A stretch of 48,013 bases of DNA from a virus, in IMG/VR virus record IMGVR_UViG_3300032285_001364, positions 1 to 48,013 of that record. One strand, given 5' to 3'. The position numbers and the translations under genes are program-made. The notes beneath the pieces are model-generated. The model did not search any database and was not told the DNA's origin. It saw only the letters and a program-made list of their open reading frames with translations. Of the stretch, positions 1 to 48,013 are shown piece by piece (positions within the stretch are counted from its first letter, which is position 1; each line of letters opens with the position of its first letter).

Positions 1-123
1 CAACGAGGTCGCAAGGCTCCGTAAACTCATGCGCGAGTATATCGACTTTGTTGATGAAAACCTTGGAACAACTGCCGATTGGCCTATGGAAGCGGCATTC
101 GATGACGAAACTACAGCGCAACG
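1..123. repeat. Terminal direct repeat, left copy
   Basis: Bases 1-123 are identical to 47891-48013. The repeat lies inside a coding frame that continues correctly across the join, so it marks a circular or terminally redundant map, not two separate loci. The copy begins exactly where a 22-base sequence starts that also occurs at 320-341, so the contig ends may reflect assembly-graph branching rather than a physical packaging end. Confidence 0.97.
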
Positions 124-181
124 CCATTGCGATTTGCTTAACGCCATGAAGCGAGAAGTGAAACCAGAAGACATCAACTGA
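1..181 (+). CDS. C-terminal part of junction-spanning small protein
   Basis: This is the end of a gene that starts at 47832; the reading frame enters at base 2 and stops with TGA at 179-181. Joined across the circular map the product is 79 residues, charged, and carries an NEVARLR segment that recurs in the next gene (near its residue 47). No known function was recognised. It is the first gene of the rightward early block and is followed one base later by the next start, so the two are probably co-transcribed. Confidence 0.75.
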   Translation, partial: NEVARLRKLMREYIDFVDENLGTTADWPMEAAFDDETTAQRHCDLLNAMKREVKPEDIN

Positions 182-182
182 T

Positions 183-1295
183 ATGTACGGAATCCAAGAC
201 AAGATTAACCAAATCCTGCGAGGCGCAGAAACCATTCGTAAGAATCAATCCATGCAACCATTACAACCCGTTAATTCAACTACCACATTCTTTGCTGGCG
301 AGGAACCACAGACACCCGACAACGAGGTCGCAAGGCTCCGTGAGGAAAACGAAAACCTTCGAGGAACCTTAAAATCTTTTGTGCTTGTTTCGCCCATTGA
401 AGCCGAGCGCATGGAAAAAATGGAACAAGACTATGCAAGGCTCCGTGAGCTATGCGAATGGGCCGAAACCTTGCTTTGCAATTCATCCCATCAAAAGCAT
501 TGTGCAGAATGGGAATGGAACAAAATAGTTAAAAACTGGAGAGATCAGTTTCACGGACTCGCCCCCGCGCCAGAGGAACCCGAAACCTCTGCACAAATTG
601 ATAAGTGCATAGGAAATGTAACGGAACCAACCATTGAAGGCGTGACGATGGAAGAGTGGTATGGAGGCTTCTCAAAGATCGAAAGCACGGAACCCGCTAA
701 CCCGACTTGCTCTAACACCACGCACAAGTTCAGCCATTGCGATTGCAAGGAACCCGTCAGTTTAGATCATGCACCAAAAATCACCCATGAGGGGAATACC
801 GATGCGAAGTTCAAACAACTGCATGAGGTCGCTTCAATCATAGTCGAATACATTGAAGATCCAGACCGCAGAAGTTACTATAGGTCGCAGATTCAGCAAC
901 TTACCCCAACGACAGAGGAAACTTCTAAAAAGGACACATCCACCGAAACCTGTCCTTCTCAAAAGGACACCGAATGGCGAGAGCTTGGCCCTGACGAGGT
1001 TATTCAAGAGGGGGATGAAGTTCAGCCAAAGCACCACGACAAGACCAAAGGCGAATGGAAGAAGGCATGGTCGTTTGAACTAGGCGTAAAAGCTGGACAC
1101 TTCAAAGCCATGCGCTTCCGCACCCGCCGCCCGTTGCCCAACCCTTCGGAATCTCCGAAGAGTTCAAAAGAAGAGGAGATGCCGCTGGAAAAAGAGTTGG
1201 TTTACGTCGAAAAGCGCGATTGGTCTATTGATCCAATACCTACCCTAGTCGTTTGCATCCGCTACCTCCGAGACGAGATCCAGAAGCTCAAATAA
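183..1295 (+). CDS. Hypothetical early phage protein, modular
   Basis: 370 residues, start ATG one base after the previous stop. The N-terminal third has coiled-coil-like heptads with two ARLRE segments encoded by the same 15-base sequence (near 330 and 436), which also matches the junction gene. The middle is low-complexity and Cys/His-containing (HKFSHCDC). The segment around residues 265-315 (WRELGPDEVIQEGDE, then a basic stretch) resembles a short module widespread in phage hypothetical proteins. The C-terminus is again helical. Function unknown; it looks like a mosaic of small phage modules. Confidence 0.7.
   Translation: MYGIQDKINQILRGAETIRKNQSMQPLQPVNSTTTFFAGEEPQTPDNEVARLREENENLRGTLKSFVLVSPIEAERMEKMEQDYARLRELCEWAETLLCNSSHQKHCAEWEWNKIVKNWRDQFHGLAPAPEEPETSAQIDKCIGNVTEPTIEGVTMEEWYGGFSKIESTEPANPTCSNTTHKFSHCDCKEPVSLDHAPKITHEGNTDAKFKQLHEVASIIVEYIEDPDRRSYYRSQIQQLTPTTEETSKKDTSTETCPSQKDTEWRELGPDEVIQEGDEVQPKHHDKTKGEWKKAWSFELGVKAGHFKAMRFRTRRPLPNPSESPKSSKEEEMPLEKELVYVEKRDWSIDPIPTLVVCIRYLRDEIQKLK
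320..341 (+). repeat. 22-base repeat shared with terminal repeat
   Basis: These 22 bases are identical to 1-22 and 47891-47912 and encode the same NEVARLR motif in both genes. A shorter 15-base part recurs near 436. This suggests local duplication between the junction gene and the 183-1295 gene. Confidence 0.9.
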
Positions 1296-1297
1296 CC

Positions 1298-1621
1298 ATG
1301 AACAACAAAGACCCATACGAAAAAGAAAAGCAACAGCTAGACGAAGCTCTCAACATTGTTGGAGACAAGCTCCGCAAGCAATCGGAAGAGTATTCCAAGT
1401 TCAAAGTCGGCAAATATTTTCACCACGAATCGTATTGCCGCAAATGCAATAACCCGTTCAACCAACAGCGAGAGATTGATGAAATCAATTCCAGAATGGT
1501 CGAGCTAAAGCACAAGCAAGCATCGCTCATAGCCGCAATCAACTATTGTCTTACGGAGTACCCCTCCGATAGATCCAGTTCCTATCTGGCTCCGATCATG
1601 GAGAATCTTTTTTCAAAATAA
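1298..1621 (+). CDS. Hypothetical coiled-coil protein
   Basis: 107 residues. The frame is open from 1253, but ATG 1298, just after the previous stop, is preferred because it avoids overlap and gives a normal N-terminus (MNNKDPYEKE). The protein is highly charged and predominantly helical, with a CxxC pair (YCRKCNN) around residues 46-52 that may bind a metal. No family recognised. Confidence 0.65.
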   Translation: MNNKDPYEKEKQQLDEALNIVGDKLRKQSEEYSKFKVGKYFHHESYCRKCNNPFNQQREIDEINSRMVELKHKQASLIAAINYCLTEYPSDRSSSYLAPIMENLFSK

Positions 1622-1665
1622 TTCTCGACATTCCCCACCCCAACCAATACAAACCCCATCAATCA

Positions 1666-2016
1666 ATGAAATCAAAAACGATGTATCACATTGAGGAGTT
1701 TGAGGAAGTCGGCCCATACCGAATAATCCCAAACTCAATCAAGCCCGATCAAATAATTAGAAATCCCCCACCCCAAACTCCTATGACAACCAAAACAACC
1801 AAACCCAAAGCACCAAAAATCAGCAAGCAGGATGAAATCTCAATCCGACTCGCATCAGTCCAACTGCAAACAAGCCACAACAAAATCGACATCGACTCCC
1901 TCGCAGAGAATATCGAAATTGTTGCAGAACGCCTCAATGTCCTGTTCTGGATCGTTGCTCTCTCCGCAACGATTTCGGTTGTTGCGTTCTTCTCCGTATT
2001 TATCGGCAAGCACTAA
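1666..2016 (+). CDS. Hypothetical single-pass membrane protein
   Basis: 116 residues from ATG 1666. An internal ATG, residue 40 (MTTKTTKPKAP), could be the true start. The N-terminal part is Pro/Lys-rich, the middle is amphipathic helix, and the C-terminus (about residues 90-113) is a clear hydrophobic membrane segment ending in a short basic tail, so it is likely a tail-anchored inner-membrane protein with its bulk in the cytoplasm. The stop overlaps the next start as TAATG, indicating translational coupling. Function unknown. Confidence 0.6.
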   Translation: MKSKTMYHIEEFEEVGPYRIIPNSIKPDQIIRNPPPQTPMTTKTTKPKAPKISKQDEISIRLASVQLQTSHNKIDIDSLAENIEIVAERLNVLFWIVALSATISVVAFFSVFIGKH

Positions 2017-2150
2017 TGGAAAATCCTCCACTCACTCCCGAAGAGAAAGTTGAGATTTTGCTTGAATCCCTCAAGGAACTACGCGAAACCCTAGACGAAG
2101 CAATTTCCTTTATCGACGACTCGATGATCGAGGCCGACGAGAGAGGCTAA
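2016..2150 (+). CDS. Small acidic hypothetical protein
   Basis: 44 residues, strongly acidic and helical (MENPPLTPEEKVE...). It starts in a TAATG overlap with the preceding gene and ends 15 bases before the ERF gene. Overlap, codon structure and tight spacing support a real gene. No function recognised. Confidence 0.6.
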   Translation: MENPPLTPEEKVEILLESLKELRETLDEAISFIDDSMIEADERG

Positions 2151-2165
2151 TAAAAACACAACCTA

Positions 2166-2897
2166 ATGAAAACAGAAGCAACACCACAGCAGGAATACGC
2201 ACAGGCTCTCGTAGCCGCAATCGGGGAGCTATCCAATGTTCCCAAGACAGCCGCCAACCCATACTTCAAATCCAAGTATGCCCCGTTGGATGCAATCGTT
2301 GACGCAACTCGTCCAATCCTCGCCAAGCATGGTCTAGCTGTTCAGCAACAGCCATTGTTCTTGGAAGGGACTGCTGGGGTTGAAACCACGATCCTTCACA
2401 AGTCTGGTCACAGCACTTCCACGACCCTGCTCCTCCCACTCAAGGATCAGTCCCCACAGGGAGTTGGGGGAGCCATAACCTATGCTCGTCGTTATGCCCT
2501 AGCCGCAGTTCTTGGGCTTGCCACCGAAGAGGACTTGGATGGAAACGAGCATCTCCCCGCCAAGAAGGAAGAGGCTCGTCCAGCCGTAGCGAAGGTAATG
2601 GATCGCAACCCATCAGTTCGTCCTGCTGGCAATGTGACTGCAACTTGGAGGGGCGTTCTCCCGACCAATACCAAGATTGCCGCCCAGAGCAAGGAAGGTA
2701 GCCCAAAGAAGTGGGTTCTCTACGCGATTGAGTTCAACGACAACGGCAAGGTGATGGAGACTATGACCTTCGACGAGAAGCTGTTTAACCTAGCTACGGA
2801 TCTTGGTAAGGAAGGAACCCTTGTAGATGCGGGGGTCTGCCCGTCCAAAAAAGATCCTAGTAAGTGGGAAATTGTAACAATCACTCCAAATGAGTAA
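2166..2897 (+). CDS. erf: ERF-family ssDNA annealing recombinase
   Basis: 243 residues. The N-terminal half matches the ERF superfamily of phage single-strand annealing proteins: a helical start, the segment NPYFKSKYAPLDAI around residues 32-45, and the hallmark GGAITYARRYALAAVLGL around residues 99-116 followed by acidic residues. ERF proteins (P22 Erf is the archetype) form rings on single-stranded DNA and promote annealing during recombination and genome circularisation. The C-terminal third (after residue 150) is a separate region of unknown role. Its likely partners are the RecB/Cas4-like nuclease (12697-13437) and SSB-like protein (14724-14987). A/C-rich leader, no Shine-Dalgarno. Confidence 0.93.
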   Translation: MKTEATPQQEYAQALVAAIGELSNVPKTAANPYFKSKYAPLDAIVDATRPILAKHGLAVQQQPLFLEGTAGVETTILHKSGHSTSTTLLLPLKDQSPQGVGGAITYARRYALAAVLGLATEEDLDGNEHLPAKKEEARPAVAKVMDRNPSVRPAGNVTATWRGVLPTNTKIAAQSKEGSPKKWVLYAIEFNDNGKVMETMTFDEKLFNLATDLGKEGTLVDAGVCPSKKDPSKWEIVTITPNE

Positions 2898-3213
2898 TCC
2901 ATTTGAAATGTCTACTTCAGATTTTGTGTGTGGAGAGTCCCCTTGGTTGAGATTCTGTAAATGCTCTTGCTGTGGCTCTCCTTCTTGGGACAGGAATAGT
3001 GATTTCTACTCTTGCGGAACTGCAAAGAGGGGCAAGACAATCTATACCCTTAAAGATGAACCATCTTGGAAATCTTGGATTCCATTCTGGAGGCCAGATC
3101 TAATCACAACATTCACCGCCCCAGAGCAATCTTCTTATTGCAAAGATCTTGAATTTGCAAAGAAGGTTGAAGCGGCAAACAAGATGCTTCAAAGTGAAAA
3201 AGCCAAAGCCTAA
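2890..3213 (+). CDS. Cys-rich hypothetical protein
   Basis: 107 residues, overlapping the end of the ERF gene by eight bases. The N-terminal half has a Cys cluster (CKCSCCG, with a preceding CG and a following CG) that may be a small zinc-binding fold; the C-terminus is helical and Lys-rich. No family recognised. Position suggests co-expression with ERF. Confidence 0.65.
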   Translation: MSNPFEMSTSDFVCGESPWLRFCKCSCCGSPSWDRNSDFYSCGTAKRGKTIYTLKDEPSWKSWIPFWRPDLITTFTAPEQSSYCKDLEFAKKVEAANKMLQSEKAKA

Positions 3214-3967
3214 AACAAGGGGGGCGAAAGCCCCCCATATTGGTAAAAAGTCAACCAAGTTTTTATCTATTGGTTGCAGTCATGGTGGGTACATAGATCC
3301 AACCGCCGAAGAAGCAGTTCATTGTGCGATTGACTTGTGGAAACCAAAAGAAATAATTCATCTGGGTGACTGGTCTGATACTGCCGCTTGGAGAAAAGGG
3401 GCGGCTGGTTCTAGTGATGAACGGGAACCAGTTAGACCAGATATTGATGGGGGTCTTCAATTTCTAAAGGATATTGGATGTACCATAGCCCTAGATGGAA
3501 ACCATGAAGATCGAATCCAAACAGCAAAGGGAGATCGAAGCTCAATTATCCAATGCTGTGCAGAATCTATTGATCAGCATATAGACGAATGGTTTGAAAA
3601 AATTAAATGCCGTAGAATCAAGTATAGTGGAGTTTTTCAAAAATATATTCTTGGGAACTGCACATTTACCCACGGTACGATCTATAATGAAAATTCTGCT
3701 AGAGATATGGCAGAAATATACGGAGGTAATGTCATATTTGCTCATACCCATCGCAGTCAAATGGCAGAGGGTAGAACTATCAAGGAATCTTCTGGATTCT
3801 GTGTTGGTACTCTTACACGACAAGCAAGCATGGAATATAGTAAATGCCGAAGGGCTACCCTTGGGTGGAGACAAGGAATGGTTATCGGAGAGGTAATCGG
3901 AAATGATTCAGCCGTATGGCTTTTAACTAGGAGTGAGTTTTCTAAAGAATGGAGGTTGCCACTATGA
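3194..3967 (+). CDS. Metallophosphoesterase
   Basis: 257 residues from GTG 3194; an upstream in-frame TTG at 3149 would add 15 residues but overlaps the previous gene by 65 bases. The calcineurin-like phosphoesterase motifs appear in order: GCSHGG (residues 27-32), HLGDW (56-60), GNHED (102-106), a single His in FTHG, and AHTHR (183-187). The first motif normally reads DxHG; here Cys28 stands where the first metal-binding Asp is expected, so metal binding may be altered. Such phage enzymes hydrolyse phosphodiesters or act in nucleic-acid processing; the substrate is not evident. Confidence 0.85.
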   Translation: MKKPKPKTRGAKAPHIGKKSTKFLSIGCSHGGYIDPTAEEAVHCAIDLWKPKEIIHLGDWSDTAAWRKGAAGSSDEREPVRPDIDGGLQFLKDIGCTIALDGNHEDRIQTAKGDRSSIIQCCAESIDQHIDEWFEKIKCRRIKYSGVFQKYILGNCTFTHGTIYNENSARDMAEIYGGNVIFAHTHRSQMAEGRTIKESSGFCVGTLTRQASMEYSKCRRATLGWRQGMVIGEVIGNDSAVWLLTRSEFSKEWRLPL

Positions 3968-4206
3968 GCGCAAACGAATGGGCAAATGCCATTGCAAGAG
4001 CGAAACAAAAACTGGCTGAAGAAGTGCCAGATGATTGGCACACGGCAGACGAAGTGAGGGATCTTATGGGCTTGTCTCAATCCAACACTTCAAAGAATAT
4101 CAAGCTGTTGAAGAGAGCAGGACTTATAGAATCAAAGAAATTCTATATCAATGGCACTCGCGGTCTTTATCCAGAAATCCATTACAAACTTATCAAATCT
4201 AAATGA
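3964..4206 (+). CDS. Winged helix-turn-helix DNA-binding protein
   Basis: 80 residues, starting in an ATGA overlap with the phosphoesterase stop. The frame is open upstream, but this coupled ATG is the natural start. A winged-helix pattern is visible: WHTADEVRDLMGLSQSNTS, then NIKLLKRAGLIESKKFYING, typical of a helix-turn-helix followed by a beta wing. Likely a transcription factor of the early region. It overlaps the next start as well. Confidence 0.7.
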   Translation: MSANEWANAIARAKQKLAEEVPDDWHTADEVRDLMGLSQSNTSKNIKLLKRAGLIESKKFYINGTRGLYPEIHYKLIKSK

Positions 4207-4418
4207 AACAACTACCATCCGAATACTATATTGAAGAAGACTTTGCCATCCTTGCTGGGCCTTACGACCCCAAGAACATGAGGGATACCCGATTCAAAAA
4301 CCAAGTCATCAAGGATCTTAACAGGGGGAATATCCCTTGGAGGATCTATGTCGATGAAGCCGCTGGATATGAATATATCGAGCGCAAGGGAATGATCCTG
4401 CCCAAACGAAACACATGA
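4203..4418 (+). CDS. Hypothetical small protein
   Basis: 71 residues, ATGA overlaps at both ends. Mixed alpha/beta composition with several aromatic residues; no motif recognised. Tight coupling with its neighbours is the main support. Confidence 0.65.
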   Translation: MKQLPSEYYIEEDFAILAGPYDPKNMRDTRFKNQVIKDLNRGNIPWRIYVDEAAGYEYIERKGMILPKRNT

Positions 4419-4495
4419 CATGGGAAAATGAAATGGGGCTTATGCTCCTAACTCTAGTCACCTTCATTATACTCTTTACTTTCCCTAAAACATGA
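4415..4495 (+). CDS. 26-residue membrane microprotein
   Basis: MTWENEMG followed by a hydrophobic stretch of about 15 residues and FPKT. It starts in an ATGA overlap with the previous gene and ends in an ATGA overlap with the next, which fills the only gap in the operon. Predicted single-pass membrane peptide; function unknown. Confidence 0.5.
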   Translation: MTWENEMGLMLLTLVTFIILFTFPKT

Positions 4496-4830
4496 AAGAC
4501 AAATGGGAATATGTTGGCAAACTTCAAATCGCTGGAAGAACTTGGCAGTATGGCTGGGGAGATACTGGCAAAACGAAGGGCAAAGCGAATGAAGGATTAT
4601 GTGATTATGAAAATCGCAGAGTCATTATCAACCGCAAACATGGATGCCACCTCGCAGATGTTGTCTCCCATGAGTTGCTCCACGCCTACTTTCCCCACTG
4701 GAAAGAAGAATTTGTTGACGGAATTGGAGAAAATATTGGAACAGCAATCAAGCACCTTAAATATAGTGTTAGTCCCGGCCCCAAACTCATTGCCGGACGA
4801 AGAGGAGGAAGAGGCTCCTTGGCACGATAA
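4492..4830 (+). CDS. Zincin-like small metalloprotease domain protein
   Basis: 112 residues. It carries SHELLHAYFP followed by a downstream Glu-rich helix (EEFVDGIGENIG), the HExxH signature of zincin metallopeptidases, at about residues 59-80. Phage proteins of this size with an HExxH helix are common and mostly uncharacterised. The last 20 residues are Gly/Arg-rich and look unlike the rest. A second open frame (4511-4852, or from ATG 4670) covers the same DNA and has a more protein-like acidic C-terminus, so an overlapping gene or a frameshift near 4770 is possible. Confidence 0.65.
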   Translation: MKDKWEYVGKLQIAGRTWQYGWGDTGKTKGKANEGLCDYENRRVIINRKHGCHLADVVSHELLHAYFPHWKEEFVDGIGENIGTAIKHLKYSVSPGPKLIAGRRGGRGSLAR

Positions 4831-4848
4831 CCAACCAGAAGAACTAAA

Positions 4849-5031
4849 ATGAAAGAGATTAAACCAGCCCCAGATATTTTTAACGAATGGTTCGATACCA
4901 AGGGTGTTCGTACCTACAGCAGTAACCACGGGAGTGCAGATGGTCATAGGGAATACATGGCGGCGGCATTCCTAGATGGCTTCCACGAAGGGATGAAGCA
5001 AGCCCTAGAGATCATTAAAGGAGATGATTAG
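4849..5031 (+). CDS. Hypothetical small protein
   Basis: 60 residues (MKEIKPAPDIFNEWF...). A helical segment, DGFHEGMKQALEII, closes the protein. It overlaps the next gene by eight bases. No family recognised. Confidence 0.6.
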   Translation: MKEIKPAPDIFNEWFDTKGVRTYSSNHGSADGHREYMAAAFLDGFHEGMKQALEIIKGDD

Positions 5032-5683
5032 ACAAAGGATAATTAAAGGAGATAGCGTCCCTCCGGGGTCTTATCGCTTTACCGTCCCAGAGACGGGCTA
5101 TCGTATTGCCAACGAGCATACGATGGCTGGACTCCTTGCTAGGATTAAACAGCACTACAAGGACAACAACCTCCCCTTGCCAGATGACTGGCAGGAGAGA
5201 GTGGAGGATCAGATGTGCAAGCAACTCCCAGAGGGATGGTGTACCTATGTGGATGGGGTTCCCGCCAACCCAGAAAACAACATTACGGCGGAAAACATCG
5301 TTAAGGGCATAACCTCTCTTTACAAGATGGCTATCGAAACCCTAAAAGGGGAGGATGTGTTTGTTTCCCAAGACGAGGCTAACCAGAGAGCGGCTATCTG
5401 CGCTAGGTGCTATCAGAATAAACCATCTAACTTCTGTATGGGCTGTGGGGCTATGCGACAAGTTACTGAACTGGTAGCCAAGGTTAAAGGTAGTCGTAAA
5501 ACCACTTCAGATAGCAGGTTACAGAATTGTGGCATCTGCGGTTGCAGGAATGAGGCTATAGTTCATGTCAAGAGAAATATCTTGCTTTCTGGAGAGAAAT
5601 CAGCGACAACAGAGAGCCGCCCCAACTGGTGCTGGTTAAAAAACCCAGACCTTAACACGGCACAATCTGAACTCCATATATGA
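5024..5683 (+). CDS. Zinc-ribbon phage protein
   Basis: 219 residues. The N-terminal part (about 1-75) has the pattern GDSVPPGSYRFTVPETG, a short domain recurrent in phage hypothetical proteins. The C-terminal half is a zinc-binding region with CARC, CMGCG, CGICGC and a final C around residues 128-205. A related Cys arrangement occurs in the 35798-36175 gene. It immediately precedes the portal gene with an ATGA-type overlap, which suggests a role in or alongside head assembly, but the function is unknown. Confidence 0.75.
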   Translation: MIRQRIIKGDSVPPGSYRFTVPETGYRIANEHTMAGLLARIKQHYKDNNLPLPDDWQERVEDQMCKQLPEGWCTYVDGVPANPENNITAENIVKGITSLYKMAIETLKGEDVFVSQDEANQRAAICARCYQNKPSNFCMGCGAMRQVTELVAKVKGSRKTTSDSRLQNCGICGCRNEAIVHVKRNILLSGEKSATTESRPNWCWLKNPDLNTAQSELHI

Positions 5684-7908
5684 TTACTTTCGGACTAGAC
5701 GACCCAAATGTAGGTGAGAAACCTCCCAAAACGAGGATTGAATCTGCTGGTGCGGCTAGGTCTATGCTTTATGAGCTGATTGATGACGATCAGATTGCCT
5801 CTTATCGCCGTTCCCAGATCCAAGGGATGATTGATGGTAATCCTCCCTATAACGAGCAACAGCTTCGTGAGGCAGGACAGGCAGACCGAATCAATGTAAA
5901 CTGGGGTCATGCTAGGGCAAAGATTGAGAATGCCGTTATCCCCTACTTTGACATCCTTACCTCCGTTCCTACCTACGCCACAATTAAGACCCAGTATGGC
6001 AAGGATATGGGAAAGAGGGAGGAATGGAGCAGGATCATCTCTGACGAGTTCCACAAGCTCCTAGAGAGGGACAACCCCAACTTCCTCGCCCAGCACCAAG
6101 TCTGTCAGAAGCAGTTGGTTATTCATGGACAGGGGCCGATGTATTTCCCAGATGGCGTTGACTGGAGGGCTAAAGCCCTTGAGCCTTGGGCTTTCGTAGT
6201 TCCAAAGGGAGTTAAAGTGGATTGGAACAACTGGGAGTTTTGTTATGTTCTGGATGAGATGTATTGCGAACAGCTTTACTCTTATATCGAAGACGAGGAA
6301 GCCGCCTCCCGTGGAGGATGGGATGTTGAGGAATGCCGAGAAGCTATCATGTCGGCTAGGGTGGACGAGCAAGATCAGCGTCGTCCTTGGGAGTGGTATC
6401 AGAAGGAATTGAAGAACAACGCTTTATACTACAGCTATGCGAAGTCCAAGATTATCAAAGTGGCTCATATGTATGTTAAAGAGTATGATGGTCGCATTTC
6501 CCATTACATTTTTGATCGTCTCAATTCTACTGAATGGCTCTGCGCCAAACCCTCCCGATATGCCAAGTTCTCAAATGCTTTTACTGTATTTCTTAACGGT
6601 GTTGGCAATGGCTTTTATCATGGAGTAAGAGGTCTTGGTCAGGAAGCCTTTGCCTATGGCGAGGCTAACAACAGGATGCTTAACGCCCTTATGGAGGGTG
6701 TTATCCTCTCCTCCTGCACGATGTTCCAGCCTCAGACTGCGGCTGATGCAGAGAAGCTGAAAACCGTCCAGATTGGGCCTTATCGCATCCTCCCTCCCGG
6801 TCTTAACCTCGTTCAGCAGAATGTCACCCCGAATCTCTCTGCCGCCATGCAGACGGCATCCTTCTTCCAAGGACAGGAGAGCGACAATACTGGACGATTT
6901 GGCCCTACTGTTGCAGGAGGAACTGGTCGCAAGAAGGGAAACAAGGAAGTTGAGTTTGAGATTGGCGAGAAGAGCCGACTCACCAATGTCCTAGCCGAGA
7001 TCTACCTCCAGACCCTAGATGTTCACTATGCCGAGGTTTATCGTCGTGCTAGTAACCCCAATCTGATTGAGGAGGATCATGGAGGCCCAGAGGCATTGCG
7101 CTTCCAGAAGGCTTGTATGGATCGCGGAGTCCCTGCCGCCGCCCTTCTCGACATTGAAAGCGTTAAGGCTACCCGCTCTATCGGACAGGGTAGCTCTGCC
7201 GCTCGTATGCAGGCAATGGAACTGATTAGCGAATATCTGCCCCAGTTGCCAGAATCAAACCGCAAGCGGGTTATCAACGCTAATATTGCCGCGATTGCTG
7301 GTCAAACTGGGGTGGAGACTTTCGGTATCCCAGAGGAAACCAAGCCAGAGGGAAGCGATCTTTCGATTGCATCCCTTGAGAACAATGCCCTCCAGCAGGG
7401 TGGACAAGTTCTCATTGATCCCGATCAGAATCACTTTACTCACCTTACCGTCCATATGCAGTTCGCTGGTACTCTGGTTAAGGCAGTACAGGAGAAACAG
7501 CTTGATCCTCGCGCTGGAGATAAGGCTCTACAGGCTCTTATCCCGCATATGCTGACGCATCTCAAGTACATGGAGGAAGATCCTACTCGCAAGGAGCAGT
7601 ACGAGGAGATGAACGAACAGCTTTCTGAACTGATGAAGATTGCCGATCAGATGGCGAAATTCGCAGAGCAGATTAACGAGCAGGAGCAGGCGGCTCAAGA
7701 GCAACAGGCGCAGGCGGGTCAGCAAGATCCAAAGACAATGGTTGCTATGAATAAAATTCAGCTTGACCGCATGAAGTTCCAAAACGATGCTCAAATCAAG
7801 CAAGCCAAAGCACAGCATCAGATGCAGTTGCAAGACCAGAAAACCGCCCAGCGGTTGATGGTTGACCGCATCAAGACCGCTCAAAAATACGGCGCAATAC
7901 AACCCTAA
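5680..7908 (+). CDS. Portal protein
   Basis: 742 residues, the length expected for podovirus portals. The central region (about 100-470) carries the mixed alpha/beta core typical of portal proteins, including a Trp/Tyr-rich clip-like segment and GNGFYHGVRGLGQEAFAYGEANN, and the C-terminus (about 610-742) is a Gln-rich coiled coil as in other barrel-forming portals. Twelve copies would form the DNA channel at one capsid vertex and dock the terminase. Context supports the call: scaffold-like and TerL genes follow. It starts in an overlap with the zinc-ribbon gene. Confidence 0.88.
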   Translation: MITFGLDDPNVGEKPPKTRIESAGAARSMLYELIDDDQIASYRRSQIQGMIDGNPPYNEQQLREAGQADRINVNWGHARAKIENAVIPYFDILTSVPTYATIKTQYGKDMGKREEWSRIISDEFHKLLERDNPNFLAQHQVCQKQLVIHGQGPMYFPDGVDWRAKALEPWAFVVPKGVKVDWNNWEFCYVLDEMYCEQLYSYIEDEEAASRGGWDVEECREAIMSARVDEQDQRRPWEWYQKELKNNALYYSYAKSKIIKVAHMYVKEYDGRISHYIFDRLNSTEWLCAKPSRYAKFSNAFTVFLNGVGNGFYHGVRGLGQEAFAYGEANNRMLNALMEGVILSSCTMFQPQTAADAEKLKTVQIGPYRILPPGLNLVQQNVTPNLSAAMQTASFFQGQESDNTGRFGPTVAGGTGRKKGNKEVEFEIGEKSRLTNVLAEIYLQTLDVHYAEVYRRASNPNLIEEDHGGPEALRFQKACMDRGVPAAALLDIESVKATRSIGQGSSAARMQAMELISEYLPQLPESNRKRVINANIAAIAGQTGVETFGIPEETKPEGSDLSIASLENNALQQGGQVLIDPDQNHFTHLTVHMQFAGTLVKAVQEKQLDPRAGDKALQALIPHMLTHLKYMEEDPTRKEQYEEMNEQLSELMKIADQMAKFAEQINEQEQAAQEQQAQAGQQDPKTMVAMNKIQLDRMKFQNDAQIKQAKAQHQMQLQDQKTAQRLMVDRIKTAQKYGAIQP

Positions 7909-7920
7909 AAACAAAACAAA

Positions 7921-8106
7921 ATGGAAACGCACCCCTTCGATGCGGGGAAGTTGGAGGCTACGGAACAAATCGTTAGCCTAATTTACGATCGCTACCTCTA
8001 CCACAGAACCTTCCACGGGAAGGATTCTGAACTGGCGTTAGCACATAAATATCTAATCCTTTCAATTAGGGATCTACAAGCAGAACAAATGGAGACAGAC
8101 GAATGA
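7921..8106 (+). CDS. Hypothetical protein coupled to ATP-grasp gene
   Basis: 61 residues, two long helices, acidic C-terminus. Its leader, AAAACAAAACAAA directly before ATG, is a good example of the non-Shine-Dalgarno starts of this genome. The stop overlaps the ATP-grasp start (ATGA), so the two are translationally coupled; it could be a partner or substrate of that enzyme, but nothing in the sequence proves this. Confidence 0.65.
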   Translation: METHPFDAGKLEATEQIVSLIYDRYLYHRTFHGKDSELALAHKYLILSIRDLQAEQMETDE

Positions 8107-9383
8107 GTAAGTGTTTGGTAATTGACCACGGGCTTTTTACAGCCTTCGCAGAACGACTAGCTGAAGACCATGAGGTTTTCTATTTCGTTCCTTATGCTGA
8201 TCGTTCCTTTCCCAAACATGGCCCCGCTATGGTGGGTACTGGTCTGCGTGGAGTTGAGCGAGTCGAGGATATGTGGAGGCTCGTAGACGATGTGGACTTT
8301 ATCGTATTCCCCGATGTGGGATTCTACCAGCTTGCTGAATGGCTCCGTTCCCACGGCTATAAGGTCTGGGGTGCGGGACTAGGAGAGAAGCTGGAAGTCC
8401 AGCGTTGGAGGGCAAAGGAGACGATGCGAGAGCTTGGTCTGCCCGTGGGCAAGTGTGAGCTTGTTACTGGGATGCCAGCCCTGCGTGAATACCTAGAGAA
8501 CAACGAGGATGTTTATGTGAAGATCTCTGGATTCCGAGGGATCGCAGAAACATTTGAATCAAAGAACTGGAAGCTGGCAGAGCCTCGCATTAACGAGCTT
8601 TGGAATGAGCTTGGTGGAGCCTGCAATGTTTTTCCATTCGTTATTGAGCATAAGGTAGATTCCGTAGTGGAAGCCGGATACGACGGCTATTGCATTAACG
8701 GGGAGTTCCCATCCACTTGCTTGACGGGCGTAGAGGTTAAGGACAAGGGATACCTAGGAGCAGTTCGTGATTATGACAAGCTATCCGACCCTGTGCGAGT
8801 GGTTAATGAGAAGCTGGCTCCGTTCTTGGAGGAGGCTGGTTATGCTCAATTCTTCTCAACGGAAATTAGAGTTACCGACGAGGGAACCCCCTACCTTATC
8901 GACCTTACTACCCGATGCCCCGCCCCTCCCTCTGCCCTGTATTGGGAGATGATTGAGAATGTGGGGGAGATTGTGGAAGCAGGAGCTAACGGCATTCTGG
9001 TTGATCCAGTCTGGAGAGCTAAATACGGAGCCTTGGCTGTTATCCATTCTTCATTCGCTGAAGACAAATGGTGTCCTGTATCCGTTGACCCCAAGGTTCG
9101 CCAATGGATTAAGTGGCGCAACTATGCCGAGATTGAGGGTCAAGGATATATCATTCCTACCGAAGGGGTGCGGATGAGTGAAATTGGCGATTGTATCGGC
9201 ATTGGCGATACCATTGAGGAGGCAATCGAAAGTTGCCGCGAACACGCCGAAGGAGTTAAAGGATTCGGCTTGACTGTACACACCGATGCAGTTATTGACG
9301 CTCTTAACGAAATTCACACCGCTGAAGAAAATAACATTATCTTTAGCGATGACGAAATGCCAGAACAGAAAGATCTGCTGTAA
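8103..9383 (+). CDS. ATP-grasp ligase-like enzyme
   Basis: 426 residues. The N-terminal 100 residues form an alpha/beta pre-ATP-grasp fold. The ATP-grasp core follows: VYVKISGF (near residue 140; nucleotide-binding Lys), EHKVD (near 182) and the magnesium-binding block FSTEIRV...YLIDLTTRCPAPP (about 248-278). These enzymes couple a carboxylate to an amine via acyl-phosphate; PurD and carboxylate-amine ligases are relatives. The substrate is unknown. It lies between portal and scaffold-like genes, an unusual place for a metabolic enzyme, so it may modify a virion protein or a small molecule during assembly. The C-terminal 40 residues are acidic. Confidence 0.82.
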   Translation: MSKCLVIDHGLFTAFAERLAEDHEVFYFVPYADRSFPKHGPAMVGTGLRGVERVEDMWRLVDDVDFIVFPDVGFYQLAEWLRSHGYKVWGAGLGEKLEVQRWRAKETMRELGLPVGKCELVTGMPALREYLENNEDVYVKISGFRGIAETFESKNWKLAEPRINELWNELGGACNVFPFVIEHKVDSVVEAGYDGYCINGEFPSTCLTGVEVKDKGYLGAVRDYDKLSDPVRVVNEKLAPFLEEAGYAQFFSTEIRVTDEGTPYLIDLTTRCPAPPSALYWEMIENVGEIVEAGANGILVDPVWRAKYGALAVIHSSFAEDKWCPVSVDPKVRQWIKWRNYAEIEGQGYIIPTEGVRMSEIGDCIGIGDTIEEAIESCREHAEGVKGFGLTVHTDAVIDALNEIHTAEENNIIFSDDEMPEQKDLL

Positions 9384-9398
9384 AAACAACCACAAACT

Positions 9399-9677
9399 AT
9401 GACATACGAAGAATGGAGGCGGGATACAACCCTCGCGCCTAAACTCAAGGAAGCCCTGTCGCTTCCTATTATCCAACAGGCTTTGGCTGTTGTTAACGAG
9501 ATGACAGCCGCCAAGACCCTTGGAACCACTACTGCGATCACCACACTTGCCGCAAGTGCAGAAGTCCTATTTGGATTTGATGCTGGTCGCGCAAGCGTTA
9601 TTAAGGATCTCAATGACCTTACGATTGCTCACGAAGAGCTTGTCAATATCGAGCCAACCTACACAGGGGAATTTTAA
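9399..9677 (+). CDS. Hypothetical small head-region protein
   Basis: 92 residues, Ala/Thr-rich and helical (VVNEMTAAKTLGTTTAITTLAASAEV), followed by an acidic tail. Position between the ATP-grasp and scaffold-like genes suggests a minor structural or assembly protein. No family recognised. Confidence 0.65.
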   Translation: MTYEEWRRDTTLAPKLKEALSLPIIQQALAVVNEMTAAKTLGTTTAITTLAASAEVLFGFDAGRASVIKDLNDLTIAHEELVNIEPTYTGEF

Positions 9678-9680
9678 TTT

Positions 9681-10907
9681 ATGCCAGACACCAACCCAAC
9701 AACGATTAGTGCCGATCCAGTTATCGCCACAACCCAACACGCTCCAGTTGCAGACAACTTTGAGAGCGTACTGACCAACCAGCTCAAGAAGCCCAACATC
9801 CCGAAGATTGACCTAAAGAGCCTTGAGGCTCTCCCAGACAATCTGGTGGAGGAGGCTCCTGCCGTTGTCCGAACCCCCGCCGGATTCGACGAGGTTAAGG
9901 ATGTGGACATTCAAGACTTCCTCAACAACATGGACGGGAAGAACTCCGGCCCTGTTGAGGAGGAATCTGTTAAGGATGAAGTCAAATCTTCTGCGTCTGA
10001 AAGTAAGACAAGTAATGACTTTGACATCTCTGATCTGGATCTGACCAAAGATCCCGAACCCATCGTCGAGGAAAAGCCGAAAGGCAAGAAGTCCAAGGAG
10101 GATAACATCGCAGAGCTTCGCAAGAAGGCAGAGGCTTACGAGGAATCCCTTAAAGCCAAGGATAGCGAGGTTGCTCAATATCGTGAGAAGCTAGAGAAAC
10201 TAGAAGGAGAGCTGGAGCGTACAGCCTTTGAGCGTTCTCCTAAATTCAAACAAAATTATGAACAACCCTACCAAGATGCTATTAGCAAGGCTACCGAGTT
10301 CGCAAAAGAGATTGGCGAGGATGAGAGCATTGCAGAGAAGGCTTTATCGCTTAAGGGGCGTGAACGGATTAGCTTCATTGACGAGTCTTTCGGGGGCGGT
10401 GCGGCTAGTGCCGCATTTCTCCAACTTGTTAACGATGCCGATGCAAAGAGAGCAAACTTGGAAACAGCTCTCACAGATTATCGAACTACTGCGAATCAGA
10501 TCGCTCAAGCTGAACAGCAACAGCAGATCCAGACCGTGGAGACGATCAATAAGAACTTTGATCGCGTCAAGGGACACCTCGCCCAGAAGAGCGAGTTCTT
10601 CCGACTGACTGGAGATGCCGACCACGATAAGGCTGTTAATGAGCGCATCGAAGCCGCTCGTAATATCATTCATGGCAACGCCAGTCAGAATGAAATGGCG
10701 GTTGCTCCCTTCCTTGCCGTGATTGCTAGGGAGGCTGTAGCCGAGAACGAGAAGCTCAAGGCAGAGCTTTCCAAGTACAAGAACAGGGCGGCACAGGATG
10801 CTAAAGTCCAGCCTAGGATCACCAAGGGAACCGCTACCGATACGGAAGGCGAGTCCCGTGGGAAGCCCAAGTCTGCTCTTGACGCTATCCGCTCCCAGCT
10901 TCGCTAA
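9681..10907 (+). CDS. Putative scaffolding protein
   Basis: 408 residues with the usual layout of scaffolds: a disordered acidic N-terminus (about 1-140), a long coiled coil (IAELRKKAEAYEESLKAK, near 145-185), further charged helices with a Gln-rich stretch (AEQQQQIQ), and a basic, Lys/Arg-rich C-terminus (about 370-408) of the sort that binds the capsid shell. It sits after the portal and before terL. The capsid gene itself lies 27 kb away, so the assignment rests on composition and context, not on a recognised family. Confidence 0.65.
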   Translation: MPDTNPTTISADPVIATTQHAPVADNFESVLTNQLKKPNIPKIDLKSLEALPDNLVEEAPAVVRTPAGFDEVKDVDIQDFLNNMDGKNSGPVEEESVKDEVKSSASESKTSNDFDISDLDLTKDPEPIVEEKPKGKKSKEDNIAELRKKAEAYEESLKAKDSEVAQYREKLEKLEGELERTAFERSPKFKQNYEQPYQDAISKATEFAKEIGEDESIAEKALSLKGRERISFIDESFGGGAASAAFLQLVNDADAKRANLETALTDYRTTANQIAQAEQQQQIQTVETINKNFDRVKGHLAQKSEFFRLTGDADHDKAVNERIEAARNIIHGNASQNEMAVAPFLAVIAREAVAENEKLKAELSKYKNRAAQDAKVQPRITKGTATDTEGESRGKPKSALDAIRSQLR

Positions 10908-10913
10908 TTAATA

Positions 10914-10997
10914 GGGTCGTTATCCTGCTAAAGACGCAGATCGGACTGTAAATCCGATACCATAACGGTTGGCTAGGAGCATTACCTAGACGGCCCA
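10914..10997 (+). tRNA. tRNA-Tyr(GTA)-like RNA with degenerate elbow loops
   Basis: A full class-II cloverleaf can be drawn: acceptor GGGTCGT/ACGGCCC (10914-10920 with 10990-10996, one G-T pair), D stem CTGC/GCAG, anticodon stem TCGGA/TCCGA with loop CTGTAAA (anticodon GTA at 10948-10950), variable stem ACC/GGT, T stem CTAGG/CCTAG with a seven-base loop, discriminator A, no encoded CCA. However, the D loop TAAAGAC lacks the GG pair and the T loop AGCATTA lacks TTC, so the normal elbow contacts are missing on both sides. It may be a diverged tRNA or a tRNA-like regulatory structure. The terL start codon begins six bases after it. Confidence 0.6.
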
Positions 10998-11003
10998 ATT
11001 TCA

Positions 11004-12692
11004 ATGAAGCTCCAGACTTACGGACTAGACTTCAGCAAGCATCCATCAATAACTCAATTAGAGATTGAGTTGTTAATGGTGGCTGATGCCGACCCTTCTC
11101 GCATTAGCGGGATAAGCAGAGGGCAACATATCAAGCATTGTATCGCAATGCTGTGGCCCGATGTGATTAAGTCATGGAATGATTGGAATGAATTGGCTCT
11201 CTGGGCATGGACGAGCTACAGGGAGATCGGCGTTACTGGGTGTGCGGCGGCTGGTAAGACCTTCACCTTCACCCTCCTGTCCCTAGTCGAGTATCTTGCT
11301 AGACCAATGGGAACCCGTGTTGCCTTAACCTCCACAACCGTTCCCTCCCTCCGAGGTCGCATCTGGTCTGAAATGATGCGGTTCGTTCGTCCAGCGGTTC
11401 CGCTATTTGGATTGAATGTGGTGGATTCCCAAACCAAGATCCAGTTCAACAAGGGAGACGATAGAAGCTCTATCATAGCCCTTGCCGTCGATTCTGGGGC
11501 TGTAGAACAAGCCGTAGGTAAGTTGCAGGGCGTTCACCTTCCCCGAATGGTAATCATGGTTGACGAGGCGGCACAGACCAATCCTGCCGTATTCTCCGCG
11601 AGGGCGAACTTGGAAGTTGGTACGGACTTTTATCATTTCATTGCAATCGCTAACGCATCATCCATGTTCGATCCGCATGGGCTGTTCTGCGAACCCAGAA
11701 TGGGGTGGGGAAGCATTGGAGATGATGACGAGCATTGGGAAACCAAGTCTGGCGTTTGCGTGAGATTTGACGGGCTAAAGTCCCCGAATGTGAAGGCAGG
11801 ACGAATCATCTATCCCTACCTCTTCTCTCAAGATAATGTGGAGATCATCCGCAAGAACTTCGGGGAGGGAAGTCTGGAATGGAATAGCTATTGCCGAGGG
11901 ATGTGGAGCAAGTCTGGAGCAAGGAATACAATCCTTGACAGCGCAATGATTGCCGAAGGAAAGGCTAGGGAGAAAGTCATCTGGGCTGGTGGAGGCATTA
12001 AGACGATAGCCGCTCTTGATCCTGCCTTCACCACGGATGGTGACGATTGTATCCTGCGATTTGCCAAGATAGGAAAGGCTGATGACAACCAAGTGATGCT
12101 AGAGCTTACAGACATCGTAAGACTTAATCTCATGGATGATCCAAATTATCCCCTGTTCTATCAAGTCGCAGACCAGACGATTAACGAGCTAGAGAAGCGA
12201 GGAGTGAGACCAGAAGACTTCGCATTGGACGCAACGGGTGCTGGTGCTGGTATTGCCGACATTATCAGCCAGAGATGGCAGAATGGATTCCTTCGGGTGA
12301 GCTTTGGTGGAGCCGCCACGGACGCTCCAATCAGCGTGGAAGACCCTCGCCCAGCCAAGCAAGTCTATTCCAACCGAGTCACGCAACTCTGGAGCCAGAT
12401 CAAGGTAGTGGTGATGGCAGGACGCATGAGGGGCATGGACGATCAGACTGCAAGGGAGCTATGCGCTCGTATCTACTCACTCAAGAATGAAAAGACTTTG
12501 TTGGAATCGAAGAAGGATTTGAAAAAGCGCACCAAGGGAAACTCTCCCGATAGGGCTGATGCTCTATCCCTGCTTGTCGAGCTTTTTGTGAACCAAAACG
12601 GATTGGGAAACGCTACTGCAAGTCAAACACAAAATTCTGAAGATTGGGAAAAATATGTCTTGAACAATGAGCTAGAGGCATCGTATCAGTAA
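11004..12692 (+). CDS. terL: Terminase large subunit
   Basis: 562 residues, a normal TerL length. ATPase motifs: Walker A GCAAAGKTF (residues about 79-87), Walker B VIMVDEA (about 183-189) and a coupling motif IAIANASS (about 213-220). The nuclease domain follows with acidic residues in ALDPAF (about 337), FALDATGAGAG (about 407-417) and DRADALSLLVELF near the C-terminus. TerL cuts concatemeric DNA and pumps it through the portal. A tRNA-like RNA ends six bases before its start and may control its translation. No adjacent small subunit is seen; the helix-turn-helix gene at 20377-20910 is a candidate. Confidence 0.95.
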   Translation: MKLQTYGLDFSKHPSITQLEIELLMVADADPSRISGISRGQHIKHCIAMLWPDVIKSWNDWNELALWAWTSYREIGVTGCAAAGKTFTFTLLSLVEYLARPMGTRVALTSTTVPSLRGRIWSEMMRFVRPAVPLFGLNVVDSQTKIQFNKGDDRSSIIALAVDSGAVEQAVGKLQGVHLPRMVIMVDEAAQTNPAVFSARANLEVGTDFYHFIAIANASSMFDPHGLFCEPRMGWGSIGDDDEHWETKSGVCVRFDGLKSPNVKAGRIIYPYLFSQDNVEIIRKNFGEGSLEWNSYCRGMWSKSGARNTILDSAMIAEGKAREKVIWAGGGIKTIAALDPAFTTDGDDCILRFAKIGKADDNQVMLELTDIVRLNLMDDPNYPLFYQVADQTINELEKRGVRPEDFALDATGAGAGIADIISQRWQNGFLRVSFGGAATDAPISVEDPRPAKQVYSNRVTQLWSQIKVVVMAGRMRGMDDQTARELCARIYSLKNEKTLLESKKDLKKRTKGNSPDRADALSLLVELFVNQNGLGNATASQTQNSEDWEKYVLNNELEASYQ

Positions 12693-12696
12693 GGTC

Positions 12697-13437
12697 ATGG
12701 AAAAAATAAAACTTGAACGAAATCGTGAACACCAAAAATACAAACTCAAAGATGGAACAGAAGTGCCGGGGGGAAGCACGATCTGCAAGATCGGAGACTC
12801 GCCAGAAGCCCTTATCTGCTGGGCTTGGAAACTTGGCAAAGAAGGTAAAGATTATCGCAAAGAAAGGGACAAAGCGGCAGATATTGGAACCATCGCACAC
12901 TTTATGTGTGAGGCATATCTCAACGGGTTCGTATGCGATCTATCCGATTACACGCAAGAAGAAATCGACCGTGCTTTGGTTTGCTACACAAAGTTCCTAG
13001 ATTGGTGGGAGGATCAGAATCTCACCAAGGTTGCAACGGAGATCCAGTTGGTCAACGAGGCTTATCGCTACGGGGGAACGATTGACTTAATCGCAAGGAA
13101 GCATAACGGAGATCATGTGCTGATCGACTTCAAGACCTCCAAAAAGATTAGCGATAGTTACTGGAGGCAATGCGCTGGGTATGCACAACTATGGAATCAT
13201 AATCAGCCAACTGCTGAATATGAGGCAATGGGAGAGCCATGCTCCTGCAAGACGAATCAAATCAAATCTCACGCCATCGTACGTATCGGCAAGGAAGAGG
13301 AGGGAGACTTTGAAGTGGTCTGGAGGGAAGACCTATCGAAAGAATGGTTTGTCTTCCAGAAGCAAGTTGACTTGTACTGGGCATTGCAAGCCGCCAAGCC
13401 GGAGCCAAAGCCTAGGGGGAGAAAGAAGAAGGATTAA
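12697..13437 (+). CDS. PD-(D/E)XK nuclease, RecB/Cas4-like
   Basis: 246 residues. The Cas4/RecB-type exonuclease motifs are visible: IGTIAHF (His, near residue 67), GGTIDLIA (Asp, near 130), VLIDFKTSK (D-x-K, about 142-150), and the following QCAGYAQLW helix (motif with Gln and Tyr). The enzyme probably resects DNA ends for ERF-mediated annealing, the usual phage exonuclease plus annealing-protein pair, although the two genes are 10 kb apart here. Basic Lys/Arg tail. It starts four bases after terL. Confidence 0.88.
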   Translation: MEKIKLERNREHQKYKLKDGTEVPGGSTICKIGDSPEALICWAWKLGKEGKDYRKERDKAADIGTIAHFMCEAYLNGFVCDLSDYTQEEIDRALVCYTKFLDWWEDQNLTKVATEIQLVNEAYRYGGTIDLIARKHNGDHVLIDFKTSKKISDSYWRQCAGYAQLWNHNQPTAEYEAMGEPCSCKTNQIKSHAIVRIGKEEEGDFEVVWREDLSKEWFVFQKQVDLYWALQAAKPEPKPRGRKKKD

Positions 13438-13457
13438 CCCCTAGCCAATATAGAACC

Positions 13458-14711
13458 ATGCCAAACGAAATCCCACAAGCGATAGACGCAGAGAAGGCAT
13501 TCCTATCCTGCGTCATTCAGAACATCAGTATCCTCAACGAGGCGGCTGACCACGCCAGCCCCAAGCTCTTCTTCCATCCAGACCACAAGCGGATTTTTGA
13601 ATCCGCTCTGGAGCTTTGGAAGGAGGGCAAGGACTGCGATCTTGTGACCTTAACCGATCACATGATGACAGCCGGAACTCTAGATATGCTGGCGGGAGGA
13701 GCCGCAATCCTTACGGAAGCCTTCCTGTCCCCTGCCGTCACCTCCAACTGGCAGAGCTATCTGGAGATCCTTCGCCACAAGCATACAGCCCGTCTGGCGA
13801 TTTCTGCCGCCGAAAGGATCATTGATTCAGCCAACAATCCGGCAATGGCTGGAGAGTTGTCCGAGGTCGTGCAGAAGGCTCTGGTGGCTGTTGCCGCTGA
13901 TGCCGAGAGCAAGGGAAGGATTGAATCGCTCAAGGAAGTTGCGCTTAATCGCATCAACACCTACGAGCAGATTTTCAAGAATCGAGGGAAGCTGATCGGC
14001 ATCCCCACAGGATTCAAGCAACTTGATGACATTACGGGAGGATTTCGAGAGGGGCAACTCATCGTGATCGGAGCCGCTACCAAGGGAGGTAAGACATCTA
14101 TGGCAGTCAACATGGCGACTAGGGTTGCTAACGGAGGAATCCCCGTGGGAGTGATCTCCCTTGAGATGAGTAGCGGAGAGCTATTTGACAGGGTGGTATC
14201 CAGCTATGGAGGAGTTGACATCAGCGTTCTTTCCAAGCAACCCACGAAGCAGGAAATGGACAAGATCAGTCAAGCCGCAAGCCAAGCCAGTATTCTTCCT
14301 ATTTTCATCCGAGACGAGGGAGATGTGAATCCTCTCCAACTCCGAGCCGCTATGCGTCGTATGTGTGCTGTCCATCACACCCGCCTGATCGTCGTGGATT
14401 ACATCCAGCTTCTTTCCCCGACTGACCGCAAGGATAGCAGGGAAAGACAGGTTGCCGAAGCAAGTAGGACATTGAAACAGCTTGCGAAGGAGCTTGGCAT
14501 CACGATCATTGCCCTGACCCAGCTCAATGCTGATGGCGCAAGCCGCGAGTCAAGAGCAATCGAACACGACTGCGATTTATTTTTAGTCATCGAGAGGGAG
14601 CAAGAAAAACCTTTCGGATGGTTCTTGAATATAAGGCTTGCACGAGCCTGTGCCAAAGCTAGGATTCCTCTTGAATTTCGTGAGAGCTATATGCGCTTTG
14701 ACGAACCATAA
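13458..14711 (+). CDS. dnaB: DnaB-like replicative helicase
   Basis: 417 residues. N-terminal DnaB domain (about 1-110; IPQAIDAEKAFLSCVIQN), then a linker helix and a RecA-type ATPase: TGFKQLDDITGGFREGQ, Walker A GAATKGGKTS (about 205-214), SLEMSSGEL, Walker B LIVVDYIQLLSP (about 309-320), and QLNADGASRES. It would unwind the replication fork as a hexamer. No primase domain is fused to it and no separate primase or DNA polymerase was recognised in the window, so the phage probably depends on host replication enzymes. Confidence 0.93.
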   Translation: MPNEIPQAIDAEKAFLSCVIQNISILNEAADHASPKLFFHPDHKRIFESALELWKEGKDCDLVTLTDHMMTAGTLDMLAGGAAILTEAFLSPAVTSNWQSYLEILRHKHTARLAISAAERIIDSANNPAMAGELSEVVQKALVAVAADAESKGRIESLKEVALNRINTYEQIFKNRGKLIGIPTGFKQLDDITGGFREGQLIVIGAATKGGKTSMAVNMATRVANGGIPVGVISLEMSSGELFDRVVSSYGGVDISVLSKQPTKQEMDKISQAASQASILPIFIRDEGDVNPLQLRAAMRRMCAVHHTRLIVVDYIQLLSPTDRKDSRERQVAEASRTLKQLAKELGITIIALTQLNADGASRESRAIEHDCDLFLVIEREQEKPFGWFLNIRLARACAKARIPLEFRESYMRFDEP

Positions 14712-14723
14712 CCAAAACAAACA

Positions 14724-14987
14724 ATGCAATACGACAACACCAATAGCGGAGCGGCGTTCCGCAAAGACAACCCCAACCCTAAGGCTCCTCAATACTCCGG
14801 CCCCCTCAATGTCGAGGGCAAGGATTATGAGATTTCCCTTTGGGAAAAGACCAGCAAGGCAGGGAAGCCATTCCTGTCTATCAAGGTAGGACAGCCTCGT
14901 GAGAAGAAGGCTTTCACGCCCAATGCTCACAACAAGTCCAAGGCAAACGGATACGCTCCGCAAGCAGACGAAGAGATCCCATTTTAG
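14724..14987 (+). CDS. Small SSB-like protein
   Basis: 87 residues. The N-terminal part (YSGPLNVEGKDYEISLWEKTSKAGKPFLSIKV) resembles the DUF736-like beta-barrel proteins common in phage replication regions, and the C-terminus ends in EEIPF, like the acidic DDDIPF tip by which bacterial SSB recruits partner proteins. Probably binds single-stranded DNA or its partners, with the helicase just upstream. Leader AAAACAAACA before ATG. Confidence 0.7.
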   Translation: MQYDNTNSGAAFRKDNPNPKAPQYSGPLNVEGKDYEISLWEKTSKAGKPFLSIKVGQPREKKAFTPNAHNKSKANGYAPQADEEIPF

Positions 14988-14989
14988 TT

Positions 14990-15055
14990 TTGATGAAATA
15001 GAGTCGGAGGAGATCTCCGAACAGGGTGTCATGTCCCCTATTTGAACATCATCAA
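14990..15055 (+). ncRNA. Candidate three-way-junction RNA
   Basis: Directly after the SSB-like gene, a compact three-way junction can be drawn. P1 outer TTGATG (14990-14995) pairs CATCAA (15050-15055); P1 inner AAATAG (14996-15001) pairs CTATTT (15038-15043) with a six-base bulge on the 3' side. P2 TCGGAG (15004-15009) pairs CTCCGA (15015-15020). P3 GGG (15024-15026) pairs CCC (15035-15037). Almost every base is in a helix or short joint. It precedes a strong terminator. Function unknown: 3'-end protection, a small RNA or a regulatory element are possible. Confidence 0.45.
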
Positions 15056-15061
15056 CCCCCC

Positions 15062-15105
15062 GAAGCCCTCCTGCGATTGGTTCCGCACGGAGGGCTTCTC
15101 CTTTT
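15062..15105 (+). terminator. Rho-independent terminator
   Basis: Ten-base perfect stem GAAGCCCTCC (15062-15071) with GGAGGGCTTC (15089-15098), followed by TCCTTTT. It ends the portal-terminase-replication transcript. Confidence 0.88.
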
Positions 15106-15227
15106 AGAGCTAGTGTTTATGCGGCTCTAGAGTCGATTGAAAATAATTAAAAATAAATTTTGACATCCATGCAAAATTTGAAAGACTGATCTCAAGGGAA
15201 TCAACCAGCCCTGCTAAAACACAAAAC
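15106..15227. other. Intergenic region after terminator
   Basis: This AT-rich gap contains a weak hairpin (TAGAGC with GCTCTA), and a TTGACA hexamer at 15160-15165 that could be a -35 box for the following run of small genes, although no matching TATAAT is seen at 17 bases. The bases before the next ATG are A/C-rich (AAAACACAAAAC). Confidence 0.35.
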
Positions 15228-15422
15228 ATGAAAATCGAATACAAATGCAACAACGAGGAATGCAACCATGAGTTCAAGGTTGACTTCCTAGACGCAGATG
15301 ATGATACGCCAGCAGAGATCTGGCCCGAAGAATGCCCCAAGTGCAACCACGAGGTTGACTTTGAGGAAATCACCAATGATGCAGAGCCAGACCGTGACGC
15401 ATATGTCGAGTACGAAGACTAA
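15228..15422 (+). CDS. Small zinc-ribbon protein
   Basis: 64 residues. Two Cys pairs, CNNEEC (residues 7-12) and CPKC (about 36-39), separated by an acidic stretch, form a zinc ribbon; the C-terminus is strongly acidic. Such proteins act as small DNA- or protein-binding adaptors; the partner is unknown. First gene after the terminator. Confidence 0.75.
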   Translation: MKIEYKCNNEECNHEFKVDFLDADDDTPAEIWPEECPKCNHEVDFEEITNDAEPDRDAYVEYED

Positions 15423-15441
15423 TTCAACCCAACCAAACACA

Positions 15442-15606
15442 ATGAAAACAACACACCTGTTAGTCCACGCAGTCGAACCCCTGATCCGTTGCCAGCTCAA
15501 ACTCGCCCAGCGAGTCGGACTGGATCAGATCACCATCTCCGTTCCGAGAGCCAAGGAACTCCTCCACATCGCAACCGTAGCCAAAAAAGAAATCGAATCA
15601 AAATGA
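15442..15606 (+). CDS. Hypothetical small protein
   Basis: 54 residues (MKTTHLLVHAVEPLI...). A longer open frame begins at 15298 but would overlap the zinc-ribbon gene; ATG 15442 follows an A/C-rich leader typical of this genome. Helical; no motif recognised. Its stop overlaps the next start (ATGA). Confidence 0.6.
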   Translation: MKTTHLLVHAVEPLIRCQLKLAQRVGLDQITISVPRAKELLHIATVAKKEIESK

Positions 15607-15860
15607 ACTACAAAGCCGCATCATACGGGCTGGCAGTCGCCGCCCTTCTTGGTCAACCCCTCAAGGCAGACGATTACCTAGAGGGATGCAGGGGGAGCGG
15701 GTACGATCCCTATCCCCGTCTTTATTCCGTTCGTCCAGAGCAACGGGAGCAATCAGTCCCAACGGCATACTCAACCATGATGCAACATTACTATGATGCA
15801 GTATGGTCGGAGCCGAAGCCACAGCCGACCCCACAAGTCATCGTCATCCACGAACGCTAA
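15603..15860 (+). CDS. Putative exported small protein
   Basis: 85 residues. The first 22 residues (a Lys, then a hydrophobic Ala/Leu/Val stretch ending near LKADD) look like a cleavable signal peptide, so the product is probably periplasmic. The mature part is Tyr/Pro-rich with no recognised domain. Start chosen for the ATGA overlap with the preceding gene. Confidence 0.6.
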   Translation: MNYKAASYGLAVAALLGQPLKADDYLEGCRGSGYDPYPRLYSVRPEQREQSVPTAYSTMMQHYYDAVWSEPKPQPTPQVIVIHER

Positions 15861-16072
15861 TGAATACCTTTGTCGCAATCTTCGGGGCGTTGGGATTGAC
15901 CTTCGCCTATGTACTTGGCCTCTGGCTGTACAAGCACCATGTCGAGCAAAAGATGTTGGAGTTCCTCGCCCGTAAATGGCGGGACGACAAAGACAACTTC
16001 GACCTCTGGATGTACAATCTGTCGATTAAAGTAACCAAGAAGGACATTCACAACGCTGAAAATGAAATCTGA
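15860..16072 (+). CDS. Single-pass membrane protein
   Basis: 70 residues. One N-terminal membrane segment (about residues 3-24), then a charged helical region. The start is in a TAATG overlap; the longer upstream frame is rejected because it would overlap an established gene. Unknown function, likely inner-membrane. Confidence 0.6.
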   Translation: MNTFVAIFGALGLTFAYVLGLWLYKHHVEQKMLEFLARKWRDDKDNFDLWMYNLSIKVTKKDIHNAENEI

Positions 16073-16211
16073 ACACAAGATTATAGACCTAGAAAGTCAA
16101 ATCATTGCCTTGTTGAGATCCCTTGATGAGATCAAAAAAATGAACTCACTTGGCAAGACAAAGCAAATTGCAGACGAAATCGAAAAAATACTTCACTTCT
16201 ACAATCAATGA
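16062..16211 (+). CDS. Small coiled-coil protein
   Basis: 49 residues (MKSEHKIIDLESQII...), almost wholly helical and charged. It overlaps the preceding gene by 11 bases and the next by four (ATGA), bridging the two. No function recognised. Confidence 0.55.
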   Translation: MKSEHKIIDLESQIIALLRSLDEIKKMNSLGKTKQIADEIEKILHFYNQ

Positions 16212-16411
16212 AACACACGAACAAATCGCAAGCCAACAAGATCTATCGCCACATCATCCAGAGGAAGAAGATCACTGCTCTGGAAGCCCTTAACAAGTAC
16301 GGATGCTTCCGACTCGCCGCTCGTATCCACGAACTCCGCAAGGAGGGTGCTGGCATCAAGCGCAGGCTCGTAGTACGAAACAATAAGCAGTTTGCTGAAT
16401 ACTACATCTAA
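16208..16411 (+). CDS. Helix-turn-helix domain protein
   Basis: 67 residues. The pattern IITxxxALEALNKYGCFRLAARIHELRKEG is characteristic of a small phage helix-turn-helix family (HTH_39-like) in which a short winged domain is the whole protein. Likely a DNA-binding regulator. Coupled to its neighbours by ATGA and TAATG overlaps. Confidence 0.8.
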   Translation: MKHTNKSQANKIYRHIIQRKKITALEALNKYGCFRLAARIHELRKEGAGIKRRLVVRNNKQFAEYYI

Positions 16412-16800
16412 TGACCCATACATTCACGCAGGTAAATCCAGAATTTCCCATTCGCACAGTCGAATTGGAATTTGGAGATATTTCAGAAGGCACAAAAAAA
16501 CCAATGAAGAAGAGAACGCCCGAAGAATGGCTGGAGCAAATTCAAATGCTTCCTGTGGATCGCAGGAACGCAACGGCAAAGATCATCTGGTGGGATTTCT
16601 TCGGAGGCCGATTAAATGGCAAACGATGGAATCACCTAGATCGTTATGTTCAGACCCCTTATGAAGAGATTCCAGACGAGATAATGCTTGAGTCTCTTCA
16701 GATGGTAGGCTTTACTGAAACCCAAGCTCGTCAACGGATCTTCCCAGAGGAGCGCATTCAACCCCAAACCCAACCGCAACCCGTAACAACTGAAATATGA
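16411..16800 (+). CDS. Hypothetical protein
   Basis: 129 residues. The middle contains EEWLEQIQMLPVDRRNATAKIIWWDFFGG, a helical region with several Trp residues; the C-terminus is Gln/Pro-rich (QPQTQPQP). Starts in a TAATG overlap and ends in an ATGA overlap. No family recognised. Confidence 0.7.
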   Translation: MTHTFTQVNPEFPIRTVELEFGDISEGTKKPMKKRTPEEWLEQIQMLPVDRRNATAKIIWWDFFGGRLNGKRWNHLDRYVQTPYEEIPDEIMLESLQMVGFTETQARQRIFPEERIQPQTQPQPVTTEI

Positions 16801-17123
16801 GCATCATTATCCCTGCTGGCATTGACCAGACAAACATCCGAGTACCAATGGAGTTCCCTCTGCGTCCCGACGCTGATACCGTCCTAGACGCTAACGGACG
16901 AGTCGTTCTGACTATGGACGATTCAATCGACATTGGCGAGAGCATCAAGTTCGCCAAGCTGTTCGCCCAAGCCCCCAATATGTGGCAGTTGCTGGGCCAT
17001 ATGTACGTTATGATCGGCGTTCTCGCCAAGGAGAACGGGCTGGATCACGGCACGGAGGAAGAGCAGGACAAGGACAAATGCCTCCTCTGCCGGGCAGAGA
17101 AGATTCTGGATTCAATAAAATGA
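16797..17123 (+). CDS. Hypothetical protein with C-terminal CxxC
   Basis: 108 residues. Alpha/beta N-terminal half, a helix with a hydrophobic face (WQLLGHMYVMIGVLA), an acidic linker, then CLLC near the C-terminus that could bind a metal or be redox-active. Coupled on both sides. No family recognised. Confidence 0.65.
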   Translation: MSIIIPAGIDQTNIRVPMEFPLRPDADTVLDANGRVVLTMDDSIDIGESIKFAKLFAQAPNMWQLLGHMYVMIGVLAKENGLDHGTEEEQDKDKCLLCRAEKILDSIK

Positions 17124-17191
17124 CTTTAGCAATCGTTATCTCCGCTATCCTCGCAGTCTCCACTTATGTGGCAGTAATTAACAACGAATGA
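17120..17191 (+). CDS. 23-residue membrane microprotein
   Basis: MTLAIVISAILAVSTYVAVINNE: a single hydrophobic helix. It starts in an ATGA overlap with the previous stop and its own stop overlaps the next start, so it occupies its slot exactly. Probably a membrane peptide; function unknown. Confidence 0.5.
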   Translation: MTLAIVISAILAVSTYVAVINNE

Positions 17192-17412
17192 ACGAAGAGA
17201 TCAACGAAGAGCGGGACATGGAACCAGACCCCATGTTCCGCATTAAATGCCTCAAGAAACAACTCCAATGGATGGAGAACCAGAGGTATGACCTAGAGAC
17301 TACTGTGAGCAGTTTAAGGGCTATTCTGCGCCTTTTAATCAACAACCTAAATGAGAAAGATGAGGTTAGGAACTGCTATGTGCAACAAGCCGAGAGAATG
17401 CTGAAGCTATGA
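17188..17412 (+). CDS. Small coiled-coil protein
   Basis: 74 residues, acidic N-terminus then a long heptad-patterned helix (KCLKKQLQWMENQRYDLE...). Likely an oligomeric helical protein. Coupled to neighbours on both sides. Confidence 0.6.
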   Translation: MNEEINEERDMEPDPMFRIKCLKKQLQWMENQRYDLETTVSSLRAILRLLINNLNEKDEVRNCYVQQAERMLKL

Positions 17413-17582
17413 AGGGAGTTCCTTATTATGAGGCTGGAAAAGGAGACACGCCAAGGTCATGCAACTCAAAATCCTATTTAGAAAATTATGAAAAAATCTT
17501 CGGTAAAAGAAAACATTTGTCCAAGCTGTCAAACAAAATGCAATCCGAATCAATGCCCAACTTGCCAAAGAAAAGCAAGTGA
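17409..17582 (+). CDS. Hypothetical small basic protein
   Basis: 57 residues starting in an ATGA overlap with the previous gene; Lys/Ser-rich. Its last 95 bases overlap, in another frame, the zinc-ribbon gene 17488-17613, so one of the two may be spurious. The start coupling favours this one; composition favours the other. Confidence 0.4.
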   Translation: MKGVPYYEAGKGDTPRSCNSKSYLENYEKIFGKRKHLSKLSNKMQSESMPNLPKKSK

Positions 17583-17613
17583 GGTTTTCAGGCGGATGAA
17601 AAAAGCCCCATAA
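17488..17613 (+). CDS. 41-residue zinc-ribbon microprotein
   Basis: The frame encodes CPSCQTKCNPNQCPTC, a dense Cys array (residues 12-27) typical of a minimal zinc-binding fold, followed by a basic helix. Such composition is unlikely by chance. It overlaps 17409-17582 in a different frame. Last gene of the plus-strand left block. Confidence 0.55.
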   Translation: MKKSSVKENICPSCQTKCNPNQCPTCQRKASEVFRRMKKAP

Positions 17614-17761
17614 AATAGAAATGAAAAATGCGCCCCATAAAATTATTCGTAACTTTATGCTAATTAGGTAGTTGTTGGGGCTAGATAGCTGTTGGTCGGA
17701 TAGATCGGCAATGTTTTGGGGGCGATATTAAATCAATATTAAATAATTTTTTTATGGGGCG
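17605..17761. repeat. Inverted and direct repeats in AT-rich gap
   Basis: GCCCCATAAAATTATT (17632-17647) has an inverted partner AATAATTTTTTTATGGGGC (17742-17760), with a three-T insertion, about 95 bases away. A further direct copy, GCCCCATAAAATAG, overlaps the end of the zinc-ribbon gene (17605-17618). ATATTAAAT occurs twice near 17725-17745. No gene lies between 17614 and 17846. This could be a protein-binding region or origin-like site at the convergence of two transcripts. Confidence 0.55.
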
Positions 17762-17802
17762 AAATTATTTGATTTATTTTTGATGTTATTAGATGATGGC
17801 AC

Positions 17803-17840
17803 AAAAAAACCCAGTCCAGATTTTATCCAGACTGGGTTTT
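17803..17840. terminator. Bidirectional terminator
   Basis: AAACCCAGTC (17807-17816) pairs perfectly with GACTGGGTTT (17830-17839). On the plus strand it is followed by TTTTCTC; on the minus strand by seven Ts. It separates the rightward block from the leftward minus-strand cassette. Confidence 0.88.
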
Positions 17841-17846
17841 CTCAAT

Positions 17847-18098
17847 TCAATTTATGCCAAGTTCCGCCTCAATTTCCATGACCTGCCGCAGGAGATCTCC
17901 CCGCAGGGTCATCAGATCGAGCCTCCGCTCCCTCTCCCGATAGCATAGAAAACAGACCAAAGGTTCGCAGGTTCCCCCCTCATGGAGTTCCCTCTGGATA
18001 TCTTCGGTCGCCTCTACTGGGATTCCTAGGCTGTCGAGGACAGAGGGAATCAATCCCGCCACCTCGACGCACCCGCCCCGCATTTGATTATTTTTCAT
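17847..18098 (-). CDS. Hypothetical protein of minus-strand cassette
   Basis: 83 residues, Cys and Arg containing (CFLCYRERERRLD), helical at the C-terminus. Last gene of the leftward cassette, ending just before the bidirectional terminator. Its leader, AAAAAAACAGA directly before ATG, matches that of the next upstream gene. No family recognised. Confidence 0.65.
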   Translation of the reverse strand: MKNNQMRGGCVEVAGLIPSVLDSLGIPVEATEDIQRELHEGGTCEPLVCFLCYRERERRLDLMTLRGDLLRQVMEIEAELGIN

Positions 18099-18160
18099 TC
18101 TGTTTTTTTATTAGGACGGGAAGCCCCCGACCATAGCCCGATTCTATTTGAACCGAAGAA

Positions 18161-18188
18161 AGCCCCCCAGCCCGAAGGCTGGGAGGCT
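18161..18188 (-). terminator. Hairpin terminator with UUCG loop
   Basis: Reading the minus strand, AGCCTCCCAGCC and GGCTGGGGGGCT form a 12-base stem (one T-G pair) closed by the very stable TTCG tetraloop, followed by TTTCTTC. It lies 11 bases beyond the stop of the 18199-18543 gene and probably terminates or attenuates transcription into the 17847-18098 gene. Confidence 0.75.
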
Positions 18189-18198
18189 CGATTTCGAC

Positions 18199-18543
18199 TC
18201 AATCAAGATTTTTCAGAGCCTGCGAAATTCGCAAGCAGACTTGATCCGCCACCCCCTGCCGCAGATCGTCCAGATCGGGCAGATCGTCGCTTTCAGCCTT
18301 TTCTGCAATCTGTCGCTCCAGTTCGTCGATGCGGCTGTCGAGATGGCTTGCGCTCAATCCGTTCCCGCCTACGGGCGTGACTTCATTGAGAAGCTTAACC
18401 GAAGCCTCAAGATCAGATACCCGTTGCAAGAGACGAACCAAAACCGAATTCATGTTGCAGACAGCTTCACGAATATCGGAGATATGCTTGTCATTTTGCT
18501 CTCTCACGATTTCACCGATTGCTTTTTCGATCATGTTTTCCAT
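18199..18543 (-). CDS. Coiled-coil hypothetical protein
   Basis: 114 residues from the ATG at 18543, which follows AAAAACAGA as in the neighbouring gene. The frame is open 48 bases further upstream, but that extension runs through the leader hairpin at 18559-18577. Long heptad-patterned helices dominate (VLVRLLQRVSDLEASVKLLNE; IDELERQIAEKAES). Probably oligomeric; function unknown. Confidence 0.65.
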   Translation of the reverse strand: MENMIEKAIGEIVREQNDKHISDIREAVCNMNSVLVRLLQRVSDLEASVKLLNEVTPVGGNGLSASHLDSRIDELERQIAEKAESDDLPDLDDLRQGVADQVCLRISQALKNLD

Positions 18544-18558
18544 TCTGTTTTTATATTG

Positions 18559-18641
18559 TCCCGTGATGCCCACGGGAAGGCTCTGTTCCAATTTGGGCAG
18601 ACTGCCGCCCCCATGCTTTCACATGGGGGCGGAGTGTCTAA
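18559..18641 (-). promoter_or_regulatory. Structured leader, copy 2
   Basis: On the minus strand, before the 18543 start, lie two hairpins: CCGCCCCCATG/CATGGGGGCGG (18622-18632 with 18605-18615, perfect 11 bases, flanked by AGAC/GTCT), and TCCCGTG/CACGGGA (18571-18577 with 18559-18565). About 60 bases (18581-18641) match the element at 19872-19929. The conserved part reads, on the plus strand, CCA(A/G)TTTGG(G/T)CAGACTGC then CGCCCCC. A duplicated cis-acting RNA or operator element is likely. Confidence 0.65.
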
Positions 18642-18787
18642 CCAATCAACCGAAGGGCGGCTAATACCGTCAGCCCCGCCATGATAAAGAGCACCAGAAG
18701 AGCCTCGATGAGAGCCTCGACTTGTCTCTTTCTCTCACGGGTTCGCTGATTCCTGACCAGTTCGGTGGGAATGTCGCGAAATGTCAT
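18638..18787 (-). CDS. 49-residue membrane protein
   Basis: Basic N-terminal half (MTFRDIPTELVRNQRTRERKR) and a C-terminal membrane helix (about residues 27-47). The start overlaps the DUF932-like stop as ATGA on the minus strand, so it is coupled to it. Its stop lies inside the repeated leader element. Function unknown; possibly an accessory of the DUF932-like protein. Confidence 0.6.
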   Translation of the reverse strand: MTFRDIPTELVRNQRTRERKRQVEALIEALLVLFIMAGLTVLAALRLIG

Positions 18788-19821
18788 CGAGCGGCTAGGG
18801 TGAGAGCCTCGACTCCTCGCTCCATGACCTGTTCAAGGTCAGCTTTAGAGGAGAGCATGGCAATAAAAGCACATTTGTGATCTGCCGCCGCCCCCATTTC
18901 AGACCGATATGTTCGCTGGGCTATTGTCGCGCCAGCTTTCCCCGTCCCGTCCCCACTTGTCCAGTATTCGGTCGCGCCGTTTGCCAGATCATAAAGGCTC
19001 TGACCATAGTTTCCGACTCCCCGATCAAACAGGCGGACAATCTCCTCCGCCGCATTCATGGAGCGCGTCGAGAGTTTTGCGTCTCCTGTCGTCGTTGCGA
19101 AATAACCCGCCGCAATCTTGAGGGCATCGTTTTTGCTGACCGAAGTTTCCGCCAGCTTCTCCATGACTTCCTTCAGGCCAACCCTCCCCTTTAAGATTGA
19201 GTTGACCAAATCAGGCAGACCATCGAGAGCTAAATCGGCATTCTTGGTATGATACACTTTGAACCCTACTTCTCCCGCCGCATTCTGCGACCATTTGAAG
19301 GTGTTCATGCAGACAATGCGGATCGAACTGTCATAGGTATTCATGGCAACAGTCCCGTCATGGCTCGTGATAAAGTTCAAATGGAATTTGAACCTGTCCC
19401 GATTGATTACCTGTTCGGAATCCCCGATTGAGGTGGAAATGAAGAACTTCCTGCCGCCCTCAAGAGTTCCGACCGAAGTGATCTTTGCGTCAATTTCCCG
19501 AAGGCTCTTTTTCATCGAGTCCCAAACTTGGCGATTGTCGATCACATTGTACGAGGACTTCGGGATATGAAGCGGGACAATCCTGTCAGATTCTTTCAAA
19601 TCTGGGCGGATTCCTCGATGATCCGCGCACAACACCTTGTGCTCTGGCAATGCTGTCCGCTGTCCATCGACTTCTATGAAGCAAGGACTTTCGATGATTG
19701 GGAAAAGGAGTTTTTCAACTTCCATATCCCCGATTGTTGCAACCTGTTCAGCTAGCTTGTGCCACTCTGTACCCTCCGTTGAGAGGACGATATCGTGTGG
19801 CTGTTGGATTCCATGACTCAT
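18784..19821 (-). CDS. DUF932-like phage/plasmid protein
   Basis: 345 residues from ATG 19821 (MSHGIQQPHD). The frame is open 147 bases further up, but that part is low-complexity and covers the structured leader. The protein resembles the DUF932 (phage/plasmid-like, TIGR03299-type) family: WHKLAEQV near the start, RFKFHLNFITSHDGT, and the conserved SIRIVCMNTF block around residues 170-185. Members are widespread on phages and plasmids and of unknown biochemical function. It heads a leftward cassette opposed to the rest of the genome, so it is probably separately regulated. Confidence 0.8.
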   Translation of the reverse strand: MSHGIQQPHDIVLSTEGTEWHKLAEQVATIGDMEVEKLLFPIIESPCFIEVDGQRTALPEHKVLCADHRGIRPDLKESDRIVPLHIPKSSYNVIDNRQVWDSMKKSLREIDAKITSVGTLEGGRKFFISTSIGDSEQVINRDRFKFHLNFITSHDGTVAMNTYDSSIRIVCMNTFKWSQNAAGEVGFKVYHTKNADLALDGLPDLVNSILKGRVGLKEVMEKLAETSVSKNDALKIAAGYFATTTGDAKLSTRSMNAAEEIVRLFDRGVGNYGQSLYDLANGATEYWTSGDGTGKAGATIAQRTYRSEMGAAADHKCAFIAMLSSKADLEQVMERGVEALTLAAR

Positions 19822-19871
19822 ATGTTTTTTCTTTCTGTTTGTTTTATTTTGTTCGGTTGACCCGTTCCCGT

Positions 19872-19929
19872 CTCTGTCCAGTTTGGTCAGACTGCCGCCC
19901 CCCGCCGAATCTGGGAGCGGTTTGTCTAA
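19872..19929 (-). promoter_or_regulatory. Structured leader, copy 1
   Basis: Upstream of the DUF932-like start. In the minus-strand RNA, AGAC pairs GTCT and CCGCTCCC pairs GGGGGCGG (one T-G pair), followed by a small CCA/TGG hairpin. It matches 18581-18641 in sequence and fold, with a T-to-C change that keeps the pairing. About 50 bases separate it from the start, with an A-rich stretch (AACAGAAAGAAAAAACAT) before ATG. Confidence 0.6.
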
Positions 19930-20010
19930 AAAAACAGATTCCAGAACAATTTTCGGTTTCACCTTCACCGATTGGGATTCGTTCTCGTTTTACTCGTAGA
20001 CTTCCGAGGT

Positions 20011-20051
20011 TCGATCTATTTGATCTAAATCAAATCTATTCAAATCAGATC
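20011..20051. repeat. AT-rich palindromic repeats
   Basis: ATTTGAT (20018-20024) and ATCAAAT (20029-20035) form a palindrome with a four-base centre, followed by CAAATCA and flanked by GATC on both sides. The region 19930-20118 has no gene and lies between divergent transcription units, so this may be an operator or part of an origin. Confidence 0.4.
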
Positions 20052-20118
20052 AGAATGAAAGAAAAAGATCACTTCAGATGAAAATATTTCAGAGGAAAAG
20101 ATTGACCCTTTTTAATGT

Positions 20119-20168
20119 CTGACAATAACCGCCAACCCGCATAAATACAGGCTCCAGAGGCGTAAGAC
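20119..20168 (+). promoter_or_regulatory. Candidate promoter with GTAAGAC operator
   Basis: CTGACA (20119-20124) and TAAATA (20142-20147) are separated by exactly 17 bases, a reasonable sigma70-type promoter. GTAAGAC at 20162-20168, near the expected start of transcription, is an outlying copy of the repeat that clusters at 20833-20998. This fits feedback control of the helix-turn-helix gene downstream. The stretch 20169-20376 holds no other gene that I can support. Confidence 0.4.
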
Positions 20169-20376
20169 AACAGCCTTCAAAGTGACGGCGCTTTTATTTC
20201 ATTTGTGGGTCATCATAGCCAAATTCCTACTCACTTCGTTTGCGGGCATTCTGGAGCGATTAAAACCCATTCTGTTTTTCTTCTTATCTGTTGACGATAT
20301 AACCTTTCACAAGTTAGGTTTTTCCTTGTATTACAGCTTCAAACTCCATGCCAAATCCGCAAACCCGTTTCATTCT

Positions 20377-20910
20377 ATGCCAGCCCGCAAAATAGTTCAC
20401 GCAGACGAAGATATTAGAGCTATGATCTTGGCGACAGGCTCGATCAAGGCAACGGCGGACGCGCTGGGATATAAAGAAGAAACCCTGCGAACATTAGCGC
20501 ACCGAAGGGGCTGGATGACCCCAGCAAGAGCCGCAAAGAAACGGAGGGAGGCGGATCGTGCAATGGCGGAAGTGAAGGGAGCGAGAGAACAAGCAACAGG
20601 TGAAACGAGTCCCGCGACGATTGGGGAAGCTTTGCAGAATCATCTGGAAAAATCGTCAACTTCGTTCAGATCTTCGATGGCAACAGCCTTATCAGCCGCC
20701 GCAAATGCCGCCGCCGAGATGCCTGCGATCTCGGCTCTGGATATGTCCCGTAAGCTGGTAGACCTTGCAAGCGCGGGTAAGACAATCTTCGGGTTAGGCG
20801 AAGACAAACATGGCGCGCAGTTATCCGTCAATGTCTTACAGTTGGGCATCGACCAACTTCGCGGGGCAATGTCTTACAGCGACGGGCATTGTAAGACGAT
20901 TGATTTGTAG
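20377..20910 (+). CDS. Helix-turn-helix protein, possible small terminase
   Basis: 177 residues from ATG 20377 (MPARKIVHADED); an upstream in-frame start at 20182 would add an unlikely hydrophobic extension. The N-terminal 45 residues are a helix-turn-helix (ILATGSIKATADALGYKEETLRTLAHRRGW), followed by a charged helix, an Ala-rich central domain and a C-terminal segment DMSRKLVDLASAGKTIFGLG. The layout (DNA-binding head plus helical oligomerisation domain) resembles small terminase subunits, but could equally be a regulator. GTCTTAC repeats lie in its 3' end and just beyond, as pac sites often lie in small terminase genes. Lone plus-strand gene in the control region. Confidence 0.65.
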   Translation: MPARKIVHADEDIRAMILATGSIKATADALGYKEETLRTLAHRRGWMTPARAAKKRREADRAMAEVKGAREQATGETSPATIGEALQNHLEKSSTSFRSSMATALSAAANAAAEMPAISALDMSRKLVDLASAGKTIFGLGEDKHGAQLSVNVLQLGIDQLRGAMSYSDGHCKTIDL

Positions 20911-20998
20911 TTCGTTGTCTTACATTGTAAGACCTTGCGTGATGTTAGCTTGTCTTACATCGTGTAAGGAATCTATTATTTGTGGGACATTGTAAGAC
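20833..20998. repeat. Cluster of GTCTTAC/GTAAGAC repeats
   Basis: Seven exact copies of the heptamer lie within 166 bases: forward at 20833, 20871, 20917 and 20952, reverse at 20891, 20927 and 20992; a degenerate reverse copy (GTAAGGA) is at 20963. The extended consensus is (A/T)TGTCTTACA. Two copies form the 17-base palindrome GTCTTACATTGTAAGAC (20917-20933). The first three lie in the end of the helix-turn-helix gene. This is iteron- or operator-like: a replication origin, pac site or repressor array. 20911-21081 is otherwise empty. Confidence 0.85.
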
Positions 20999-21081
20999 GG
21001 GCACCCCCCTAACATCGCGAAGGTTCGCCGCGCGAATTTCGCGAAAACCCCTCCACAATTTTTCCTAAAAAAGCCGATGTT

Positions 21082-21312
21082 TCACTTCCTCTTCTTCTTT
21101 TGTTTCGCTTCACTCTGTTCCTTCCAATGGCATTTACCATAGATTGTTTTTAGAGCTACGGATTCTGGAAGGTCTTGGACGAAGAGTTTGAGGCGAAGGG
21201 CGTATTCTGGTTCCATGAGGGCAACTAGGTGGGAGTATTCCTCGCCCGAAGCCGCTAGTTTGGTAGCATCTTTGTAGGCTTGAAAGGAGATGGAGTTTTT
21301 TTGATTGTACAT
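21082..21312 (-). CDS. Hypothetical small basic protein
   Basis: 76 residues. Helical, with a basic C-terminal tail (KEQSEAKQKKKRK) suggestive of nucleic-acid binding. Its start codon lies in the first of two direct repeats (21305-21354). No family recognised; read from the minus strand. Confidence 0.55.
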   Translation of the reverse strand: MYNQKNSISFQAYKDATKLAASGEEYSHLVALMEPEYALRLKLFVQDLPESVALKTIYGKCHWKEQSEAKQKKKRK

Positions 21313-21354
21313 GATGGGTATGTGTAAAGATATGTCGATGATTTGTACATGATG
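21305..21354. repeat. Direct repeat TTGTACATGATG
   Basis: TTGTACATGATG occurs at 21305-21316 and 21343-21354, 38 bases apart, each followed by a similar ATGTGTAAAGA or ATATGTCTAAAGA. The first copy covers the start of the minus-strand gene, so this may be its duplicated control region. Confidence 0.6.
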
Positions 21355-21494
21355 AAGGTGATATGTCTAAAGAATTGAGTTTTGTAGACATGAAGGAAAG
21401 TTACTATTGATGGATAGTAGATGGTGTTTACTACATTGGAGTAGTTGGATTGGATGAAGGCATACCTTTAGGTAGGTGAACGGATGTGAACATA

Positions 21495-21522
21495 AGAAGC
21501 CCTAGGCGTTACTAGAGCTTCT
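21495..21522. other. Strong stem-loop downstream of tRNA
   Basis: AGAAGCCCTAG (21495-21505) pairs with CTAGAGCTTCT (21512-21522): 11 pairs with one mismatch or wobble position and a six-base loop. On the minus strand it lies about 70 bases beyond the tRNA and could end that transcript, though the T-tract is poor. Two smaller hairpins (TACTAT/ATAGTA and ACTAC/GTAGT) lie near 21401-21445. Confidence 0.5.
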
Positions 21523-21594
21523 GCATCCCCTCGGCTTCAAGAATGACCTATGGAGCCTTGTCTGACTGGGTGGACTGGGATGAGGAGGGATTGA

Positions 21595-21665
21595 TAGCTC
21601 GGCTGGGAATCGAACCCAGATCTCCAGCTTATGAGACTGGTGACTTACCATTTGTCCACCCAGCT
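21595..21665 (-). tRNA. tRNA with CAT anticodon (Met type)
   Basis: A standard cloverleaf on the minus strand: acceptor AGCTGGG/CCGAGCT with one G-G mismatch, D arm GAC/GTC with GG in the loop, anticodon stem CCAGT/GCTGG with loop CTCATAA (anticodon CAT, plus-strand ATG at 21631-21633), T stem CTGGG/CCCAG with loop TTCGATT, discriminator A, no encoded CCA. Elongator Met is likely; an Ile tRNA with modified C34 cannot be excluded. Confidence 0.9.
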
Positions 21666-21755
21666 ATGAATCCTCAAATCAAGGACAGGCGGCTATTCCT
21701 GTCCTCTTGACCTTCGGGAGTGGCTCGACACAATCTCGATTTCCAGTCCTTACAC

Positions 21756-21988
21756 CATCTTCCAGACTTGCTGGTTGATTCGTGAAAAATAGGCTTGCGG
21801 AAGATGAATGTCAAGATATTGTTTTGATCCTGCGAGGACGATAGACCCGAAAGGGAAATCTCCAAACCCTTACGGATCGGGGAATAGCCGTATAGCCAAA
21901 GGATAGGCGATAGGTCGCACATAGCGGGCCGTCCTCAACAGTCCCGTATCGGGGAAACCCGATTCGATATGGTTCGCCCAGCGGGACT
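21756..21988 (+). ncRNA. Candidate multi-branched structured RNA
   Basis: Many consecutive helices can be drawn. CATCTTCC (21756-21763) pairs GGAAGATG (21799-21806). GAGGACG (21834-21840) pairs CGTCCTC (21930-21936), closing a multiloop with CCCG/CGGG (21846-21849, 21925-21928), AAGGG/CCCTT (21851-21855, 21867-21871), ACGG/CCGT (21872-21875, 21888-21891) and TAT-A-GCC/GGC-G-ATA around 21891-21912. AGTCCCG (21940-21946) pairs CGGGACT (21982-21988) around ATCGGG-GAAA-CCCGAT, a GNRA-capped hairpin on the plus strand. Two minus-strand open frames cross it but look implausible. Strand is inferred only from the GNRA loop. Confidence 0.5.
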
Positions 21989-22017
21989 CCATTTTGTTTA
22001 GATTTTCTGCAATAGAT

Positions 22018-22099
22018 GAAGCCATGCTTGATTAACTGACGCAGAAATAATCCCCTCATGGGGGGGATGCTGATTCATTTTCCAAACAAGCATGGTTTT
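22018..22099 (+). other. Long stem closing on a T-tract
   Basis: GAAGCCATGCTTG (22018-22030) pairs over 13 positions, two of them G-T, with CAAGCATGGTTTT (22087-22099), enclosing a second hairpin ATCCCC/GGGGAT (22050-22068). The run of Ts at the 3' side resembles the end of a plus-strand transcript, perhaps the 3' end of the structured RNA upstream. Confidence 0.5.
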
Positions 22100-22116
22100 T
22101 GTTAAGTAGGATTGCG

Positions 22117-22265
22117 TTACTGGATGTGGAGCATTAACTGGGATTTTGTTCCATATTGGGTATAATATGGTGTCTTAACTGGCAAATTGTACCAGATCGG
22201 GATTATTATTGGATGTGCGATGGAAATCTTATTGGATGTGCGATGGAAATCTTATTGAATGTGCG
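22117..22265 (+). repeat. TTA(N)TGG repeats and 23-base tandem repeat
   Basis: A 23-base unit beginning TTATTGGATGTGCG repeats in tandem at 22206, 22229 and, degenerately, 22252. Related words TTACTGG(ATGTG) at 22117, TTAACTGG at 22134 and TTAACTGG at 22175 precede it. A TATAAT hexamer lies at 22161-22166. These repeats sit just before the virion operon, so they may be binding sites for a late-gene activator. From 22266 to 22378 I see only AT-rich DNA and no gene. Confidence 0.65.
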
Positions 22266-22378
22266 TGATCGGTAACATTTTCGGATTGTCTATGATCGTT
22301 AATAAAACGACGCTCTTTTTTTAACAGATTACTCTGTTCCTCCTAGACAAAAGGATTTGGATAGGGCAATCAAGTGGG

Positions 22379-23026
22379 GTGAAGATATTGCCCAATGGAA
22401 TAGCTGTTATTGAAGGAGACACCCATATATCGAAGTGGGTGGAGGAATCTGGGCGTTTGGATCACGACCAATACGCTCTTCCCATCATCCTAGAGCATAT
22501 TGAGGAGGGGGATTGGGTAGTGGATGCAGGAGCCTTTATCGGGGATCATACTAGGGCATATCTGGATAAGGTGGGGGATTCTGGGGTAGTGATGGCATTT
22601 GAGCCTAATTCGGAGGCTTTTGAGTGCCTTGTTTATAATTGCCCAGATGCCGATACTCTCCCTCTGGGGCTATCTGATTGTTCCACGCCTGCTAGGTTGC
22701 AGTTAAGAACCAATGCAGGGGCTTCTATGATTGGGGATGAGGGGAGTTGGATTCAGCTTGTGGAACTGGATAGCTACAACCTTCCGCAACTGGATTTCTT
22801 GAAGCTGGATGTGGAGGGGTATGAGTTAAATGCCTTGAGAGGGGCAAGGAAGACGATTAAGGTTCACAGACCTAATATGTGGATTGAGATCAATGAATAT
22901 GCTCTCAACCAGCAGGGGGTCACCCCTAGGGATGTTTATCGTTTCCTAGACGAGTTTGACTATGATATTACTTCCTATCCAGAGGATAGCATCCCGCAAT
23001 ACGACATTCTCTGTATTCCGAAATGA
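22379..23026 (+). CDS. FkbM-family methyltransferase
   Basis: 215 residues from GTG 22379. The SAM-binding motif VVDAGAFIGDHT (about residues 47-58), acidic FEPN at the end of the second strand (about 74-77), and LDVEGYE (about 142-148) are the FkbM hallmarks. These enzymes usually O-methylate sugars or related hydroxyls. Its stop overlaps the start of a glycosyltransferase-like gene, so the pair probably builds and caps a glycan. First gene of the rightward virion operon. Confidence 0.9.
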   Translation: MKILPNGIAVIEGDTHISKWVEESGRLDHDQYALPIILEHIEEGDWVVDAGAFIGDHTRAYLDKVGDSGVVMAFEPNSEAFECLVYNCPDADTLPLGLSDCSTPARLQLRTNAGASMIGDEGSWIQLVELDSYNLPQLDFLKLDVEGYELNALRGARKTIKVHRPNMWIEINEYALNQQGVTPRDVYRFLDEFDYDITSYPEDSIPQYDILCIPK

Positions 23027-23706
23027 GTGTCGATCTCTTCATCAGAACCTATGCCGCTGATGCGGGTTGGCTTGAGCTTTGCTTCAAGTCTATCCAGAAG
23101 TATGTCTCTGGCTATAATCGAATCCATATCGCTGTTCCTGCAAATGACTATCCCCGTCTTCCAGATGTGGGTCACTCGGAGGTTCATCTAGTCCATGATT
23201 CCTGTACAGGTTATCTCGCCCAGCAAGTTACCAAGCTCTATGCCGATGAGTATTGCCATGCTGATTTTATCTGCCATGTGGATTCAGATTGCATCTTTTC
23301 TACTCCTCTCAATGTTGAGGACTTGATTGTTGACGGGAAGCCCGTTTATCTCGTCGAGGATGGCGTAGAATCACCTTGGCCTCCCATCATGCGTAAAGCC
23401 TTAGGTTGGGATACTAAAACCGATTATATGAGGCGGCATCCCTTTGTATTTCCTCGCCCTCTGTATGCGGAGTTCAGAGCTTGGATGAAGAAGAAGCATG
23501 ATATGGAGCTAAAGGATTATATTGCCACCCAGCCTAGGCATGAGTTTTCAGAGTTCAACTGCTTCGGGGCTTGGTGCGATAGGTTTAGGCACGATCAGTT
23601 TGAATGGAAGCATCCTTCTGATTTCCCCACCTATTTGCGGCAGTTCTGGTCATATGGAGGGGTGGATAGGCACAGGGGAGAGATTGAGAAGATCCTTGCA
23701 AATTAG
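23023..23706 (+). CDS. Glycosyltransferase-like protein (DUF6492-type)
   Basis: 227 residues. N-terminal GT-A-like strands (VDLFIRTYAADAGWLELCFKSI) and a DSD motif in CHVDSDCIFS (residues about 87-89) that would bind a metal and nucleotide sugar. Overall it resembles the DUF6492 glycosyltransferase-like family. ATGA overlap with the FkbM gene suggests both act on the same glycan, perhaps on virion proteins. Substrate unknown. Confidence 0.75.
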   Translation: MSVDLFIRTYAADAGWLELCFKSIQKYVSGYNRIHIAVPANDYPRLPDVGHSEVHLVHDSCTGYLAQQVTKLYADEYCHADFICHVDSDCIFSTPLNVEDLIVDGKPVYLVEDGVESPWPPIMRKALGWDTKTDYMRRHPFVFPRPLYAEFRAWMKKKHDMELKDYIATQPRHEFSEFNCFGAWCDRFRHDQFEWKHPSDFPTYLRQFWSYGGVDRHRGEIEKILAN

Positions 23707-23730
23707 AGGGTTAACTTCTAATAAACGCAG

Positions 23731-23973
23731 ATGCCAGTCCCAGCCCCAGAAAGCCCAAGCGAGGAAGACAGGAAAGTAATTCAGCAGATTAGGGCTATTG
23801 CTGGGGAGCATTTTGAAGTTGCGCTGATCCTGTTAAGCAGGGAGGAGAATGGGAATACTGAATACTTCCATTGCACAATCGGCAACCAGTTTGCAATCAA
23901 GGGACTTGCAGAGGCTTACATGGATGGAGAGTTTGACGAGGTGGATGACAGCGATTGGGTGGATGATGACTAA
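23731..23973 (+). CDS. Small acidic hypothetical protein
   Basis: 80 residues. One alpha/beta domain (IRAIAGEHFEVALILLSREENG...FHCTIGNQFAIKGLAEAYMDG) and a very acidic C-terminus. No family recognised. Confidence 0.65.
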   Translation: MPVPAPESPSEEDRKVIQQIRAIAGEHFEVALILLSREENGNTEYFHCTIGNQFAIKGLAEAYMDGEFDEVDDSDWVDDD

Positions 23974-24019
23974 ACTCCCTTGACCTTGTTCAATAAGGTT
24001 AGTAATCAATAGGATACTC

Positions 24020-24748
24020 ATGGCGTTACTTACCTTTGCACAGGCCCAAACTTTATTTGCTCCCTATGTTACGAGCCAAGGAGCAAGCGACCCTGTGGTT
24101 GCAAGTGCGATCAACTTCGTCAATGAGCGGCTTATCTCCTCTGGGCAATGGCGGGGCAATAGGTTTGCCTATAACTTCACCGTATCACAGGATTCCGCAG
24201 GGAACTATTACTTCGATACCGTCCCCGGCATTGAGGCTGTGTTAAGGGTTATCGCCCTCGATACGACCTACATGACTGGAGAGATCGCGGATGTGATGTC
24301 TGACTGGTATCCTTGGAACGAGAATGGGATTGGTTATATGTCCCCCACCTATGTCGGGGATACACAAATCCTTAGACTAGGCAACAGCCCTGCCTTCCCC
24401 CTCCCCTCTGGAGATGGATCTGGTCACTATACCTCCGATACCCAGCGTTATCGGGTCATTGGAAAGATCCCAGAGACCCGCACAATGATGTGTTTGGTTC
24501 GCAGGGGGTATGTTCCTCTGGTTAATCCAGAGGATGTTCTTGTCCCCTCTAACCGCAACGCCTATCGTTATGGATGTCAGGCGTATGTTTATGAGAACAA
24601 TAATGAGCTTGAAAGGGCGCAAGTTTATTGGGATCTTGCATATAAGTCTCTGAATGATGAGAGCATTGCCTTTGAAGAGGGAAGCTCTGAACAAGTTGAG
24701 ATTCAAATGAAAGCATTCGCCCCCGGCATCATCCAAAACCTAATCTAA
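24020..24748 (+). CDS. Putative head-tail adaptor protein
   Basis: 242 residues. Helical N-terminus (AQTLFAPYVTSQGASDPVVASAINFVNERLISSGQWRGN), a beta-rich centre and a C-terminal helix pair (NNELERAQVYWDLAYKSLNDE), the layout of podovirus adaptor or tail-tubular-A-type proteins that bind under the portal. It follows the modification genes and starts the structural series. Assignment by architecture and position. One of the few genes with a weak AGGA upstream. Confidence 0.55.
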   Translation: MALLTFAQAQTLFAPYVTSQGASDPVVASAINFVNERLISSGQWRGNRFAYNFTVSQDSAGNYYFDTVPGIEAVLRVIALDTTYMTGEIADVMSDWYPWNENGIGYMSPTYVGDTQILRLGNSPAFPLPSGDGSGHYTSDTQRYRVIGKIPETRTMMCLVRRGYVPLVNPEDVLVPSNRNAYRYGCQAYVYENNNELERAQVYWDLAYKSLNDESIAFEEGSSEQVEIQMKAFAPGIIQNLI

Positions 24749-24749
24749 T

Positions 24750-25394
24750 ATGGGAGAAGAAGACAATCAAAACCCCAACTCCTTCTGGCAAGGAATGTAT
24801 TCCAATCCAGAATTTTTCCAAAACCCAGAAGACTGGAGTGGAAAGAAAGCATTTGAATTTGGTATGGGTCGCACCTCTCCCGCTAAAGATTTTTATTCAA
24901 CTGTCTGGAGCTTAAACGATGACATGAACAACTCTGCCCAAGGGGCAGAGAAAACATCCAATGCCTTGATGGATGCTCACAAAGCAGTTCTTGATTTGTC
25001 TCAAGGGCAGTACGCTGGATTTGAGAAAGACATTCGTGGGAACATTATCGGCGCAACTGGAAGGGAATATAGAGATCCTGTTTCTGGTAAGGTGCTTGGT
25101 AAAACAGCCGACTGGAAAGCTGATGTTGGAGGAATTAGTCGCCCCTACACCCCCGGTCTTGATGCTTTCAAGCAAGCTCAAATTGAGAGCAAGAAAAGGA
25201 CAGAAGCCGCCGCTTCCACACCAGAAGCCATTCAAGCAGAACAGAATAGGAAGAAATTTTTAGAGTCTCAATATGGGGTTGGTAAAATCCCAATGTCCTC
25301 ATTGTCAGCAACCCAGCAAACTAGGGTTGCCGCTGGTCAATCTCCGTTTGCAGAGATGACAAAGAAGAAACAAGATCAACCACAAACCGTTTAA
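24750..25394 (+). CDS. Putative internal virion protein
   Basis: 214 residues, Gln/Asn/Ala-rich and mostly helical without recognised domains. It begins one base after the adaptor-like gene and lies directly before other large helical virion proteins, as in T7-like internal-core gene series. The role is inferred from position only. Confidence 0.45.
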   Translation: MGEEDNQNPNSFWQGMYSNPEFFQNPEDWSGKKAFEFGMGRTSPAKDFYSTVWSLNDDMNNSAQGAEKTSNALMDAHKAVLDLSQGQYAGFEKDIRGNIIGATGREYRDPVSGKVLGKTADWKADVGGISRPYTPGLDAFKQAQIESKKRTEAAASTPEAIQAEQNRKKFLESQYGVGKIPMSSLSATQQTRVAAGQSPFAEMTKKKQDQPQTV

Positions 25395-25398
25395 CATT

Positions 25399-26487
25399 AT
25401 GCCCGGCACTCCCTCTGGAAAAGCATTTATTTACGATATTGGTCGCGCTGGTGGCGGTGGGGGTGGGTATAGCGGCATGGGGAATCCCTATGCTGATTCA
25501 TTTGCTGGTGATCTTGCCGCATTGAACCTTGGCTGGAAAGCCCAAGAGCAAGAAAGGTTGCAGAAGGGGTTTGAGCTTTCTGAAGAAAGGGAAAAAAGAA
25601 AAGAAATAGAAGAACAGCGTCGATACGAAGCCCAACAAAAAAGGCAAGACTTTCAAGAGCAGATAGAAAAAAGAAGGATGGATCATCAGAACTTCATGGA
25701 AAAGAAGTCTTATGATCTGGAGCTTGCAAAGCAAAAGCATCAAGAGCTTCAAGAAAAAGTTGCCGCCGACAAAGAGGAAAACAATTACAGAACTGGGCAG
25801 TTGTCTTCAATGCTTGAGTTGATTGACCCAACCGCCTCCGATGCTCATAAACAATTAGAAGAAATTGTTTCAAGCGACGACTTTAAGAAAGTTGGATTGA
25901 GGCAAGGCGGCAATATGCTTGCCATGCAAATCAACAAGGTGAAGTCAAACATCCAAAAGGCAAGGCAGGCAGAACAGGCTAAAGCTGATATGGATGCTAA
26001 AATCCAGCAGGGATGGACTCCTAAAACATTTACTGATGCGAATGGTGTCTCTCGTACAACTCTTGAGCCTCCTAAAGTTATTGACTACACCAAGCAGGCT
26101 AAAGAATTTGAAACCAGATATAAGATCCCATCTGCGGCATTGAATGTACCGCTTGGGGCGAAGGCTGGATCTATCCAGACCATGAGGGGAAACATTGTTG
26201 ACGGGGCATTTAAGGCAGACCCAGAGGGAGACTATGTGAGGGCTGTTGATAAAACAAATCCAACAAGAAAGAAAGAAGCATTGATTCCTTTTGAAGAGTT
26301 CTCTTCAGCCCAGCAAACAATGTCTGGCAAAACAAAATCTGGAGCAGGGATGGCTGGCGGGACGGCATTCTTCCCATCAACCCCCTTGCCTTCACCCACT
26401 CCACAAGATACAACTGAACAACCAGCCCCACAAACACAAAGGTACATATACGACCCATCTACAGGAACCCTTAATCCTCAACAGTAA
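25399..26487 (+). CDS. Coiled-coil internal virion protein
   Basis: 362 residues. Gly-rich start (GRAGGGGGGYSGMGNP), then a long coiled coil (about residues 45-130; EQERLQKGFELSEEREKRKE), a helical middle and a Pro/Thr-rich C-terminus. Probably a structural or ejection protein packed in the capsid. Stop overlaps the next start (TAATG). Confidence 0.5.
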   Translation: MPGTPSGKAFIYDIGRAGGGGGGYSGMGNPYADSFAGDLAALNLGWKAQEQERLQKGFELSEEREKRKEIEEQRRYEAQQKRQDFQEQIEKRRMDHQNFMEKKSYDLELAKQKHQELQEKVAADKEENNYRTGQLSSMLELIDPTASDAHKQLEEIVSSDDFKKVGLRQGGNMLAMQINKVKSNIQKARQAEQAKADMDAKIQQGWTPKTFTDANGVSRTTLEPPKVIDYTKQAKEFETRYKIPSAALNVPLGAKAGSIQTMRGNIVDGAFKADPEGDYVRAVDKTNPTRKKEALIPFEEFSSAQQTMSGKTKSGAGMAGGTAFFPSTPLPSPTPQDTTEQPAPQTQRYIYDPSTGTLNPQQ

Positions 26488-29400
26488 TGCCTTCCATTGT
26501 TCAGATCCCCGATGTGGGGGAAGTTGAGTTTCCAGAGGGAATGTCCAAAGAGGAAATATCTTCGGCAGTTAAAGGAATTTTATCCAAACAAAAAGGAGGT
26601 GAAAAAACAAATGCACAAGATCAGCCACAAGCCTACACGGAAGGCAATGCGCGACGAGAAGCCCAGCAACAAGTCCAGCCTTCCCATGAAGGAGAGCTAC
26701 AAGCCGACAGTCAACCCAGTCCACGGGACGGGCAAGAGCGTGTCGGGGGTGTCAACTCCAGTCAATCACAAGGGCAAGAATCGCCCCTGTATGTAACAAC
26801 ACCATTTGCGACAGGAGGTGATTTAGTTGAAAAAGATGCCCAAGCAAAAGGCAAACGAACCCAAGGGGAAGAAGGTCGGCAAGCAGTACGACCAGAAAGC
26901 CCTGCGCGGAACGAAGAGGAAGTAAGTAAGGGCGGGGTTCCATCCCCCGCTCCTAAAGGTCTTCTTGAGAAGACTGGTGAAGCATTATATGCTGGATACA
27001 AGGGGCTTGGAACAGCCGCCTCTGAACTCCAAAGGTACGGATGGGATTTATCCAAGGGAGTTAATCCGATTGTAACAGCCGCAAAAGATGCTGAATTTGT
27101 CTTTGGTAAAAACCCATTCTCTGACAAAGTTGCAGAGAAAGTTCAAGAGGGTGATAAGTATTTTGCAGATATGGTTGCTGGAAGTCAGATGACTCCAGAA
27201 GAAGCCCAAAGCCCAATCAATCAATTCACATTTGGAGTGGTTCACATGATCGGCGATCTAGTGGAAGCCGCCGCAACGGAAGGCGCGTCGGCTGAATCTT
27301 CCGCCATCAAAGCTGTTTCTGAAATTCCGATATGGAAAACGATTGCAGATAAGGCTGTTCATGGAATGAAAGCCTTTGCTGTCCCTTCTTTAGTTGCATC
27401 CAATGAAGCAATCGACAAAGCAAAGGCAGAAGGAAAGTCTGATGAAGATGCGCTTCAAAGCGGTCTTCAAACAATGTTTGAGACGGAGGCAGGAGCGGCT
27501 ATCCCAATGAATGTAAGCTCTGGCTTGAACACGGTTATCAAGCGTGTAGCAAGCAGAATCCTTCAATCCATCCCACTTGCAGTAGCCCAAAGTGAGCTTA
27601 CCAAGTCTATTCATAACTCGATGAATAGCGAGGAAGGACATGAGAACACGATCAGCGAAAACATTATTGAAGGTAATTTTGATCTTGCCGCCAAACAACT
27701 GGCTCAAGTTGTCCCAATGGGACTTATGGGTGTTCTTGGAGAACGAGCAAAGGGAGTTAAAGAAGCTGGACTTCCTGCTACTGCTTCCGTTCTTGAGGGA
27801 AAGAAAAAACCAATAACATTTTCTGTAGATCCGAGTGAAGAAATTGAATCCATATACAAAACAGCAGAAAACGCTATTGCTAGTGGAGATAGAACAGCCG
27901 CATCTTTGTCTCTAAATGCCGCAAAAGAAGCTGAATCTGCTTCTGAAAATGCAACCACTCCAGAGCAACAAGCACAAAGGCAGAAGAGATGGAATTATCT
28001 TGATTCTCTGATTGAATCTTTACCATCAGAAAAACCAGAGGAAAAAACCTCACAACCCACAACACCAGATGCCACTAAAACAGGGGAAGTCAAAGAAGAC
28101 ACTAAAGGAAAATATCCGCAGGGAGATCAAGGCGGGGAAACCTCAAAAACAGGCTATAGCCATAGCCTACAGCCAACAGAGGAAGGCCAAGAAAAAATAG
28201 AAGGCACTCGCATTGCCGCCGCCGCATATCGAGATCCCGAAACGGGCATCGTGCATGAGGGGGAAAGCCATGAAGATGCAATGCAGAAGGCTGGGAAGAC
28301 TCCTATTACCGACCCAGCACAAAGGGAAACCAATGACTTTGGTTATACCACAGACAAGGGAGAGTTCATCTCCCGTGAGGATGCACAAGTCCTAGCAGAA
28401 AAGTCTGGTCAGTTCCTTGGAAAGAAAACCGATCGTCCTGTCATGCACAGCCAAGAGGTTGCTCAAGACAAGAAACCAGAGCAGATGACCCGCATTACGC
28501 CCAAGCAATATGGGCCGGGGGCTTCCGCAGGGGCAGAGCTTTACAATAAGGATGTTCAATTTGGTACGCAGATCATTCAAAGCCAGAAAGGAATGTCCTT
28601 TGAAAAATGGCGTGAATTGTTTGAGCCTAGGATGTATGAGGGCAAGTACGAAGAAAACGAGCTACGCGACCTTTACGAGCGTTCCAAACAGGCGGCAGAG
28701 ATCGCTGATAGAGGCGTTCCCATCCCAGAAGCAGTAAAGCAGATTGGAGGAAGACCTCTAGCCCCTCGTTCTGCATCTGCCCTTGCAAATGATAAGATCA
28801 ACGCTACCCGTCAGTCTATGGGGCTATCTAGGCTTGCTGATGTTGCTAAAGACACATGGAAGGCGGTTTGGGAGAGGGCAATGTATAAGATCGACGATGA
28901 TCCATACTACAAAACCGAGCTTCTAAAGAAACTCAAAGAAAACCCCAATCAAGCAGTAACCGCTGAAGACGAGGCAATCCTTCACCATGAGATTATTTCT
29001 GTAAAGAATAAGTATGATGAAGCGATTGATGCCCTGCAAAAAGAAACAGATCCATCTAGGATTGCAGAAAGGAAAGCAGAGGCTCGTAGCTTGGAAGATC
29101 AATATATGGAGCTTACCCAGCTATCCAAGCAAACTGGACGGGCTACTGGTCAAGCTTTGAACATGAGGAAGGCTCTTATTGCCGATGACTTCAGCCTCCT
29201 TGGTATGCTCCGCAAAGCAAAGTCTGAAATTGCTGGCAGGGCAGAAGAGGATGGAGGAGCAGAGCTTTCTGAAGAATCTCGAAAGAAGATTGAGGAGCAA
29301 GCCAAGAGAATCGAAGAGCTTGAGAAGGAGCTTAATGAGCGCACTCAATCCATGAAAAGTGAGATGATGGATGAGGATCTTGAAGACTTTACAAAAGAAG

Positions 29401-32400
29401 CCAAAGCTGAATCAAAGGAGACAGACCCGCTTGTTCAAAGGATTGTTGACAAGTTGAGGGCTACCATCAGCGATCAAGCTGAAGCCGCTAGACAGCGCAT
29501 TGCAGAAAGGCAGAAAGGCGGCAAGTTATTTGCTGATGTTACTGGTGCTAAAGTAGCACTAGATACTGCTGACTATGCAATCATTGGAGCTGATTATGTC
29601 TCTAAAGGATTAACTGACTTTGCTAAATGGTCTGCAAAAATGGTTGAGGAATTTGGCGATTATATTAAGCCTTACTTGCAAAAGATTTTTAAGGAAGCTA
29701 ACGACCACATTGACAAGCAAGCTGACATCCTTACGCAAACCTCCAAAGAAAAGAAGGCTTCCAAGAAGGAAGTTAAAGAAAAGGTAAAGCAGGAGGCAAA
29801 GAGAACAGCCGCCAAGTCTCCAGATGAGAAGATTCAGAAATACCTTAATGAGATTAGGGAAGACCCCGACAACCATGAGAGGGTGGGAAGCCTTGTTCGC
29901 AGTCTAGCTAAAGCCGTTCATCAAAAGGCTTATCGCTCTGGCAATGATCTTAACAGAAATCAGTTTGCTGATGCCGTTCACAAGATCGTCTCCAAGGAGA
30001 TTGAAGGTTGGACAGAAGCAAATACGAAAGAAGCAATGGTTGGTTATGGTGTCTTTAAGCGGCTCTCAAAGGATGCTGAAACTGTTCGCCTCCGTGAGTT
30101 GAATGGAGAGATCAGAGAGATCGCCAAACAGGGGGACATTAGAAAAATTGAAAAAGAAAAATTAGATAGAGGCCCAAAGAAAACTGGAATTGAAAGGGCT
30201 AAAAGCTCTGTTGGAGAGCGCATTGAAATTAAAAAGAACAAAGCCCTTATCAAGAAGTTTGGAATCAAGGTAAAAGACCCAGCAACGGAGCTTGCTGGAA
30301 TGATGGATTCCATCAAGAACAGGCTCCGCAACCACATTGAAGAACTCAATAAGCGCATTGAAACAGGGGAGCGTCCCCCCAAGAAGATGCCCATTGAATA
30401 CGATGACGAAGCCAAGGCATTGCTTGCGGAGCGTGATGCCCTTCAGCAACACTTTGACACTCTTTACGGAAAGGCAGAAAAGACGATGGAGGAAAAGGTT
30501 GCCGCCTATGAGATTGCCAATCAAAAGCTGATTGATGCTAAAACAAAATTTATCGCAGAGGAGAAGGAGCGTATTGCCGCAGGCAAAAAGATGACTCCAA
30601 AACAGAAGGAGAAAATCACTAGCCCGAAGATCGAGGAACAGAAAGAGCAAATTGCTAGGCTGAATGAAGAAGCCAAGTCTGTGCGTGATTCTGATTATGC
30701 TCGTCGTGAGGAGATCAAGGGTAATGCCGCAGGAAAGAGAATCGAGACAATCGAGGCAGAGATTGCGGGAATGAAGAAGGCAAGGCAGAAGGAGCAGACT
30801 GTTCCATCAAAAGCCCTTGCATTCATCCAAGACAAACTTGCTGATGCCGAGAAGAGGCTAAAAGAATTTAGAGAATCCCAGAAGGTTAAGAAAACAGAGG
30901 ATGAGAAGATCCTTGAAGATCTTAACAAGAAAAAGCAATCCGCTGAAGAAAGGCTTGCTAGACTCCAGACTGGAGAGAAGAAGCAAGTTGGCAGGAAGCA
31001 GATGGTTCTTAACAAGGAACAGCGTTCTGTTCAGAACGAGATTGATGATCTAAATAAGCAAATCAAGGATTATCAAGAAGCTTCCAAGACCCGCCTCACA
31101 CAAGAGGAAAAGAACATCAACAGCCTCCAGAGGAGGATTGATTCTCTTCAAAAGCAAAGGGAAACTAGGGGCGCGAAAGAAGCTCCAAAGGAAGAAACCT
31201 ATGTTCCCTCTGATCGTGAACTAACACTCCAGAAAGAACTTGAGCAACTTAAACAAGATGTTAAAGGCGACGATTGGTATATTAACAACAGAGAGAAAGT
31301 TGCATTAAATGCATATAAAGTTAGACTAATGCGGCGAAGGGATGAGTATGTTAGGAGAATGGCTGAAAAGGATTTTGCTCCCAAAGTTAAACTTGAAAGA
31401 GTTGTTCCTCCAGAAATCGAAAAGCTGAAGGCTGATGTGGAGCGTGTTAAGTCAGAGTTTGAACAAGATCGAATCTTTGATCGTTGGCAGAACAGAAGCA
31501 ACTGGGAAAAAGCCGCCGACTTGGCTGTTGCTTGGAAACGATTTGCCATTCTGTCCTATGCTGGAACCCTAGCAAAGCTGTTTGTTGCCTCTGTAAACAT
31601 CGCAACATTTAAGATACCCGCATATGTGTTTGGAAGATTGATTGCGGAGCTCCCCGGATTTAGGGAGATTGCCAAACTAGCCCCCAGCGAGGGAGGGGGA
31701 TCTATTTCTCAAGATGTTAAAAACTATACCAAGGGGCTTTGGGAAGGATTGCAAGAGTTTAAGGATATTGCAATTAAGCAAAAAGATTCAAAGCTTTCAC
31801 TTCTTCACAAAGAAATCTCTGGGGAAGCAGAAAGCAAGATACCTAAAGGCGCACTTAACATCCCCGGCAAAATTCACGAAGCGATCAAGAATCCAACAAA
31901 ATTAGCTGTATATAAAATGTCTTTTGCCCGTCACCTAGATTGGATGCAAAAGAATGGAGTTGAGATATTTGGAGAAGCTGGAGAAGCCGCTAGGCAAAAA
32001 GCAAGCATTGAAGCATTTAAGGATGCCAATAGAAGTATCTTCATGGAGGATAACTCTGTTGTTAAATTTTACAATAGCATCGTAGCACAAGCCCAAAGAA
32101 GCAAAAACAAGGGAATTAGAGGTGCTGGGTATGTTGCTCAAGAACTTGTTCCTATTGTTAAAATCCCAACCAATGTTGTTAAGCAAGTTTTTGAATATGC
32201 ACTTGGCGCACCTATTGGTGGTATTAGAGGTATTACAGCCTTGGCAAAAGGAGTTGAGAATCTTTCTCCAGAGCAGGCAAATTCCATTTTGAGGCAGATG
32301 AAAACTGGTTCAGTTGGATTGACCATGTTTGCATTGGGGGCGGCATTGCCAAATTATTTTGGAGGGTTTTATCGTAAAAATGCAACCCCAGAAGAAGGAG

Positions 32401-32834
32401 AGCCGGGGTTTGATGAAATGAAAATAGGAGATTGGGTTGTTCCCAAAACATTTATGCACCACCCAGCCTTAATCGCTGGTCAGATCGGAGCAACAGTTAG
32501 AAAAGTTTGGGACGATGGAGCCGAAGATGCAGAGGATTCTGAAGCAAAGGTAGATCTAGCCGCAAAGGCTGGATATCAAGCAATGCTTGGAGTTGTTACT
32601 GAACTTCCTTTTGTAAACATCTCAAGGGATCTTCAGCAAACATTTGATCCAAAGAGGGTTGGCAACTGGGGAGGAAACTTTGTTCGGTCTAACATACCGG
32701 GGTTTGTTCAAGAGTTTGCAAAAGCAATGGACAGAGATGAGGACGGCAATTTAATCAAGAGAAAACCAGAAAGTTTCTTGGAAACTATTGAACAGGGGTT
32801 GCCTTGGTTGAGAGAAAGCATTACACCTAAATAA
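26487..32834 (+). CDS. Giant internal virion / large polyvalent protein
   Basis: 2115 residues. The N-terminus [21 protein letters not shown] is the short module that opens many phage ejection-type giant proteins. Residues about 40-170 are Gln/Ser/Pro-rich and disordered. A helical domain follows (about 160-330), then long Glu/Lys coiled coils (about 800-1700), and a C-terminal domain (about 1680-2115) with hydrophobic helices ([51 protein letters not shown]) that could enter membranes. This suits a protein ejected with DNA to form a channel, or a large polyvalent protein. No lytic transglycosylase or polymerase motif was seen. Confidence 0.75.
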
Positions 32835-32835
32835 T

Positions 32836-34812
32836 ATGGCTACTTCAAAGGCTCCCAAACAACCCCATTTTCCCCATCCTCCGCTAGAGATTGGTGTACC
32901 CCAGTACCCAACCCCTAATGTCCCAGACTTTTACACAAAGAATGGGCATATCATTCTGGTTGTTAAGGAGAGCGTGGAGAAGGGGAACTATAACCCCCAG
33001 CCTCTTGATGGTAGCGTAACCTACACGGGTAGGGACGCAAACAAGTGGCCTTCTACTCTATATCTGGTCTACCAGCGTCCTACTGAAGACGCAGAGTTTG
33101 TTTACAACTACTACGCCAATGATCGCACTTTGGCATCCCAAGACCCTTGGAACTATGGTCTCGATTATAGCGCAAATAATCCAGATTACCCGATCACTAG
33201 CCGCACCTACATCACTCCTCGTAGCCAGTATTCTACGGCGGCACTAGGATCAACTGATCCCGTGTTTGGTGGGAGCCAGATCATCTCCCAGCAGAAGATG
33301 GTGGAGCTTCCAGATGACAACCCGCTTCGCTCTCGCTATGTGGCTGTGCAGAGGGTTTATGAGACGATCCCCGGCCCTGTACTGACTGGCGAGAAGCTAG
33401 ATGAGCGTGGAGATCTTGAGACGATTACCACCCAGACTGTTGCCGCTGGAACAGCCCCCGATGCAGATGGACTGCTTGTTACCCAGACTGCTGTACAGCC
33501 CGTTGATTCTGTTAAAAGCACGAAGACCAAGGGAACTGTTTCCAGCTATGCCACCCTGACTACAAAGGCAAATAAGTCTGGTTTGCTTGGAAACACCTCC
33601 ACCACGGATGACATTGTTGCCCCCAGTACAAATCCAGATACTTTAAGCACAACGGTTCTTGAGTCCACGGTAGAAGCACTTACGGCAACCAAGAGCAGGA
33701 AGCGCACCACCACATCTAGCGGCCCAACCTCATTGGGAGGTCGTGAGTACAAGGCTGGACTTCTTGGAGAAACAAACAAATCAGAGTCCATTGTTGCGGC
33801 TGGATCATATCCAGACCAACTCACGCTTTCCATTCTTGATTCAAGCGTAGAGCCAATCGACGCATATAAATCCAAGAAGACCACAATTACTGCAACAGGC
33901 CCCACACAGCTTGGTGGAGTTTCCTTGCAGGAATTTGGAATTGCGACAACTCAAGAAAAGATTGTTACCTATGGAGCGTCTCCATCAGTTGTTGATGAAA
34001 AAACAATTAAGGCAGAGGTTCAACCTATTGATCTTGCAAAATCCAAGGAAACTCTTGTTTCTTATTCCACCCTTCCTGTAATCAGCGGTTATCAGTACGA
34101 TGATTTCTTTGATGCCAATCTGGTAATATCGCGCCAGCTTGTTGAGGCTGGAGCCGCCCCTACAAGTGGGTCTAACATTCTTTCCTACAAGGATGAGCCA
34201 GTAAATCCCTATCAGTCGCAACGAGTCATTGTTTCTAGGAATGGTCATCTTCCCCCAACTAGGACGGAATATAAAACGGGAACATATACCAGCCCCCTGC
34301 TTGTGTTTGGAATAAATGTTGAGGCGGCTAATCTTGGGTGTACAAGCGCACAATCTGATGTGCGAGTAAAACTAACGCCAGTTACAAGGTCGGCGCAATC
34401 AAGGCAGACTATATTTAAGACCATTACCAGCTATTCCTATGGCCCATCTGAAACCGCTGGGGATGCCGATCTCTTTGCCCCAGAGCTGAAAGAAATTGCA
34501 TATACTGGTTATGTTATTAACTTTAATTTAGGTGGCGCATTATGTGATGAACTTCAATCACAATTTACTTATTATTACTGGAATGGTAGTGAGGTTGTTT
34601 CCGTTGTTGAAAACACCATCCCTGTTCATTATTGCACCGCTGGAGGATTGGAATACCCCAATGTTTATGAATCTTGGGATATTGGAGCTACTACAATCAG
34701 CGCAACATCTTATTACGGAATGATTGGTCAATATAAGAAAATCTCTTGGGAGGAAAGATACTGGAAGGCTGGCATCTATGAGCAAAAAGAGATACAAGTT
34801 AAATTGATCTAA
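32836..34812 (+). CDS. Virion protein with five 58-residue repeats
   Basis: 658 residues. An N-terminal domain (about 1-200; YPTPNVPDFYTKNG) is followed by five tandem repeats of about 58 residues starting near residues 201, 258, 317, 374 and 433. Each begins (I/L)V-x-x-G-x-x-P, then a Val/Glu-Pro(I/V)(D/N) step and a K-S-(K/R) element. The C-terminal domain (about 480-658) is Tyr-rich beta. Likely a tail nozzle or fibre component; beta repeats of this type form elongated shafts. Position after the giant internal protein fits a tail part. Confidence 0.6.
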   Translation: MATSKAPKQPHFPHPPLEIGVPQYPTPNVPDFYTKNGHIILVVKESVEKGNYNPQPLDGSVTYTGRDANKWPSTLYLVYQRPTEDAEFVYNYYANDRTLASQDPWNYGLDYSANNPDYPITSRTYITPRSQYSTAALGSTDPVFGGSQIISQQKMVELPDDNPLRSRYVAVQRVYETIPGPVLTGEKLDERGDLETITTQTVAAGTAPDADGLLVTQTAVQPVDSVKSTKTKGTVSSYATLTTKANKSGLLGNTSTTDDIVAPSTNPDTLSTTVLESTVEALTATKSRKRTTTSSGPTSLGGREYKAGLLGETNKSESIVAAGSYPDQLTLSILDSSVEPIDAYKSKKTTITATGPTQLGGVSLQEFGIATTQEKIVTYGASPSVVDEKTIKAEVQPIDLAKSKETLVSYSTLPVISGYQYDDFFDANLVISRQLVEAGAAPTSGSNILSYKDEPVNPYQSQRVIVSRNGHLPPTRTEYKTGTYTSPLLVFGINVEAANLGCTSAQSDVRVKLTPVTRSAQSRQTIFKTITSYSYGPSETAGDADLFAPELKEIAYTGYVINFNLGGALCDELQSQFTYYYWNGSEVVSVVENTIPVHYCTAGGLEYPNVYESWDIGATTISATSYYGMIGQYKKISWEERYWKAGIYEQKEIQVKLI

Positions 34813-35036
34813 TGGACTACTACGAATCAAATAGACCTCCAAAAGATGATTCTGGGTTAAGCGGGGGAGTCAGCTTCCAGTTCAACGGGCAGATAGCCTC
34901 CCAGCAGATTCAGAAATCTTATGTGGGGTCAAGCTATGCTGAAGTTCAGTTGCCGCAGACTATTGTTACTGTCCAAGTCTGCGTAGATGGAGTTCAGAAA
35001 AGTCTTGATGTTTATGCCGTTGGTCAACCATATTGA
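34812..35036 (+). CDS. Small virion-associated protein
   Basis: 74 residues, beta-rich (VSFQFNGQIASQQIQKSYVGSS...). Its start overlaps the preceding stop (TAATG). Likely a minor tail component or chaperone; no family recognised. Confidence 0.6.
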   Translation: MDYYESNRPPKDDSGLSGGVSFQFNGQIASQQIQKSYVGSSYAEVQLPQTIVTVQVCVDGVQKSLDVYAVGQPY

Positions 35037-35039
35037 TTT

Positions 35040-35801
35040 ATGGCTATTCAATTAGTTTCATGCTCTGGTTCTGGTGCGTCTTGCCCTCCGTGTGGTACGC
35101 CTTCTGGATGCTGTTTGTATAGTGCAGATTTATTTTGGTCAACTTCTCCAGTTTTGGCTTTATCCACAGACTCTCCCGATGAGGTAATCGTAACAGATGT
35201 AAACAGACAAGAAACTAGGACACTAACAAAAGCAACTGGTCTTGTTCCCGTAGTGGGCGACAATGTTCCTCTGGGGTCTGTTTATGCGTATAGTGATGGC
35301 AATACAGATATTACACAAAGTTGGTATATCTTTAATTATGACAACCAACCATATTGGTTTGGAAATGAAGGAGTCAATGGCGGGTATTATGATACCCAAT
35401 GTTTATCGGTCGATAGATCAGGTAACAGCGGTTGGAAAATGACAGACAATTTCCCCGACACGCTGACTATTACATATTCTGGGTATCCTTCATCACCTGT
35501 TTATGGATCAATAACCGTCACTAGGCTTAATGTTTGCCAATGGCGTGGATCGGGAACTATTAATTTGCCAGATCCTTACGGGACTCAAAATGTAACTTTG
35601 TTTTTAGAGTGGGCATCTCCCATTTCTACTGTTACATACGATCAAGTAGTATGGCAAATTGTTGTAGATGGTGACACATCCCAACTGAGTCCATTAGTTT
35701 CGTACAAATTAACAAGCAAATCGTGGGCTGGTGCTGATTTGTCAACCCCGCTAGGAACTTTTTCAAGCACGACGGCATTTGGTGTAAATGTTACCGCATG
35801 A
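35040..35801 (+). CDS. Putative tail fibre or spike protein
   Basis: 253 residues, beta-rich, with Cys-dense N-terminus (CSGSGASCPPCGTPSGCC) and abundant Tyr, Trp, Thr, Ser, Asn as in surface-exposed fibre domains. The N-terminal Cys pattern could cross-link subunits or bind a metal. No recognised family. Leader TTGATTT before ATG is repeated before the short open frame at 42584. Confidence 0.5.
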   Translation: MAIQLVSCSGSGASCPPCGTPSGCCLYSADLFWSTSPVLALSTDSPDEVIVTDVNRQETRTLTKATGLVPVVGDNVPLGSVYAYSDGNTDITQSWYIFNYDNQPYWFGNEGVNGGYYDTQCLSVDRSGNSGWKMTDNFPDTLTITYSGYPSSPVYGSITVTRLNVCQWRGSGTINLPDPYGTQNVTLFLEWASPISTVTYDQVVWQIVVDGDTSQLSPLVSYKLTSKSWAGADLSTPLGTFSSTTAFGVNVTA

Positions 35802-36175
35802 TGAACTGCCAATTTGCATCCCGCTCTGGCAACACAGGCCCATTTCGTTGTTCTATAGGCCGATTTAATGGGTCTCCCTATCTTGGAAACTGCCTTGAGT
35901 GCATCAAGCAAGGTCTAAACAAAGACGAGCCTTCCCTAGCAGAGAAAGCCAAGTCTCTAGCATCTTCCGTATCTTCTTTCGCCGCATCTGGATTTAAGAC
36001 GGCAACACAAGAGCAGTTTGCAACTAGGTTAGAAATATGCTCCTCCTGCGAGTTCTGGGTTAAAGAAGGCTTTGGAGGAACTGGCAAATGCAATAAATGC
36101 GGATGCTCGACTCAAGCAAAGCTCCGTATGGCTTCTGCAAAATGCCCTGTTGACAAATGGCAGGCAGTTCAGTAA
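35798..36175 (+). CDS. Zinc-binding phage protein
   Basis: 125 residues. N-terminal Cys pairs (NC, RC, NCLEC), a helical linker, then the block ICSSCEFW...GKCNKCGC...KLRMASAKCP (about residues 82-118), a zinc ribbon related in arrangement to the one in the 5024-5683 gene. It overlaps the fibre-like gene before it and lies just before a glycosyltransferase-like gene. Function unknown. Confidence 0.7.
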   Translation: MMNCQFASRSGNTGPFRCSIGRFNGSPYLGNCLECIKQGLNKDEPSLAEKAKSLASSVSSFAASGFKTATQEQFATRLEICSSCEFWVKEGFGGTGKCNKCGCSTQAKLRMASAKCPVDKWQAVQ

Positions 36176-36192
36176 GACATGATCTTACTGAA

Positions 36193-37185
36193 ATGATCGT
36201 CGCTATATCCTACCACGAAGGGGATCTTCCCCTAATGACCCGTTGGGCTAACCATGTTGTTCGCATTGGCCCTTATATCAACCACCACCTCGTCCTGCTC
36301 CCCGTACATGGCGTAGCCACCCAGAAGATTGAATCAATCCTCTCTGGGAGCTTTAGCAAGGTATCGGTAGAGAAGTGTCATCATTCCGAAATGGGGTGGC
36401 CCTCCTCCTGCAACAAAGCATTTGAGACGATGGCATGGGCGGCTTTCCAGAAATACAAAGCTCCCTTCCTCTGGATGGAACCAGATGCCATTCCACTAAC
36501 TCATGGATGGATCAACGACATTGAAGCTGAATATCGTGCAAAGAGTCGTCCGTTTATGGGAGACTTTGTGGAGATCCAAGGAGTGATGCCAAATGGGGTT
36601 AATCATATGAGCGGGATTGCCGTGTATCCTCCAGACCTTCCTCGTCTGGCTCCGTCTATCTTCAACAACGACACGATTGCTTGGGACATTGCCTCTGGGC
36701 CTCAAGTGATTCGCCAAATGGCTAGGACGGGTCTTATCCAGCATGACTGGGTTCCTACTAAACAATGGCGCAGGGATAAGGTAGATGCCTCTTGCGTGAA
36801 GCAGGGAGCTGTTATATACCATCCCGATAAGTTAGGCGTTCTTTTCAATGATGGTTTATCTCCGAATGGTGTGCAGGGAGATCCTGCAACAGGTGCAGAT
36901 GTGGTTGCGTCTGATCCCCATGAAACAAAGGTTAAACCTAATACAAGCACAGCCCTTAATGAAATAAGGGCGTTTCTAAATTCAGTTACTCCTAACGAGG
37001 AAGTTGACGCATTGCTTGATGCAATAATTACTCATGCAAAAAACCACCCCAAACTCAAAAAGAAAATTACCTTCAGGCTTATCGAAGGAGGAATCCTCAA
37101 AGCCCCCAAAGCCAAGAAAGTCAAGCGCACTAGAGCTAAAGTTCGCGGCTCTGTGGAAGTCGATACAGGGGCAGGAGCTAGTTGA
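36193..37185 (+). CDS. Glycosyltransferase-like protein
   Basis: 330 residues from ATG 36193 (MIVAISYHEGDLPL); a start at 36157 would overlap the zinc-ribbon gene. GT-A-like fold signs: an N-terminal strand plus HEGD, a helix with SSCNKAFETM, and WMEPDAIPL (Glu96-Asp98) in the position of the DxD motif. The last 90 residues are a separate helical and Lys-rich tail, and its DNA is shared in another frame by the next gene (37034 onwards). Possibly glycosylates a virion protein. Confidence 0.65.
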   Translation: MIVAISYHEGDLPLMTRWANHVVRIGPYINHHLVLLPVHGVATQKIESILSGSFSKVSVEKCHHSEMGWPSSCNKAFETMAWAAFQKYKAPFLWMEPDAIPLTHGWINDIEAEYRAKSRPFMGDFVEIQGVMPNGVNHMSGIAVYPPDLPRLAPSIFNNDTIAWDIASGPQVIRQMARTGLIQHDWVPTKQWRRDKVDASCVKQGAVIYHPDKLGVLFNDGLSPNGVQGDPATGADVVASDPHETKVKPNTSTALNEIRAFLNSVTPNEEVDALLDAIITHAKNHPKLKKKITFRLIEGGILKAPKAKKVKRTRAKVRGSVEVDTGAGAS

Positions 37186-37447
37186 GGAGCATAGGTTCCA
37201 TCCTGTAAGGAAGTGGAGGCTGGATTTTGCTAACCTCGATCACAAGGTTGGTATTGAGATTGAAGGAGGCGTTTGGTCTGGTGGAAGGCACACCAGAGGG
37301 GCAGGATATTCCAAGGACGCAGAGAAATACAACGAAGCCATTTTCGAGGGGTGGACGATCTTTAGACTCGTCGGAAGCCAGATCACACTTGAGGCTTGCC
37401 GCAGAATTAAAGCATATATTGAAGAGAAGAAATCATTGACAGATTGA
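37034..37447 (+). CDS. DUF559-like PD-(D/E)XK endonuclease
   Basis: 137 residues. A basic N-terminus, then an endonuclease fold with WRLDFA (Asp64) and VGIEIEGGVW (Glu75, Glu77), and a terminal WTIFRLVGSQI helix, as in Vsr/DUF559-type nucleases. Its first 152 bases overlap the glycosyltransferase gene in a different frame, so its start may be later. Neighbouring another endonuclease gene, it may belong to a mobile intron-less homing cassette. Confidence 0.7.
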   Translation: MQKTTPNSKRKLPSGLSKEESSKPPKPRKSSALELKFAALWKSIQGQELVEEHRFHPVRKWRLDFANLDHKVGIEIEGGVWSGGRHTRGAGYSKDAEKYNEAIFEGWTIFRLVGSQITLEACRRIKAYIEEKKSLTD

Positions 37448-37470
37448 TCTGTTTGTGTCATGGTAGATCC

Positions 37471-38094
37471 ATGAAACTAAAACGAGGAACAGTCAGAGAA
37501 GATGGAATGGTGTTCATGCATATGGTGCGTGGAAAGGAATACTGGGCGACTCCAGAAAAGTATGATGATTTGAAAAGCAGGGATAAGAAGGTTCAGTCAG
37601 AGTGGAGAAAAGAAAACAAAGATATTGTTTCTGAAAGGAACAAGGCTTGGAGAGAAGCTAATTTAGAAAAAAACAAGGCATATATTAAAGAATGGATTTC
37701 TAAAAACAAAGAAAAAGTAAATAAAAGCAAGCGTGAATGGAACAAAAGAAACCAAGATAAAATAAAAGCGTCCATTCAAAGAAGAAAAGAAAAAGATCTT
37801 GATGGGTATAATACCATGAAAAGAATGGCATCTGCAAAACGCAGGGCTATAAAATTTTCAAGATTACACCCAAATCATAATTTTGAAATAGAGCGAGTTC
37901 TTTCAGAGCAATGCAAATCTCTTTACAAGAGGTTCGGCATTAGATTTGAGGTAGATCACATTGTTCCTCTTGCTGAAGGAGGCTGGCATCATCACTTAAA
38001 TCTCCATGTTATTCCTATGGCTTGGAACAGGAGGAAGCATACAAAAGGGCTAGAATCATTGCCAGAATGTTGGAATCCTTTATTTAGGTGTTAA
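37471..38094 (+). CDS. HNH endonuclease
   Basis: 207 residues from ATG 37471; the frame is open to a TTG at 37444, which is less likely. A Lys-rich, repetitive helical region (about 45-120; KENKD, EANLEKNKAYIKEW, SKNKEKVNKSKREW) precedes the HNH module: VDHIVPLAEGG (about 161-171), HLNLHVI and AWNRRKH. Free-standing phage HNH genes of this type are often homing endonucleases. It sits directly before the capsid gene leader. Confidence 0.85.
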   Translation: MKLKRGTVREDGMVFMHMVRGKEYWATPEKYDDLKSRDKKVQSEWRKENKDIVSERNKAWREANLEKNKAYIKEWISKNKEKVNKSKREWNKRNQDKIKASIQRRKEKDLDGYNTMKRMASAKRRAIKFSRLHPNHNFEIERVLSEQCKSLYKRFGIRFEVDHIVPLAEGGWHHHLNLHVIPMAWNRRKHTKGLESLPECWNPLFRC

Positions 38095-38111
38095 AATCCC
38101 GTTGCTTTATT

Positions 38112-38215
38112 ACCCACTTTTGGGTTAGTAGCTGTTTTGCGTAGCGGGACTCGCACCCGTAAATATAGGGCGTTATTGGAAAAGTCGCTCGATTCCAAAA
38201 CAAACTTGGAGAGCG
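38112..38215 (+). promoter_or_regulatory. Structured leader of capsid gene
   Basis: Between the HNH gene and the capsid gene (38095-38263) several hairpins can form: ACCCA/TGGGT (38112-38125), GCGGG/CCCGT (38144-38160, seven-base loop), and either TTGGAA/TTCCAA (38076+100 to 38098+100, i.e. 38176-38198) or the stronger CGCTC-TCCAA/TTGGA-GAGCG (38186-38215, three-base bulge). The last two share bases 38193-38198 and exclude each other, like an attenuator. The DNA before ATG 38264 is very AT-rich with no Shine-Dalgarno. Confidence 0.45.
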
Positions 38216-38263
38216 CATTCACTTGCACTTTTCAAAAACCTAACAACAAATAATTTATATTAT

Positions 38264-39550
38264 ATGGCTTCTATTTCTTGCAGTACAGTTAATGACCTTT
38301 TTAGCAGGGAGACCAACAGGTTCTCCGTCGATGTTTGGGAACGATACAGTGTCGATGGCCCATGGGGTCGTCTCACCCGTGTTGGCAAATTCCCGCAGGG
38401 AATGGGTACTACCTTGACCGAAATCACGGTTGAGCGAGTCCTTTCCGGCAGTTTTGAAAACAGCTGGGCAAATGTTGGCACATCTGGTGATGGCATCGCC
38501 GATGGCAATGTCTCCAATGGTTGCGTTCCTAATCCTACGAATCTGTCCTTTGGTCAGACCTATCGTACTTGGAACCTCCAGACCCAGAGCTACCAGACCC
38601 CTTGCATCTGCTTGGACGATCTGAAGACCTCCTTCCAGATTGAGTCCCAGATTGCCAAGACGGTTGAACAGCTCACCCAGCTCACCAAGACCGTTCTGGA
38701 TAACCGCCGTCGTTCGGCTTATCTCCAGATCACCAACAAGATCCAGTCTGGATACAACACGGAGTACAGCTTCAACAGCAACTCCAGCATCCCCTCCACG
38801 GCAAGTGGTGGCGATCTGAACTACTGCGTCAATGGCACTTCGGTTGGCCTCCCCGCCCCGACCTATCAGCTCTCGCAGGATCAGCTCGACGAGCTTCGCG
38901 TCGTCCTCATCCGTGATGGTGCTGGACACAATGCGCTTGGTAAGGAGAATGGTGCGCCTGTCCTCGGACTTGTCACCTCCCCCGAAACCAGCCGTCAGCT
39001 CCTCCGTAACAACGCAGATCTCCGTCAGGACATCCGCTATGCTACGCCTAGTGAGCTTATCGCTCCCCTCGGTGTGGATCGTAGCTTCCAAGGCTACTAC
39101 CACCTCGTCGATATGGAGGTTCCTCGCTTCACCTACAGCACCCCGACCTACAACAGCTCTGGGGTTCTTACGGCTGGAGGATGGACGCAGATCTATCCTT
39201 TCGTGTCCACAAGCACGAACAAGGGTCTGCGCTGGGATCACAATCCCGCCTATGATGTTGCCCCTTACGAGGCGGCTTTCATCTTCCACCCCGATGTGTA
39301 CGAGGAAGCAGTCCAGCAGGTTGGCCCCAACATCCCCGGAGCCGCCTTCGACGACTATCCGTACTACTACAGCGGTCAGTTCTTCTGGCTCAACATCCGT
39401 GATGCCGTGCAGAACCCGCTGGGCAAGATCGGTCGCTGGTTGGCTGTGTTCCAGAATGGAACCCGCCCCATCGCCCCGTACCTCGGTCGCACCATCATCC
39501 ACAAGCGTTGCGCTAACGACTACGCTCAAGTGGGTTGCACCAACAGCTAA
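38264..39550 (+). CDS. Major capsid protein
   Basis: 428 residues, Ser/Thr/Asn/Tyr-rich with high-quality codon use (the antisense and +1 frames are also open over long stretches, a sign of strong codon bias). N-terminal arm, a long helix (QIESQIAKTVEQLTQLTKTVLDNRRRSAYLQI, about 125-156) as in the HK97-fold spine helix, and a beta-rich remainder. It is a single-gene unit: structured leader before, strong terminator after, as expected for the most abundant virion protein. Assigned from size, composition and context. Confidence 0.8.
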   Translation: MASISCSTVNDLFSRETNRFSVDVWERYSVDGPWGRLTRVGKFPQGMGTTLTEITVERVLSGSFENSWANVGTSGDGIADGNVSNGCVPNPTNLSFGQTYRTWNLQTQSYQTPCICLDDLKTSFQIESQIAKTVEQLTQLTKTVLDNRRRSAYLQITNKIQSGYNTEYSFNSNSSIPSTASGGDLNYCVNGTSVGLPAPTYQLSQDQLDELRVVLIRDGAGHNALGKENGAPVLGLVTSPETSRQLLRNNADLRQDIRYATPSELIAPLGVDRSFQGYYHLVDMEVPRFTYSTPTYNSSGVLTAGGWTQIYPFVSTSTNKGLRWDHNPAYDVAPYEAAFIFHPDVYEEAVQQVGPNIPGAAFDDYPYYYSGQFFWLNIRDAVQNPLGKIGRWLAVFQNGTRPIAPYLGRTIIHKRCANDYAQVGCTNS

Positions 39551-39573
39551 TAGCTGATCGGTAATTCAAGAGA

Positions 39574-39606
39574 GGGCCATCCAGAAATGGGTGGCCCTTT
39601 TCTTTT
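39574..39606 (+). terminator. Rho-independent terminator after capsid gene
   Basis: GGGCCATCC (39574-39582) pairs with GGGTGGCCC (39589-39597), nine pairs with one T-G, loop AGAAAT, followed by TTTTCTTTT. Confidence 0.92.
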
Positions 39607-39650
39607 CCCCCTTGAGATTTGAATTTGTTTAGTGCTTAATTAAAAGCCCC

Positions 39651-39989
39651 ATGTCTGCCGCTACCTACAACATCTTGATTGAGCAGAATGCTAACTTTTC
39701 CATCTCTGTTACTGTGCAAGATGGTAGTGGTAATCCGATTGATTTGACAGGGAACACGATTGAAAGCCAGATAAGGGAATACCCTACTGGTATTATATTT
39801 GATAATTTTGAGATCAATGTGACTAATGCATCGCAAGGACAATTCACATTGAGTTTAAGCGCGAGTCAAACATTGGCATTGCCTGTTATTGGTATGGAGT
39901 ATGATGTTCTTATGACTCTTTCTGACGGGGTTACAAAGCAAAGGCTTATGGAGGGCAAAATAAGCATTTCGGAGCCTATTACGCAATGA
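39651..39989 (+). CDS. Beta-domain fibre-associated protein
   Basis: 112 residues, all-beta (ATYNILIEQNANFSISVTVQDGSGNPIDLTG), resembling the Ig-like or BppU-type N-terminal domains that attach receptor-binding fibres. Its stop overlaps the start of the collagen-like fibre, so it is probably the fibre's connector. Confidence 0.65.
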   Translation: MSAATYNILIEQNANFSISVTVQDGSGNPIDLTGNTIESQIREYPTGIIFDNFEINVTNASQGQFTLSLSASQTLALPVIGMEYDVLMTLSDGVTKQRLMEGKISISEPITQ

Positions 39990-42580
39990 GTGATGTTACC
40001 CTTCAAGTAGTTGATAATTATTCTGTTTTGATAAAAACAGCTGTTGGTGTTCCGGGCATCCAAGGCCCGATTGGCCCACAGGGAATACAAGGAATTGAAG
40101 GCCCCGTTGGAGCAACTGGATCTCAAGGGCCTGCTGGGGAAACTGGGCCACAAGGGCCTGCTGGAACTGGTATTAACTTTAAGGGGCAAGTATCTACAAG
40201 CTCTCAACTCCCTCCCTCTGGAAATACTACGGGAGATTCTTACATTGTTGAAGACACATTACATTTTTGGATTTGGAATGGTTCAATCTGGGTAGATTCT
40301 GGCCCAGCCTTGCAGGGGCCTCAAGGGCCACAGGGGCCTGTTGGAGCAACTGGGCCTACTGGTTCCCAAGGATCTCAAGGGCCTGCTGGATCGACTGGGC
40401 CTACTGGGCCGCAGGGAATCCAAGGTGTTGCTGGGCCTTCTGGTGACACAGGCACCGTGGGGCCGCAAGGGCCTATTGGGCCGCAAGGAATCCAAGGCCC
40501 GATTGGTCACGGAATTGTTTTTAAGGGGAGCGTTTCCTCAAGCTCCGCATTGCCTTCATCTGGCAATACGAATGGTGATGCTTATATTACCACAGACACA
40601 TTGCATTTTTGGATTTGGGATGGGTCTTCTTGGGTTGACGGAGGGGCATCTACGCAAGGGCCTCAAGGCCCCGTTGGATCGCAAGGCCCCGCTGGGGCGC
40701 AAGGGATTCAAGGAATCCAAGGGCCGCAGGGTTTGACTGGTGCGACTGGTGCTGTAGGCCCAGCTGGCCCTAAAGGAGATAAGGGGGACAAAGGAGATAC
40801 GGGATCTCAAGGAATCCAAGGAATCCAAGGGCAAACAGGCCCACAAGGACAGCAGGGAATCCCCGGTGCTGGAATTATTTTTAAGGGAAATGTTGCTACA
40901 AGTGCAGATCTTCCTAGCTCTGGAAACACAAATGGAGATTCTTATATCACCCTAGATACATTCCATTTTTGGGTTTGGAATAGTGGTGTTTGGGTTGATG
41001 GAGGTGTGTCTGTAAAAGGGCCGCAGGGGTCGCAAGGCATTCAAGGCCCTAAAGGAGATACTGGTTCCCAAGGCATTCAAGGAATCCAAGGCCCCGTGGG
41101 GCCGCGAGGAATACAAGGCATTCAAGGATTGGAAGGCCCTCAAGGAATCAAGGGAGATACTGGATCGCGGGGGCCTCAAGGATTAACTGGGACGCAAGGG
41201 CCTGTTGGCCCCCAAGGAGTTCATGGACAAGATGGGGCGCAAGGCCCTCAAGGGATTCAAGGCCCTGCTGGAGCCAATGGATTAAACGGATATTCTGTTC
41301 TTCATGGAGTTGGTGCGCCAGATATTTCCATTGGAAGAAACGGGGATTTTTACATAGACACCCATGCAAATAATATCTACGGCCCTAGAGAATTTGATGA
41401 ATGGGGGAATCCCACATCTATAGTTGGGCCTCAAGGAATCCAAGGCATTCAAGGGCCTACGGGGCCGCAGGGGCCTGAAGGCCCTCAAGGGCCGAGTGGA
41501 TCAAGCTATGATTGGGTTCAGTCATCTGGAGCAATATTCAATTCAACTTTAAGCGGAACTTTAGCTTCGTCCTATAAAGTTGAAGGGGTATCACTTGAGA
41601 AACGACTTTCATCAGAAACTTTATCTACGACGCATAAAGTAAATGGGATTGAATTTATAGATTCCCTGTCATCTGAAAGAAAATCATCTTTTTTGGATTC
41701 TGGTAGTCTCAATTTGACTGACTCATTATCTTCGGGGGCAAAAACGGCAAACCTTCAGCTTTCTGGTTTGTCTTTATCTGATTCTCTCTCTACAGAGAGA
41801 AGGGAAGCAACCTATTCTCTTTCTGGAGTTTCTTTGTCAGATTTTCTTTCTTCGGAGACAAAAACAGCCAGTATTTCATCTTCTGCTATTTCGTTTGCAG
41901 ACAATCTCACTTCAGAGGTTAAAACTGCCAATTACGGAATTGATTCTATTTCTATTAGCGATTCCCTGTCTGGGAATTCAAGTTTACTTTCAGCTTCATC
42001 GTCGTCCGTTGAATTGGTAAATTCAAATGGAACATCATCTAACCTAACAACAAATAATCTTTCTTTTGGAAGTGCTTTTACTTCTTCTAATTACGGGCTT
42101 ACAAATCTAACAATATCCAACCCGTATGCGACTATTAGTGGGTCTTCATTAACGGGAACCAGCTTTGTTGGAACGGCTAATGGATTGTCGTTAATAGACT
42201 CAATTTCAACGCTTTCCGCATCAACTTCTGAATTGCTTATTTCAGATGGTCTTTCCACTCTTGATGGAACATCTTCTCATTTAGCGGTACAGGATTCTTC
42301 TCAAAATCAAACTGCACTTTCTTCTACTGTTGTAAATTTATCTAACGGCGATAACACAAATGTAATATCTTTGGTAATCCCAAATGGAGGAAGCTCTGTT
42401 CCTTTTCTTGGGATTAAACAAGATTATCAAAGCGACACATTATATCCCTATAGGACTGTTATTATGACAGTTCCAGTTGATTCTTCTGGAAGTTTAAGAT
42501 CTGCAACATGGCAGGAAGTTGATGTTTGTTCTAATGGACAAACAAAGAAAATGATGATACTTGGGACAGCCCCTTATTGA
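39986..42580 (+). CDS. Collagen-like tail fibre
   Basis: 864 residues. An N-terminal attachment strand, then long Gly-X-Y collagen-like blocks (about residues 24-60, 110-175, 225-293, 340-430, 470-505) interrupted by copies of a 45-residue beta module (FKG...SGNTxGDxY...HFW(I/V)W...WVDGG) near residues 63, 176 and 295 and a diverged one near 432. Residues about 513-672 are eight tandem 20-residue repeats centred on (S/D)xLSSExK. A final domain (about 780-864) is globular beta. Trimeric fibre for host recognition. Stop precedes a gap of 100 bases. Confidence 0.9.
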
Positions 42581-42583
42581 TTT

Positions 42584-42652
42584 ATGCCTCTAACTCTTCA
42601 TCCCCCCATTCCCTCTCCCAAGCCTCCAGTAGTCAAATCCCCCTTGACCTAA
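42584..42652 (+). CDS. Possible Pro-rich peptide
   Basis: 22 residues (MPLTLHPPIPSPKPPVVKSP), directly after the fibre stop and after TTGATTT, the same leader as the 35040 gene. Its Pro content is unusual and it may be non-coding. Confidence 0.2.
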   Translation: MPLTLHPPIPSPKPPVVKSPLT

Positions 42653-42681
42653 AGGGAAACGCCAACTAAAACTCACCTATT

Positions 42682-42966
42682 ATGGCTTCATTTTCTATAC
42701 CCGAAGACTTCTCTGCACCAGATGGCGTAAAAGAAGGACAAGAATTTTCAGAGATCGCCACCTTCAAGATTGATGGAGATCAGATCCATATCCTCACTAT
42801 CGGGCAGGATAAGGCTCCAGTAAGCGGCAAAGAAGATAAGAAGGATGGCAAGCCCAAGGGGGCCAAAGCCGCAATGAAGGAACAGCTTGCCTCGCTTGAG
42901 GATAAGAAAGGCTCTGCCAGCATGGAAGATACTGGCGAGGAAGAAGCCGAAGAGGGGGCTGAATAA
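42682..42966 (+). CDS. Charged hypothetical protein
   Basis: 94 residues. A short beta-rich N-terminus (IATFKIDGDQIHILTIG) and a Lys-rich then acidic low-complexity C-terminus. Possibly a fibre chaperone or minor component; no family recognised. Confidence 0.6.
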   Translation: MASFSIPEDFSAPDGVKEGQEFSEIATFKIDGDQIHILTIGQDKAPVSGKEDKKDGKPKGAKAAMKEQLASLEDKKGSASMEDTGEEEAEEGAE

Positions 42967-42968
42967 CA

Positions 42969-43403
42969 ATGAGCAGGGTATTTAACCCTGTATATTCGTC
43001 CCCTACGGACGGAGAGGATATTACGCTATGTCGTATCCTAGAGGCAGTTGGGAACCTTTCTCACGCTTATGCGTCTGGAACCCCTTATCATGTTATTTCC
43101 GCATCTGGGTTGAATGCCGCAAATGTGAAGGCATCTTCGGGATACATCTACAACATGATTATCTCCAACATGGTGTCTTCTGCTAGGTTTGTTTTCCTTT
43201 ACGACAAGGCTACTACTCCAGTCGCAGGAACTGATACGCCAGTATATGTCATTGGATTGAATGCCAATCAAACCATCTCTATTCCTCTTGGAAACAATCC
43301 TCTTGTTTTTAACAACGGAATAGGCTTATCTATGGCTACATCCAATGCTGGGACTGGAAATGTTTCTGCGAGTGATGTTATCTTCAATTTTACCCTAGCC
43401 TAA
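42969..43403 (+). CDS. Paralogous virion protein A
   Basis: 144 residues. The N-terminus MSRVFNPVYSSPTDGEDITLCRILEAV is shared in pattern with the next gene, and the rest is a beta-sandwich-like domain (YIYNMIISN...FVFLYDKA). Likely a fibre tip or decoration protein. Confidence 0.65.
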   Translation: MSRVFNPVYSSPTDGEDITLCRILEAVGNLSHAYASGTPYHVISASGLNAANVKASSGYIYNMIISNMVSSARFVFLYDKATTPVAGTDTPVYVIGLNANQTISIPLGNNPLVFNNGIGLSMATSNAGTGNVSASDVIFNFTLA

Positions 43404-43408
43404 CCCCT

Positions 43409-43642
43409 ATGAGCCGTCCTTTCCAGCCTATTACTTCCAGCCCTTCTGATGGTGAAGACCTTACGCTGATGCGTATCCTTGAAGCAGTTAGCGCGACTGC
43501 TTACAACTACACCCTTTCTAACTATGTAGCCGCTGACAAGCCGGGGACGGTTGTTCTATCTGACGCAAATGGGAATACCATTTCAACGCTGACCCTCTCC
43601 TACGATGGGTCGAACAACCTCACCTCTATTGTCCGTAGCTAA
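43409..43642 (+). CDS. Paralogous virion protein B, short
   Basis: 77 residues. It repeats the N-terminal pattern of the previous gene (MSRPFQPITSSPSDGEDLTLMRILEAV) but has a different, shorter C-terminus (VVLSDANGNTISTLTLSYDG). The stop overlaps the start of the LamG gene, suggesting this N-terminal module is an attachment domain used by both. Confidence 0.65.
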   Translation: MSRPFQPITSSPSDGEDLTLMRILEAVSATAYNYTLSNYVAADKPGTVVLSDANGNTISTLTLSYDGSNNLTSIVRS

Positions 43643-46038
43643 TGGCTCTTACTGACAACATTTTAGCTTATTGGAACCTCAACGACGATGGTTCTGGAAA
43701 TGTCAGTCTTGTTGACTCGACTGGTAATTCCAATACGCTTACCAATACTGGTGGCGTTACTCTTGGAACGGGTATTATTGCTGGTGATGCGGTTTTTGAT
43801 TATACAGGGAATCAATCGCTAGATGATAGCGGCATATCAATCAGCGGAGATTTTACTATCTCTATGTGGGTTAAATTTAACAGCATGAATGCTGGTAATG
43901 GATACCCATCCGTTTTTGTTTTGTCTTATGGTGGAATTAATCCATCTGGAACACCAACTGGTAATTGTTCATATTATGACCCACGAATCAGCGGAAGTAT
44001 TACTGGGGAATATTCTTGGAGCATAGGATCTTGGGATCATTATGTGATGGTTCAGTCTGGAAACGTCATAACCACATATTTGAATGGTAATCTGAATTCA
44101 ACTTATGACGCTGGATCTTCTTATTCGGCTAATGGATTTTATATTGGTAAAAACCCTGTAGCACCCGACACCCCAGACGCAGGAATTGACGAAGTCGGCA
44201 TCTGGAGCCGTGCGTTATCCCCAACCGAAGTCTATAACCTCTACTACAACGGAACAGGCAACACCTATCCGTTTAGCAACCCTCCTATTGAGATTCCTCT
44301 GACTTTTGGTTGCCAAGCATATTGGAATCTAAATGATGATGGGGCAGGGAATGTCAGCCTTGCCGATTCTACTGGGAATGGCTACTCCCTTACCAACAAC
44401 AACAACATTCCCCTAGGAACAGGAATCATTGCTGGTGATGCTGTAGCAAACGGAAGCGGTTGGCTTAACACATCAAATTCATTTAATTTTTCTGGAGATT
44501 TCTCTGTTTCTATTTGGGCTAATAATGCCTCAAGCATTGGTCAATCATTTTGTGGCACTCCTTCAATAGGCGTAAATTTCAACATAACGCCAACTTTGTT
44601 TGGTGTTGGTATTGCTGGAACATCAATAACAGTTATTAATAATTCTCTTTCTATTGATAATAATTGGCATAATTATGTTTTAAGCAGATCCTATGGCGTT
44701 ATTACTTTGTATTTAGATGGAGCATCTGTTGCAGATGGCCCTGATACAAATAATTATACTTCAAACTATGGTTTGTTTGCGGCTCCTAATGGCACTTATA
44801 TTTCTGGTTCTGGATATGGAATTGACGAAGTTGGCGTTTGGAATCGCGCACTCTCCTCCGATGAAGTAACCAAGCTCTACAATAGCGGTGGTGGCCTCAC
44901 CTACCCATTCAACAAGCTTTATTACAACAACGCCAATAACAATAACAACTGGGGCGATCTAGGCAACTGGTGGGCTGACCCTACTTTCTCTTCCCCTGCA
45001 ACCGCCCTTCCAGACAGCACAAATCCCGTACAAATCCACGCAGATGTGATTGAGAATACTGCTGGAGATGGTGTGTGCTATTGTGCATCCGCAGAGTTTT
45101 ATTCCGCTTCTTTCTACTACCCGCTTGTCCTTAATAGTGCGGCTGGTGTAGTGAACATCTCTGGAACTGGAGGAGTATTTGATGGAACGGCTTCTGCCAA
45201 CATCTCCGTCCACGACACTTGCTCACTTGGCGAGAATGCTCAAATCACAGGCAACGCCACATTCCGTGATAGCTCCACGACGATTGGAACCGTTAATGGC
45301 AATGCCGTGTTCCATGAGCAGTCTTACAACTATGGGCATATTGTCGGCAATGCAACTGTCTATTATGATGGTGGACAAGGCAACTATCCTATTGGCGGCA
45401 TCGTGGATGGGACTGTTGAGTATCTTGGCTGGCCTGCCGCACAAGATCAGTATTTCAACGATCAAGCAACCGGGTCTGGAGCCGCTGGAAACTGGCAGGA
45501 TCTAAACAACTGGTGGGCTGATGATACTTTCACCACCCGTCCTCTTAACAGCGTGGGAACGCAAGAGCTTCCCGATGCTGGCACAAACATCTATCTATAT
45601 GCCGCTCTTTACGCATATAACACAAGTAGCACAATCAATGTAAATCGTGCTAGGTTCTATGGTTCTGCATACTTAAATACTCCCCTCACTCTCAATGTTA
45701 GCGTTGATGCAGAGTTCTTTAACTACTCTGGGGCACAAAGCGTAATTTACGGAGATTGCTACTTCTATAACAGCTCCTACTTCTATAGCAATCTTGGGCA
45801 GGCATTTGTTAATGGAAGCATTTATCTCTATGACAACTCTGGTATCTATCAAGAGTTCACTAGCTACGGGATTACTAATGGAGGAATCTATGTCTATTCA
45901 CTAGATGCACTAAAGAACTCATTTGGCTATAAATTTAGCACTATGTCAGATGGCGTTGTCTATAACATCCCTGCTGGTGGAGGTGGAGGCGGCTTCATTT
46001 CCCGCTTGCTTAATCTCCCTTGGTTTATCAAACTCTAA
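43642..46038 (+). CDS. LamG-type lectin fibre, receptor-binding candidate
   Basis: 798 residues. Two tandem concanavalin-like LamG domains (about 5-205 and 222-425), each starting AYWNLNDDG(S/A)GNVSL and ending in DEVG(I/V)W(S/N)RALS. They are followed by two blocks beginning GNWxDLxNWWAD (about 435 and 615), each with right-handed beta-helix-like repeats (Tyr/Gly/Asn strands). A short C-terminal Gly-rich tail ends the protein. Such proteins bind host polysaccharide. Confidence 0.8.
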   Translation: MALTDNILAYWNLNDDGSGNVSLVDSTGNSNTLTNTGGVTLGTGIIAGDAVFDYTGNQSLDDSGISISGDFTISMWVKFNSMNAGNGYPSVFVLSYGGINPSGTPTGNCSYYDPRISGSITGEYSWSIGSWDHYVMVQSGNVITTYLNGNLNSTYDAGSSYSANGFYIGKNPVAPDTPDAGIDEVGIWSRALSPTEVYNLYYNGTGNTYPFSNPPIEIPLTFGCQAYWNLNDDGAGNVSLADSTGNGYSLTNNNNIPLGTGIIAGDAVANGSGWLNTSNSFNFSGDFSVSIWANNASSIGQSFCGTPSIGVNFNITPTLFGVGIAGTSITVINNSLSIDNNWHNYVLSRSYGVITLYLDGASVADGPDTNNYTSNYGLFAAPNGTYISGSGYGIDEVGVWNRALSSDEVTKLYNSGGGLTYPFNKLYYNNANNNNNWGDLGNWWADPTFSSPATALPDSTNPVQIHADVIENTAGDGVCYCASAEFYSASFYYPLVLNSAAGVVNISGTGGVFDGTASANISVHDTCSLGENAQITGNATFRDSSTTIGTVNGNAVFHEQSYNYGHIVGNATVYYDGGQGNYPIGGIVDGTVEYLGWPAAQDQYFNDQATGSGAAGNWQDLNNWWADDTFTTRPLNSVGTQELPDAGTNIYLYAALYAYNTSSTINVNRARFYGSAYLNTPLTLNVSVDAEFFNYSGAQSVIYGDCYFYNSSYFYSNLGQAFVNGSIYLYDNSGIYQEFTSYGITNGGIYVYSLDALKNSFGYKFSTMSDGVVYNIPAGGGGGGFISRLLNLPWFIKL

Positions 46039-46042
46039 AATT

Positions 46043-46405
46043 ATGATCGCTCTCAAGTCGCCAATCACCATCTCCCCTGCCCCCGTCAATGGGAAGGCTA
46101 TCAAGCCTATCGTGCTTAACCAGATTGACTGGTCAGTAAGCTACGACGCAAACTCCGCTACAGCTTTCCTCCGAGGAGCCAATGTTCCTCTTAAACTCTG
46201 GGATGCCACTACTACCCCCACCTACGACAAGGTTGGTCAGTTCACGGATGCTGATGTGGATGCCCGTGTAGCAGAGCTTCTTGGCAAGGACATTGCCGCT
46301 TCGATTACTGCCCTGTATCCCCAGCCTTCGGTTCCCAAGGTTCCCGCCCAGCCCAAGCCAGTAGCCAAGGCTACCAAGCCAACCCCTGCCCCCGCTAAAG
46401 CATGA
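46043..46405 (+). CDS. Hypothetical virion-associated protein
   Basis: 120 residues from ATG 46043. An alpha/beta domain and a Lys/Pro/Ala-rich C-terminus (VPKVPAQPKPVAKATKP). Its stop overlaps the first lysis gene. No family recognised. Confidence 0.6.
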   Translation: MIALKSPITISPAPVNGKAIKPIVLNQIDWSVSYDANSATAFLRGANVPLKLWDATTTPTYDKVGQFTDADVDARVAELLGKDIAASITALYPQPSVPKVPAQPKPVAKATKPTPAPAKA

Positions 46406-46602
46406 TTCACCATACCGACACAATCGCTACGGGTTTTGTCGGTACTACCGCTCCCCTCGCCGCCGCAACGATCAGCCTTGATCCAGCCCTCGACCTAGAG
46501 TTGCGCGTCCTCTCCCTTGTCATTGGCATCTTTGTGGGTCTCGCCTCATTTGCCAAACTCATCTACGACATCTGGGCAGATCACAAAAACAGGAACAAAT
46601 GA
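46402..46602 (+). CDS. Holin candidate, one membrane segment
   Basis: 66 residues with a central hydrophobic helix (about 36-57; LSLVIGIFVGLASFAKLIYDIW) and a short basic tail, in the lysis cassette and overlapping both neighbours. Class III holin-like size. Confidence 0.55.
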   Translation: MIHHTDTIATGFVGTTAPLAAATISLDPALDLELRVLSLVIGIFVGLASFAKLIYDIWADHKNRNK

Positions 46603-46967
46603 AAGCTCTACATATCATTGCTGGTGTGGCAATGCTGTGTGTGGTAGGATGCGCTCACCATGAAGATCACTTCACTCCTCCATCAAGCGTGGAAGTCCAG
46701 CGTAATGTGGCTAGGGTTGCTTCGTATGTTCGCCCCGAAGGGAAACAAGCCTACATCGACCTACAGAAGTCGTTGGCAGACTACCAAGCCCAAGTCGAGA
46801 AGCAAACTACCCTGCTCGACAAAGCAGAGAAAGATGCGGCGTACTGGCACGAAAAGCAGGAGAAAGCCCTAAAGGAGCTTTGGATCTGGAGGAGCATTGC
46901 CATTGCCTCCATCCTCGCAGTCGTCGGATATATTGGAATTAAAACGGCATGGAAGTTCGCACCCTAG
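46599..46967 (+). CDS. Unimolecular spanin candidate
   Basis: 122 residues. N-terminal signal with lipobox VVGC (Cys18), a central coiled-coil periplasmic part (about 45-90; EKQTTLLDKAEKDAAYWHEKQEKALKE) and a C-terminal membrane helix (about 93-115). Lipoprotein anchor in the outer membrane and helix in the inner membrane match the u-spanin layout known from phage T1 gp11. It would fuse the two membranes at lysis. It supports a Gram-negative host. Confidence 0.65.
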   Translation: MKALHIIAGVAMLCVVGCAHHEDHFTPPSSVEVQRNVARVASYVRPEGKQAYIDLQKSLADYQAQVEKQTTLLDKAEKDAAYWHEKQEKALKELWIWRSIAIASILAVVGYIGIKTAWKFAP

Positions 46968-47317
46968 TTGAAAAGAAACTTACTCAACGCCCTCTTGAGT
47001 CCAAGAAGGCAATCTACGCCCTCATTGCGGCTAGTTCTGTGCTGGTTGTCTTTGGCGTTAGTGCTTTTCTTATTCTCTCACATTCTGAACAGGCCAAAGA
47101 GATCGTTGAGCTTGCCAACCTCGTTGTCCTATTCTTCGGAGCTTTGGTTACAACCCTAATCACCGGGACAGCCGCTATGGACTGGAAGGCTATGTCTGCT
47201 CTCCAGCACATCAGCGAAGACGAAAAGATCGACTCCAATCAAGCACTTCCAGAAACGGAAGTGAACGAGAGGGTTTACAAACCACGATACTTTGATGACC
47301 AGTCGTTTCAAAAATGA
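46949..47317 (+). CDS. Holin-like protein, two membrane segments
   Basis: 122 residues. Two membrane helices (about 22-44 and 55-76) and a hydrophilic C-terminus, the class II holin layout. It overlaps the spanin gene by 19 bases and the endolysin gene by 23. Which of the two candidates is the true holin cannot be told from sequence. Confidence 0.6.
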   Translation: MEVRTLVEKKLTQRPLESKKAIYALIAASSVLVVFGVSAFLILSHSEQAKEIVELANLVVLFFGALVTTLITGTAAMDWKAMSALQHISEDEKIDSNQALPETEVNERVYKPRYFDDQSFQK

Positions 47318-47726
47318 GATAATCCCTTGGATCTTCAAGTGGGAAGGTACGACCTATGAGGATGACAAAAGCGACCCCGGAGGGGCGACCCGTTACGGAA
47401 TTGACCAGCGTTCCCACCCCCATGTGGACATTAAGAATCTAACCGCAGATCAAGCCGCAGGGATCTACTGGACTGAATACTGCAACCTCCATTGTGATGA
47501 GTACGCTCCGCAGTTTGACTGGGTGTTTTTCAACTGCTGTGTGAATTGTGGAGTTGGTCGCGCAACCAAGATAAAATCTATGTCTGGAGTTGATTGCTCT
47601 AAATTTTTAGACCTTCAAGAATCATTCTATAAATCTCTTGCAGAGAATAGACCATCATCTAGGAAGTTCTTGAAAGGATGGTTAGCTAGGACAGAAGATT
47701 TGAGGAAAGTAATTGGACTAGCTTGA
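47295..47726 (+). CDS. Endolysin, GH108-type lysozyme
   Basis: 143 residues from ATG 47295; an adjacent TTG would add one residue. FKWEGTTYEDDKSDPGGATRYGI is the GH108 signature, with the catalytic Glu at about residue 17 and a DPGG...GI loop; CNCCVNCGVGRA-type residues follow. It cleaves the glycan backbone of peptidoglycan. No signal peptide is seen, so it relies on the holin. Confidence 0.9.
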   Translation: MTSRFKNEIIPWIFKWEGTTYEDDKSDPGGATRYGIDQRSHPHVDIKNLTADQAAGIYWTEYCNLHCDEYAPQFDWVFFNCCVNCGVGRATKIKSMSGVDCSKFLDLQESFYKSLAENRPSSRKFLKGWLARTEDLRKVIGLA

Positions 47727-47802
47727 TGCTCTCCGCAGGAGCAGTATGGGGTACATAGGGGTTATTCACAAACCCTGTCAAGCAAAAAGATTTTTCTTGA
47801 AC

Positions 47803-47821
47803 TGGTCACAATTTGTGACCA
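47803..47821. promoter_or_regulatory. Palindromic operator-like site
   Basis: TGGTCACA and TGTGACCA form a perfect 8-base inverted repeat with a three-base centre (ATT). Just upstream is a second hairpin, CAAG-AAAAA/TTTTT-CTTG (47779-47799, one bulged C). Both lie before the first early gene (47832), so they may control early transcription. TTGAAC at 47797 could be a -35 box, but no good -10 is visible. Confidence 0.55.
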
Positions 47822-47831
47822 CAAGTACGGC

Positions 47832-48013
47832 ATGGAAAATCAATACCTAGCCGCTTGCGTTGAATATCGGAAAGCACTTGATGAGAAAACCAACGAGGTC
47901 GCAAGGCTCCGTAAACTCATGCGCGAGTATATCGACTTTGTTGATGAAAACCTTGGAACAACTGCCGATTGGCCTATGGAAGCGGCATTCGATGACGAAA
48001 CTACAGCGCAACG
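47832..48013 (+). CDS. N-terminal part of junction-spanning small protein
   Basis: Starts at ATG 47832 (MENQYLAACVEYRKALDEK) and runs off the end of the window; it continues at base 124 after the terminal repeat. Complete length 79 residues. Helical and charged, with the NEVARLR segment shared with the next gene. First gene after the palindromic control site. Confidence 0.75.
   Translation, partial: MENQYLAACVEYRKALDEKTNEVARLRKLMREYIDFVDENLGTTADWPMEAAFDDETTAQ
47891..48013. repeat. Terminal direct repeat, right copy
   Basis: Exact copy of bases 1-123. Joining the two copies gives a circle of about 47,890 bases and restores a complete 79-residue gene (47832-48013 followed by 124-181). Confidence 0.97.

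Follow-up and report, generated by a model that had tools for sequence, protein, structure and literature searches.

Analysis of the window, that is the whole stretch of 48,013 nucleotides of viral DNA (IMGVR_UViG_3300032285_001364), reveals a structured RNA on the minus strand between positions 21489 and 21785. It belongs to a phage RNA family that was previously uncatalogued, as judged from Rfam 15 and the literature, a scope that may miss unpublished families and those described in subscription-only sources. A sequence-only reading had proposed a multi-branched RNA at 21756–21988, beside a tRNA in a phage control region. Such an RNA does exist at this locus and its helices covary, but it lies on the other strand and mostly to the left of the flagged stretch: the RNA body overlaps this stretch only at 21756–~21785, its promoter lies at 21786–21814, and the 5′ end and promoter together cover its first ~65 bases. 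The 5′ end is inferred from the −10 box to be near 21780, and the structured core extends from 21756 to 21489. Measured from the promoter to the 3′ strand of P1, the RNA is ~300 nt long in the window; among relatives the core measures 171–295 nt, and the RNA ranges from 170 to 325 nt. The overall fold consists of a 5′ hairpin (P0), a closing stem (P1) and arms P2 to P6. The features of the locus are the following:

21489–21785, minus strand: structured RNA, from the match to the covariance model (CM) R1 and covariation
21809–21814, minus strand: −35 box TTGACA of the RNA promoter (10/12 matches together with the −10 box, 17-nt spacer)
21786–21791, minus strand: −10 box TATTTT, from promoter search and relatives
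21762–21774, minus strand: P0, 5′ hairpin CCAG-CAAGT-CTGG, read by eye and outside the pair counts
21751–21756, minus strand: P1, 5′ strand GGUGUA, pairing with 21489–21494
21489–21494, minus strand: P1, 3′ strand, pairing with 21751–21756
21717–21749, minus strand: P2 arm with inner stem UCGA/UCGA, from covariation
21706–21710, minus strand: strand 1 of the probable pseudoknot, UCAAG, in the P2/P3 junction, read by eye
21682–21705, minus strand: P3 hairpin AGGACAGG/CCUGUCCU, 7/8 pairs changing on both sides
21584–21675, minus strand: P4 arm, the swap site, with tRNA-Met as its tip in the window, from comparison of relatives
21593–21666, minus strand: tRNA-Met (CAU), joined to the P4 tip and sense to the RNA (ARAGORN; Rfam RF00005, 62.9 bits)
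21524–21582, minus strand: P5 arm CAUCCC/GGGAUG with inner GGCU/AGCC, from covariation
21537–21541, minus strand: strand 2 of the probable pseudoknot, CUUGA, in the P5 loop, read by eye
21495–21522, minus strand: P6 hairpin AGAAGC..GCUUCU, helices 8–9 of the covariation model
21082–21312, minus strand: conserved 76-aa ORF, 3′ of the RNA in clade 1, with a homologue away from the RNA in clade 2 (L168)
21834–21987, plus strand: multiloop and AGTCCCG..CGGGACT stem (z −1.3, no homologue), not part of the RNA

Relatives of the RNA are present in ~29 IMG/VR phage contigs besides the window. The MTase gene (FkbM domain) to the right of the region was used as bait and yielded 34 phage loci. Three contig groups (L003/L002, L034/L004 and L007) could be aligned through the noncoding region, only to the left of ~21833, and compensatory helix changes between 21485 and 21757 were first seen in these alignments. 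Family members were collected by scanning IMG/VR with two conserved motifs and then with two further ones. Clade 1 comprises 14 distinct sequences including that of the window; the more distant clade 2 comprises L166–L177 and L181. The window is a training sequence of R1, which was built without P0, and its own match (21489–21756, 217 bits, E 1e-60) is therefore obtained by construction, as are the R1 E-values of the clade 1 members. Clade 2 members, recruited via a short motif that is itself part of P2, match the full model with E-values of 1e-12 to 1e-16. The window displays the characters that define the family, namely a full-length R1 match, TTGACA-17-(−10) at 55–60 nt, and P2 with its C.C mismatch. 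Exactly one RNA is found per phage record in the 12 records searched whole. Relatives were found neither by blastn against 50,697 annotated phages nor with the flanking DUF932 protein as bait. Prokaryote genome contigs gave 107 pattern hits, in none of which did the R1 match extend past the pattern (best E 0.015); therefore a cellular copy was not found by the pattern route.

The covariation evidence for the minus-strand RNA is decisive. In a plain MAFFT alignment of the minus strand (A1), made independently of the model, both sides are changed in 22 of 48 pairs and 95.8% of cells pair; the observed level is reached in 0 of 500 shuffles, and structures slid along the alignment reach 2–9. Alignment A3, which unites clades 1 and 2 (21 distinct sequences) and leans towards the model to which it was fitted, shows two-sided changes in 31 of 43 pairs, amounting to 148 such cells, and 96.2% of its pair cells are standard, with none of 500 shuffles as good. 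Its covariation score is 0.512, against 0.204 in shuffles and 0.07–0.14 when the structure was slid. The sense strand is the minus strand, as indicated by 53 G-U cells versus 7 A-C cells, by the promoter-like sequence ahead of P1 in all 22 members examined, and by the embedded tRNAs, which are sense to the RNA in every case. That the conserved block is not an RNA but a protein-coding segment or a DNA-level element, such as a recombination or tRNA integration site, is hardly credible. Indeed, tRNA cassettes enter and leave at the place of P4, as a DNA-level element would allow, but two-sided compensatory changes occur in nearly every helix and the G-U excess is that of an RNA; barring an alignment artefact, the covariation refutes any non-RNA reading. 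The protein-coding version was rejected on these changes and on two further grounds: stops interrupt every frame in most relatives, leaving no frame open in all, and length differences are not multiples of three.

Folding energy says little at this locus, because the covariation-proven RNA itself scores only z = −1.8 in the window. For most clade 1a members the consensus fold lies ≤10 kcal/mol from the MFE; it is 13 kcal/mol above it in the window and 27–32 above it in L034 and L036, in which P3 and P6 are misaligned. The value for the window is partly explained by the conserved GUCCACCCAG, which can pair with the 5′ end of the tRNA.

The individual helices are conserved to different degrees. 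The stem of P0, directly 3′ of the −10 box, varies among relatives yet remains paired, and its loop is CARGA or GAAAA. P1 (GGUGUA/UUAYRYY) has 95% of cells paired and two-sided changes in 2 pairs. The outer helices of P2 and P5 are paired in 100% of cells, with 6/6 and 5/6 pairs, respectively, changing on both sides. Midway along P2 a C.C mismatch, invariant in all members, is flanked by three covarying pairs on either side. The P2/P3 junction probably forms a pseudoknot with the P5 loop, judging from the complementarity of the two strands: UCAAG can pair with CUUGA in 12 sequences, both sides are changed in L034 and L036 (UAUCA with UGAUA), and a 4-bp AGGA/UCCU pairing is possible in clade 2. 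A rival partner, the UUGA next to P3 and directly ahead of P4, is compatible with clade 1 (2/3 sequence groups) but not with clade 2. P1 closes a multi-armed junction of P2 to P6, a fold that the pseudoknot probably locks. As a separate observation, nucleotides ~3–12 of tRNA-Met (CTGGGTGGAC, window 21654–21663, minus strand) form a 10-nt perfect complement of GTCCACCCAG in the P5 arm (21566–21575, minus strand), and clade 1a conserves the TCCACCCAG portion of the latter even in members without tRNA-Met; this complementarity may be due to chance or may reflect an antisense contact.

The sequence-only reading had correctly placed a tRNA beside its RNA, and had missed that this tRNA is part of the RNA and forms the tip of P4, where its acceptor stem prolongs the P4 helix end to end. 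The window and L042 have tRNA-Met as the tip, L041/L049 have tRNA-Trp, and L056 has a tRNA-like element, sense to the RNA and furnished with a T-arm and CCA, for which neither ARAGORN nor Rfam gives a call. L003 and L043 carry a two-arm module instead, and the remaining relatives a short hairpin. The cores of L041 (tRNA-Trp) and L045 (plain hairpin) are 99.4% identical while their P4 arms measure 86 and 24 nt; those of L056 (tRNA-like) and L007 are 98.4% identical, with P4 arms of 75 and 15 nt. Near-identical cores with and without a tRNA thus show recent and repeated gain or loss of tRNAs at P4, always in the sense direction, and P4 is a tolerant arm where complete phage tRNA genes get installed repeatedly. 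In some phages the same transcript may then also yield a tRNA, which host RNase P and 3′ processing could release while P1 and the pseudoknot hold the core, or which could be retained as a structural arm. A more specific proposal, which we regard as tentative and on balance unlikely, is that P4 is a dedicated tRNA docking site and that a chimeric scaffold-tRNA keeps its tRNA attached, the type being exchanged as needed; the attached tRNA could then be shielded from host tRNA-cleaving defences, for example, or be presented to a bound partner. Outside the RNA, L034 has a tRNA-Trp just beyond the promoter, on the strand opposite to the RNA, and tRNA-Lys(UUU)-like sequences without an ARAGORN call are seen on the plus strand at L003 5640–5710 and L007 5890–5960.

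No other promoter-like site of the region scores as high as that of the RNA in the window. In 22 of the 22 family members examined, TTGACA is followed after a 17-nt spacer by a −10-like hexamer, and the distance from TTGACA to P1 is 55–60 nt in all of them, the −10 hexamers varying from TATATT and TATTTT to AATCAT and TAATCG. Both clades have a GCAAG word, a possible regulator site, near the −10 box or the start, with varying offset. In clade 1 an ORF of 71–80 aa comes after the RNA on the same strand, and beyond it, in most cases, a convergent gene that looks HTH-like. The other side of the RNA is occupied by the MTase, a glycosyltransferase-like gene and genes of structural appearance. The 76-aa ORF of the window has no match among Pfam and PHROG families. 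In clade 2 the RNA is followed by a gene that reads as ParB-like from its sequence or by another ORF, and a GATCTGATTTCAGATC hairpin followed by a T-rich run stands directly 3′ of the RNA. A small-terminase-like convergent gene, recognized by eye, raised the possibility of a terminase-linked packaging RNA of the phi29 pRNA type, a candidate that found no support and was rejected.

Transcription from the minus strand would start at this sigma-70-type promoter, and it is rather likely that the product is a free-standing, phage-specific RNA, a reading favoured over a cis-acting leader because the downstream gene changes, because clade 2 has its hairpin and T-run, and because tRNAs are embedded in the RNA. 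A leader that controls the next gene, either riboswitch-like or as an antitermination element of the put type, is possible but doubtful. HK022 put RNA and processive antitermination leaders are structured RNAs with which a phage transcript opens; put elements are cis-acting, have two stems and measure ~65 nt, whereas the present RNA is larger and carries tRNAs, which fit poorly with a cis switch. The RNA does begin ~10 nt or less from the predicted start, and a conserved small ORF follows on the same strand in all clade 1 loci, as does another ORF in clade 2; since no clear or strong terminator was found between the RNA and the 76-aa ORF in the window, a long 5′ leader is conceivable there. 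On the other hand, the next genes of the two clades are unrelated while a homologue of the 76-aa ORF persists away from the RNA in clade 2 (~4.8 kb in L168), which argues against a leader tied to one gene, and the hairpin and T-rich run directly after the clade 2 RNA speak against it as well. Moreover, there would be little operon to control, because almost all clade 1 loci that extend far enough have a convergent gene after the 76-aa ORF. As a free-standing RNA, it would most likely serve as an early-expressed, trans-acting scaffold that binds a host factor or assembles with itself.

The setting is of the general sort typified by GOLLD and ROOL (phage, intergenic and tRNA-associated), as the sequence-only reading had supposed. 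The present RNA is not a GOLLD, which is nevertheless the nearest precedent for the hosting of tRNAs. GOLLD is often over 800 nt long, with stems P1–P27, a universally conserved 3′ domain and a variable 5′ region, and forms a 14-mer cage; phage tRNAs are sometimes located in its variable linker (PMC12286853). Both RNAs are phage-encoded, structured and tRNA-associated, with tRNAs sometimes inside, but the present RNA, at 170–325 nt, has another fold, does not fit the layout and size of GOLLD, has no Rfam match outside the tRNA, and joins its tRNAs to one arm through the acceptor stem. ROOL is a phage and prophage RNA found near tRNA islands and is pseudoknotted, a character that is only probable in the present RNA; the ROOL studied is far larger (659 nt), forms an octameric cage (PMC12286853) and has no sequence or structure match to our RNA. 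A search of the window region and of seven relatives with Rfam (4227 families) at gathering score returned tRNA alone. The check that had been suggested for GOLLD, ROOL and OLE, made by cmscan of 21000–22400 with E up to 10, gave no match, and Rfam scans for GOLLD and ROOL gave none in L039 2280–2680 (E up to 10) or in seven relatives (E up to 2). Given these results and the sizes, we strongly disfavour a diverged member of either family, tRNA association notwithstanding, as very improbable. Small RNAs are also known from the tRNA cluster of phage T4, where stable RNAs C and D are made alongside the tRNAs; to our knowledge neither has a tRNA grafted on an arm. GOLLD and ROOL, found near phage tRNAs, rank with the largest structured RNAs that lack a known function. 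The family described here is small, separate and strongly covarying, has its own predicted promoter and a single copy per phage record, and is one in which tRNAs are grafted onto or lost from one defined arm between near-identical RNAs. Why such RNAs travel with tRNAs becomes testable on a molecule of 170–300 nt, for which L041 and L045 are natural controls with and without a tRNA.

The multiloop that had been proposed on the plus strand lies outside the covarying RNA. Its closing helix GAGGACG (21834–21840)/CGTCCTC (21930–21936) can be read in the sequence as drawn, the GNRA-capped arm is present with a GAAA cap, a stem AGTCCCG..CGGGACT is found at about 21940–21987 with CCA directly after it, and 21756–21988 is indeed free of a convincing gene. 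As a structured RNA the multiloop did not stand up. The interval 21756–21988 folds with z = −1.7 on each strand, and the multiloop part, 21826–21990, folds near its shuffles with z = −1.3 on either strand, 24 and 18 of 200 shuffles being at least as stable. No homologue was found among the phage loci compared, the exact multiloop pattern matched no viral contig, an Rfam scan of 21800–22020 returned nothing relevant, and relatives aligning on both flanks have other sequence in place of 21826–21990. The covariation that had been advised as a check was found in the minus-strand RNA (21489–~21785), the multiloop having no homologues to align. That 21834–21936, together with 21940–21987, represents a functional RNA or a decayed pair of tRNAs is improbable: the stems are stable, the last one with its CCA resembles tRNA ends without a recognizable body, and some relatives have a plus-strand tRNA-Trp (L034 and L004) or tRNA-Lys-like sequence at the corresponding place, but the folding score, the lack of a homologue and the absence of a tRNA or Rfam match argue against it.

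Several repeats and unusual reading frames were noted in the surroundings. TGTAAAGATATGTCGATGATTTGTACATG-like words are repeated at 21313–21420, between the RNA and the 76-aa ORF, as well as in L003, L034 and the L166 group, and look operator-like. TGTAAGAC and GTCTTACA occur in many copies of alternating orientation within ~170 bases at 20830–21000, and a tandem repeat of period 23 (2.6 copies, 97% matches) lies at 22206–22265, upstream of the MTase gene. Further away, a 2115-aa ORF without Pfam or PHROG match occupies 26487–32834, and 39986–42580 encodes a collagen-repeat protein (Pfam Collagen), probably a tail fibre.
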